From positions 1,550,001-1,614,000 of the forward strand of contig OZ017795.1 in the NCBI GenBank assembly GCA_963969395.1: a stretch of 64,000 nucleotides of DNA, written 5' to 3'. Source of the stretch: Pseudoscleropodium purum (lineage: Eukaryota > Streptophyta > Bryopsida > Hypnales > Brachytheciaceae). The notes below the pieces were generated by a model, which had not been told where the DNA came from, did no database searches, and saw nothing but the letters and a program-made list of their open reading frames with translations. The translations under genes and the position numbers were made by a program. Each line of letters starts with the position of its first letter. Positions within the stretch are counted from its first letter, which is position 1. This document shows positions 1 to 64,000 of the stretch, piece after piece.

Positions 1-174
1 GTCATGTAATGTGCGCAGCAAGGATTGATGTGATTCCAATTTGTTGAACTTGGCTAACCGAAGAGTCTCCGGAGTCAGGCCCGTCACTCCTAATCCTGTG
101 ATCAAGTCGCACAGGTATTTGATGCTTTCCTTTACAGAAAGTCTGCTGCCACTACTTTGTTCCTGGTTTTCCAT
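1..174 (-). CDS. Partial first exon, TEDC1-like (tubulin epsilon/delta complex subunit 1)
   Basis: A reading frame opens with ATG at 174-172 and stays open for 58 codons to the left edge, so the gene continues outside the window. The product starts MENQEQSSGSRLSVKESIKY and goes on with a helical stretch containing LTPETLRLAKFNK. From memory, the block of Leu-(T/S)-PE-x-LR-x-AKF followed by a short helix resembles the N-terminus of TEDC1, a partner of epsilon- and delta-tubulin in centriole or basal-body triplets. Mosses have flagellated sperm, so such a gene would fit. Only 58 residues are visible and no database comparison was possible. The family call is tentative; that this is a real coding exon is more secure. 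The 5' flank to the right (175-720) would hold its leader and promoter. Confidence 0.4.
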   Translation of the reverse strand, partial: MENQEQSSGSRLSVKESIKYLCDLITGLGVTGLTPETLRLAKFNKLESHQSLLRTLHD

Positions 175-3100
175 GTTGGCGAGAACAGCATTAGCTCTGT
201 GGAATTGCAACAAAGGACAGGATTATTGATCCTTGGAAAGCTGCCGAAATGGAGTGGAATTTTGTATCTTGGCAATCGCAGTGCAGTTGGGATTATCTTG
301 GTCGGCAATGTCCATCGAATTCGTATGAAACGGGACCAAGTGCACATGGATAGCCTTGAAGACAAGTTTCAAGCAAATTTCACGATAGCGTCGCAGAAGA
401 TGTCCGTCAGAAGTCCAATATGAAGGAAAAGAAAGCAGGAGAGGTTCTGTCCGTGCCGCACACCTAGGGGTTGTCACACACTCACACCTTCTTCTCCCCC
501 ATTCTCAATTTTCAACACCTCCTTCTTCCCATTCTCAATCTTCAACACCTCCTTCTTCCCATTCTCAATCTTCAGATAATGAGGACTTGGCACTCTCTCC
601 TTGAATTGCTGAGAGTCAGTTCTGTGAAGATCGAGAAGTTTTTTCCTTTTCTTCCAAAGCTGAAGCATGGATATGAAGATTGAGAACCCGTGAAGATTAA
701 GAAGCCTTCGAGAAGATGAGCAAACTGAAGAGGGGAGTCACATTTCTCCATAGAAAACTATTTCTATTGGTTCTTTTTTCACTCCAGACAATGTCATTCT
801 TCTTAGAAAATTCATTTTCATGCAGAAGGTGTAACAACCCTTCAAGGAAGGTCCTACTCAAACTTTTTCACATGTAAAGTGAATTTTTGTCAATATGTAA
901 GAGCACCTTCTTTTGGTTGAAGATCAAGTCAACAAATGTCATGTTGCCACATGATTAGAAAGTACCCCATGGTAAATGTCAAGTGGCCCATTTAGAGTTA
1001 GGATTGGACATAACATTGTTAACCAATGAGGCAAGGGCCCTTTTGCATTCTTGAAAAAGAGTCTCTTCCATTGAACAAAATTGTCTTATTGGGTTTCTTA
1101 GCCAATCTTCATCCTTGAATTAATTGATAAGTCCTTCTCATGTATTTAGCAAAATATAATACCTTTTCATTATGGGGGAAGACCATTTCTTGGTTATATA
1201 ATGTTATAAAGGGCAATGCTCTCCAAAATCTACACTAAATTTCTAACACCTAGTCGAGCACCTAGTATAGTGACATAGTATGCCTTCATTTTTAGATTCT
1301 TTTTCATAGTTGTGGCCTTCGAAGATCACAGCTAGGACAAATGTGACACATCCATGACAAAACCATGGACCTAATCCCCGCTAGGAACAAGTAGAAGGAC
1401 AAACAAAAACTCCTCATGCACCAACACGAAGAGCCCCCATGCAAGCAATGTCAACATGGGGAATTAAATTAGAAACCTCATAGATTTTAACAGAAGTCCC
1501 TACCACCTACCATCATCCATAGTAGTTTAAGGTCATTTCATCAACCAACAAATTCTTTTTTCAATGCATCCATTGATGATGCTCTTCATTTATAAAGGAA
1601 ATAGAACCTTGTTGCTTAGAAATAAAATAATCAATCCTCAAAGGACAAACCAAGCCCAAAAGGCATAGTAAAAAGTTGAATCTGAATTTCATATACTTAG
1701 TTCTTGTATTTAAATGTCTCTCAACTTGACTACGAAAATGTAGCTCCAAGAATCTACTTTCTCTTTCATATTAATCTTTTCCAAATTATTAAAATTATAA
1801 TTTTGTGATACTTTTAAAGTAGCATCTTGAAAGCTTAAAATACATCTTTTTTTAACTTTTCTATCAAATTTCTCTTAGTATGAGCTCAAAGAGTATACCA
1901 ATTATACTATGATGTTTATCACCATCATCTTCATTTTTGCTAAAAATTTTATACTATTTTAAGAATTTTTTAATTACTATGATTTATAATTTGAAAAATT
2001 AAAAAAATATTTTTAATATTTTTAATTATAAAAAGTGAATTAATTTTTAATACATATTACTACATAAAAAAATATAGCAAATTTTTGAAAGGAATATTTT
2101 AATATAGAAAATTGATGAAGTTTGCCTAAGTAGGAATATGGAATGTCCTTTAAAGGTTAATCCTTTAGTTCTTTAATTTAATTTTGCTTGCACTCCCTAC
2201 AACACTCATTGTCCACCTAGCCCTCACTCACTCACTCCATCACAAGTCCACACTCCCTCTCTTAGTCTCTTCCTTGCAATTGCACTTATATTCTATATTG
2301 TTTACATGCAATATTAATTAGTACTTTAATTTTAGAATTTTTAAAAATATATTATAGAAAATTAGCAATTTAGCCACTATTTATTTTAATTTGGATGAAA
2401 TAAACCGATACTTTTTTGATTAAGAGGGTGCAACTAATACCCATTGAAAAAAATAGTCCATTTTTGTGGACGGAAGAAATCAGCACTAAGTGGAATTGTC
2501 TTCCAAAATTTCCTAAACAAATTTACCAATAATTGTTGTTGTACTTTGAAATGTCTGTAGGGTTTTGTTTCTTTGGCTTGGTAACTTTTCTCCAATGAAA
2601 AGATTTAGACATCAAGGTTTTAAACAATGAAATTTTGAAAAATCATTGTAAAGATACTTAGTTGGAGGTTGATACTTGGCCACCTAGGGCTAGGGAGGAT
2701 TGACCTATGTATTGCCTTGTCAAAGGGTAAATGTAAAAATTGCCTTTTATTTTGTGCCGTTTAAATTTTGTATTTCTTCCCAACTCCAAGCTACTTTGGG
2801 ACTACTAATTGCAAATTTGAATTCAGAATTTGCAAATTTTATCATATGTAACAAATAAAAAATTTCTAATGTTTCTACAAAGGTAAAACATGGGGCAATA
2901 CAGGGGTCAGTCCTCCTTGGTTTGATACTTGGGTTTGTTTTCTCAGAGTTCAAACTATAGGAGGCTTTTGTGGGCAAGTTGATACCCAAGCCCAAAACCG
3001 ACCCTCTTCTAGCCCGGATATTAATTAGCCACTAAAATTTTTCCCATAGTAGCTAAAATTTGCCAGTGGAAACTACTGAAACGGAAAGACATTGTCAGTT

Positions 3101-4560
3101 TTTGCACCAAGTGTCCTGAAAGTCCTGGCTAATGAGTCAATGGCGTTCCTCCTCACAATTTCTTTCCGGTCCTGCATCCTTCATTTTCAAATTGCAACCG
3201 GTTTTTTTCCCACTTCCACCGGAACTAGCCGCCGGTTCTCCCGATCATTGGCTCGGTAAACTTTACATAATCCTATCCAAATGCTGCAGCAATCGGATTC
3301 AGTTCAGGCACCCTGCTAAACTGTACGTTACCTCTCCCCGATCGAAGAAGACAATTTCCCGATCGTCAGTGTCCTCTGAATGTTGCCCACTCCTGGAAAT
3401 CCTTCATGGAATTTTTTTTCTTGTGGAAACGGAATCTGATCATTGGTACAACACAGTAAATTTTCAGTTTAGTGTACAAATAGTGCGACATTGGTAATTC
3501 GAGTCACTCACTAACAACAGGACAAGTCAGTGGAGTACAAGCCTTCGCCGGCCTTCAATTAGAGTACCCAAAATCGTTGATTTCGTTAAATCGGTGTACT
3601 TCTGGGAGGCATAAAATTCGTGTCTGTCATCTGCACAAACCTCTACAAACGAGGACTTGCATACATTAACGTTCCAGGCCGCAAGAACTTGTGAAAATTA
3701 ACAAATTCGTGAAATTCCACTCCTGTAATGACATTGATCGATCGAATTGAAAACATGCCCATAGCCTATGTTGCTGCAGCGATCATTTGTTTTTTCGAAA
3801 CTGACTTGTTACGTAAAGATTTGGGTCGTTTCCTTCCCTGATTACCTGAAGAAAGTCGATCTGTACTCTGACACAATGATATCGAATCTGTCATATATAT
3901 CCAGCCGTATCAAAGCATCACACCTCCTTCGGCCACGTGAGCCGACCACCATCCAGTTCACATCACTTCGAAGCAAGCTACAAGAGTCACCAGGCAGCCA
4001 CCAGCCGCCTGCCAAAGTGCTTAACTTAGCTCCAAAACATGGAATGTGCACAGTAGATTACAGACCTGTCATCAGTCCTGTCAAAGGGCCAATTTAAGAA
4101 TCATTATTGCTGTCTAACCTCAATAATATCCTTCCAGTTCCATCCACAATTGTGAACTTTATTCGATCACCTATGATCACATTTCGAGATGATAGTATCG
4201 AGCTAAAATCACATGGTGAAGACAGATAAGAAGCCACAGTTTTATATAAAGATAACAACGATCGATCCCTCTGCTGCGCACTCACATGGATATACTTCTC
4301 GGAGTTCTCGCTTTCGCTTGCAGTGGGTTTTTAGGGTTCAGGGTTTAGCATCTCTGTTGGCTGTGGTTTCGCATTTTTTTTCTTTTTGCAGAGTCGCATC
4401 TGGTGCTGGATAGCAAGCTAAACAGCTCGGTGCATACGTTACCATTAATCTTCGTGTCGACTTGAGTCCTCCTGCAACCACCCGATTGCAGGATGACTGC
4501 TGGAACTGTTGGTCCTCTAGAAATCAAAATTTAACTGATCGATCTAGTTGGGGTTGGATT
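175..4560. other. Intergenic, no gene supported
   Basis: Positions 175-720 are the presumed 5' flank of the left-edge exon. Positions 720-3060 are AT-rich with no credible coding potential. From about 3060 base composition rises toward that of the NYN gene downstream. Short ORFs there (for example 3132-3497) show no recognisable domain and no partner exon. Positions 4290-4580 probably hold the 5' leader of the NYN gene; a telo-box-like GGGTTCAGGGTTTAG lies near 4335. Confidence 0.5.
487..573. repeat. 30-bp tandem repeat, about three units
   Basis: Three near-identical units of about 30 bp, of the form CTTCTTCCCATTCTCAATCT plus TCAACACCTC, lie head to tail upstream of the left-edge exon. It is a pyrimidine-rich minisatellite, possibly in the leader or promoter of that gene. 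Confidence 0.7.
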
Positions 4561-4581
4561 GGAATTGGGTTACTTGGCAAC

Positions 4582-6102
4582 ATGGATGTGTCGGCTGGTG
4601 GGAGCCCCGAATTGCAGACATTGAAGAGCTTGGAAGATCCGCAGAGACGGTGTCGAGAGCCTGTGAATGGCACGCAAGAGGTTCTGGTGTGGTGGGATAT
4701 CGAGAGTTGCCCTTTAATCGAGTCGTGCGCGCCATCTTCTTTGTTGCAAGAGATTCAGTGTCACTTGGCGTGCGAGGAAAGTCGGGTGACCATCAATGTG
4801 TATGGAAACGGCGGGCTAGGTTCGAAAGCAGGGCTGGATTCGCTCATCGCCAGCGGCATTACTTTGCAACACCGCATCTTACCGTGCAAGCTTCCTGGTA
4901 CTGCTCGTCTTGCATGGTTTGCTAGATTTCACTCTTGATGTTTGTTCAGATCAATGTGGATCACTTCTCTTCGTTATATTGGCAGTTTTTTTAGTTTTTT
5001 TGGCTAAGTTTTGTGCTAAAGTAAAATTTATTCTGATTACACTGCTATCTAGGGAAAATGGAATGCTCAAAACCGTTTCGAATTCCGTGTCCGAATTTCT
5101 AATTCAATCGTAAATTGTCTGTTTTTTTAACGCCTTTCAATCTTTGTATTTGTACTTACAACCTCAGAACAGTCATTGAAAACAGAGTTAATGAAATAAA
5201 TAAGGCAATCAATGCTGGACTAGAAGATTTTGTATTCCCGTAACCCTAACTGGGCATAGATTTGAGTGAAAGGATTGTCACATTAGTGAAAATGGCAAAT
5301 AATTCGAGACTGGTCCGGAATCTCAGATCTAGTTTAGAGAGAACTTTTGTATACTGAAGAATGTCAAGATTGGGCACTCCGCAGTACGCTGTTGAAGAGG
5401 GTCGAATTCGTTAACATGACACGCCCCAAAAGCTCCAAATTTGCGACATTCAAAGTATACCTTTCCTTATCTACAATTTAGGTGTAGAATAGACGACGCT
5501 CTAATAGTGCCCAATTTCTTGAAATTTCGTCATTGTAACAACTACAACGATGAATTTAGTAGCGTCCATATCCTCCAATTGGTGTAATTCCTAGACAATG
5601 GCACCTTTCGGGGTGTCTGAAACGGAGATTCTACACCAATCCTAGTTGAGGAGCGTTATGCACATCATGAATGTCACGATCTTTGACGTCCAGAATCACG
5701 CCAATATATCGAAATTGATGATCAGTTAAGTGCGACATGACATGTGGATCTGGTGCCTCAGGATCCGAGACGGCAGCGATGAAGACGATGATGGTGGACA
5801 TTGCGTTGTGGGCGCTCAGCAACCCCGCTCCAAGCACCATCTTCCTCATCTCCGCAGCTCGAGACACCTGCTTCCGAGACCTGATCAGTGGATTGCACAT
5901 GCAAGACTACGACATCCACCTGGCCACCAAGTTCAATTTCGGCGCATTCGAGAAAACACCCAGCCGTGAGCATCTCTTCCATCCTATGCCGCGGCACTGG
6001 AGTGCGTCGAAACAGTTGTTCGTCGTGCGAGCTCCAGTTCCATCTGGAGAAAATAATGTGCAAGTCTCTGAGGCCCTTGAGAACGTCCATCGCAACTCCT
6101 AA
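4582..6102 (+). CDS. NYN-domain (PIN-like) protein, MARF1/limkain-type
   Basis: Two exons are supported: 4582-4897 and 5762-6102, joined by a GT-AG intron in phase 1, giving 218 residues. Exon 1 encodes VLVWWDIESCP, the first strand of the NYN fold, where family members usually read WWDIENCP. Across the junction the frame reads LPGSETAAMKTMMVDIALWA and then STIFLISAARD, the core NYN strands. NYN domains are metal-dependent RNase-like folds; plant members are annotated as putative endonucleases. Two positions are unusual: the Asn after DIE is Ser, and the usual SGDRDF reads SAARDT, losing one acidic residue. The conserved Asp of MMVDIALW is kept. Catalytic activity may therefore be weakened or lost. 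The start is the first ATG of the frame. Residues after about 160 match nothing I know, and a further exon downstream cannot be excluded. Confidence 0.65.
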
Positions 6103-7205
6103 CATGGACACTAGCTCATCTTGCACTTCCATTCAAGACAGATCCACCATTCATATAATTTAGTTTTCAATGGCACTGGGCGTTGCTGAACTGGTTTGCG
6201 GTGGTGGTTGTGGTTTTCTCTGCGCTGAGTGAGCGTGTGAGTTGCCTTGTCGTATTCGTTGTTTTGGAGAATTCTAGTCATTGCCCAAATGTGCTCTTGA
6301 AAGGTTTAGTGTTGAAAATTAGGGCTTTCTATTTGCTTAGATGAGCTTAACCATCTGAAAAACTTGAGAGTTCCATAATGGAGGACGTATATAGAGTTGA
6401 GATATCAGATGAGTGTCGTTGGTAACTGCTCCAGTTCGAGATGGGTGAATTAACAATGTGGGGGTCACCAAGTGTACGATGAATGACCTATGGGGGGTGA
6501 CTTTTCTGCGACTCTCATTTATCTTAAACCTTGTCAATTGTGAGTACGTAGCTAGGTTTTCTAGAATAGACGTGGGGGTGGAGTTTCTGCTGCACTGATT
6601 TATCCTGGTAGTGCTTGTAACACTAATTTACCAATTTCACATTAAATTTGTACTTGAACTGTGAAGAGGTGGACTTAGTAAAAAAATACAGTAGCAAATC
6701 CGTCCCTATAACTGCATGGGTACATGGGAATCACCTTCCTACCGTATCTTTATTGCAGTCGAAGAGACAACAGGAATATTGAATACCATGAGGCACATAT
6801 TAATTTGGAAGTTTGAATGCCAGGAGTTCTTCGGCGTGTCGATGAGCACTGTTAGGTCCTGCTGAAAATCGAAGTGGAAGAAAGAAACGACAAGACTCGG
6901 GTTTGGTAGAGTTTAGGTACATTGTTGTATTTCAGTCTTACAAAAACAAAGAAAACCACAAAGCACTTTTAAGGGCAAGGGCTCTCCTGTGACCATGCAA
7001 GCATTCAAGAAGAAACCACGGGAGAACGCAGAGAAGAGAAAAAGTCACCATCATTATAATTGTATGGCTTTCTTTCGAGAATCTTGAACATTCTAAGTGC
7101 ACTCTTGAAAGTGCCAAGGACAATCAAAAGGTAATAAAACTTGACACACGTCTTCTGTAATTCCAAGTCCAGGGACATCACCAACTGTCAGCCAGGTCTG
7201 TGAAG

Positions 7206-7532
7206 ATGAAAGGAAAGCTGAACCTGAGGAGAATGAGGCATCGGGCCTTGCGCATAAATGCAAAGCCTTATCAGGATGTAGTAGAAGAAAACGAAGCGGA
7301 AGCTGAGAAGTCTCCAGTTCCGAATCCCAGTTCCAAAGCCCATTCTCAGCCCGAATCTAAGAGGAAGAGACCTGCCTTGCGGATGAACGCAACACCTCAC
7401 GAGCAGATGGAACCTTCTGAAGCTGCAGTCACGAAGTCTAAGGCGTCCAATTCGGATCGTGAAAGCATTTCTAAGGATGACTTGGAAGGAATGATCAATC
7501 ACTCAATTCTACAACCAACTGTTGGGGGCTGA
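7206..7532 (+). CDS. Small basic ORF, possible exon, function unknown
   Basis: An open frame of 108 codons from ATG 7206 to a TGA at about 7530. It is Lys/Arg/Glu-rich and contains two similar blocks, ALRINAKPYQD and ALRMNATPHEQ, about 45 residues apart. The internal repeat and higher GC suggest real coding sequence, either a small gene or a downstream exon of the NYN gene 1.1 kb upstream. No known domain is recognised and no splice partner was established. Confidence 0.3.
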   Translation: MKGKLNLRRMRHRALRINAKPYQDVVEENEAEAEKSPVPNPSSKAHSQPESKRKRPALRMNATPHEQMEPSEAAVTKSKASNSDRESISKDDLEGMINHSILQPTVGG

Positions 7533-7797
7533 TCTACGTAATGAAATTCAATTGGTAACTCAGCAGTAATCGAATAGGCAGGCAACGGGGGATAGAATCA
7601 CCATTGTCCACAACTACACAAACAATGGGACGAAACCAAAGAAAACAATTTGAGGCAGTTGTATCAAGTGCATTGACAAACGAATATCCATGCATTCCTT
7701 GAATAACTCCTACATTTCTAACAAGTAATCTGATACAAAATCATAGTCCACTCACCAGGACCATCAAAATGTGTGTTCCTACCTACTTAAACGATGT

Positions 7798-9417
7798 CTA
7801 GAACTCTAAACCAGCTTCACGTGCAGCATCTGCCAATGCCTTGATACGCCCGTGGTAAACGAAGCCTCCCCTATCAAAAGCCACCTTACTAATACCTCTC
7901 TCTACGCATAACTTTCCAATAGCCTCTCCCACCATCTTAGCAGCGTCCTGAACAGACCAAGCGATATAACAAGTCAAATTTCAATATGTTAATCCAAACC
8001 CTAACTTTCGATCCTGTCGTGACCTCCGACATATATATGATGGAGACAATCGACGAGCCACCACACCAATCCATGTAATAAAAACCGAACACCAACTCCT
8101 GAAGGACCAAGGTTTAATGGATTTTAGAAGGACCAGCTCGGTTGATCATCTTCTGAAACATGAAATTCAAATGGGGCCAAATTCTATATCAAAGAAGAAC
8201 ATTGCATGGGTTGGTCAAAAAAGAAACAAAATTGAAAAGGGAGTTCACGTATATGACATACTCAAAAATTGCTAAAAAGCAATGAGGCCTTAATCTGGCT
8301 TCTTGTTCCCTTAGGGTTAGTTCAAGCGTAGGTTCAACCCTAAACCCTAAACAAAACTCACAATTGTTGGCCCTGCTGTGTCCTCGATCGCCTCGCGAAT
8401 CTCCTTGGAGAGAGTGGATGCAGCAGCTAGAGTATGCTGCTTCGTGTCGTCAATAACTTGCACGTAAAGATGTTGGTTGGAGCGGAAGACCGCCAATCGA
8501 GGCCTCTCAGTAGTGCCACTCAGCTGCAATCACCAGATCAGCACATTCATTACAAAGACCTCAGAGAATTCACACTCGGCACCTTAAATCGGCCATTTTA
8601 GGTCAATGGAAATATAACTGACATTGATGAATTCACCCTTTCGTGTGCTTTCACGACTTTTTGACACTCAAAGGCAATGTGCACATAATCAAGAATAACG
8701 AAAGAAACATTGTCTTAGCTCTTCCAATTGTTATTTCATTCTTTGGAGACCCGCCGCTGCACCCAAGGGTCCAAATCCATCATTCTGATTATATAAAAGG
8801 TTTAAGAAAAGTTTGTATAATGGCCTGCTATCTTGCCTTAATAAAAAGCCAATAGGAGCTACATGAAAGTTGAAGAATGCTTCATAAAATTCAAAATTTA
8901 AGTTCACAATGCTAGCCAATCTTGATCACTCACGTCAGGTGATTCCGATTCTCCCCCAAAAGGAGTGGAAGCGTGCAAATGTAACAGTAACTGAACATTT
9001 TTTCAAATAATTGATGAGGCGAAGTTTCACATTATCATACATACCTTCTTCCTCAACCGCCTATGACGAGTTTTCACAGTTTCCCTCCGCGTTGGATCCC
9101 TGGACGCTTCAATCGTCAAGGCCTTCCGCACCATGGCTGCGAGGGTTTAGTCAAGGTTGAGAAAAGAGGAACAATGACGCCCCATGAAGCATGAGCTACC
9201 AAATTGGCATCGAACTACATTCAAATCCTGAGGCGACGACGCAAATTCATTGAACATCAATTTCACTTCATTCAAACTAAAATCCAATCTCACCAGGGTG
9301 TGTGGACAAGGGCGCGGAAGGGCGAAAGGATAGGGTGGCAGATAAGCCATGAAACTCCGTGAAGGAGGAACCTTGTAGAGACAGCGACGCCATGGACGTC
9401 GTGACCGCGGACGCCAT
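7798..9417 (-). CDS. RPL18 (plastid type): Plastid 50S ribosomal protein L18 precursor
   Basis: Four exons on the minus strand, 9417-9294, 9136-9045, 8523-8362 and 7947-7798, join with GT-AG introns to 175 residues ending in TAG. Exon 1 encodes a Ser/Thr/Ala-rich N-terminus starting [18 protein letters not shown], a typical chloroplast transit peptide. Exon 2 encodes the basic [15 protein letters not shown] segment. Exon 3 has the bacterial-type L18 core with [20 protein letters not shown]. Exon 4 ends with the signature [19 protein letters not shown] and [10 protein letters not shown]18 (uL18) binds 5S rRNA in the central protuberance of the large subunit. The gene is nuclear, and its product would be imported into the plastid. 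The start at 9417 is preferred because exon 2 has an in-frame stop just upstream, so the transit exon is needed. Telo-box-like AAACCCTAA sequences lie in intron 3 (about 8335-8352). Confidence 0.93.
8332..8352. promoter_or_regulatory. Telo-box-like sequence in L18 intron
   Basis: Two adjoining AACCCTAAACCCTAA-type units lie just downstream of L18 exon 3. Telo boxes are common in promoters and first introns of plant ribosomal-protein genes. The short length argues against a telomeric insertion. A regulatory role here is inferred only. Confidence 0.35.
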
Positions 9418-10205
9418 AGCTCGCAAGCTTCACAAGCAAATGCGACTGGAGGCTCAAACCCAGCTCGGAAAAGAGAAATGTGAGAAATTCTAAGGATTCT
9501 AATCCGCAGCTTGAGTGGTTTTACAATTTGGAAAACCTGCTGTGCATCCCGATGGGATGGAATGACGCCGAGGTGTGACTCGAGGTTCAGCAGAAACAAG
9601 GGGGCTTATCCAACTGCGGGAGAGACGACTGTTGCATTTGGTGTGGGGCACACTATTTGGAGAGATGAAACCTTCATCGCGCTTTATATTGGGGCCCAAT
9701 TGTTGGCCTAATTTCGAAATCATTGAAATCAATATCAAGAGGACCTTTCTATTTAGTGCAACTAACACCTTGATCTTTTTTGAATTTTGCACGATTTTGC
9801 TTCTTTATTTTTATAGAAGTATGATTTATCACAATTTCATGAAATTAATCATTAAATTGTCTTTTTGAAATTCAAGTATTACACTGGATGAATGAGAAGT
9901 TAGTTGCACTAAATAGTGCATGCAAGCCCTCCATTCATCATTCAGAATATAAGCATCAAAGGGCTTAAGGGTTAATCCCTAATAATTGAAGGAAAAGGTA
10001 CTTTCAAAATGGGCCCAAATTGCCAAAACTTGAGCAATTTGTTTGTTGATTTTTTCTTGAGATAAGATAGAATGTAATCATAGGATCTTGTAGTTTACAT
10101 TGAGAGTAAGCACCTCAAAAAAATTCAAATTTTTTGACCCTCATAGTTTAGTAGGTATTTAAGTTTGAAATTTTATTTAGGTTAATAGAAAAACAAGGTA
10201 GCACA

Positions 10206-10341
10206 CTTTGAAGGAATATATCTTAGTGAGAATATTTTGAAACGATGACCTTTGAAGGAACATATCTTACTGAGAATATTTTGAAACGATGACCTTTGAA
10301 GGAACATATCTTACTGAGAATATTTTGAAATGATGACCTTT
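10206..10341. repeat. 44-bp tandem repeat, three units
   Basis: Three copies of a unit of about 44 bp, containing GAAGGAACATATCTTACTGA and GAATATTTTGAAACGATGAC, follow one another with one or two mismatches each. Confidence 0.85.
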
Positions 10342-10834
10342 TGTGTTCAATGAAAGACAAGAGAGTGAAGAATGCTCATCTAAAATTTAACAACATTTTG
10401 GTCATTTTACCAAAAAATTACAAAGCTTGCAATACATAATGTTCATTGTAGTGCTTGTGGAGTTTAACTCAAAATTTGATGAAACTATTGCCTTTGGATA
10501 CATAATACAATCTATTTTCTAAAAATATTTTTTATTTAAAAATTTGAAATTTGAAAATGGGAAGCTTAAAAAAGAGGGGCAATGGCCAAAAAATGGGCTT
10601 TTAGGTCATTAGAACACTAGGTTGGTCACTATAAAAATCACCTTTTTTAGTACCATGTGAATCATTTGCTAATAGAAATCCAAGAGCATTCATTGGAGGT
10701 CAATTTATTTTGCAAGACCTCCCCTTTCTATACAAAATTCTAATAATGAACATCTACACTTTTGTCTTATATAGATGGATTTTTTGTCATCCATTGCACA
10801 CTTTTAAGCCATCACCTTGTTATAGGTTAATTCT

Positions 10835-11090
10835 AGAAAGACATTGACCTATGACTAAGGTAGCCACTCAAAAGTGAATCAATAGGTGCTTCTTTCATTT
10901 CTATAATGTTTTGAAAAATCATCCATCTATCCGCTTTTCAACTTCAATGTCCTAATAGGATTAATCCTAATAGAATGTTGGCCTATGACAAAGGTAGTCA
11001 CTCAAAAATGATTTAATTTTTGGACTAATAGGTGCATTTTTCATTTCTATAATGATTTAGAAAATCATCCATTAGACACTTCTAGGCCCC
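10835..11090. repeat. Dispersed repeat block, two copies here and one at 16.75 kb
   Basis: A block containing GGTAGTCACTCAAAA, then GGACTAATAGGTGCATTTTT and CATTTCTATAATG occurs at about 10840-10925 and again, better preserved, at 10975-11080. A third diverged copy lies at 16745-16860. It is an old dispersed repeat of unknown class. Confidence 0.5.
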
Positions 11091-12082
11091 CAAGTTGTTT
11101 GAAGGTTAAATCTCTAAATTGGTTCATTTCTAGCTTGTCCCAAGATTTTAGATTGAAAGTTGATTGAATTTGCTTTTTTCATTCTTTCATGATGGGATGG
11201 TCAAGTGGATTGCAAATTGGGCCAATTCTTTATTGAGCTAATGTATTTAGGCCTATCCCTAGTCTAAAAACCAGACAATTAGATTTCAAACAATGTGGAT
11301 GAATGCATACAAATCCCAAAGTATGTAGAATCTTTTTTTATCCATCTAAATAATTTTGTAGATTCTTGTGTTGGTTTTCTAGTTTAATTTTATATTGTAT
11401 AGATTTTCACAACTATTCTTTGCAAATATTATGTGGTTCAAAAGGTGCAAGTATATTTTTCAATTAGAAAAGTTACTTTCTAGTTCAAAAACCACCTTTT
11501 TGAAAAACAAATTCACTAAATAAGTAAAATAAAAATCTTTTAAAAGTAGTGTAAAAAAATTAGACTTGGACAACATTTCTTCGTTGTACAAGTTTATTTT
11601 CTAAAATTTGTATTTTTTCTACATACTAGGAAGGGATATTTAAAATAATTTTTTCATTGTATAAATTACCTGTTTCTAAATTTAAATAATAGCATAACAT
11701 CAAGCAATTGTCATTAATGAGAATGTATTTAGACTAAAGTAATTGCACCTAACTATGATCTTTTTGAATTGAACTACCTTTTATAAATTCTTACCTAACA
11801 TTGTAACTTCTATTCATGAGAGCGTAGGATTTCTTTTTAAGTACATCTATTTTGAAGACTTTCAAATTTTGTAGTTTATTCATACGGGGTCTAAAAAATG
11901 CATAAGAATAAAATCTTGAATACACTATTGACTTCCAATAAGATACTACAAAAATTAGGCAATTCAAGAATAGGAACAATATTCAATTGCTTATTTGAAT
12001 GCATTTAGATGCAGTATGTTACATGAAGTACCAACAAACATGCTATTTCATCATTTAAAATGGATAAAAGGATTCCATCCTC

Positions 12083-12162
12083 TACTCAAAATAGTGAAAT
12101 TGGATTGCCTTACCTCATGATTTACTCAAAATAGTGAAATCGGGTTGCCTTACCTCATGATT
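12083..12162. repeat. 40-bp tandem duplication
   Basis: Two adjoining 40-bp units begin TACTCAAAATAGTGAAAT and end CCTTACCTCATGATT, differing at two positions. Confidence 0.85.
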
Positions 12163-12862
12163 TGCCACTTGCCCAAGTGAAAGCACATGTGACTCTTTGA
12201 ATTTGCTCATGATATTTCTGAATCCATTCACCCATTCTTTTTGGTACTAATGGTACTATATAACAACTATAATTATTTATATACGGTAGTATAAAATGTC
12301 AAAAAATTAGTGGGGGGCAAACTAATTTTACTATTTAGCGTACAATGGGTTTCGTTCCCTGGAATGTGGATTTGGGGGATGGAATACCCCACTACGATCC
12401 TGCCAGCAATTAGGGTTTGTTCTGGGGAAAGCGAGGCTACCCGAATGCTGGTCTTTCGTCACGACAGTGGAGGTCCGTCGTCACATCCAGAGAACATCAC
12501 ATCGTCGTTTTCGTTGCAAGGAAGTGATGAGTGATGAACGACGCTAATCGAAAGTGAAGGAAAGTGGTGCACGAGCAGGACGAGGGAAGACCATGAATTT
12601 GCACTATCCTACACTGTAGATAAAGTAACCCCCCACAAGTGTCCGGACGACGCATCGTTGTTTGTTTTCGTCCCAGGACTAGAATTCGTGGCAAGCACCA
12701 GTGGTAGGGTGTTCAGCTGCATTCTCGTAACAACAGAAGGACGACTCTATTCTTGTATGCTTGGCTTTCGTCCGACAACTACAATTGGTTTGGGTTTGTT
12801 GCGTTCCGAATTGCTGGATTCGGAAGAGTGGAACGAGGGAGGGGTGCTAGGGTTTGGTGAAA

Positions 12863-14332
12863 ATGGGCGATTCGAGGGAGGGGTCGCCGGATTCGGCGTA
12901 TTCCGCCGGGGAAGGCAATGGCAGTGCGCGGGCGCCTAGACCAGTTGAGGAGGATTCTGAGGAAGAGGAAGGGATGATTCGGCCTGAAGTCGAGGTCGAG
13001 GAGGAAGTGCAAGTGGAAGCAGAGCCCGAGGTCGAGGAGAGGGAGGATCGGAAGGCTGGGAGAGGGCGGAAGCGGTTGGTGAAGAAGGCGGTGGTGGAGG
13101 AGTCGGACGAGGAGGAGACCAGAGGCGGACGGCGTCAGGAGGTGGAGGTGGAGTCGGAGGAGGAAGACGAGGAGCCCGAGAGGAGGCGGACTGCGAAGAA
13201 GCCGCGAGGGGAGGAAAGGGTGAAGGATGTGTACAGAGAGAAGGGAGGGAAGGGGAGCAGCAGGGGAAAGAAAGGAGAGAAGGAAATGAAGGAGATGTGG
13301 GACTCGGTGGCGGGCAACGGCGATGAATCGGGGGAAGACGACGATCGGTTCATTGACGATGAAGGGGTGCCTGAGGAAGACCGTGTGGTGTACAGCGATG
13401 GGGAGGGATCGGATCGGGATCAGCGCCACCCTGAGGCCGAGGAGGCGGAGGAAGATGAGGAGGACGGGAGGTTATTCGGGAAGGGGAAGAAGAAGAAGAA
13501 GCTGGAGCGCACGCCGGAGGAGATTGCCATGTTTGTGGAGCAGTTCATGGCGAAGGTGGATGTGGCAGCCGAAACGGATGCGGATCTGAATCGAAACTCC
13601 AAGCCAGCAATCGAGAAGTTGAAGATGCTGCCGGAGCTTTGGACCGTGCTGCAGAAGCGGCAATTGCAGATGGAGTTTCTGGACCGAGGGGTGTTGTCCT
13701 CGCTGAAGGATTGGCTGGAGCCTTTGCCTGATGGTTCCTTGCCCAACATGAACATTCGCACTACTCTATTGAAGCTGCTCACGGATCTTCCCATCGACGT
13801 GGAGCAATTCGAGCGGCGGGAGCAGCTGAAGAAAAGCGGACTTGGGAAGGTGGTCATGTTTCTTTCTCGGCTACCGGAGGAGACACCTGCGAACAAGAAA
13901 CTGGCTAGAGATCTGGTGGACAAGTGGAGCAGGCCTCTTTTCCAGAAGAGCACAAGATACGAAGATTTACGAACTTACGATGAGGAGCGACCCATGCCAC
14001 GGAGAACGCCCCTGAAGAAAGCTCCAATGAAGCGTGCGAACATCGACAGGGCAGATGACTTGGATATGCTTCAAGGTGAGTTAGAACTAAAGCGGGGCGA
14101 TCCCGGCTACAGGCAACACGCTTCGAGACCGGAAGCTCTTCCTCTAGACTTCGTCCGGCGCCCCGAGTCGAAGGTCGACCCACACGAATTTCAGAACAGG
14201 GCACGGCAACAGCGGCAAGACGAGAAGCGAATGAAGATGAACAAGAAGCTTCAGCAATTGAAGACGACCAAGAAGAGCATGCAGGCATCCAAGATCAGCG
14301 TGGAGGGTCGTGGCGCTGTTAACTACTTTTAA
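12863..14332 (+). CDS. IWS1: Transcription elongation factor IWS1/SPN1 homologue
   Basis: A single uninterrupted frame of 489 codons from ATG 12863 to TAA 14330-14332. Residues 1 to about 210 are highly acidic and basic low-complexity sequence (poly-Glu, poly-Lys), as in IWS1 proteins. Residues about 215-362 form the conserved TFIIS N-terminal-like (SPN1 core) domain, including LKDWLEPLPDGSLPNMNIR, REQLKKSGLGKVVMFLS and LVDKWSRPLF. The basic C-terminus ends GRGAVNYF. IWS1 binds SPT6 and RNA polymerase II during elongation; in Arabidopsis it also acts in brassinosteroid-regulated transcription. The gene has no intron in its coding part. I chose ATG 12863 because it is the first ATG of the frame and the acidic N-terminus begins directly after it. 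Confidence 0.93.
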   Translation: MGDSREGSPDSAYSAGEGNGSARAPRPVEEDSEEEEGMIRPEVEVEEEVQVEAEPEVEEREDRKAGRGRKRLVKKAVVEESDEEETRGGRRQEVEVESEEEDEEPERRRTAKKPRGEERVKDVYREKGGKGSSRGKKGEKEMKEMWDSVAGNGDESGEDDDRFIDDEGVPEEDRVVYSDGEGSDRDQRHPEAEEAEEDEEDGRLFGKGKKKKKLERTPEEIAMFVEQFMAKVDVAAETDADLNRNSKPAIEKLKMLPELWTVLQKRQLQMEFLDRGVLSSLKDWLEPLPDGSLPNMNIRTTLLKLLTDLPIDVEQFERREQLKKSGLGKVVMFLSRLPEETPANKKLARDLVDKWSRPLFQKSTRYEDLRTYDEERPMPRRTPLKKAPMKRANIDRADDLDMLQGELELKRGDPGYRQHASRPEALPLDFVRRPESKVDPHEFQNRARQQRQDEKRMKMNKKLQQLKTTKKSMQASKISVEGRGAVNYF

Positions 14333-14399
14333 TGCACACGGTTTGACAGTTGGCTGGATGAAAATGCTGCATAATCTCGTATGAGAACTGGTAATTTCT

Positions 14400-17300
14400 C
14401 TCGTGCACAACCATTTCTCTGCTCCGCTTGCCGCAATGTATTGAAGTAGAGCATGTCACCTCTGATGAAGCTGGATCTGGGGAGTGACGGCGGAGAACTT
14501 GGATTCTAGTTCCAGATTGTAAATTTTTTAGTGCGTTAGTTCAGTACGCTAAACTTCTTGCTCATACTGTCGCCTGATTGATACAATTGATACTATAACT
14601 AAGCATAGAAGGATGCTATTTCTTTTAATACGGAATGCATCACAGATTCTTCACTTCTTGCGTCTCAAATTACTGTAGAAGTTGACGACTCGGAATCTTG
14701 TTTTATGTGCAAGCAGTAGCAAAGAATCCTCCGCTTGGAACAGAGTACTCTTGTCTTGAGGCTAGTTCCAGATCTGTTGGTTTGAGATCTGTCACTCATG
14801 TGCACCCAAAATCGCCACCTCAAATGTTCAGACAGCATTCATTTTCAGTGACGATTTTAGGTGCGCATACCTGATTCTGACATACAAGAATATCGTGCAA
14901 TGGTTTTGTTTAGACTTTTTTTTCTTAAGATGAGCGTTTTTTCTGAATAAGAGAGGAGAAATAACTCCAATCTCCTTTTCAAGGTTGGCATAAATGGTAA
15001 GTCTATTCACCTTGGTTCCCATGGTGAATATACCTAATAACACCTTTATTAATAGGTAGACTCTATTCTTCTGAATAATTTTGAAAGCTACCCAAATTAT
15101 GTATGAAGTAGAGTAGTAATGTTTATGAGTATTTGTAATGTTTATGGTGAATCAATAAGAGTGGGTAGTGTTTGGTTGTTTCAAGTTTTTGCTTAGGTAT
15201 AAGGTGAGTATATGATTGCAATAGTATTTATGTTATTAATCTTGAAGCACTTTGACATTCAAATTTTGAATGATGAACAAAATGGAAATAATTTTTCTTT
15301 CTCATTATTGCTTGGATGAAAGTCATTCTAATTTGTGGAGATACTTTATTAAGTTGTCCTATCTAATGGTTGGGTTTGGTGTTACTAGAATACATATTTT
15401 TCTAGAATTACAAATGTTGAAGTGTGTCAAGTAGTTGACAAAGCCAAAATTGTATAGACCTTAGTTTATTTTGCAAAAATGAAGACATGGATTTAAAGAA
15501 TTGAAAATTTTCAAAAAAATCACCATATTGAAAGAACTTCATTATAAATCCATTCTATCAAATTTCACTAAAAAAATGACAATATTTTGTTAGTAATTGA
15601 ATTTAGGAATTTTAAAAATTTTCTTTCAAAATTTATAGAAAAATATTAGTAATAGTTATGGTGAATCTAATTGTACATATTTAAAGTCAAAATAAAAAGT
15701 CAAATAAAAATTCAAAGTTTACAACTTTCATTTGTATATCAATTCTAAAATATTCTTTGAAATAGTACTTTATGATGAGTTTTTTCAAATCATCAATTTA
15801 GAAAAGACTTTGAAAATTTAGGTATTTAGGGTTGTATCAATAATTGGTTGTAAAATTTGAGAATTTTAATTCATGCAATATTTGAAATGATTTGATATGT
15901 GTTATTCTTCTTATACTTGTAGTGGGGACTATGAAGGGTTCAATATGTCAATCATTTTTATTTATTCTATAAATAAGGGGGTTGTTTATATTTATTTTTT
16001 CTTCTATTAGTTTGTATGAGATTCTCTCATTGCAAAATGTAAATCCTATATATCTTACTTTATGTTATTTTGAAGTAGAAGTGTGGTACTGATGATTAGG
16101 GATATTATGTATATATAGTTAGTTAAGACATAATTTGACCTTGAATTGACATTCATTTGGATTTTAAATATCCTATAATATGTTTGGTAATTTGTTAATC
16201 AAGTTACCTTTTCTAAAGAACAATAATTCAATTGTTGGCTGAATGTCCTTCATTGAAGTGAATTTGGAGGGATATTAATATATATGATTTTTTTAATCAA
16301 AGTTGGCAAATTTTGTTAGTAAGAAAATGCTAGTTTCAATGCAACATATCTTGTCCTTGACATCATCTAACATTTGGACTTTTTAGGATTGGTAGCCTAG
16401 AATGTAAATTTTTTCAAGTCCTAGTGTTTAAAATGATTTTTTGTGCTTAAATCTAGTATAGCTTCAATTTAACAATGCAAATAGAAATTAGTTTGCTATT
16501 GTAGACTCCATTTTTAATTATATTGATTGAATACATTTCATATGATGTATTTGTATACCATTTTTGGCTAGCTAAATGAACAATTAAATGATACTCATAG
16601 AACAAGTTCATCTTTAAGTGTCATAGTTTTTGAAAATACATTGAAATGCCAACTTGAAGGACATTCAACCTGTGACTTTCAAATATTAGGAATTTGATCA
16701 TTTTTATGAACACTATGGCACTTAATAAGAATTAATACTAAAGGATGAGACCTATTATCAAAGTATTTAACCCAAAATGACTTGATTTTTGGACTGATAG
16801 GTGTATTCTTCATATCTCCAATGATCTTGAAACTTTGATAGCCATCCATCAACCATTTTTTGATCTAGTTTTTGGTTACTAGGTCAAAAAAATGGATGAC
16901 AAAATCCTTCTCTATAGGATAGAAAGTAAAGATGTTCATTGTCGGAATCCATACCTCAAGTTAGACTCTTTGTTTGTTTTGTTTGTTGTTACATTGAAAT
17001 CTCTGAATCCGCATGTCCTACACTCGTGCTCTTGGTATTGTCGAAAAGCCTCAATGAGGAGAGATGCACAAGCTTTATTTTGTGACATTTGCATGTATGG
17101 TGTGGAAGTTATTGAATTTCAAAATTTTAGTGAATTAAAAATTTAGAAAATTACGTCTACTTTTATTTTGACTGTAGCAAAGGGGTACAAGACACACTAG
17201 TTTTGTGTGAAAAGAGGGTTGTTCTTGCACAGTAGTTTGACCTCCGCTGAGTGCGGTACCAAAGAGACTGACTGTTTTGACGGTGACCAGTCCGTCCTTT
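14400..17300. other. 3' flank of IWS1 and AT-rich intergenic region
   Basis: Positions 14333-14800 are likely 3' UTR and flank of IWS1. From 14900 to 17150 the sequence is very AT-rich with no convincing coding frame. The third copy of the dispersed repeat seen at 10.8-11.1 kb lies at 16745-16860. Confidence 0.6.
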
Positions 17301-17350
17301 CAGGATTAAAATCAAACACTGCAAACTGTTCAGTTATGCTCAACAAGAGG

Positions 17351-17602
17351 TTAAAATTTCTTCTCGCACTGGTCTGATTGCTCCCATAACGGCTCCTTGC
17401 ATGAGGTTATCGCTTCTTCATACCACTGTTCTAACTGTAGACAAGCTCCGACTACTGCCCGAGATGCTGCTGTGAGGCGGGGATTCGGATTCGACAAGTG
17501 AGAAGAATAACTTTCAGTCCAACCTGCGGCTAATAATGAAAAATCCAAAGCTTGTCCATACTTTTCGCTGAAAAGCAGGCATAATATCTGAATAACTACC
17601 AT
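17351..17602 (-). CDS. Possible small coding exon, unknown product
   Basis: A minus-strand frame ends at 17351 and reads a helical, soluble-looking sequence with SEKYGQALDFSLLAAGWTES and ASRAVVGACLQLEQWYEEAI. Composition is more protein-like than the other short ORFs nearby. It could be the last exon of a gene divergent from the transporter, or chance. No domain is recognised and no upstream exon was proven. Confidence 0.25.
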   Translation of the reverse strand: MVVIQILCLLFSEKYGQALDFSLLAAGWTESYSSHLSNPNPRLTAASRAVVGACLQLEQWYEEAITSCKEPLWEQSDQCEKKF

Positions 17603-17891
17603 CTCGAAATTCTAAACAACAATTTTTCTTCCACTCCTGGACCCTCGGGCCCTCGATTCCCCTCAGCTTTTCACCCAGTTTCGCGCTTTTTGGAGTGAAG
17701 TTTACGGTACGAGGGTACGGGTAAAGACCTTGCAAACTTGCAGAATTCTCAGAGACCTTCAGAATATTATAAGGTTTGTGGAGTCTGCGTGACTGCTGTG
17801 GAGTGAATGTTTGTGTAGGGACTGTTGTGGAACTCGTGAATGTTAAATTGCAGTAGACGTTGTAATTGTTGCAGTGTGTAAGATTGTAAAG

Positions 17892-20800
17892 ATGGGGGGC
17901 AAGGCGGAGATGGAGAAGGTGTGGAACGCATTGTTGCTGGGGCTCCCATTTTTCTTCTGGGGGACGAACATGGTGGTCATGGAAGCCGTGACGCCCAAGA
18001 CGGGCGTGATGTTCGTGGCGGCCACACGGCTGATTCCTGCTGGCGCTTTGATTCTCGCCTTCGCAATGTCAGTGCAGTTAGACCCGACACAGTCACAAGA
18101 TTCTACTCTTCCTACACTAGTCCCATGCACGTCACAAGCTCTAGCTAGATTTAATTAGTTCAGAATTTGAAACTGTGTGGTAAATCAAGCGCTGGATTTC
18201 GTGACTGTGAGAGGTTTTGAGTTGCAGGTTGAGGGGGAAGCCATTTCCATCTGGCTGGCAAGCTTGGTTGTCCATCACCCTGTTTGCTATCATCAATGGG
18301 TCTCTGTTCCAGGGTTGCTTGGCTGAAGGGCTGACCTTGACGACTGCTGGCCTTGGCAGTGTGCGTCCTCTTTGCTGATCATTTCCGTTTTTTCTGGGAT
18401 TCTGAGTTCATGCTGTGTGTTGGAATTGGAGCTTGTTTTACGAATTTATGTTGTTCTAATCGGAACAGGTGATCATCGACTCGCAACCACTGACGGTGGC
18501 TGTTCTTGCGGCCCTGCTCTACGGAGAGATTCTGGGGCTCAAGTCTATAGTAGCGTTGGGGTTCGGCATTCTCGGTCTTGTCTTGATAGAGGTAAGGCGC
18601 ACCTGCCAGCACTTCCATGTAGGGTTCTGATTCTGCAACCAAATGAGTTGGTTTTTCTGAAACTTCGTAACCTCATGTTTGTTGTCTTGGCAAAAAGATT
18701 TAATGGCCCCAAATGGGACGTTCAAGTTCTCAGATAAATTTTATCAGTTGCCTAACTGAAAGCTTAGAGCTTAGAACCTTGAAATCTGGGATTTGTATCT
18801 AGTTCTCAGATTTCAGTTGCGTCTAAAACCACTCTAGTTCCCGACAAAGCGTCTCAAACCCTTCCGGTTTTTAGTCGAGTTACCAACGTCAATTTCGTAT
18901 AATTGGCGGCATAGTTCCACTACTTTCACTGGCACTTTTCTGGACACGCAGAATCGCAGCCTGTAACAAATAGTCTATCACCCTAGTTTGAAACATAAAT
19001 CTTACACCCTAGTTTTTAGAGCTTTGTGTATTTCACAACTTTTGCTGCTGGAATCGTGCCAATTTTACGAAATTGAAGATCATTTTTCTTAGTGTTGTGA
19101 AATGTAACGAACATAATCATTGTGGCGCAGAATTGATATTTCATAGTACGTTCCGTGATTGTAGGTTCCAGTTGAGACTCTGGAGAAACTGATGCATACT
19201 CTGCTCCCGAGTTTTTTTGCTTTACCTCCTTTGAATTTAAGCGAGAAGTGGAGTATCTGGGATAGTGGGGAGTGGTGGATGTTGCTATCTGCACAGTGTA
19301 TGGCTATCGGCACAATTATGATGCGCTGGGTCTGTAAATACTCCGACCCCGTCATGGTCATTGGCTGGGTAAGAATTTTATTCTTCATTTTTTCTTTTCT
19401 TCTATTCTTCAACATTTTCACAGTTCATAATTTCATATTACAGAGGATGCGTGCAATTCCGGCTTCATCACGCTGAACTATGGTTTTGACTCGAATTACA
19501 CGTTCAAATTTACAGTTTGACGGTCACCATAGTCTATCCTGGTTTCATTTCAGAAACTGTAAGGAAGTCTCATTGTAGAAGTATAAATGTTTCTTTCTGA
19601 AAGGTGTTAGTTGAGTGACTAAGCACCTGGATTGTGGCAAGGGATCTTTTCTAGAATGCTCCAGTCAACTTGTGTTTACTGTTCAAGCATATGTGTTGAC
19701 GAAAAATAATATTAGTTGTACTAGGAGGGCCCTCCTCCACCGCATATTTTACAGTGGCGATTGTTATTTATGAAATTGGAAGAAATAAAATAAAAGCCCC
19801 TCCAATTTATTTTAAAGTAAAGTCTTTGAATATTCTTAATACATTGAATATTCTTAATAATATTTTTAGATATTTTATGAAAATATGAGACATATCGTAG
19901 GATATTCCCAACACTTGTTCCCGTTAAAATTACTCTTTGATCTCGTAGTTTACAAGAAAGTAAACAATCTGGCGGACTGTTAGTTTAAAAAATTTACTGA
20001 ATTTCGTAGTGCCAGTATTTTCAATGTTCTCGTATCAGTTATGTCTTTGCCTTGAATGGTTTTCCAGCACTTGATTTTGGGCGGTATTCCAGTCATGGCT
20101 CTATCATTTTGGAAGCAAGATTTAGCAGTTAGTGGGCATCTGGGAGATCTGAGCCTCGCAGATTGGGCCGGTCTTTTCTACACCTCCGTATTTGGTAGTG
20201 CTGTCGCCACTGGTTTGTTCTTCTACAATGCAACCAAAGGTACCTGCTGTATTAGCCTATCTCATCCTTGTACATGTTTGGCAGACGCTGGTTCTAATAG
20301 TGATTTTTACATTCCATTTATCATATTGAGTGTGATAAAAACTCCTTGTAATTTCATAACCAAAAACTATAAAATCTCTTGTGGTCTCACATTGATTCTT
20401 CAAGATCTACGCTGGAGTTTTAGCAAATGAATTCGCAAGTGCAGAAGATTGGGAATGAATATTTTAAGATGGAATAATAATTATCGTCAAAAGTTAGAGC
20501 TTAACAAAGTCTTGAATGATTGCAATGATGCAGGCAGTCTGACGGAGCTCAGCGTGCTCACGTTACTTACACCAGTGTTTGCGACAATGTTCGGGTAAGC
20601 ACATGCAATGCTCTAATTCAAACCATTCTTGTGACTTTGACAGCACTTTTAGATCTCCTAACACATTTCATTGAAGCATTGGAATTAGCTGTGATTTGTT
20701 CATTTAGTGTCCAAGTAATGCGTGGCTGCTTCAAGTCTCTTAGAATAATATGACCCAATAAAAGTATTTTTGGAACTAAGTGTAGCGGCAAATAGTAGCG

Positions 20801-21139
20801 CTCATAGGTTTACGTACCTTTTCTTCTTCCCCAATTTGAAGCCAGGATATTATCTACTTCTCAGCACAGTTAGCTCACAGCTGAGTAAGTTGCCCGGGTC
20901 TAGATATATTGTGATTTTGTCCCTTGACTTAAATTAACTGCATTCATGGCAGGTACTTATTTCGGAACGAAACACTGACTGGGCTAGAACTTGTGGGGTC
21001 TCTCATCACACTGGTTTCCATATGCTTCGTCAAGGTGGAGAAACCCAAAGACAGTGAAGCAGAAGAGAGTGCCGAGAACAACTACGAAGCAGTCCCTGAA
21101 GACCCTCTCACTTGGGCAGAGCAGGGAATACCGACCTAA
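17892..21139 (+). CDS. EamA/DMT-family transporter, WAT1-related (At3g02690-like)
   Basis: Seven exons (17892-18067, 18228-18360, 18469-18591, 19165-19368, 20068-20239, 20534-20594, 20953-21139) join in frame at GT-AG sites to 351 residues. The product has about ten membrane segments arranged as two EamA repeats. Repeat 1 includes LLLGLPFFFWGTNMVVMEA and AGLGSVIIDSQPLTVAVLAA. Repeat 2 includes WWMLLSAQCMAIGTIMMRWV, YSDPVMVIGW, FYTSVFGSAVATGLFFYNAT and LTLLTPVFATMFGYLFRNET. These match my memory of the plant chloroplast WAT1-related protein At3g02690, a drug/metabolite exporter-like carrier of unknown substrate. The C-terminus is acidic and soluble. The Arabidopsis protein has a plastid transit peptide, whereas this model starts almost at the first membrane helix. 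An upstream exon, or a different membrane, is possible. Confidence 0.88.
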
Positions 21140-21492
21140 GTTCAATGTTTAAACCCTAAACCCTATTTATCCATGCCACATTGCCACGACACTTGCTATA
21201 CGCATGGCAAGTCGATCGAACTACCCCGGAGAGCGTTATGATTATCATGCTAGTGAAGAAGATGTTTCTCGAGAATGAGTGACAGGTGCTTCCTTTGGAA
21301 CGTGGGAAACTTGTAAAGATACTGGCATCATTGTCGGGGTTAGCAGCTTGATCGATCCGGGATTCTGGGTTGTAGGGAATCATTGTAAATTATCGTTTAC
21401 TCGAGACAGAATAACGAATTGATTTCAGCTTATTGACTCAATATCCATCAAAGAATCTGGATTGTCAAACAACCGGATCAACTGGATATTTC

Positions 21493-22430
21493 GGTTGAAT
21501 GGCGGTATTCCACAAACTTGGCACTTTTAGGTTCAGACCGTGCCGTCTGGACTGTATACCAGCCCTAGAAATTTAATGGAAAAATGTTAACAATATTTTT
21601 TTCACTTATGTTCATGACTCATTTTCAAGTAAAATATATTTCAATATTGCCTTTATTTTGTTGAGATACTTGGTGAACGGGGTCTAACGTCAATTTCGTT
21701 GTATTGGAGTGACACTGAAGTGTGTAAAGCTCCAAAAGACTAACATAGGATTACGTTCCAAAGCCTCTGCCTTTACAAGTGCTAGTAGTGGCCAAGGCAA
21801 CTGTAAAGTGTGGAAGAAACACTCAGTTGTACTAGATTTCTTGCGTTGAACTATAATGTCGTTATTCTGGCTAGTGTGTTTCAAGGGATTTGGCTTCCTC
21901 TATGCCACCCTATAGTAAATATTTGGAAGCGCCGAGGTGGAAACATTCAAGTGCACAAAGCACAAAAACTGAGCAAATAGCAATTATAGATCAGCTAAGG
22001 GTCCGCAGAGACGAAAGAAAAAATGCCGATTTCTTGGTCATTGGAAGAATGCCTTCGACCTGAAAAATGCAAATAATAAGCTGCGATTTCACATTAAATT
22101 GGCAAGTTTCAGTCAGAATGGCAAAGTCTAATACAACTGTCTAAGACTCAAATTCACACTTCTCCTCAAATTTTACCAAACAAATACTCTGCATATGGAT
22201 CTCATTTCTAGCAATCAAGGTGAACGAGTACTGTCAGTGACCTCTCTCATCATTATCAACTTCAATTGTTCCCTTGCCTTAATTTCGAATGCCCAAAACG
22301 TACTGTGATATCGATCTACCCAGAAGTTAACCAAAACTTCGTTAAAATGGCGGTATTCCACAAACTTGACACTTTTACGTTCAGGCTGTGCGGTCTGAAA
22401 TCTATACCAGTTCTACACTTTTGAGCTAAA
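21493..22430. repeat. Direct repeat pair of about 75 bp
   Basis: A block with ATGGCGGTATTCCACAAACT, then GACACTTTTA and GTTCAG occurs at 21495-21575 and again at 22345-22425, with similar following sequence. The stretch between and around them, to 23000, has no supported gene. Confidence 0.6.
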
Positions 22431-23164
22431 GAGAGCAATGAATGAAAAAGTGGCGTATGGAATGCCACCATTTTAATGATATTTCCCATGAAGCTAATAT
22501 TATTGCCGTATGAAGTGCTGAAATATCTCCAGCTTCCGATGGCACCGATCGTCAAGTTCGTTCAATTGGCGCAACTGTGGATGCCCAAATGGTGACGTTC
22601 ATCTACACCAGCCTTCAAACTCTAAGATTCGGATAGACTTCTCGATTCAGTCGGTTCAACCGCTACGGTACTTAGTCACTGCAACGTAACACCATATGCA
22701 TCGATAGTCTAAGAGAGTTTGAGAACGGATACCAAAGTAAAGGGATAGATAATCAGCATTGTACAACCGACAGCCTCGGCGGTGATCACCCCGACCAACA
22801 TGTAGATCGCATTTCAGGATGAGCACAATCAGCAGTAGTTTCTCGAGGAAGAGGTCTGGAGCAAAATCCAAAAACTATACTAGATATTCATAGCAGCGAT
22901 ACTTATTGTGAGAACTCAAAAGGAGATGGCGATCAGTCTGTGACAACAAAAGTGTTCAGAAAGTAGTCAGTGACAACAATTCAGTCGTGGTCGAAGGAGA
23001 AGGATACTAGTCTCGTAGTTGCATGAGACTAATCTCGCCAGCCGGTTTTATTTGAGAGAAATTATGCATGAGATTTCCAAATAATCGATTTGCATAGGTA
23101 GGCTCGACCAGTGATGTAATGTAATTTAGGCTCGGTATTCTCGTAGTTGAGGCTAATCTCGCTA

Positions 23165-23312
23165 GCCGGTTTTGGGTGGATGGTCCCGCCAGTTGGGAAG
23201 GCGAATAAAAAAGGGTTCCAACCAGAGATTGAAACATTTTTCGGCGACTTGGGCTTGGAAGGCGCTGCACCAGTCCAACTGCTCTGGATCGCTCTTAGGG
23301 CCATTGCATCAG
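23165..23312 (+). CDS. Possible exon, unknown product
   Basis: A short open stretch reads WMVPPVGKANKKGFQPEIET, then FFGDLGLEGAAPVQLLWIAL and RAIASG, followed by a GT at the end of GCATCAG, a plausible donor. The sequence looks like real protein, but I do not recognise the family and found no clear acceptor or partner exon. It may belong with the ORF at 23561. Confidence 0.25.
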
Positions 23313-23560
23313 GTACTCAGTTCGACCTTCACTTCATTTTCTGGATCATTAGTACATGGTGCAACTAGCTGGTGATGATGGAGTTAATTACTTTCTGTCA
23401 ATCAAAGTCATTGACAGCACTAGCTAGGAGACCTTCACTTCAAATTCAGTAATTTATGTTTGAATCGAATGGATTGTTCAGGTTGCACTGTTGCAGCTAG
23501 CGATTGTTAAATTGCATCAACTAGGCCCACTATCAATTCAACGTACCTCCAGGTCCGTCC

Positions 23561-23917
23561 ATGGAGAACCGAAATGAGGGAAACCCGCTGCGACGGGCTC
23601 ACTTGATGGAGAAGTATGGCGACCTCATTGCCAAATCTGCCAAGTGGATGGAGCTGGAGAGGGAGCGCGAGCTTGAACGCGTCGCCAAAGTCGCACGAGA
23701 TGCAGCAGCTGCTGAGCAGAATCTACTGGACAGTCATGAGAGTGAGCGAGCAAGGAAGAAGCGTTCAGCGATCAGGCAACAACTCTTATTCAAGAAGACG
23801 GGCCGGAGGGCATCCCGTCGTGCCATGAGCGCGATGAAGAAGGCGGTCGAGATTGCGGACGGGACGTCCGATTTCCCCTTGCTCATGGATGCGACTTCGA
23901 AGTTGTCTGGTTCGTGA
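23561..23917 (+). CDS. Small charged ORF, unknown function
   Basis: A 118-codon frame from ATG 23561 to TGA 23915-23917. The product is helical and strongly charged (KWMELERERELERVAKVARD, ERARKKRSAIRQQL, KKTGRRASRRAMSAMKKAVE), suggesting a coiled coil with a basic tail. GC content and codon use resemble those of genes nearby. No known domain is recognised. The exon-like stretch at 23165 lies 250 bp upstream and may be part of the same transcript. Confidence 0.4.
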   Translation: MENRNEGNPLRRAHLMEKYGDLIAKSAKWMELERERELERVAKVARDAAAAEQNLLDSHESERARKKRSAIRQQLLFKKTGRRASRRAMSAMKKAVEIADGTSDFPLLMDATSKLSGS

Positions 23918-23954
23918 ACTATTTTCGAGGACGTGACCGGTCCCCAGTTGGTTC

Positions 23955-25425
23955 AGGAGACTGAGGACGACGTACGGGAATTCTTGCAGTCGATTAGTTA
24001 GTCCATCTGAGAATGAGAATGACAGAGTGTGAATCTTCGTTGCTAAGGCTTGCTTAGGCTTACAGAGGCTTACAGAGGCTCACAGTGGCAGCTAGTACCG
24101 TCGTCAATTTCGTTACTTTGAAGAGATTCTGGAGCCGGAAATTGTGACATGTATCTTCGAGCTGGTGCACGTACGAAGTACCTAGGATCGGACAGCCTGT
24201 AGGAATTTAAATTCCTTCTGAAACCTGGAACGTCCTAAATCTTAGAACGAGCCAATTCAAAGTATTGGAATATATACGTACCGCCCATTTAATGGAAATT
24301 TTGAGGTTCAGATAATCGATCTGTTTCAGTCTGGGACTTTAGGCTATGTCACAGAAGTACGTGTTGCAAAATCGTGTGTTGGCTGGAACTGGAATAAATC
24401 TTTGACATTTTGGCTGCTTGACTGCCGTTGTATCTCTGAGCTCAGTCTACCCCATGCATGACTGCGGTTTAGGTAACAGATGGTGTTAATTACTTGTGAT
24501 AAAGTTTTACTTAACGTACGTCGTGGCACATTCTGCACTGTACTCGTGATTGGAATTGCTTTTGGAACGGTTTCGGGATGGCCGCCAGAAACTTAGCAGC
24601 AGACTTTTAGTCTCGTACAGTACAATAGTTTCTAGTACAACATTATCCGTGCACTATATTTGCAACTATTTTAGATTGCAGTTTTCTCCAACGATTTTTC
24701 TTTATGTATTTATTGGTTCTATATATGCCCACTGCCCAAGAGCTTTGCAACATGTTTGGAGCACTATCATATTGCAATGGTTTGTAGTAGACCATAAGTT
24801 GAAGGCATTATTCTGAACCGCTACAAAACCATAGCAAAATAATTGTTTATGTACTGCAGCTTCAGTACTTCCTGTTGTAGTGTTCCAGATTTCTAGGGAC
24901 TTAAATTCGATGAGTTGATTTGTGCACGCCTTCAATATTTGAAAACTGATGTTGATCAATGGGTTCATTCGATATTTCACATTCACTCAGAATTCGAAAC
25001 TGAGGACGACGTACGGGAATTCTTGCAATCACGGATTAATTAGTTCCCGCTGTCAATGACAAGGTGGTAAATCTTCGTTGCAAGAGCTCACAGTCACGTA
25101 CTAGCTAGTATCGTCAATTTCGTTACTTTGTCGAATTCTAGAATTGGAAATTGTGACATGTATCTTCAGGCAACAAACTAGCTAGAGTCGGACAAGTGTG
25201 GATTTATGTTTCTTGGACGCACATCCTAAAACCTGGAACGAGCTAATTGCAAAGTATTGGAATATATACCGCCCACTTAATTAATGAACTTGAGGTTTAT
25301 TCAATCAATCTCTTTTTTGGGGCAACAGAGAAGTCCATGTTGCAAAATCGTGTGTTGGCAGCTTGATTGCCGTAATATCTCTGAGCTCAGTCTGCTAGAC
25401 TTGCCCGGAGATTGTGGTTTAGCAA
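23955..25425. repeat. Direct duplication of about 450-520 bp
   Basis: The segment 23955-24476 recurs at 24999-25425. Shared landmarks, in the same order, include ACTGAGGACGACGTACGGGA, TCGTCAATTTCGTTACTTTG, TTGTGACATGTATCTTC and TTGCAAAATCGTGTGTTGGC. The first copy starts just after the stop of the ORF at 23561, so the duplicated unit looks like the 3' flank of that gene. The copies differ by many substitutions and small indels. No second copy of the coding part is present. Confidence 0.7.
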
Positions 25426-25499
25426 CATTAATGAAGCTTAGTTTGCTTAATCTCGCCATAGCGGAGCATGACAATCATGTAGCTGGGGTCATGAAAACT

Positions 25500-28400
25500 G
25501 TTTTGACAAAGTAATACGGAGTACCAATTTGATTTCGATTTAATTGGAATAAGATTCAATGCGGACAACTCAAATCATTGGCAGCTCATTTGAGAATTTT
25601 GGGTAAGGACCTGAGGCTAGATAGACTATGTGAAACTATTAGCCACCCAAGGCTTCAAGTGCCTGGACGTACTGCCCATAAAATCAAGTAGTGTAGTAGT
25701 TGACCTTCTCCAAAATTTCGTTATTTAACCCTTAAACGCACAGGCATCCAAAAAGTGGATGCGCCTTGGTCAACCGTATTATGTACAACTTTTAAAATAA
25801 TTATTTTTTAAATTTGATTTCAACTAAGAAAATAAAGCTTGACAAGTTTTGTTTCTATTCCATTTTAAAGTTTTGAGAAATACCAAAAATTGAAAGAGTT
25901 ATTACAATTGAAAGCATTCTGTGTTAAAATCCAAATAACACAATATGGTGTGCTTTTCATTCATTTTTTTATTTTAAAAATGTATTTTGAATTTAAATTA
26001 TAAAATTATGTTTCTCATTCCACTCTTCATTTACAGTAAAAATTATAGATTATTCTAATATATATATTGTAATTGATGTAATTTTATTTCCACCTTTAGC
26101 TTTGAAAAACCACAAAATTATTATTTTTCCTTCAAAATTATTGAATCTATACAAAATAACTAGAAAATTTATTTTTCTACTAGCAAAAAATATAAAATTT
26201 TGTACATTAATTAAATAAAAGGATAAATCTGATTTAATAGTCAAATTTGACTTCAAGGTGTTTGATGTGACTATTTTGAATGTAAAAAATAAAATAACCA
26301 ATTGAATATTTTCCATGCTAATCTCCATTGCTACTTTTACCTCTTGCAAAAATTTCAAATAATTTGGATTGTTTAAATTGCTATTTTTATACTTTTATAT
26401 TTATTTTTTGCAACAAAATGATAACAATTAAAAAATTTCATGAAACAAATTACAATTTCTCAAAGTGATATAGAATTCACAGTTTTAAGTAGTAAAAATA
26501 TCAGATTGTTGTTTGAACACTATTGAAAAGGCTAAAACTAGCTCAGATAAGAAGTTTGATCATTTCACTATGGATCAAGTCCTTAAGGGGCTAAATGATG
26601 GGAGACTTGTGAAGTTGTGAAATGTAAGTATGTGGTAACTTTGCTTATGATAGTTTGAATGGGAGCTAGCCCATTACAAGCAAAATTGTACTAATGGTGT
26701 ATATTCGAATTTGTGAAATGTGCACTAGTGCAATAAATTTGCTTATGATGAGTTGGCTCCCATTCGGACTATCTTAGACAAAGTTACTTTGTAGAGAATT
26801 AAAAAAAAATTAATAATGGTCTTCTAATTTATAATAATTTTAGGAAGATGGTCAATTGGTCATGCTCCAAGATTACGACCAAAAGTATATTTTTCATGTA
26901 TCAAAATTCATATATACACCAAGATGACTAGATGAGGGCTAGAAAAAGGACTTTTGTCAATTAAAATAATCAAATGCTGAAATTTTTTCCAAGTCTTCTC
27001 AAAATAGTGTACTACAAAATGTACAAATTAAAGTATAGAATCCTATGATTACATGTGTCTAAGAAAGCTTTTTTTCTAAAATTTGTACTTATACTAGAAA
27101 TGGCAAACTGACAATTTTGAGAATCAATGTTTTGGGTGAAACAAGTCAAAAATCTTCAGGGGTTAAAAGAAGTGTATAAGAATTGATTGGACTAAAACAA
27201 ATTAATATATACTCTCAATACGTTTTTCAACATATAAACTATTGATAGTCTAAAATGCACAAGTTTTGAGATAGACCTATTTTTCTCTAAAATTGTTGAA
27301 AGACAAAACTTTGTTTTTTGGTAGTGCTAGAAAAGCTCACATTTTGGGATTTGACTTGAACAAATTTTTAAAAATAATCCTAAGGAAAAATTTGTTGAAA
27401 AATAAATAGAGGTGGAGATTTTAGCCTTATTTAGCTATTTTGGAGACAAGTATATTAAAGCAATTTTGAGTCTCTAAACTTCAAAAGAATGTTAAGAAAA
27501 TCAATCGATGTACCAAGACACCATTTTGAATTTTTTGTGAATTTGTCCTTTCAAATATCAATAATCCTTAGTCCTTCCTATATCCAATCATTTAAAAAAA
27601 TAAGATCTTGAAATTTTTTAGAATTCTTTTTTTTCCCTTAAAAATTCAATTCCATGTCTATATTCATTGGATTATTATAATTCTCAAAATTATGCTTAAA
27701 ACATCACCTTTTGCAATCATTAAGATTATGTAAATGAAATTATCTAGCCTATTATAGGAAGAAGGATTAGAATATTAGACAAGTTTGACCTCATCACATT
27801 TTTGAAATATTAAATTTTTTCACATAAAGATAAATTTAAAAAAGGAAACACTTGAAATTATATTTCTTTTTAACTAATAACAATTTTTTTATGAATTTTC
27901 CTGATTGGACCAAAAGAGTCTCTAAACTTCCTCCAAACCAACCCAAAGTGCATGTGTAATGGTCATTATACTTACAAACTCACCTTAGTAGTTAGTACAC
28001 ACAATTATCTTGAAATGGCTTCAATGTGAAGGTTTAAGAAAATCAATTTCCATGTTTGTTTCTATGATCATGTATTCATTCTTTAAAAGTTTTATTTTAT
28101 GAAGTAGGCACTAATCATTCCATTATTGTCATTCAAGACAATCATGGATTATGGACACTAATTTAAACTATGGTAGTCCAAATTTTAATTAATGAAAAAA
28201 AAATTTCATAGATTAATAAAAGACTTGAATGAATGATTTTATAAGTATTTGGAATAGGTCTTGTGTTGGAAATAGGTTGGTCTACTTTTAAGTAGAATAG
28301 ATGCAACCATAGAAGTATTGAGTTTGATTTGATTTAAGTCTTGAAGCATCAAAGCTCATTTATTTATGATGACTCTAGGTATGCAACTCCCGTATTTTAT

Positions 28401-29600
28401 GGCATTGATTATAATCACTTAAGGGTGGTTGCAAAAAAGATTGTCTATTTTTGGTAGATTCAAGGCTTGATTACAAGGAGTATTTTGGAATGGAACAATC
28501 TCAATCAATTATCAGAAAAGTCAATGTCTAAACGTACTATTGCAAATACTTTAAACTACTTGCAACAATTGTGAGTATTAAAAGTCTAAAACATTAGTCT
28601 ATGAAGAAAAAGATAGTTGTCACAAAAAAATACATATATTGAGGCATACATTAATGGGTGGTTGCAAGAGAGACCATTCACTTTTTGTAACATTTTGCCA
28701 AAATCGTAGTTTCATTAGAAAAATTTTGAACCCTCAAAGAGCCCTTCAACAATTGACATGCCAAGCTATTTATTGAAGGCTAGGGATGATAACCTATGTA
28801 CATAAGTATGTACATATTTGAGTTGCTAGCTTGTATGAATTTCATTAAGTGCATATGAACTTGTCAAAGTAAAGAATTCATTTTAGTACAAAGGATTTGA
28901 ATGACAAAAAGTACCTAATGGCTTATTGTCCAATAAGAGGCATTTCATTGTGCAAACATCATGAGCATTAAGTACCCATGTTCTTTTAAAAATAAAGAGT
29001 TCATCTATAATACTAAAGATTCAAATGACAAGAAGTATCTAATGTCTTATTGTTCAATAAGAAGCATTTCATTGTGAAAACATGATGAGCCATTAATACT
29101 CACTTGTACCAAATTTTTCCTTCTCCATACAAAGAATTCCCTCAATATAGTTAGGATTTGAATGACATGAAGTACCTAATGTACCATTGTCCAATAAAAG
29201 GCATGCAATTTTGTAAACACGACACTGACGAGTGTGTCTTGAATGTGGCATTGGGAGATCTTGACACTACTTTATAGGTGTATGCCATAGTATTAGCCTT
29301 CTTGTCCATGGTAAGACTTTAGAACCATATTCAATAACTGTGTATTTCCTCATTTCTTCTCTATTGTATAGTCAAGCAAACTTCATTGAAGTGGGATTCT
29401 GTTCTATGTTATTGCCCATCTACTTTTTAAATTTGCTTTTCAAAATTTCTCATGTCGTCTATATCCTTCTCACATTCCTTTGTCCGTGCAGCATTCTAGT
29501 GACAAAAATTGCTCCTAACATGGGTTCCATAGTGCGGTTTCGGTAGTGGACTTGATCATTGTGGATGTTCTTCAAAGACTACATGTCCCTACTATTTTAG
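25500..29600. other. Long AT-rich region, no gene
   Basis: About 4 kb of very AT-rich sequence with frequent stops in all frames. Two loosely similar blocks at about 28900-29200 repeat a motif around AAGTACCTAATG and CATTGTCCAATAA. Nothing here supports a gene. Confidence 0.6.
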
Positions 29601-29635
29601 CTACGCCTAGTTCCATTCCAAAGTAGAACAAGTTT

Positions 29636-30490
29636 TTGCCTGAGTACTTCCTATTGGTTTCTGACTTCCCTCAGGAATACCTTCAGAATAGTGGAGGTCT
29701 GATTTTGATGTACCTTGCGCTCTCTCCTACGCACCAGAGTCACATATTGGAATGTTGTCAAAAATATAACTTCAAGATTCTTGTCACTTACTTTGGAATG
29801 AATCATCTCCATCTAGCATCACTTGCTGATCCCTCAAAGATAGTAAATCTCTTACCTCTTGGTAATGGAATGCTTTAGTGGTTTCTTTTTATATCCACCA
29901 TTCTAAATGTTTTTCGATGTACAAATTATGAGATTTGTCATATCGCTTCTTGTGAAGGAGTCGGGTCCCCAAAACATGAAAGAGTTTCCATTCCAGTTTG
30001 TTCTGTCACATAATGCAGTGGGCATTAACGTCATCTGGAATTATATCTTCCAAAATTTCTGCAAGAGGGAAGACGTCACTATGAATAGCGGAATACGTGG
30101 CGCAGACCTTGTGAAAAGGCCCGAGAATTCATACAAATGCTTATTGAAGCTTGCTCATCTCTAGGGGACATGATTGTTGACTACACGGCAAACACATGCT
30201 AGTTTGGTCTTTGTAACAATTCCATTCCTTAGACACTGGCTCAATAAAGTTTGAATGTAACACTAATCTGCAATCCATTTGTATCCCACAAGCTCCAGCA
30301 TTCAAGGGTGCCGTGCCACACATCATCACATTCTAGTGTTTGAGGAAGATAAAGCCATCTTCAGTGCCCTCATTGTCCCAATACTTCACACATCTACGAT
30401 TCAATTGCCAGCATCATCCCTCCCTGTGCTCGTTGTTGTAGATGTTGACGATTGGAGTGTAGCATGTTGTGAAGGCAAGATGATTTAGTA
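29636..30490 (+). pseudogene. Decayed DNA-methyltransferase-like coding relic
   Basis: Open pieces in different frames read as one broken protein. After PEYFLLVSDFPQEYLQNSGG, a frame near 30090-30200 reads EKAREFIQMLIEACSSLGD, then MIVDYTANTC. A further piece at 30285-30400 reads CRATHHHILVFEEDKAIFSA. The order (a helix ending in a target-group phrase, then D-x-x-x-G/N-T, then an acidic EEDKAIF strand) resembles an amino-methyltransferase fold of the N4-cytosine/N6-adenine kind, from memory. Frameshifts and stops are numerous, so it is not functional. It is probably carried by an old repeat element. Confidence 0.35.
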
Positions 30491-32139
30491 TGTAAGTCCC
30501 TCCTTGGATCTTCTAATTTTTAAGTGAATACTTTGTCTACACTTGTTATTATCTAATACTAACTTTACTGCACTTTTTAGGCAAGCCCAAGGGTTGAAAT
30601 TTGCTAAGATGGTTCCTTTCTTCAACAATCCTAGATTCTTTCCAAGCACCTCCTAAACCAATCTAACTTCTAGTGTATGCAAAACTTGTATTACAACAAT
30701 TAGTTGCTGCCAACCCTATGCCATCTTCATGGGCCCATTCGGTAGATCCCTAAGTTCTACGGTTCATTGATAATCAAGCAATAGAGTCAAGTATGGAAAC
30801 TTCAAATAATGATGATAGTTTGATGTCAATCCTGTAATACATGTTCTACCTTGTGACATAATTTTGATACTATTGTGTATTTCATTGAGTGGATTCAATT
30901 CTTCTTTTTGGATTGATCTTATAGATTTACTACATACGGCATGAAGTAAATTTACAAGAAATCATACTTATTCCTACAAGACCTGCCACTCGTGATTAGA
31001 ATGAGCGCATCTTTCTCTTCTACATATGGATATTGATAAATTTACTTGCCTCCCAATCTTGGACAATATTGTAAACAATAATGCCAAGGCTAGATATTTA
31101 TTAGAGATGGTCAAATTCTATAGTTCACTAAATTGCCATGATATGTATGTAGGCAAACATGTTGTAAGAGGGTGCCCGATTTAGATCCCTTCTCGATACT
31201 GAGAAGAAGTTCTCGTACAATGTGACTATGCATAGAATTCCTAAACCACAATTCTTGACACGCCTTCCATTCATTACAAATTGGCCATTGTTGTCTAATT
31301 TCCAAAAAGTTGCTTTGGTCGAATTCCTTCTCAGTACCAAGAAGAGGGTCTTTTGGAGCTTTCCATGCACATCTAGACAACACTTCTTTTTACCAAGATC
31401 GGCCAAGATTTAAATTTGTTATGGGATTCTAGTTGATCTCCAAATTCCAATTTATGTTGATTAAGGACTTTGTATGTTACTACACTCTCATTTTAATGAA
31501 AATTACACTCAAAAACTAATAATTTTAGTATTTGTCAACCTAAATTATCTAGAGAAATTTATTTTGATGGGTATCAAAATCAACAATATTATTTTGGGAA
31601 GGTCCAATACTTCCAAATTTTTGAATCTAATGTTCTCCGCCTAAACAAAATCCAGTACCACTCTCTACCCAAGAACCTATGTTAATTGACCAATTGACCT
31701 CATTGATCAATTGCGTACAGAGATGAGACAGGTCTCAAGAAAAATGACTCAAGCAGTATGGGAATTGACAAAGCAAATGGTGAGTCTTGAACATCCTCAT
31801 TTCTTGATGTTGGACGAAATTATTGAATAAGGACACAGTGTGGATTCTCTCATTAGGGGAGATTTGAGGGCAATAAGATATTGCTTCAAGCTTGTTCCCC
31901 CGTAGCAAAGGGAACAATCGATTGTTAGGAAAAAAAATGCAAATTTTTAAAAAAAAATGCAAAATTATTAAAATGCAATTTTTTTTTTTTTAAATTAAAT
32001 TTTTTTTGGAGAAATGACATAGCACACTCTTGGCCACATTAGACTTCATTGTCGGTTGTGTTTCTAGGGCTTTCAAGATAAGGGAATCTACAAGCTTCCA
32101 ATGCCCTCAAAAATCTTCTAATAGGGTTGGAGTTTAGGT

Positions 32140-33047
32140 CAAACAATGCCCTTGCAATCCAAACTGGATGGGAGTCACTATCTGCAGGTCAAACTGCAAC
32201 AAAATGGCCTTCAAAGAGATCTAGAGCCCTTTTGAAGGATGGATTTGGGCAACCACTCAATGGCCCAATATATGCTTCATCCTCTCCAAATTCTTCATGA
32301 TACTCATTGTCGTTGTCTAGTTGATTCACTCGACTTGCTTGAACACGTGTAGTTGGCCAAAAATTGTCCTTTAAAACATGAAAGGTAGGTAATGGTTCCA
32401 TCAAGGCTACCTTCATGCCATGCTAATATTTCTCCAAATGCTCATAACATCTTCAATACTCCCTAGTGACATCTACATTGCATAAATTGTTCCAATACTT
32501 TACAAACCCCAACACACCTTTTAGGATGTCTTTCAAGCCTTTGATAGGCTTCAATGGAACAAGCAACAATGCATCATGTGGCCACAAAATTTGCCCTTCA
32601 ACATCTTTTAAAAATTTAATGCTTCTTTCGTCTTCCCCTAATAAGTCAACAACAGTGCACAAAAGTTTGTACTTCATGACAGGGCACCCTATTGAATTTA
32701 GGTAGAACTTCAATTGATGTGGTCTTGTGTGCCCAACAAGGATGTCATCTACATACAATCCTGCTATAAAACCCTTGAAATTGGACACTTCTTCAATAAG
32801 GTGAGGGATAGTAAGGATGGAATCCACATCCATAAACAACTTCAAGAGTACAAGTACTATCAAGAAGTTCAATCTCCTTCTTCAAAACCATGCTCCATCT
32901 TCCAAATAGCGCATCAATGTTGTTATGCGTATGACCAACAATCATGAAGTTTACATAGACTTCCCAGAAGATCTTGTTTGCAACAAGTAGAGACCAAAAA
33001 TAGAAAACATATTTATTCTTATTGTCTCCAATGAACATTATATTCAT
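32140..33047 (-). pseudogene. Relic of a DUF7869-like (DDE-like) repeat-borne protein, C-terminal half
   Basis: Three minus-strand open pieces in more than one frame (33047-32793, 32872-32453 and 32416-32189) read in order as one protein. The first has DNKNKYVFYFWSLLVANKIF and VNFMIVGHTHNNIDALFGRW. The second has IPHLIEEVSNFKGF, VGHTRPHQLKFYLN and PVMKYKLLC. The third has the C-terminal WPTTRVQ region. The DNKN, GHTxxxID and FGRWS motifs match the DUF7869 family of DDE-like proteins spread by repeats in mosses, as I recall it. Frameshifts separate the pieces, so this copy is dead. A second relic at 61.9-64 kb carries the N-terminal half. Confidence 0.55.
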
Positions 33048-33846
33048 TAAAATGAGTGATTTCTAGGAAAACGAATTCTGAAATACACTTTTTTTACAAA
33101 CATAGCAAATTTTGTTGTCTACAAAGATAGAAAATTTATATATTTATACAAAAAGCACATATGCAAGTGCAAGTTCTTTCCAAAAACAATGGAGTTTATA
33201 GAAAATAATGATTAAATATATAAGCATTAGTGTATACCCTATAGAATGTCAGTTTACAAAGACACTGAAAACTATATAGTGGATACATTTGGTAGCATAT
33301 TACATGGTGCTCAAAGACTATGCTAGAGCCATCACCACCACTACAAGTGGATTGTGTCAAAGGAAGTGACTACAACGTTCAAAAGATGAAGGCTTGATGA
33401 CAACAAGGTGTTCGAATCGCTTGAATCATCAATGGAGACAAAGTTAGAGGAAAATAAGTACAAAATTTGTAGAACCCAACTTTGCCTCCAAAACTAAGGA
33501 ATAATAACTATATGATTTCTTTCATTTCCAAGTAGACAAAGCACCTAAATCTTAAAATATTTATGGGTGAAAAATTTGATGCATCCAAGGATGATAATAT
33601 ACTAGGAGGTCTCCAAATACGTAGGAATGCATTAAGGTATTTTATCACTTTTTAAATACTAGACTATTGAAAGTCCAAAAGTAGTTAAAAATGGCATACA
33701 TCCATTTTTTGCTATTAAGTGATCCTGTTTTCTTGCATTGTTAATATTAAGGTTACAAGAGTGTACTTGGTGTAGAAGGAAGACAATGTTAATTGAATAT
33801 TCCTCTCATTTCCTTGCGCCTTGTTGCATTTTTATTAAATACACAA

Positions 33847-33943
33847 TTTGGTTAGTAGACATACTAGTGATTGTTGGCAATTTTATGGAGTTAAATTTTC
33901 TTTCTATAGACATTAAGTATTAATCTGAGCTATTTGTTTAGTA
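33847..33943 (+). repeat. 5' part of LTR-like repeat, interrupted by the large element
   Basis: This 97-bp piece and 45593-46629 together match the inverted copy at 54609-55735. The piece ends in GTTTAGTA, the target site of the large element. Landmarks are TTAGTAGACATACTAGTG and GGAGTTAAATTTT. Confidence 0.75.
33936..33943. repeat. Left 8-bp target-site duplication
   Basis: GTTTAGTA directly precedes the left terminal repeat CAGGGTTGAC. The same eight bases directly follow the right terminus at 45593-45600. Confidence 0.95.
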
Positions 33944-34180
33944 CAGGGTTGACACGACGTCCGGACGCGGACGCTGTGTCCGTAGCGTCCGTTGACATTC
34001 GCGGTCCCGGCGGACGCATCGTCCGTCGGGACCGCCCCGTCCGTTGGTCCGTCCGCCCCGCCCATCCGCCCCACCCATCCGCCCCACCCATCCGCCCCGC
34101 TCGTCCGCCTAGTCCGCCCCGTCCGCCCCGTCCGCCCAGACGGCCCTATTTCCCCCGACCGCCCTACCCAAACTGCCCCG
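33944..34180. repeat. Left terminal GTCCG-rich repeat cluster
   Basis: After the terminal CAGGGTTGAC comes CGTCCGGACGCGGACGCTG, then an array of GTCCGCCCC-like units, many spaced 9-10 bp. The CpG sites are largely intact in an AT-rich setting. In hAT elements, subterminal repeats bind transposase; that role is inferred here. Confidence 0.85.
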
Positions 34181-34581
34181 CAGTCACTCTCTTAATCTTT
34201 AAACAATTAAATGTTAAATGAAGTGCAATGGTTCGCGATTTGTTATTAAAACAATGTCTCTCATAAGTTGAAAGATTATAAAGTTTGACTACGAGTCCAT
34301 GATAGTCTTGAAACTATGAAAAAATTCCAATTCATTTTCAGAAGGCAAACTAAAAAAATTTGTGACTTCAAATATATATATATACTATTTAAAAAATCAA
34401 GATCAACAAAAATACAAACATAATCAATATGGGCAAAATGTATTCAATTTAATGTAGAATACCATACATTGTGCACATTTGACTAATTGCACATATAATT
34501 TTTTTCATTCCAACTCTATATTTCTAAACTAATTTTTAATGCCTATATAACCTATTCAACTACTACTTCTGCACTACCAAT

Positions 34582-36075
34582 CTAATATAAATGGCGGAAA
34601 TGTTCATCTGGCATCGGCCAACGATATATATTAGAAAATTGCGTAATCACATGGGCCAAACTAGTATTTTCATCGTCAATCTTCGAAGAAATGCGCTTCA
34701 AGTAAGCATAAAACACTTTTGCAAAGTCATGAAAGGAAAATTGTGTCGCACTAGGTGTTTTAAGTAGCACGTTGAAATACGCCTCTGACATGTTGTTTCC
34801 ATTCATCCGCCGAGCAATTTTTCGAACGGCATACTCTTCCGACTTACGTGAATACATCGGAATGACTTCCACATCTGCACCTACTTTATGCAAATATGCA
34901 ATACGTGGATCCACCCACCATCTCCTCTGCAAAGTTTGTTTCATCTCATCTGTTGATGTGAATGTGTACAAAGACTTCATTGGTTGAGAAGCTAAGGTGG
35001 TCATGCCTCAATCGCAAACCCCAATATACGCACGTGACTCATCCTCTGGAAAATGCAACAAGATGTTGTCCGGAGAAAGATCATTGTGCAAATGTCCAAC
35101 AAGATGCACTGCATACATTATATGCATAAACGCCCATGTCAACTCCATGCGCTTCTTCCGATATCGCCCTAAATAGTGAGCTTTTACAACTTCCTCTTCA
35201 GTTGGATTTGTATACATGAAACGGATTTGAATGTTGTCTGGATAGTCCTTATCCATATTTAACATTTGTCGAAGAGTTCCACCATTCCACCAATACGCAT
35301 AACCTTCACACGTCGTTCCGTGCACTGCAGCAAATTGTATCACACCCGCGTGTGGAATTCGAACAACCATTGATTCGTTTTGATGTTCTAACTTTGCAAA
35401 ATCGGGTCGAGTTTGGTGGTGAATGGATTTCTTCACCACAAACTCCCAATAAGGAAGTATTCCTGGACATCCTTCAATACGAACCTTTCGAATCGTTGCA
35501 TATCCACCTCTCATCGTTCTATCATCAAGAGCAATCACGCATGCTGTATCTGGAAGTGCTATGAGGTGCCGTTTGGTCCTTTCCGCTTCAACAACTCCAT
35601 CATTGCTTTTCCACCAACCAATTGAACCAACTTGATTGTGCTTTTTGGCGAATGGAGTACATCGCCCCCTAAACAAGTCCGCTTTCAGAATCATTTCTTC
35701 AAACTGGACGTCATTGGGTCAATATTCCTTGTCATATTTAACCAAAATGACTTTGGAATTCCATAAAGCGTCATGAACCTTGTTCTCCAAACATTTGGTA
35801 AAGTACGTTTTATGCATTTCGTCATGCCACTTCGCCACATTCAATGCATTCAACAACATCTGTGTCATGTCTACCTTGAATTTAAACATGCACTCCTCTT
35901 GATATCTAATGTACTTATTGTCTAAAGACAATGTTGTTTCCGATTCATAAAATTGAACGATGCGCTCGATCATGAATTTCTTGCATTCTTCCGAAGGACT
36001 TTGGCGAGTTACTTCCAAGTTCGATGGTCCCTCTCCATGTTTAAGCTTCGCAACCTTCTTCTTCCCCTTCGGCAT
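34582..36075 (-). pseudogene. Element gene A: protein-kinase-like protein with two in-frame TGA codons
   Basis: One reading frame of 498 codons runs from ATG 36075 to TAG 34584-34582, broken only by TGA at 35721-35719 (codon 119) and 35010-35008 (codon 356). Codons 1-118 encode a charged N-terminal region starting MPKGKKKVAKLKHGEG. The kinase region follows: glycine-rich loop RGGYATIRKV (about 189-198), Lys in WEFVVKKS (about 215), hinge-like WWNGGTLRQML (about 263-271), and the catalytic loop HNDLSPDN (330-337), with HND replacing HRD. The Mg-binding DFG motif would read D-TGA-G at 355-357. A DWG-type motif there would need TGG. About 140 further codons form a C-lobe. All key kinase residues are otherwise present. 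The family is not one I can name. The GC-rich cluster at 36270-36445 lies upstream. Confidence 0.75.
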
Positions 36076-36269
36076 CGTGACAAATGAAATTGATATAGAT
36101 CAAATTTTTTAATTTGAAATTGAATTCACGCGCAAGTGTCCAAAAAATTGGCAACAAGGGGGCCCCAATAAACCACTCTTGCCTTGCCTTGAAAAGGAAC
36201 CAATGGAGGATGAACCACAAAGCCCTCCACTCCACCTTGCATTCACAAGGGGCAAAGCAAAAGTGACAA

Positions 36270-36445
36270 TGCGGACGGCCCGTCCGCCCATCTTATTGGG
36301 GCGCGGACGGCCCCAAACCGTGTGCCCGATCGGACGGGCCGGGGGTGGCGGACGCATCGGTCGTCCGCCTCCTCGAAACCCTCGAGCCCCGTTTGCCCGA
36401 TCGGACGGCCACGGGCGGACAAATCAAGCGTCCGCCCGATCCGAT
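36270..36445. promoter_or_regulatory. CGGAC/GTCCG cluster upstream of gene A
   Basis: A GC-rich block inside AT-rich DNA with repeated GTCCGCCC, GCGGACGGCC and palindromic CGATCGGACG units. It begins about 195 bp upstream of the gene A start. A TATA-like CAATAAGA on the minus strand at about 36290-36297 lies about 217 bp before the ATG, matching the spacing at genes B and C. The motifs are those of the element termini. Confidence 0.6.
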
Positions 36446-37039
36446 TTATTTTTCATATTTGAAAATAGAATCTAAAGAAGAACCACTAATTGTCTAATTT
36501 GGGCATTTCTTCATACGAATAAGAAATCATTTTAGTTTTGAGCAATCGTTGAATGAAAAATAAAAAAATTTCAAATATTCAAATAATTTCATCTTTCATA
36601 AATTAATTAGAAATACATTTATATCATTTACGAGTTTCTAAATGTAATAAACACACAACAATAATTTCAAAATATACACCATGCTAGTACATATTTAACC
36701 TCAAATGCTAAATTCAAAAATAGACATAATATAGCTCTTACAAAATTACATTTCTTCTTCATATTTTTATTATTTATCAAAGTCGCTTATAGCCTTATAC
36801 ATCAACGCTATTATAAAATAATACAATGATGTCTTCAACAATATGCTTGCTTACATACATACTTGGTGTACACTATTACACAACACTTTTTGAAAAAGTG
36901 AACAAAATTGTTGTTCAAAATTGTTCTATTCATTTAAAATTTTGTACTACTTCTACCAATCTAGTGCTCTATACTTGTCGTGAGAGTAAAAATGAGAAAA
37001 TCGAGCAAATACATGCTCACTATATACTTGCATGTTTTT

Positions 37040-38302
37040 TTATTCGGAATCTGAATCGAACTCAAATTGTTGACCGCTGCCTCTTCTTTGTAATCCAATG
37101 AATGGACCACCTCCATAGTTTCCGTAATATCCACTCGGTGCACCTCCTTGTCCATAATTTGAACCTCCAAAAGTGGGAGGAGGAACCGGAGTAGTAGGCT
37201 CTAATCCTCTTTCATTTGAAGCCCCGTAATAAGAGGCCCCATGATGCCCGTATGAATCACTTCTAGTTGATCCCGGATAGTATTGGACGCTTCCGTGAAG
37301 AGAGCAACTATACTGCGGGGTTACATGGCTTCCTCCACTACCTTCGGAGCCCACTTGAGTGGGCATCGTATAATATGAACTAGATTCAGTAGACCTACCA
37401 TAGTGCGTATTGCCATAGCTACCTGTCCCACCTAGAGAGCCAATTTCAGGGGAAGTGCCATAACGAGAACCAACTACACTTGAACCACCATAATGCGTGG
37501 ATCCATAGCTCCCTCTTCCACCTTCATATCTATTTTGAGGATTGTAACCAGAGTATGAACCACCTCTTCCATGTTCAGATTCTCGCGTTCTATGTTCATG
37601 TCCGTAGGACCCACCATGCCTATCTTGCCGTCCACGATCTTGAAGGCTTCTGCATATTGCCTCTTGCATTTGTTATTTGAATTCAATTTGTTCTCGTTCT
37701 TCTACCCGCTCGTGTCTAACTCCAAATGTGGCAGGCGCTTGCATATCATCGTCATCATCGTCATCTGTCCACGCATCTTCAGCATCTCGTAGAACAACTG
37801 AAGGTTGTTGTAGATAACTTCGATTCGACCACTCTGGCATGCAATCGGTTGCGCCCCTCCACTGTATATCTATAACGGCATCCGTGCGCATATAGTTCTC
37901 CACATTGCGACCTGTAGCAGTACGCCAGTCCACGTCCTTGTGGAGTACAATCTCTGCCCAAACCATTGCCATAATATTATAATTCATTATATTTGGTTTG
38001 GCACTTTTAATGCCAAGAACTCGATGCACTTATGTATATTGTTGTTTGAAGTGCTCACTTTGGCACGTAGACATTTGTCCTTTCCAACGTGGCGCTTGGT
38101 GCTCTACACGTTCACGTCGCCAAAGTTTTTGAATGTGAGTCATTTTTACATACTTCTTGCACATTGAGCAATCTCACACTCTTGTTGGTTTTTCTTCCCA
38201 TCCCAGTTCACCCACGCACAATGGATCGGCCCAAGCATCCCAATCGAACAATTGGGGTCTTCCCTTTCGACTACTTTTTTTGGGTGTTCTATCTTTCGGC
38301 AT
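37040..38302 (-). pseudogene. Element gene B: shared N-terminal domain plus Gly/Tyr/Ser-rich tail
   Basis: One frame of 421 codons from ATG 38302 to TAA 37042-37040, broken only by TGA 38176-38174 (codon 43), TAA 38032-38030 (91) and TAA 37675-37673 (210). It starts MPKDRTPKKSSRKGRPQLFD, a basic N-terminus. Codons about 43-135 hold a domain, with MCKKYVKMTHIQKLW and NYNIMAMVWAEIVLHKDVDW, that aligns with MCKTYVKMYHIDKLW and NYSVACMVYAELILERKIDW of gene C. An acidic run (DDDDDDD) and a charged stretch follow. Codons 211-420 are low-complexity, rich in Gly, Tyr, Ser and Arg (RGGSYSGYNPQNRYEGGRGS and similar), ending FEFDSDSE. Such tails are typical of RNA-binding or phase-separating proteins. 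No family is recognised. TATA and GC cluster lie upstream at 38524-38745. Confidence 0.7.
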
Positions 38303-38523
38303 GATGAAGCTGAAGCAAAGAGAATGAATCAATTAGAAAGCTTAAGAACCAAAATTTTGATTTAATTAATTAATTAAAATTTTACAAGCGTGAACTTTGT
38401 GAAAATTTGTAACAATGCCATAACAATCGTTCACTCAAAGCGGAAGGGGCGCGCAGAGCTTTCAATGCACTGGTCCGTCCACTCCAAAAGAGAACGATTG
38501 TTCGAAATGAGCCGTCCACCTCC

Positions 38524-38745
38524 CTATATATATATGCGGACGTCCAGATCATGCGGACCACATCAGTCCACGTGTCAATCGGACAGCCGTATCGGGGCGG
38601 ACGGGGCGGACGCCCGATCGGACGGACAAGGCGGACGGGGCGGTTGGGGCGGACGCCGGATCGGGCGGACTGGGCGAACGGAGGACGGGGCGGACGGGTA
38701 TCGGGGCGGACGGGGCGGTCAGGCCGGACAAGGTGGACAGCTCAT
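38524..38745. promoter_or_regulatory. TATA motif and CGGAC cluster upstream of gene B
   Basis: On the minus strand a TATATATATATAGGG motif at 38524-38535 lies about 222 bp before the gene B ATG. Directly upstream of it is a dense array of GGGGCGGAC units (38590-38745). This arrangement of cluster, TATA, then about 220 bp of leader is the same as at gene C. Confidence 0.65.
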
Positions 38746-39215
38746 TTTAAACCCTAAACCTAATGAAGGAAATTGTTCTTTTTTCAAAATCTCACGGTAG
38801 AGATGTTTAACCCGTAAAATTCTTTTCACTAAAAACACTTCAAAACTCCCAATAGTAGTGCAAATATCAAGTCTTAGAAGAAAAATACTTTGGGGCATAT
38901 GTAACCGTAGGATCTTGTAGTAAATTAGTTGGAAAAACTGTGGAAAAAATTTTAGACAAATCCACCATTTGGATTGTAAGATATTAGATATTGAATGTTT
39001 CATTTAAGGGGGCTACTCAATTATGTCTATTAATGAACAATTGATAGGCTAACAAACCTAACTTAGCATGTATTTTAATATTTGTTGCAATTGTTTTAGG
39101 AATATTATAACATAACACTATTATAATATTCTTATAAATGATATAGTACTAAATCATTTCAAAATCAACAACATTCGAACACAATCTATCAATCTTGTCT
39201 TTGATACTCCTTTAA

Positions 39216-39280
<65 letters not shown>

Positions 39281-41185
39281 CATAAAATATATTAGATAAA
39301 TCAACATGAACAAATCAATGATTATATATTTCATAGATCTATTCTTCATCAATCAAATAAGAGTGCATGTTCAAATATAGACAAAGATGGTTTCTCCATT
39401 TGTTGCCAAAAAATAGATAAACAAATAAAGAAAGATATGAAGTGAATGTTACTTAGAGAATTGAAAAGAAAGAAATTGAAGTACTCAATTGCATTTTATT
39501 AAATTGAAAAAATGCATGTGGATGGCATGAATTAATCTTCATAGATGCTAAACTCATACGAGTTGCATTTCAACATTTATGATTTATGCAATTGATTGAA
39601 TTGAAAGCTCTTGTAATTACATTTTCAAATTTTCGATTCAATCATTCAAATTTGCAAGAGTGATTTATGATAGATTTATAACTTCAAATGTGAAAGCATT
39701 CAATGCCTTTATGCGTTTGTTCATCAATATATTAATTTTAGATAAATAATATATTTTTTTTATAACATATGCATAAACCATTACATTAAAAAAAACAAAA
39801 AACTAGGAGCCAAGCCAAATAGGCTAGTCAAATGAAGAGAACAAGAAAATAAGAGCCCTACGAGACAAAAAACAAAGGAAAATAAAGAAAATATCAAAAG
39901 GATTCAAAGGAAGAAACAAGATGCATTCTTGCAAGACCGTAGAATACATAATGATTTCAAAATCCAAACACAAATATATTTTCTATTTCAATGAGAGCCA
40001 AAAATGAACTACCTTGCTCTCAAAGATTGTACAATGTACACGTTATACAAAACGAACATATAATAGAAAGAGTAGAAGACATTGTTTATAATGATTGAAA
40101 ACTGAAATGATTTTTTTTTTCTATGTAGAATATTTTATGAAATGTAACAATGTATTTTATTATCATAATAATTGATAGAAATCTTTGTGCAATACATAGA
40201 AACATTTCATTCATGTGGAATTTTTTCATTTATTTAGGATTAAAATGAAAGTATTATACTCTAGAAAGTACAAACCAAAAACAATACCATATACCTAAGT
40301 TCAAAAGTTTGCAATTGTTTCGTGAATTCATTTTGAAAACTCAAACAAAAAAATATTTTATAATCAATATCTTATTTATTTGAATCATTTCAAAAATCGA
40401 ATTCCGAATTCAATTCCTATTTATAATAGAAATTATATTTGTCAATTTTTTAGATCTTTAAACAATGAACCCTCTTTTTTAAAATTAATATTTAAAAACA
40501 TCTGAAATAAGAATATTGGAATTACCCTTCAAAATAAATATAGCACATGTATAATGTATTCTACTCCACCAACTCAAGTAACGAATTTTTTTATGTTTTT
40601 AAGAAAAAATATAGCCATACATGATTTGAAAGTTAAAACATTGATTCTTTTTCTTTGTTTTCAAATCTAATCAAAATCTCATTAAAAAATATGAAAGACT
40701 CGATGTTCATTTGAAGATCGTGATGCACTTTTAATGAGAAATCACAACCTTTCATTAAATATCATGAGGTTGAAATCCATTTAACTGTTATTCTAATTAT
40801 GTATTGGGACCTTTTTTTTAAATTTCATTTGCTTACAATGAAAATGGAATTGATTATTTTTGCAAAACATTTGATTTCCTAATGAACTTTAAAAAAATCC
40901 CCACCATCTTCAGATCTTCTCAAAACCTATTCAGAGGAATAATATCAGTAAATAATTCAAAAATATTCAACTTAACCACATTCCCCTCATTCGTAAAACA
41001 ATTTAGGGGAGAAAAGAAAAGGTTTAGGGTAATTAGGGTATAAGGTTTAGAGTTTACATTTAAAAAAAAAAAAAAATGACAAACCAATTACATTGATCCT
41101 CATTTAGCAGTGATTATTAGGCTGTTTTATTTTTGAAATGTTACTGCTCTTTTTGAATAATAATGGCCTCACAGGATGCACCAAT
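38746..41185. other. AT-rich spacer inside the element
   Basis: About 2.4 kb between the divergent promoters of genes B and C, without coding potential. It includes a (TA)n run at 39218-39276. Composition resembles host intergenic DNA, so a nested insertion or captured sequence is possible, but I see no boundaries. Confidence 0.5.
39218..39276. repeat. (TA)n microsatellite
   Basis: About 29 consecutive TA dinucleotides in the spacer between element genes B and C. Confidence 0.95.
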
Positions 41186-41189
41186 TGAC

Positions 41190-41506
41190 AGTTGGGCGGA
41201 CGCCGGCGGCGGTCAGTGTTTAAGTGGGGCGGTCGGCGTGTCCAAAGCGCGGACGACGTCGGAAGGCGGATAGTGCGGACAGTCCGGTCGGACGCGTTGG
41301 TCGGACGGGCGGTCGATCGGGGCGGTCGAACGAGGCGGTCAGTCAGGGCAACGGGCGGACAGGGCGGTCGGACGGACGACGCATCCGCTGCCGAAGCAGA
41401 CGTCGTCGGTCCGCGCGGCAGACGTGAGGTTCGGGGCCGCTTCGCGCGGTCCGGGGCAGGTCCGGCGGCGGACGGCCTCTAGGTCCAGCGGCAGACGGCT
41501 ATAAGG
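41190..41506. promoter_or_regulatory. CGGAC cluster and TATA motif upstream of gene C
   Basis: About 300 bp of repeated GGGCGGAC, GGCGGTCGG and CGGACGACG units end in a TATA-like CTATAAGG at 41499-41506, about 215 bp before the gene C ATG. The motifs match the element termini and the clusters before genes A and B. Confidence 0.65.
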
Positions 41507-41716
41507 GTGGAGTGACTTTCATTTCTTCTCACTTCAATTCTCCTTCGGTGCCAAGTTGGATGTGCTACTATTGCTTTATGCGCTAGTTGCTCCTACGGGG
41601 TGGAGAGTTGGGGTCCTCTATCTTGTGTTATTGTGTTGCGGTTGGGCCATCATTTTTGACTATCACATGAGATTTTTTTATTCACTTCAATTGGTTATTG
41701 AATTCAATTGACAATC

Positions 41717-44700
41717 ATGAACGGCGAAGGTGATCGAAATATGGATGGGGTGACTCCAGGAAGCGAAGCCAAGAAAAAGAGCAAAGTGAAGGGGGCTACA
41801 CATGACCTTCGGTTTGACATTTTAAATGACCCTACAATTACAGTAGAGAGCGGGTGGGAAGATGAAGATGCGGAGTATTGGACATCAAAAATGTGCAAGA
41901 CCTATGTTAAAATGTACCACATTGACAAGTTGTGGCCTCAGAAGTCGCACATGAGTCATACACGGGATTTTTGTTGTAAACCATGGACTTGCAACAACAA
42001 ACATTTTGTCCATCGATTTGAGGAGGTGTGGCGTGTTCTATTCGGAAACAAACGTAGAAGTAAAGGCTATATTAATTATAGCGTGGCGTGTATGGTTTAT
42101 GCGGAACTTATATTAGAGCGCAAGATCGATTGGAGCACGTTTCTGACGACAACAGCTTGCCCACTTCTATTTGAAGCCAATCAAAAGGACATTCCCGACT
42201 TGTATAATTCAGAGGGAGAAACAGAAAAAGTATTAAAAAATACTATTGAGGTGAAAACGGATGGTGTGGAGAAAGCCTCAAATGTTGAAGAATTACAGTC
42301 TGTACAATCTTCAACAAAAGCAATCAATGAAAGCTCTTCGAAAAATGTGGGGAAAGATGTGGAGAAAGATGTAGAGGCGCAGGAGGGTGAAGTCTTTTCC
42401 ACAACTCCAACGCGTTTGACCTTTATACCAAATGTTGCGGCACAAACGCAAACGAAGTTTGTAAACAAAGGCAAGGTTTGCACGGAACGCGGGGAAACTT
42501 CAAAAAGTAAAGTAGACGAAGTCTTGGCGGAGAAAGTGGCAAAGGCTAATGCTACAATTGATAGTCTGATAGCCAACAATTGTTTTGATAGTTTGGTCTA
42601 CAAATCTCCGCCTATGCATCAAGGCGTTGAATCTAGTCCAGCGTTAAGTTTAGAAGACAAAGTACATACGCCTCGTGGACAAGGCGTGACGATTGATAAT
42701 ATATCCTCATTATAGAGTTCCGAGCGTAAAAGGCGGGCGGAGGAGTTTCCGTTTACAACGGCATTGCCAAGTCCTCTACATCGAACCTTGCAAAACATGT
42801 CCAATCTAAAACAATTGGAAAATCTTTTGAAGCTCTCGGTTCAATTTGCTAACCTTCATGAAGAAATAGACGGATCGTCTAACCCCGATGATGGTGCTAC
42901 TACTGTTCCAATGAGTCCACTTGCAGATCCAAAGAATGTTGGATATATACTTGATACAGCTTTCAAGATGACGATGTCAGCTGAATTTTTAGCGCAAGCT
43001 GCTCCGACTTTTATGAATTTGGCCAAACAGTTTTTTTTAATAGCACCAGAGATGTTGAAAGGTGCTATAGCATTTCAGAATCTCACGAAGACTTTCGGAC
43101 CACTTTTCGAAGAAAGAGATGTTCACATACTACAATTGGTAGAATATGAGAAGAAAATTGTTGACCTTGTAGGAGTGGAAGCAAGGTGCAAAGTGTTGGA
43201 GTTGAAATTAAAGACTTCAGAGAGTGAGGTTGAACATTTAAATCAACAATCATCGAGGCAAATGGAGGAGTTGATGAAGATGTGTAAACGGATTGCAGAA
43301 TTGCAAGGGACCTCCAAAAATCCAAGTGAGGGTGTAATCTCACCAGTGATTGTACTCGGAGACAGTCAAGAGACTTAAGAGAGTGAAGATAAGCTCTCTC
43401 TTCCTTTTGATAAGGCCGAAGCAAGCGACAACCCTGCCATTGTGAATGTACAAGAAAGTCACGATATGAGCATGTTAAAAGCGACACAACAACCATCAAT
43501 GGAAAAGCTTTCATCCGTTTACGTGAATGCGGAGACGCAAACGGAGAGTTGTGACTTTGAAGAGTTGAAGCATAAATTAGAGGAGGCAATTGAAGTAAAA
43601 GGAATTGTTGAATCTAAGTTGAATCGATTGCAATTGTCCTTGGATTTAAAGAATTTTATGCCATCTAGCGGCTTGGAGTCTCGATGGTTAGCATGGGTAC
43701 AAAGACTCCAAGACAGACCCTCTGTAGTATCTCGAGCAATGGCAGGTCTTCAAACATTGGCAATGGAGTCGAATAAAAATTGCGATGCCATTCAAAGCTC
43801 TTTGAGTTGGTTCAAGACTATGTTTGACCAACATCCTTCAAAGGGATATACGGAGATCACATGTTGGGGAGACATGGATGCTATGTTTGAGCAGTTAAAC
43901 CACACACAGAAAAACCAAGCTCCACCCATCAATTGGGCCTTTTAAGTAGAGGAAGGATGGGTCCCTTATAACACACTTTCAGCACACATCAATGTGAAAG
44001 ACAAGCGAGTAGTGCATACTTGTGATTCAGCCTCTCCAATCTTGGATGGTTGTTGTAGCCTTTGCCAAGGCCTCTTCGGACCGAAAGGTGTGGTAACCAT
44101 GGGCCAATGTCGCCACACTTTCCATGTCACTTGCATTGTGAAAGCATCACTCATTCGTTCAATGTGTGCCGAGTGTCGTAGTCCATTGAGTGCTAGGTTC
44201 TACGAAATGTTTGGTATCTTGGAAGCTATGCCTCCAGGCCACGAGTACAATCGTTGGAATCTTCCTCTTGATCAAACGCCGTACAAATTCCAAAATTATC
44301 AACATTGGAGGAAGCCAATCCGGTGGAATGCAAATGAACAGAGGCATGATTTGTATGAGGAATCTCAGCAACCATTAGATTTGGATGTGTGGATGACTCA
44401 CAATAGAGAGGTGGAATTGCGGGCTCGAGGAATCGTAGATGACGCGGCCCGTGAAATGTTTTGTCGCAACATGGGGGGATATTGAAGCTTGCAACACAAA
44501 AAGTTCTTTCGTTTTCTAGATAAAAAAGTGGAGAGAGGACCAGAAGACAGTTGGGTGGAGGTGAACCATGGAAAAGAGTTCGATGAGCAGTATAAGGCAT
44601 ACGACCACACCCTCGTAGATAGGGCCCTTCTATTGTCGAAGTTGGAAGAGGCTGCAAAAGTTCGTGCTGTCTATGATACAAATGGACTAACAAGCACAGG

Positions 44701-45115
44701 ACATTCATCTGTAGATGTGGCAGCAGCATTTGATAGGTGCATTGGCGATATTATAGGGCATTGGAAGGCTTTCCTATTGGATGAAGACTGCCTCACAGTA
44801 TGGCAAGGGAAAGGAGATGATGAAGTTGTTCAAGCGATGGTAGATCGTGTGGAAAGCAATTTGAGAACCTTGAAGGCAGACGAAGTCGATTTATCACCAA
44901 AAAGAAAACAAAAAAGGAAGTGTGAAGAGGACGATGACTTCTCTCCGGAAACCAAGAAACAATTTCATAAGGTGGACATCGAAATTCAATCTAGAGGGCG
45001 AATAGTCCGTCCAAGTCAACAATGGTCAATTCGTCAATCATCTGCTAAACTCCTCGGTACAACAGATTTTCCTTTTGTTTTGGGAAAAGGTAGTGGTCCA
45101 TCCGGTGGAAAGTAG
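41717..45115 (+). pseudogene. Element gene C: RING-H2 protein with the domain shared with B
   Basis: One frame of 1,133 codons from ATG 41717 to TAG 45113-45115, broken by TAG 42713 (codon 333), TAA 43376 (554), TAA 43943 (743) and TGA 44483 (923), with no frameshift. Codons about 50-145 carry the domain shared with gene B (YWTSKMCKTYVKMYHIDKLW; NYSVACMVYAELILERKIDW). The middle is charged and probably coiled coil (for example RCKVLELKLKTSESEVEHLN near 470-495). At about 778-820 a RING-H2 finger is visible: CSLC, then CRHTFHVTC, then CAEC. RING-H2 fingers usually act as ubiquitin E3 ligases. A basic, Lys-rich region near 1060-1100 could be a nuclear signal. I see no transposase catalytic triad, but large parts are unassigned. 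A TTG upstream at 41708 is less likely as start. Confidence 0.7.
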
Positions 45116-45410
45116 GATTTGAGAAGAATTTTGTTTTTTTAAAACAATGGTCCTTTCATTGTTTAAAAACAAAAAAGAATGTGAAAGATTTAGATCTTAA
45201 AAAGATCGTATAGGATTCAATAGTGATATTGGAACTATGTTTTAATGTATTTTGTTTACACATATATATTTATATATAAAGATGCTATATTTTCATTTGC
45301 GTATAAAAATATTTTTATATGTACATCTTATTTTACGTGGATGCATTCATTTTTGATTATGTAACATTCAAATTACATAACAATATAAAATTTTCTAATG
45401 ACTAATGGCA
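45116..45410. other. 3' flank of gene C within the element
   Basis: AT-rich sequence between the gene C stop and the right terminal cluster, probably 3' UTR and terminator. No ORF is present. Confidence 0.5.
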
Positions 45411-45417
45411 ATGTGAA

Positions 45418-45592
45418 GTCCGCCCCGTCCGCCCTGTCCATCCGCCCCGTCTGGTCAGTACGCCCGACCGCCCCGGCCATCCACCCAGCCTGTCCGCCTT
45501 CCGACGGCGGGAGGGACGCTGCGTCCGCTAGCATTCGGACGTCCGGAAAACGGACGCTATTTTGGGGCGGATGTTGAGATTCGTCAACCCTG
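45418..45592. repeat. Right terminal GTCCG-rich repeat cluster
   Basis: GTCCGCCCC-type units, then GCGTCCGCTAGC, CGGACGTCCGG and finally the inverted terminal repeat GTCAACCCTG. The outer part mirrors the left end: read inward, both ends give CAGGGTTGAC and then GCGTCCG and CCGGACG variants. Confidence 0.85.
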
Positions 45593-45600
45593 GTTTAGTA
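45593..45600. repeat. Right 8-bp target-site duplication
   Basis: GTTTAGTA directly follows the right terminus, identical to 33936-33943. Confidence 0.95.
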
Positions 45601-46629
45601 GCAATTGTTTTTACCTTTGGTACTTTTAGGCCAAATCCATTTGTTAAGTAGATTTGGATTTTTATAAGAAAAATTCACCATTAAAATTTTAAAAGAACAT
45701 TTTCATAGTTTTGTCTTTATCTTTGAGAAGACTCAATGCTTGAATTGTACCTCTATTGTTGTTGCCTCGATTGGTTATTGTGATTTATTCTTTGATCTAA
45801 TTGTTGAGAGTTTGAAGACTATTATGTCTACAAGATATAAATCTATAGCATCAACTCCCAACTCCGATTGAGCAATAGTCTTCTCTCCTATAGTGGAATA
45901 GTCTTCTCAAGGATAGTAGAATAGAGCTAAAGTCTCTAGTAGAAAATGCACCCTTGATCAATAGACCTTAGTCACCTTAGACAAGTTGATATGGACCAAA
46001 TTAACAAAATTTTGCTAAGCCCTAAACCTAAGCTCTTCCAATCCCATTAGACTATCATCACTACATCAAAAAGTTCCTACCACTAATTTAGTGTTGATTT
46101 AATGATTTCAATTGTTTTGAGTATGATTACAATTAATTGATAGATACATACTAAAAAGTCATTGTAATAGTTCCAAAACAAAATTAAATTTTCAATGCAA
46201 TTACATAATTTTTATTTAAGTATATATTAAAAGCATTTTAATACTAAAAAAATCTTTATTTTGGATTTTTGGAGTGCTAAAATTGTAGGAATGAAACTAC
46301 AATATTTCTTTTGGTACTATTTTGGCATTGATATGATGACACTTTCACTTTCAATATACCACTATGTTGTTAGTTGTTATGTCACTTTATACTTTTGACT
46401 ATGTTAGAATAAAAGCAAGTGCAATTGAAAAGGTTACAACGGATATATCTTTTACCTTATATATGTTCCCAAAGGATGGTGAGAGAATAGACCTTATTAT
46501 ACACTATTAGGAATGTGATATTAAAGAGGGCCAAATGCCCAAATGAAATGATACCCGCACAATAATCTGTTTCGATTGATATTCGGGGCCTAGATAAGCT
46601 CAGCAACGTCAAGGGTATCGGTATCAGGC
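45593..46629 (+). repeat. LTR-like repeat, copy 1 (main part)
   Basis: About 1.03 kb that matches the reverse complement of 54609-55640. With 33847-33943 it makes one repeat of about 1.13 kb split by the large element. Near its 3' end it has a TATA-like CTTATATATGTTCCC (about 46455-46470). It ends at GGTATCAGGC, which resembles the initiator-Met tRNA primer site of Copia elements (TGGTATCAGAGC). This suggests an LTR with U3, R and U5, but no retroviral-type ORF follows. Confidence 0.6.
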
Positions 46630-49433
46630 AGTTAGGGGAGATTGACCCTCTATTGCACATTTGTAGATGATGGAGGGGTCTCTTTCCACCTGTCCTTCTA
46701 ACCTCTTGTCATTGCTAGCTCGGATGACTCATGCCTCTCTTTGTCAAACCTCCTCCAACCTCGTCCCTCCTTCCTCTAATTTCCTCTTGCATCCCCCCTC
46801 AGACCGCCTTTGGACACCTAGTCCTATGAAACATGAGCATATGTGTCTAATTTGAATTCAATAACTAAAAACTTCTTGGAAAATTCGCGACCTCCCTTCC
46901 AATTTGTTTAGTAAAATTTTTAAATCAATCGAAGATGTATTGATTTTTAGGAAGTCATTTGAAATTTACAAGTTCAATTTGAATTCACCAAATTGCATTT
47001 GATAGTTGCAACTTTGGGGGCTTATAACTCCTTCATTCAATTTTCATTTTAACTAAGATTTGTTGAATTATGTTATTCTTGAAGTCTAGTTATTGTGGTA
47101 AAATTTCCACGTCAATCCGAATTGTTTGAATGTTTGGGAGCAATTCAAAGTTCAAAATTTGAACATTTTTGGATTATGTTGAACCTTGGCAATTTCATTT
47201 TTCTTCATATAGTGTTTGTTTCAATGTAAATTAATTTAAGTATATTACAAATAGTGTGTCATTTGTAAATTAGTGTCACAGTCATACTAATAGGATAAAT
47301 TATTGACATAACAAACTAATCATAATTCCTAAAAGCACATCACTTATCACAATTGAAAAGCCTAAAATCATATAGAATCACTCAACAAATGGCTTCAAAA
47401 CCAAACTGTAAATAAAACACGTAAGATAACAAAGACCAATCAAACCAATAAGCATATAGAAGAACAAGAAATAGAGGAAAAAAAAGTACTATGTAAATAA
47501 TCCTAAATTATACTAAAAATACATTCTAGAACAAAAATTGTTTGTTACTCTTGAATTTATAGTGACACCAATATACATTGCTCACTTGAATCACCTAGCT
47601 TCAATATTAACACCTGAAGGTCCAATATCCCTAAAAGCGACAATAGGAAATTTAGGTTGGTATCATAGAAGTCATTTCAAAATCACAAAATGGATGTTTG
47701 TAAAATTTTGAAACATGTAGATTTATATGAACTTCATCAAAATACATATATAATATTTGATCAAGTATCCAAGTTAAGAATTATGTTGTTTCAAGTTTCT
47801 TAAGCAAAAAAGGCAACTTAAAACAATTGGTGAAAAAAAACTCATCTATTTCTAAAATTTGGCATGTATTTAGCTACCACAATATAATAGGCAATAGTAA
47901 AAAAAATGGTGTAGTGCAAAAATCTCATTTCATGAAAAATTAAAGATTTCTAACCCTATTGAGTAAGGTCAAAAAAACCCTTTTCTTCTATAAACTTGCA
48001 ATCTACACAATCAAATGGGCTGAAATTTTCCATATTCCCAAAGTTGCCATTTAGTATACTTTTGTATAAGTAAATTTAAAAAAAAGAACTTCTTTTATTG
48101 CATTTTCTCTCAATGCACTTAAACATGACAATTTTTAACAACTTGTTAAATGTACTCTCAATCCTGTAGGGATTAACTTCCAAAATTGACACCAAGATAA
48201 GGATCAAGAATCAAGTTACCTAATTATAAGCACAATAGCGAGATACTTAAAGAAAACTTTACCAATTGAGGTTTTCGAGGAGGCTGCAATCATCTGCACA
48301 TCCTAAAAGAGTCGCCATTGGGTCGTCATGAGCATGTCAGAGATTCCATTCATATTATTCTCCATTGTTTTTTCAATTAGAGAGAAATTTTTTGCTTAAA
48401 TCTATGTATAGCTCAGTTACTGTTTCCAATTTTGAAAGATTGATTTGGTAGGGGTCGCGCGAACGCGAGCCCCTGCTGCCACAAATTGTGACGCGTATGC
48501 CTCCCTTAGGAAGATACTAGGGCTTCCATGTCCGAAGTGCAATGGAGACAGTTGCCCTAGGCCATCCACCTTGCTGATCATGGATAGACCCCGCCCAGGT
48601 AAGTGAAGAGAACTTCTTCAGATGGACCTTTTACAACTGCACTCTCTCATAAGACCATACTAGACATATGGGATAATGTGAACCACTGGATGTGCAATTG
48701 TACAGTACATGGCACGAGAAGGACGCAACAAGATGAATTCAATCACTCTCATGACTGTCTTTTGCAGCTTCCAAGTGTTTGCATCATGCACTTGTCAGTG
48801 GAAGTTGGGCAATATCATCGAAATTTGATTTGGATTGTGTCGAAGCAGACGCTGGTTTCCTAAGAGTGTGACAGTTTCGATTATCGTGATGAGAGGACTT
48901 CCGCACCACATCTGTGAAGCACTGGGTGTCGAGAATATTGATGAAGATAGTTTAGGGCTTCCACTCATTTGCATGCATGTGTGTGAAGATCAGGTTTAGG
49001 AAGAGTTAACAACCAGAAGAGTTCCCTTGGATCATGACAATGGATGTCTATTGGGAAAAAATAGAAGCTTGCATGGTCTTCTTGAAGGAAGGACTTCAAA
49101 ATAACATATTGATATTTTCATGTGAATAGTCTTCTCAATAAAGAATCCTTAGATTTTGATGTTGCCAACAAAAGGATATAAGGTGAATGGTAGTGCTACA
49201 ATCATTTCTATAGCTAAATTTGTCAACCTTTGATTTTGTATTCTTCACAAAAACAATAGGTGAAGAAAATGCAAGAGGTGACAACCTCTATGAACATGTT
49301 CTTGGAGTCATTTCCAAACAATGCAATAGTTTTCAATCAATGATCAACGCCATAACATTTTCACAGATGATGACAAATTCCAATGAAGAACTCCAAACAA
49401 CATAAGCTACAATTGGTTAGGATTGCCACCCTT
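46630..49433. other. AT-rich intergenic region, no gene
   Basis: Positions 46630-48400 are AT-rich without coding frames. From 48440 a moderately GC-rich stretch (starting near GGGGTCGCGCGAACGCGAGC) holds only short ORFs with no recognisable product. It may belong to the 3' region of the PPR gene. Confidence 0.5.
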
Positions 49434-51245
49434 TCACCAATAATCACCACAAGAACAAACGCCATTTTGGAAGTGGTGAAAGCGATTAGCATCTCTCACA
49501 ACAATCTCTCGTTCAGTTGCCTTTGAAATAAACTTGGTTGCTGTATGGCAGTCTGAACACACTCGAAGATTCTTGAACACCCAAATTGGCTCTCCAGGGA
49601 GTGTCCACATGAGTCCGTAAGCAATATCCAACTTCTCACTATGGGAATGAAGAGCAAGCTCTTTCTCTTCCTCCTCAATGTTCCGCAACACTAGCAGAGT
49701 ATCCGGAATGTACCCTTCAGCCTTAATTTTCTCACTCAATCTCCTCAGCTCAGCATACATCTCCTTCGCTTCTGAGTGAGAAGTATCCCCTACGACGAAG
49801 TCATGGACCTTGTTATCAACTTCGATCCAGCTACGCCCTGGCTCCTTGCGTATACCTCTCTCCTGCATCATAGTGCGGACCCACAACACCTCCCACTTGT
49901 CAGCTGCAGCATAGATATTCGAGAGAAGCACGTATGGAGAAGCAACCATCGGTTCCAACTTGAGACACTCATTAGCGGCAAGTTTGCCCAAATCCACATT
50001 ACCGTACGTTCTACAAGCACCAAGCAAGGCTCCCCAAGTTGCACAATTTGGTTCCACCGGCATGTTGTCAATCAAGAGCTTTGCTTCCTCCAAGTGTCCT
50101 GCTCGGCCAAGAACATCCACCATGCAGGTAAAAAGCACCACAGTAGGCTCGATGCCATAATCTTGTGTCATAGCCAGAAAAAGTCTACGGCCCTCATCCA
50201 CAAGACCAGCATGACTAGAGGCCGACAACACTCCAGCGAAGGAGATCACACTAGGCTTCACCCCGTCTGCAATCATATTTTTGAACACTTCCAGGGCTTC
50301 GTGCCCACATCCATGGTCTGCAAGTCCATCAATGATCACGTTCCACGTGATCACATCACGATCCTCCATCCTATCAAACACTAGCCGTGCATCATCCAAA
50401 CTGCCACACTTTCCATACATGTGGACAAGCGCAGTGCCCACACGCAAATCCGACTCAAGTCCCGCTTTGAGGACATGCCTGTGAACCTCCTTCACCCACT
50501 CCAAAGCCCCTGCACATGCACATGGATTCAGAATGCTCGCAAACGTAAATGCATTGGGTTCGAGGCCTTCCTGTTTCATTTGGAGAAACAGTCCATATGC
50601 CTCCTGCTCAAATCCATGCTCTGCAAGTCCACTGATCATTATGTTCCATGACATCACGTCGTGGTTCTCCATTCACCAAAAAACTACTCGAGCATCATCG
50701 ATACTGCCACAATTTGCATACATGCGAACAAGCGCACTGCCCATACGAGCATCTGATTCAAGCCCGGCATGTCGTACATACGCATGAACTTCTTTGCCCC
50801 ACTGCAGAGCTGATGGATCGGCACATGCCTTCAGGATGCTCGAGAAAGTAAATGCATTTGGCTGGACCCCTTTTTGGCACATTTGATTGAAAAGTTCCAT
50901 TGCTTTGTCAGCATGATTGTGCTTTGCATAGCCTCCAATCATAATGGTCCAACTGAACACGTTCTTGTTCACAAGTTTATCAAACACTCCACGTGCATCC
51001 TCCAATTCTCCACACCTGATATACACGCTCACTAGGTTGTTTGCCACATATGTATTCTGCTCCATTCCACTCTGGTTGATGTAGTCGTGAACCTGCTTTG
51101 TGACATTAACATTAAGGTTTTCCTCCTTCAAGCACCGTCTCAAAACTTCAACATACATAAACGAGTCGATGGCCATGCCTTGTTCTAATCCATTCTTCAA
51201 ATTAACAATTGCTTCAGTCGTGCTTCTTGCAGTTTTCAAGGACAT
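49434..51245 (-). pseudogene. E/DYW-class PPR gene with one in-frame TGA
   Basis: One frame of 604 codons from ATG 51245 to TGA 49436-49434, interrupted by TGA 50675-50673 at codon 191. About ten tandem PPR motifs of P, L and S type are visible, such as NVFSWTIMIGGYAKHNHADK, GKEVHAYVRHAGLESDARMG and DVITWNVIIDGLADHGCGHE. E motifs follow (EPNCATWGALLGACRTYGNV; EVDNKVHDFVVGDTSHSEAK), then a complete DYW deaminase-like domain. In it, the zinc/catalytic residues are HSEKLDIA and CSDCH, and the chain ends HHFQNGVCSCGDYW. DYW proteins act in C-to-U editing of organelle transcripts. The style is that of moss PPRs. The stop sits where the helix B end VF-x-(R/K)-M is expected, so it probably arose by CGA-to-TGA or TGG-to-TGA. 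No transit peptide is evident from this start; an upstream exon is possible. If the stop is real, the gene is broken, or its C-terminal part is made separately from ATG 50672. Confidence 0.85.
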
Positions 51246-51656
51246 ACATCCGCCACCACCCGGTACAATATGCCTCGACTCTCTTGTAGTACTCGGCACA
51301 ATGCATCCTCTTCCATTGTAGCCCTTAGATAGCCTGATTCATCAATAGATTCTTCAATAGAAATCCCTTTGAAAGAAGAACACTGATACACAATGAAAGG
51401 GTGCAAGACCACTAATGCCCAGTACTCACATATTTCAACATCCACAAATTTGCATCCATCCATTTGAATTCTTAATTATCTCACATACGTAGCAATTCAT
51501 TGCAAATCATTTCACTTTAAGTGCACCCAATAACCAAAAGGAAGAACAGAGCATATTGCACACACAAAAATCCTTCAACTCACCCAAAATCATATATTTC
51601 TAGATGCACCTACTCTAGACACTAGACAAGGTAGCCAACTCAATTCCTAAAGTTAC

Positions 51657-53110
51657 CTGTCTCCTTGTGTTGTGTCTTGAGAATCTTTGGAGCGATAATC
51701 AACAGGAGGTTGCATTCTCCCTTCAGTTGTCAAGCTGAGCATTGCCTTTACCCATGGTGGAGTTGACCAGCCATATATCCAAAGTGCTTTCTTTGCCACC
51801 TTATGCCTAAAGTCAGGTGATCTAGGATTCCTCTGTAAGCACCACGACCCATGATCAGATCCTACAAAACTGTCTCAGATTCATTTGGCATCTAACAATC
51901 AATATTCCAGGAATATGTGTTTGTTGATGACACTGCAATGATCTGAGCAGTGTTCACTCCACTCAATGACAGCAAACAATGCAATTTCATACTTGTTGCT
52001 TTACGAAGTGCCCACAAGTGCCCATGGCCTTGTACAAGCAAGAAACGTCCCGTCACTTGTTGAGCCGAGTATTGTATCCGCTTTCTTTTATCTAGTCATA
52101 CCTTGTCAGCTCTGTTGTCCCACCACTGCGTAGGATCCGCGAAGTACTCTTCCCAAAGTTCTTCAACCGACTGTAGTTCACCTGAATCCACCGCAACATG
52201 CTATACCCATGTCAGTCACATTTTCACCAGGAGAGGCAAACTCTTTCTGCGACGATGGGCATATGATATATACCTGAAGCATTGGAATTCGAAGGTGATC
52301 TCTTCCAAACTGATGGAAATGGTGAACACCGGATTGGTCCACTGCCTCGTATGTGAAGACAAGGGCAGGGATAAAGAAGGGTAGATAGGCCATGGAGACC
52401 TGAAGACTGAGATTGCACAGATATCCTGGGTACACAAACGTCGACACTCTGTTAATAAGCAACTTCGTACCATTCAAAGCGCTCTTCCCATCAATACCGG
52501 GGTTTAGGGTTCGGTCAACCATGTTCATATCCGGTTACGTTTGGAAAAATGTGACAACCTCTTCATCAAACATTGCTGTAAAGGAGACCTCATACTTCGA
52601 CACATTTGTTGTCAGCATGACCACAGTAGTCCAACCCATGTCACAAGTCATCCAACCGCTTAATTCACTCACCTGTGCACCACCTAGTCCACGCACCGAC
52701 AAAAAGCTTCTTTGATCTCTCCTGCACTGCAATTTTTGTCTACAATCTAAATCCCACGACACCAATTGAGGTGGCAGCCCCATCACTATCTGCCTGAATT
52801 ACAGAAACCAATTCACACTAACTGTTACTAAGAAGAACATCACAAAGAACAACGCCGGAATGGACCTCAGAATTGAACCTGTGGACAGAAACACATCAAA
52901 TTGAGAAGAAACTACATGTGCGAAAAATCTGCTACAACCTCCAATCCTGAAAACCCGAAAGCATTAAATAAAGTCCACAAACAAAACCGCATACCTGACG
53001 CTTCCGGCGGCCAAATGAAGCAAGACAAGCTGCGCAAGGACGACAAACCTGCACTGCAGCTTCACGAGCAGCAGCTCCGTCTCCGGGATCAATCAATTGC
53101 TGAGGCAAGA
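51657..53110 (-). CDS. OSB-like organellar single-stranded DNA-binding protein (exon structure partly resolved)
   Basis: Two 3' exons are clear. Exon 52181-52102 encodes ELQSVEELWEEYFADPTQWW followed by DNRADK. Exon 51832-51657 encodes RNPRSPDFRHKVAKKALWIY, then GWSTPPWVKA. Together they make the plant-specific PDF motif of OSB proteins. Upstream, open pieces resemble an SSB-like OB fold: GWTTVVMLTTNVSKYEVSF (about 52535-52680) and STFVYPGYLCNLS (about 52430-52470). A Ser/Asn-rich linker ending SNSNASG joins the 52181 exon in phase. OSB proteins bind single-stranded DNA in mitochondria or plastids and restrain recombination. The N-terminal targeting exon, the OB-fold boundaries and the stop downstream of 51657 were not resolved, so this entry marks a span and not a full model. 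The PPR gene lies directly downstream on the same strand. Confidence 0.7.
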
Positions 53111-54608
53111 ATCCAACATACATCCATGTATTAGCATACAACCCCAGTCAACTGACTTGACTATTGAAAATTACCATCGCTTCAAAGAGGGTCATCGAAA
53201 ACTTAGGTTCAAACTAAATTACAGTTCTCCTCTGATATGAATGACAAGACTAATTAAATTTAGATCGTTTGAATGGCATACATAGAAATATGCATGAAAA
53301 CCTATCAGAATTGGTCATAACACATACATGAACCGCAACAGGGTCAGAACCCAATCCCCAACCCAGTCAGATCGCTCAATCCAATTCCCGGAATGTGTTT
53401 TCGACTTGTCTCGTTCCCTACCAGTCTGTCACAACTTCGACTTCCTCCCTGCTGTTCGCGCTGCCCAATCTCCTGCCCCATGGTGCACACGTGCACACCC
53501 CTATTCTGACATATGACGATACCTCGTATTGGGTGAATATGACAGGAATCAGCATATGTGGCACCGATTTGGCCATTTCCAGCACATCGTTCGAATGTGA
53601 AGCAAACAAAGGTGATAGCAAAGTCGCTTTCGACTCTGCAACACAAACGTGAGTTCTCAATCGGTTCGATGCATCTTACCGGCCCTAAATCCAGGCTGCT
53701 GCCACTGAACTCTGTTGCAGCTCACACCACATCTACAGTACACATTTTGAGAAGTTCTTTCTAGCTTTGCCGGGAATAAGTACTAATCCGGAAAGACATG
53801 AATCAGTGTTCTTCTCTTGCAGGCCCAAGCTTCTTTCAAGGTTCGAAGACTGGGAATCATGCAGTCATCAGCATTGAATAACTCATAGCTATGCTGATTG
53901 CCACGGACCGCAATATATCACGAATTCCCAATTCCAAGTTGAATAAATTTCCTCAAGCGAAAATTCTAAATCCTAGTTCGCGAAACGGCTCATTTCTTCT
54001 TGCTCAGTCTGTGAAACTCCCATATCTGCTCCTAAGCCATAAAAAAACCGGGATGAATTAGAGGATCTGCAATTTGAATTGCACTGCACTAATTGCGCAG
54101 CAAGATATCTTCAATCGGCAAATTAATTACTCGCGCTCCACAAGCTCCGAAGGAACAAGCACTACTCTACTCTCCTGTAGGAAGAGCAGGAAAGGTCGAT
54201 ACAACGATTCTCCTACAACAGCTGGCATCTCACCTCTGTCCTACAATTTCCAACACACTCCCACGAGCTCACACTAAAATGGCTCCAAACCAACCGCCAG
54301 AGCAGAGAAACAAGTCAGAATCCCACTGCAAATCCTGCACAAGCGGGCATCGCAGTACTACTTCCCACATTCAGTCAGTCATCCTAACACAACAGTACGA
54401 GAAATCTCCCTCCTTGAGCCCTCAATTCATCACAACGGCCATACGTGCACCCGCATCAGACTGCAGCATGCCGCACCCTTGCTCTGCAAACGCTCGCAAG
54501 CTTGGGATCAAGGAGTCTCTCAAGGAGTCTCTCACCATGTTCATTCCTGCTCGACGCTTGCTCTGGTCTCCCTCCCTTAGGGAAACGGTATTTCTTCTCC
54601 TCGCTAAA
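53111..54608. other. Upstream region of the OSB-like gene
   Basis: Moderate GC, with short ORFs on both strands but none with a recognisable product. The OSB-like gene needs a targeting exon and probably has it here, but I could not identify it. The region ends at the inverted LTR-like repeat. Confidence 0.4.
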
Positions 54609-55735
54609 GCCTGATACCCTTGACGCTGCCCCGAACATCAATCGAAACAGATTACTGTGCGGGTATTGTTGCACTCGGCCCTCTTTAATATCACATCCCT
54701 AATAGGGTATAACAGGTTCCGGTCTCTCACCACCCTTTGGGAACATATATAAGGTAGAAGATATATCCGTTGTGGTCACCCTCCCAATTAGAATCTAGTA
54801 GCCTTTCCAATTGCACTTGCTTTTATTTTAACATAGTCAAAAGTATAAAGTGACATAATAACTAACAACATAGTGGTATATTGAAAGTGAAAGTGTCATC
54901 ATATCAATACCAAAATAGTACCAAAAGAAATATTGTAGTTTCATTCCTACAATTTTAGCACTCCAAAATCCAAAATGAAGATTTTTTTAGTACTAAAATG
55001 CTTTTATTATATATTTAAATAAAAATTATGTAACTGCATTGAAATTTTAATTTTGTTTTGGAACTATTACAATGACTTTTTAGTATGTATCTATCAATTA
55101 ATTGTGATCATACTAAAAACAATTGAAATTATTAAATCAACACTAAATTAGTGGTAGGGACTTTTTGATGTAGTGATGATAGTCTAATGGAATTGGAAGG
55201 GCTTAGATTTAGGGTTTAGCAAAATTTTGTTAATTTGGTCCATATCAACTTGTCTAAGGTGACTAAAGTCTATTGATCAAGGGTGCATTTTCTACTAGTG
55301 ACTTTAGCTCTATTCTACTATCCTTGAGAAGACTATTCCACTATAGGAAAGAAGACTATTGCTCAATGGGAGTTGGGAGTTGATGCTATAGATTTATATC
55401 TTGTAGATATAATAGTCTTCAAACTCTCAACAATTAGATCAAAGAATAAATCACAACAACCAATTGAGGCAACAACAATGGAGGTACAATTCAAGCATTG
55501 AGTCTTCTCAAAGACAAAGACAAAACTGTTAAAATGTCATTTTTTTATTTTAGTAGTGAATTTTCCTTATAAAAATCCAAATCTACTTAATGAATGGATT
55601 TGGCCTACAAGTACTAAAGGTAAAAAACAATTGCTACTAAACAAATAGCTTAGATTAATACTTGATGTCTATAGAAAAAAAATTTAACTCCATGAAATTG
55701 CCAATAATCACTAGTATGTCTACTAACCAAGTAGT
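54609..55735 (-). repeat. LTR-like repeat, copy 2 (inverted, contains the empty target site)
   Basis: The reverse complement matches 33847-33943 joined to 45601-46629, with small differences throughout. At 55635-55642 it has one GTTTAGTA (read as TACTAAAC on the plus strand), exactly where copy 1 carries the 11.65-kb element. The same TATA-like and tRNA-primer-like motifs are present near its 3' end (about 54609-54770). With no retroviral-type ORF next to it, it looks like a solo LTR or an unrelated dispersed repeat. Confidence 0.75.
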
Positions 55736-58700
55736 GTAAGGATTTGATCTACTAACCAAGTAATAAAAGAACTAGAGGTAAAAACAATTGCTACTCCCAT
55801 CGCCTACTAATACTCTTGTAAGTTATGACTTTGTTTACTATTTCTACTTCTATGCACAGCATCAAATATTTCTGTAAATTCCCACAAGTCAAGCATTTAC
55901 TCTACTTTGTTGGCTTGGTTTGCTATCTTAGGCATACATCAATTTGTAGCCCCTTCTCACATTTGATTATATAGGAAGGAGGCTAGATTGATCAACTACC
56001 CAAAAAAAATGTTGGACTTGGCTCTAGCAAAGTTTGCCCATAAATTATAAGGGTTAGATGGGTTTGTGAACTTTGGGGCTTTTGGTTTGGCCCATTGGAT
56101 AGGAGGAAGATAATCATTGTTATCCGGGACATATTGATATTCATCATCGTCTAGTCCTTCATGGATTGGGGGATCTTGATCTATCATGACTTCTTTGGAT
56201 TTCATTATCTAAATGATTTCTTTTAATTGAAATGCATTCTATCAAACGGTGCATTCAATTTTAGTTTGTAATGCAATTTACTATCATTTGTGTGAATCTA
56301 AGAAGTTGTATTCTAATTTATAGCTATTAGTTATATCAATACATACATGATCTCTAAAGAAGTAACAATATTCCAGCAAAATGAATCTCTTCTAACTATA
56401 AGCACATGTGATATGCAATTTCAACAAATTTATTATCAAAGATTGCTCTTTCACAAAATTCAATTGCAAACATTCTTAGTAAATCTATTGAGGCCCTACT
56501 TTGAAAGTGATTATGGTCACAATGCACATGGTTAGAATACAAACTTGCATACTTGATGTCTATAGCATCCTAGGACAAACCAAAAACTCTAATAAATGGG
56601 AAAAAAATCTATACTATAGGCTCTAATCAAGCAAGGATGGTGCTTGTGACTCTTCTAGGAAATGGGTTGCATGCTTCTCATACAGTTTAACACCAACATG
56701 GAGTTGCTGTATTTGTTTCCAATTTGGTGATAGAGTGGTCTCAAAAGTCCACCACTCAATGACAAGCATTTTGACTTCCAATGCTAAAGCATCACTTCTT
56801 GTTGCTCTTCTTGGTGGACTCCAAAAAAAATCCGTATTGTTGCCAAGGATGTGAACCGCTACAATGTGCATGATATTCTGCCAATCAATGCCTAACGCCC
56901 TGGTAAAACTTCTTTAGCTTCCAAATGAAGACGTTGCTAAATGACATAGCATGTGTTTGGCATTAAAATATATGCTATGTCATTGAATTTTTTCAACCAA
57001 AACATTACTTGCCACTCCTTCCTTGAAATTTGAAAGTAGAACATGGTTTCACTTGATCTCTGAAATGTTTTGCAAGTAATCCGGTAAGATAGATTTCAAG
57101 AATGGATGAAAAATCATCTTCTCAAAGATGCATTCACGACTACTTTGCTAAATCACACCTTGCTGGTGTAGTCTTCAAGTACATGGCATAGTCTCATACC
57201 AACATCCCTGTCACATGTTCATCGTTTGATGGAGCACCCTCATGGACAGAAGTTGAATTAGTCCTAGGATTAGGAATTTGAGACTTTTGAACTATTGCCT
57301 TTAGTTTGAATCTTGATTGTTGTTTGTACAAGCAGTTCTTTTTTTTTGGTGCAACTAACTCTGACTTATCTAGACCATTAGTTCTACTCTTTTTTTTCTT
57401 TTTCTCTTCTCTGACCCTATTTATTAAGAACTAATACTATTGCAATGCCAAATTTATCTATGCATGATATTCATGGCAACGCATACACGTTAGACAAAAA
57501 AATAACTAATTTAACATATGAAGGTTCTGTAAACTTAATGTATCAATTAAGTTGTGTCCTAGTTGAGACAATTGATACAGTTATCCTAAGATTAATTGAG
57601 AATGTATAGTAGCATAATTGAAAGAGCGCACATAGAGAGTACAATGGCATCATTGATACTGGTCTAATTGAATGCTTGAAGTCTTGAAGACTTCAATTTT
57701 TTAAATTTCAACGTGAGTTCAATCTTTTTTCATGAATTCTAGCATTTTATACATCCAGAATACAATCCATGGTCCACAAAATTTGGAGTACATAGTAAAT
57801 AAGTAAAAAATAGGGTAAATTTCAAGTATTTTTTTATTTGTAAATGAATTTACAACTTCAAATTTTGCCCAAACCTTCTACGAGTTCTTAGAGTTCAGAA
57901 ATTTAAAATATAATTGTGGCTAATTAAAATAGTTTTTTTATGTATAAAATTAAAGAGTGTATATATTTTCTATTTGTACAACAATTGTATGCACTTCTAA
58001 CTCAATCTTATCAATTCAATGATTGACCTATTGGGTTTTGAAACATATGTATTACCAAAAATCTTGAATAGCTCCAAAAGGCATTAGGCCTTTCCTAATC
58101 TGATTTCTATTAATTTGTTATAATTTGAACAAAAAGCAAACATTTAGATAAAGTGTACCAATTCTTTTGGAATTGATACCATTTAAAGTTGAATTAGCCA
58201 TATTAGAGAGTACATGTACAAAAAATGATATAATATCACTTACAAATAGAATGATTATAAAGCCCAAATCAAACCTCATTTGCCCATAACTCGTGCATGC
58301 GGTGTCCAATCTAAAAATGCCACATCATTTTGGAAGCCAAAGAAGAAGACCTACATTACTCTCTATTTGAAAAAAATCTCCCTTTTCTATTTAGAAGCTC
58401 AAATGTAGACCATTTTGTTTTGACCTTAATAAAGATCTATTTTTAGTGAAGTTAAATACGCCATTGGATACTTGCTTCAAAATACTTTTCAAAAATATCT
58501 TATGCATTATCATCCGATCTTTCAAATGGCAGCATTTTGTGGATGAAGTTTTAAAAAACAAAACTTCATCTACCCATAACTCATCTCTGTGATATCCAAT
58601 CCAACAATGCCATGTCATTCTGGAGAATTGAAAGGGAAGACCTATGTCCCCCTCCAAGCACAAATCAATCATCCTTCTTTGTTTAGGAGCTTAAATGTAG

Positions 58701-60590
58701 ATCCTTGTGTTTTGACCTTGCTTAATATCTATTTTTAGCTTGAAATAAATGCACCATCGTATAGAATGATGCTTCCAAATCTTTTTCAAAAACATCCTAC
58801 ACTTTATCATCCAATCTTCTGAATGGTGGCAATCCATGAATGAAGTTGGATAAACCAAACTTCATCCATCCCTAACTCATCCATACGCAATCTAATGAAA
58901 AAATGCCACGTTATCTTACCATCTCAATAAAAAGACCTATGATATCATTCCATCCAAAATGAAATTACAAGCCATATAAATAGGTCCGAATCCTTCCAAT
59001 TCTCTATATAGGATCTAAAATAGAAGTGTCTATTTTAAACCAAACAAGACATTTTTGGAAAGCCCTCATGAAACCCCTTCCAAAAACATAACTCTCACTT
59101 TTGAATTGTTCAAATTGAATCTACAATAGCCAAATCAAATCTCCCAAACCTAAGGTCAAAGTTGCTATATTAATCTCGCAAATGAATAAGAAATTAAGGT
59201 TCTAGTTTGCATTTTTCAAATTGCCACATCCACAAATGTGGGATAGGTGCAATAAAAACTACACCCAAATGACCATACCCTTAGGAATGCTCTTGTAACC
59301 CTAAACCCTAAACCCTTTTGCATAATGTAATTAGTAATATTTTGGTAATTGTAGCTATTGCCTTTTTGCTTTACCGCACTACAAATTGAGTGTCATAGAA
59401 GATTTACAAAACCTTGTTTTAAAAGGCTGAAACGAAGGCAAGCTTTCCAAAATTCTACATTACTAATGCTTAATGAAGGCATTGTTATTAGAATTGGAAC
59501 AAAGAAGGTCGTACTATCTCGTTGAAATGAAAGCTTTACAATCAAGTCCCCAAACTTTACAACATAGAATATAGAATATTATTTTATTTTCGTTTTTGAT
59601 TTTTGGAAACACATAGATAATATTTGTTTTTGTTTTTTTTTCAAAAATTTTAAAATTTTAAAAATTTTAAAAAAAAATTCGGTTTGTTTTTATTAATCCT
59701 TTCTACACTTTTCATATATGCCACCCTATAATCCTTGAAAATTTCACCGTAAACCAAATTTAATATATTTTGAGTTATTTTAATGGATTTGACCCGAGTG
59801 TAGGTTACTTCTAGAGAATGTTGCATGAAATAGGAATGTAGATAAAATATAGAAGTATGCCCTTTTCCTTGATTCTGTGAACCTACAATTATTGTAGCAA
59901 CTTTCTAGAAAAGTAACGCATGAACAAGGAATTTAGCCACTTTCCAGCGGGCTAAAGTCTTTTTATTAATGACGTACATGGATGTTTTTGTGAATAGAGA
60001 TTCTTCATCCAAAATAACATGCAACTATTTGAATCTCCCTTCATTCCTTCCCGCCTAACTCTTTTCACTTTCCATCGCTCCATTGCCTCCTCTTGGGCGA
60101 AGTTCTTCACTTCCTTTTCTCTTGTTCAACTTCTTTTGCTTATAGTTCCTTTCGGCTATTGTTCAAGTTGTGCTTGCGTTTGCGGACTTCCCAATCTTGA
60201 CGTTGTGCTTACAGTCTATGTCTTCAACTTAGAGTTTGAAACTTTTACGATTGTTTTGTTGTAAGTCAGTTGAGGTGCCGCCCTGACCTATCTACAATCC
60301 CATTGATTTTGTGTTAAATTCTTATGTGTGTAATAGAGCTATCATTTATTCTTTTGTCATTAGGATGTTTCACGATTCATTCAAGGACGATGATCGTAGT
60401 GAATGCAGTGCAAATGAATACGTACATTAGGATCTCATGTCGACAGTTTTGTGAATTCTCTCACCTTTTGTTTCAATCTTCAATGCTTAGATTTTTAGTC
60501 CCCTTATTCTTTGTGTTGAAGGAAATTTCTTGAGGACCTAATGTATGCACTGGGATTTGTGGAATTACATAATTCTGAAGACCAATGACA
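55736..60590. other. AT-rich intergenic region with one coding relic
   Basis: Mostly AT-rich repeats. A minus-strand piece at 56871-56623 reads LVIEWWTFETTLSPNWKQIQ and VGVKLYEKHATHFLEESQ. It looks like real protein, possibly another fragment of the repeat-borne family seen at 32 and 62 kb, but the match is weak. A minus frame at 56205-55996 is Pro/Asp-rich with no known domain. Loosely repeated blocks occur at about 58260-58900. Confidence 0.4.
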
Positions 60591-60595
60591 GGGAA

Positions 60596-61818
60596 TTCAA
60601 CTCGAGTCAAGTTGAATATCGATTTAGAATATCACATTAACTATAAAGTATTATATAAGATTCTACTTAAGTCGAATTAAAATGTATTTCTAATGATGTA
60701 TTATTGGCGAAATTATACTATCTACAAGTTATAATTCACTAAGTAATACTTCCTCAAATTATTAGGACTGATGCCAAGTAATTCAACTTGAGTCGAGTTA
60801 AAAAGATGATTTATGTTTCGGAAATTTAGAATTGTATATGTACAGATTATTCTTGATTTGAAAATTAATTCCTCATAATGATTCACTGACGGATGTATGA
60901 TCTCTAGTAGATGCGCTTCATTAAAAATGACTAACGCATTTTTCTAAAGACCTACGGTAAAGAATTCAATTTGAGTCAAGTTAAATTGTGGCTCACTTAA
61001 GTTTGCTATACAAGATGAATTATGGGAGATTCTACTAGAATCGAGTTGAATATCTAATGACATGATAATGTGAAAAATGATCTTTATTAGTAAAAATTTA
61101 CTAGGTTATATTAACTTAATTTATAGATTTTAAAATTAATAATTGATCTATTAATTTGTTAGTGGTGAAATCTAATTTACCTTGAGAGTTGAGTAAAATG
61201 ACAATTTTTCTCTTCTTCACCAACTCCGAAGATATAGTATGTTTTGATATCTCATAAAGTCTTATATGCACATAATAGACGAGATTCTACTTTCATGAAT
61301 GAAAAACTATTACCTGAGATATCTCTAAATGAATCATCTTAGGACTAGTAATTGAACTTGATTCGAGTAGAACTAAATGATCAAAGGCCTTAGTCAACTA
61401 GATATGTTTTGTTTCTATAAGAAGTTGTCGATGATATTATGATAAAAACATTTTTTTAGACACTCAAAATTAAGTGACGCAATTCTACTCGTTGCGAGTT
61501 GAATATCACTACGGTATTTAGATGGAATTCTACTTCGTCTAATATCTTCAATGAGGCGGAATCTTTGTATACATCATGTTCTTGTGCAAATATTTATGTT
61601 GGATGATTAGTAATTAAATTTCTTATTTTGAATCTTGTTGAAGTTGGTATTAAGTATTCTATACAATCAAGTTCTCAAGTTGTCTAAACCTATAGATTAT
61701 ATCATGAGAATAATTCAATTCAGAAGTCATAATATAAGACTTTTTTCAAATGGATTACTATTGATGGTACTCTTGTTAATGACATGCAATTTGTAAATCA
61801 ACTCGACTCGAATAGAAT
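60596..61818. repeat. Array of eight spaced imperfect palindromes
   Basis: Variants of the palindrome TTCAACTCGAGTCGAGTTGA occur at about 60596, 60661, 60782, 60964, 61031, 61351, 61482 and 61797. Several are preceded by GATTCTACT and followed by GAATATC. They sit directly upstream of the relic ORF starting at 61906. Spacing is irregular, 65 to 320 bp. Confidence 0.65.
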
Positions 61819-61905
61819 TTCGATGTTGTATACCTTTTTCATTTGAATATGAATTAGTATGAAATTAATTCTTATCGTTTATTTTTTGAATCTTTTGTAG
61901 GCATT

Positions 61906-64000
61906 ATGGAATCTCCACAAAACCTGTTACCAAAATACTCTTCCAACAAAGGGGAGATCGAAAATGTTCTTAAGGAAGTTGTTGATATTCTTGAATGTGA
62001 AGGTATTCCAAGACGTTTGTAGATGACGAAGATTGTTGACCTCCATAGTGCGGTTGGAGTGCATGTTGCAGAGGGAATTTGTCACAATGTTAATTCTGGC
62101 CTCGTCATTGGATCTGATGGTCTCCTTGGAGATTCACTCATGGCTGTCCAAATCTCAAAGTCCCTCAATGTGGCAGATGTTCCGGACAATTGGAGGTACT
62201 CTTTTAGGGGTTGGGCGATTCAACATGTATTTTTTAATGGAGCAAGCCTTCACAATCGCGAGCTTCATGATGAGTTCAATCGTCCCCAAGCAAGTGTCAC
62301 AACTTCGTCATTCCAACTAGACGAAATTCCAACATAGAAAACCATGGGTTAGGCAAGGAAGATTTTAGGAAGCAATTATTCAAAGTTAGTTATGGAATCT
62401 TAGATTAAAGCCTAGTGAAGGGGACGTTGTCCCTCACTTGACTTATTCTCAATACAGTGCAAGTTCTGATTATGATACTCTTCAATCTCTAAATCCACTA
62501 ATTGCTTTGATGATTATCAACCACTTTTAATATGCTTAATTGATTTGATTGCTTTGATGATCATCAACCTTTATTAATATGATTACTTGATGTGATTAAG
62601 TTTAGTGATTGATTTGATGGTCATTAAGTTGGCTTTTCTTTTAATATGTTTAATTGATTTGATGGCTTGATGATCATCAACCTCTATAAACATGTTTAAT
62701 TATCTGATGACTGTGATTAAATGCAATGGTTGCTTGATGGTTATCTAGTTGGCATAGCCAACTTATTGTAAAATGGTTAATATATTTAATTAGCTGAGTG
62801 GCTTGTGCATTGAGAAGTAGGATTGACTTCCAATGAGCATCCCAATTGGAGAGGATTTTGGACCATTAATTCTCTTGCACAAATGATTCTTTGAGGGCTA
62901 AGGAATTGCTTACATAGTAGTCAATTAACTCAGTTTCTAGCAAAGTTTGTTGCTCAAAGAATTGTGTTCAACCTTTTCTAAGGGAGAAGATAAAGGCATT
63001 TCGGGAATGTATGTACCTAAACACTGAATTCGATTTCCGGTACCACATAAAGTTGGATGTATATTGGTAAGTCCATCTTAATGCTGAAGGGAAGAAAGTG
63101 GTTATTGTGGAAGAGATTGATGTTTGTTTGTGAGCTTGGCGGCATATTTCAGGTGTGTCTAAGACCACGTTTCATTGCTTTGAAGGGTTTGCAGCCAATT
63201 GTGAATCAATGTAGCCTCATGGGAATTCGGACATGGTAAAGCCTCAAAAGTATACAATACAAGCCACTGTCACATTGGAGTGTGTACTTGAAAAAGAAGC
63301 AGACTATATGCCACATTGCACGCATACTCTTTTATCTAAGGAGAAGGTGGTGTCTAAGGTTTTGCCAGCAACTTTCAAATGGAAGGAAACTATTCCTGAG
63401 TTTAACGCGGCAAATGCAGTATTTGCGTTGAAACAGGTCTTTGTTTCGAATATCAAGAAAATCAAGAAAAGGAAATTCCCTGGATACAATTCTAAGAAGC
63501 GTGGAGATAACTTTGCACAATGTACTAAGTGTGATAGATTCAAAGCTTTGAGAAGGACAACTATTCTATCCTTGTGTAAGAAATGAACCTGACTCTTGGA
63601 CAATCATTTGGCCAAGGCTTGGGCGCATCGAGACCACTATTATGTAAATTGTAGCAAATCAGCTTTGTACCTTCACGAGTGCTTAACTATCATGCATGAT
63701 AAAATGGATCATGCAAAAACAACTTCTCCCGTGTTTTCACACAAAAGCAAGCAACTAGATGGACTCATGAAGCTACTTGTCTCGGTGACGGGTATGATTG
63801 CTCATGGACACAACAATGTGCATTGTGCACCATTATGGGCTTGATATCTTCCTTCATGACGCAAATTACATAGTGGGGGCTTTTGCAAAACTCTTGCGCA
63901 ACGTTGAGCTACCTCCAAAATACTCATCTAGGGAATTGTTTACTAGTTTAGGCTCTACTCCTCTTTTTCGTGTAGTACTGCAAGGATCTGACATTTGCAC
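61906..64000 (+). pseudogene. Relic of a DUF7869-like repeat-borne protein, N-terminal half
   Basis: From ATG 61906 a frame reads MESPQNLLPKYSSNKGEIEN, then meets TAG at 62020-62022. It continues in the same frame with MTKIVDLHSAVGVHVAEGIC and ISKSLNVADVPDNWRYSFRG to 62337. Later pieces are in other frames: WMYIGKSILMLKGRKWLLWK (63050-63230), TLECVLEKEADYMPHCTHTL and VLPATFKWKETIPEFNAANA (63240-63586), TIMHDKMDHAKTTSPVFSHK and SVTGMIAHGHNNVH (63596-63840). The last stretch reads YGLDIF and AKLLRNVELPPKYSSRELFT to the window edge. The order fits the N-terminal half of the DUF7869-like family whose C-terminal half lies at 32.1-33.0 kb. Several stops and frameshifts show it is dead. A TTTTGTAG just before the ATG could be a splice acceptor. 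Confidence 0.55.
62465..62780. repeat. Degenerate tandem repeat within the relic
   Basis: Several diverged units of about 60-90 bp share TTGATGATCATCAACCT and TTTAATATGTTTAATTGATT. They lie in the relic between its first and second coding pieces and may mark an intron or an insertion. Confidence 0.55.

Follow-up and report, generated by a model that had tools for sequence, protein, structure and literature searches.

The window, that is, the whole 64,000-nucleotide stretch of Pseudoscleropodium purum DNA that was analysed, contains a transposable element with three genes, A, B and C, all of which are long, intronless frames. Copies of the element with these three genes are referred to here as type II, and sister elements that have the same ends together with a transposase gene as type I. 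The element is bounded by short terminal inverted repeats (TIRs) and a target site duplication (TSD), and the features that define it as an insertion are as follows.

33944..45592, plus strand: the complete type II element with genes A, B and C, 11,649 bp long, defined by TIRs and TSD, empty site and collinear genomic copies
33944..33953, plus strand: left TIR, CAGGGTTGAC, 10 bp
45583..45592, minus strand: right TIR, CAGGGTTGAC, 10 bp
33936..33943, no strand: left TSD, GTTTAGTA, from the identical 8-bp flank and the empty site
45593..45600, no strand: right TSD, GTTTAGTA, from the identical 8-bp flank and the empty site
54628..55738, minus strand: paralogous target site that is empty and has GTTTAGTA only once (55635-55642), from alignment to both element flanks

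An insertion with an empty target site

A reading of the letters of this DNA without database searches (hereafter the sequence-only reading) had proposed an 11.65-kb element with 10-bp inverted ends and an 8-bp duplication, and the CAGGGTTGAC ends, the GTTTAGTA flanks and the empty site confirmed it. The TIR pair has 0 mismatches over 10 bp in the window copy, which places it within the 10–25 bp of hAT-type repeats. The flanks of the element (33840-33943 and 45593-46589) align to a single uninterrupted inverted stretch, 55738-54628, through one GTTTAGTA, with 1,020 matches and 64 substitutions (of 1,084 aligned bases) and 36 gap columns. The gap closest to the octamer is a single base, 7 bases past GTTTAGTA. 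Because the flanks match one continuous stretch with a single octamer, the element went into an arm of an inverted duplication that was already there, with an 8-bp duplication of the target, and 54628-55738 is the unoccupied target.

As a control, we block-shuffled the window 60 times and counted pairs of 10-bp inverted ends with identical 8-bp flanks, 0.5–30 kb apart. The shuffled sequences held a mean of 0.18 such pairs per shuffle, or 0.017 when at least half G+C was required. There are 3 such pairs in the real window, and the 1 that is G+C-rich is the element itself (33944-45592); the other 2 are A+T-rich, and one of them is part of the inverted duplication.

The inverted duplication (33840-46589 minus the element, and 54628-55738) is about 1.1 kb long and 5.9% diverged, and flanks a PPR-DYW gene (49434-51245, minus strand) whose frame a single in-frame stop interrupts near 50673. 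Inspection by eye of the outer edges of the inverted duplication showed no target duplication. Elsewhere in the window, at 12863-14332 on the plus strand, lies a host gene with a TFIIS/Med26-type helical bundle, the product of which we take to be IWS1-like.

Genes A, B and C and the decay of the window copy

The three genes of the element are arranged as follows.

34582..36075, minus strand: gene A, 497 codons, encoding a divergent protein kinase, with stops in codons 119 and 356
37040..38302, minus strand: gene B, 420 codons, with an N-terminal domain in common with gene C and a low-complexity tail, interrupted by stops in codons 43, 91 and 210
41717..45115, plus strand: gene C, 1,132 codons, with the B-type N-terminal domain, a predicted long helix and RING-H2, interrupted by stops in codons 333, 554, 743 and 923

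The kinds of protein that the sequence-only reading had listed, namely kinase-like, RING-H2 and low-complexity, are all present, but the open reading frames that it had to work with are fragments of frames broken by stops. For example, four plus-strand frames in the right part of the element share one frame, and together make up gene C.

The Pkinase domain was matched in 26 of 27 aligned gene A members at E values of 0.01 or lower, 3e-10 being the best; the sequence from the window reached only 0.008, under Pfam's cut-off. Residues K, E, D, N and D at positions 215, 234, 332, 337 and 355 are identical in all 27 rows, and correspond to the catalytic Lys, the Glu, the HxD Asp, the Asn and the DxG Asp. 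The protein database contains 60 relatives of gene A at 24–70% identity, some of them full-length, and two of these (P0040 and P0054) are named as sequences of the moss Ceratodon purpureus. Another relative, P0020, is filed under a Bacilli MAG (a metagenome bin) and is probably eukaryotic contamination.

The N-terminal domains of genes B and C match each other (BLASTP E 2e-19; profile probability 99.7). The only domain recognised in gene C is the RING: zf-RING_2 was found in 15/15 gene C relatives at E up to 0.01, with the window copy under the cut-off, and all eight RING ligands are kept in 16/16 aligned rows. Structure modelling of gene B was confident only in the N-terminal part (about pLDDT 90), and comparison of this domain with solved structures gave no convincing fold match. 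The model of gene C was poor (pLDDT 46.6), so that this protein may hide a nuclease fold. Relatives in the protein database number 15 for gene C (31–94% identity) and 41 for gene B (35–69% identity, certain ones across a short part only), and for both genes some are full-length. The C-like protein P0006 and the B-like protein P0087 sit on contigs that are both 17,649 bp long, suggesting that this pair is linked elsewhere as well.

The window copy carries nine in-frame stops, four in gene C, two in gene A and three in gene B, and no frameshifts were seen in the three genes. At eight of the nine stop positions most aligned relatives have one or two residues in common, while codon 333 of gene C is poorly aligned. 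Judged from the residues of the nearest relatives, a single C-to-T or G-to-A change fits every stop but one, that is eight of the nine; it does not fit codon 743 of gene C, which is Glu in 15 relatives. When gene C was compared to P0005 (94% identity), 26 of the 33 replacements assigned to the window copy were C-to-T or G-to-A and 7 were transversions; a further 19 replacements were not polarisable, and 17 were assigned to P0005, mostly in its divergent tail. The decay of the window copy, mostly C-to-T, looks like the loss of methylated cytosines, although the sequence contexts are mixed. Values of dN/dS between copies ranged from 0.27 to 1.08, so selection within the host genome is only weakly visible; such values would fit, but do not prove, a history in which the genes were formerly selected and are now mostly decaying.

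Copies and sister elements in the host genome

The sequence-only reading had called for a genome search for other copies, a check that it largely passed; the same ends were indeed found elsewhere. When the host genome (313,191,705 bases) was searched with the first 200 bp at the left end, 2,645 first-look candidates came up, of which 40 were scored; 40 of the 52 matches listed are the end itself, including the window's own. Among the 39 others scored, we inspected 31 of the best-scoring ends (30 fetched stretches and L007) for gene A, which adjoins 30 of them. The exception is a 236-bp element (L036) that has the same ends and the TSD GCCCAAAA and no gene. An element of about 300 bp, nested in the C42 copy and read by eye, also has the same ends, the TSD GACGGGGC and no gene.

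The gene B search gave 1,314 first-look candidates. Scoring of 100 of these produced 101 matches, consisting of the window's own, a split copy matched in two pieces, and 98 further matches over the whole length at 87–92%. Ten of the 12 copies with a stop-free gene B were fetched, a small and chosen sample of type II. The sequence-only reading had asked whether each copy carries the same three genes, and eight of the ten have A, B and C in the same order; the two exceptions have rearranged pieces (C42) or lack gene A (C44:1164000). Five of the ten, one of them the copy without gene A, lack some parts. In five of the ten, 99–100% of every segment inward of the 5' end could be aligned to the window element at 85–98% identity, and the variable 5' end was 57–95% covered; the CGGACG-rich parts are the most variable among type II copies. 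Both own ends are present in six of the ten (11.7–12.1 kb). The anticipated 8-bp duplications flank four of these six, two of them exact (GCCTTGCT and ACTCAAAC) and two with one mismatch (GACAATGC/AACAATGC and GCATTCTA/GCATCCTA), and the copies so flanked are 11,711–11,880 bp long; the remaining two of the six showed no target duplication.

No hAT domain was detected in the window element, either in genes A, B and C or in the noncoding parts scanned, or in the middle of one other type II copy. A search of the host genome for Dimer_Tnp_hAT gave 664 candidates, and all of the 150 scored were above the cut-off; the same search of 14 control genomes gave no matches. At least seven of the 40 scored left ends have a Dimer_Tnp_hAT match 6.8–7.7 kb inward on the same strand, and at those seven ends gene B does not occur among the matches listed. 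Three of the seven (C48, C45 and C44), picked by their hAT matches near left ends, were fetched as type I elements, and measure 9,723–9,784 bp (about 9.75 kb). All three contain gene A, DUF659 (E 2.8e-27, 2.1e-21 and 3.2e-32) and Dimer_Tnp_hAT (E 2.4e-10, 7.1e-9 and 2.7e-9), and none contains gene B or C at E 1e-6. Two of the three have an exact 8-bp TSD (ACTCCACC and CTCAAATT), and the third has no target duplication.

Some gene B or hAT-domain matches form opposite-orientation pairs with identical scores, about 13–62 kb apart (C41:19755455/19772716, C41:19636026/19653544, C45:21388701/21401561, C46:392460/405915 and others), suggesting large recent inverted duplications in the host genome.

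When five type II elements were each compared to the three of type I, all 15 comparisons revealed the same two large blocks common to both types, the left part with gene A and the AT-rich middle, the latter split in two in 2 of the 15. At the right end, the final 108–129 aligned positions are common to types I and II, as compared with the window copy. Identity of gene A is 94.2–96.2% between types versus 94.6–96.5% within type II, while identity of the AT-rich middle is 92.6–94.7% between types versus 95.3–97.3% within type II. Because gene A is equally similar between and within types and the middle is not, the two forms are close kin, among which gene A may be exchanged; the middle separates the types and indicates that they are partly separate lineages. 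The modules and CGGACG arrays of the window element are as follows, none of them assigned to a strand.

33958..34134: subterminal CGGACG/CGTCCG array at the 5' end, with 11 sites
36272..36434: CGGACG array of 8 sites, upstream of gene A; the first type I-shared block ends at 36418 or 36444
36445..38758: segment with gene B, not common to type I in the comparison of the two types
38537..38712: CGGACG array of 8 sites, upstream of gene B; the second type I-shared block starts 47 bp past it, at 38759
38759..41293: AT-rich middle, common to type I at 92–93%, in which no coding match was found
41197..41474: CGGACG array of 7 sites, upstream of gene C; it contains the end of the second shared block, at 41293
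41294..45467: segment with gene C, not common to type I, where a hAT transposase gene occupies this place
45426..45556: CGGACG array, 3' subterminal, 5 sites; type I-shared sequence starts inside it, at 45468 or 45484

There are 47 CGGACG sites in the window, and 39 of them are in these five arrays, one at each end of the element and one upstream of each gene. Five further type II copies have the same five arrays, and the three type I elements have four. All module borders except one lie in or near the arrays; in type I, the second shared block starts some 410–435 bp past the nearest array, so the coincidence of borders with arrays is imperfect. Because most module borders fall at or inside arrays, we infer that cassettes may have been exchanged there.

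Relation to known transposons and a possible role of the gene set

The hAT elements are textbook single-gene cut-and-paste transposons, and the TIR of maize Ac begins with CAGGG. Like Ac/Ds and Hermes, the window element has an 8-bp TSD, a short TIR starting with CAGGG and short repeats that cluster in roughly the outermost 200 bp at both ends, and movement of non-autonomous forms in trans by an autonomous one is also a hAT feature. The 8-bp duplication is found in the window copy, for which there is also the empty site, in four of the six two-ended type II copies (at most one mismatch) and, exactly, in two of the three type I elements. As in non-autonomous hAT elements, the ends are common to a transposase-bearing partner in the same genome (3/3 fetched); a hAT-domain transposase of its own, which is required only of autonomous members, was not recognised in the genes and scanned noncoding parts of the window element. 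It is unlike hAT elements in having three genes and no transposase, with repeats also upstream of each gene, and the type I sister is unlike them in its additional kinase gene. The size is also unusual, as the sequence-only reading had rightly said of this hAT-type transposon: excerpts of a source on the superfamily give a typical length of 2.5–5 kb (PMC3942097), a usual trait rather than a strict criterion, compared to 11,649 bp for the window element and about 9.75 kb for the same-ended sisters that carry a hAT transposase. The earlier description of the genes as cargo-like is too loose a label, because A is also present in the sister, in which B and C are missing and the transposase gene takes the position of C.

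The element is real, and it is unusual: a hAT satellite by kind, it is novel in its size, its recurring gene set and its cassette structure. The window element has no recognisable transposase and has collinear copies elsewhere in the genome; sisters combine gene A with a transposase between the same ends, and the short elements have no gene. From these sequences, it is highly probable that the window element belongs to a high-copy hAT family as a non-autonomous satellite with several genes, moved in trans by the sister. Points that count against this reading are the small, selected samples of fetched elements, the copies and the sister that show missing parts or no target duplication, the weak sign of selection, and the greater divergence of the AT-rich middle between types than within type II. 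The type I transposase would recognise the CAGGGTTGAC ends and the subterminal CGGACG repeats, and would move both forms as well as the short elements in trans, by cut and paste. The arrays would be the natural counterpart of the AAACGG hexamers within about 200 bp of the Ac ends, to which Ac transposase binds according to an excerpt (PMC3260210), and of the subterminal repeats that Hermes uses, again as excerpted (PMC10368747).

It is exceedingly improbable that chance inverted ends surround unrelated genes with no transposon present. Perfect inversion is limited to 10 bp, as might be expected of a coincidence, but the empty site refutes this explanation, and the dispersed collinear copies with different 8-bp flanks and the shuffle control also contradict it. 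We consider it very unlikely that the A-B-C set is self-sufficient, with B or C, whose N-terminal domain is without a recognised relative, acting as a transposase of unknown type. The presence of gene A at 30 of 31 other left ends inspected, the contigs of equal length with B-like and C-like proteins, which would allow the pair to be old, and the confidently modelled gene B domain without a convincing fold match are consistent with self-sufficiency; however, the same-ended sisters encode an ordinary hAT transposase, the 8-bp TSD and the CAGGG ends are hAT-like, and the sole recognised domain of gene C is a RING.

Pack-type and large cargo-bearing transposons carry genes besides a transposase, and the window element resembles them in its non-transposase genes. 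Capture of B and C by a hAT element, as host genes or fragments, would agree with the transposase gene that the sister holds instead and with the fact that kinase and RING domains are common in plants. Such an origin nevertheless seems very unlikely, considering that B and C are intronless, long and ordered alike in eight of the ten fetched copies, unlike assorted host fragments, that related families occur elsewhere, many of them full length, and that gene A is also in the transposase-bearing form.

A, B and C might serve the element itself, for example in regulation or anti-silencing via a kinase and a ubiquitin ligase, and the arrays before every gene would let an element-encoded protein control these genes. 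The VANDAL transposons offer a parallel in a superfamily other than hAT, and to our knowledge their VANC proteins are neither kinases nor RING proteins, so the window element, with its kinase and RING genes, differs from them in both respects. Excerpts on the VANDAL elements of Arabidopsis with VANC anti-silencing proteins describe them as multigene, with tandem short-motif arrays in noncoding regions (PMC5735166); the window element is likewise a multigene DNA transposon with short-motif arrays in noncoding regions, some before a gene, the likeness being one of motif arrangement. By analogy with VANC and its tandem motifs, our guess is that A, B and C could act in regulation or anti-silencing via the arrays.

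We put forward, tentatively and with some doubt, a hAT system of two parts, an autonomous member (kinase and transposase) and a long-lived partner (kinase, B and C), which have common ends and trade cassettes at the arrays. B and C might be array-reading proteins that, with the kinase, regulate or un-silence both members through phosphorylation and ubiquitin-ligase activity. In that case, mosses would harbour a multigene transposon equipped with signalling and ubiquitin machinery of its own. This is a high-copy family near 10–12 kb in which the transposase form has a kinase gene and the sister form has two other conserved genes instead of the transposase. Should the arrays be acted on by the kinase together with B and C, kinase and ubiquitin-ligase functions would join the ways in which plant transposons handle their host. 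The family also offers a test of why a form without a transposase persists and yet keeps its genes.

When the nine TSDs (GTTTAGTA to CTCAAATT) were compared by eye to published consensus sequences, 0/9 fit nTnnnnAn, given for Hermes in an excerpt (PMC10368747), and one, the window's own GTTTAGTA, fits nnnTAnnn, the consensus for Buster (PMC3517528).
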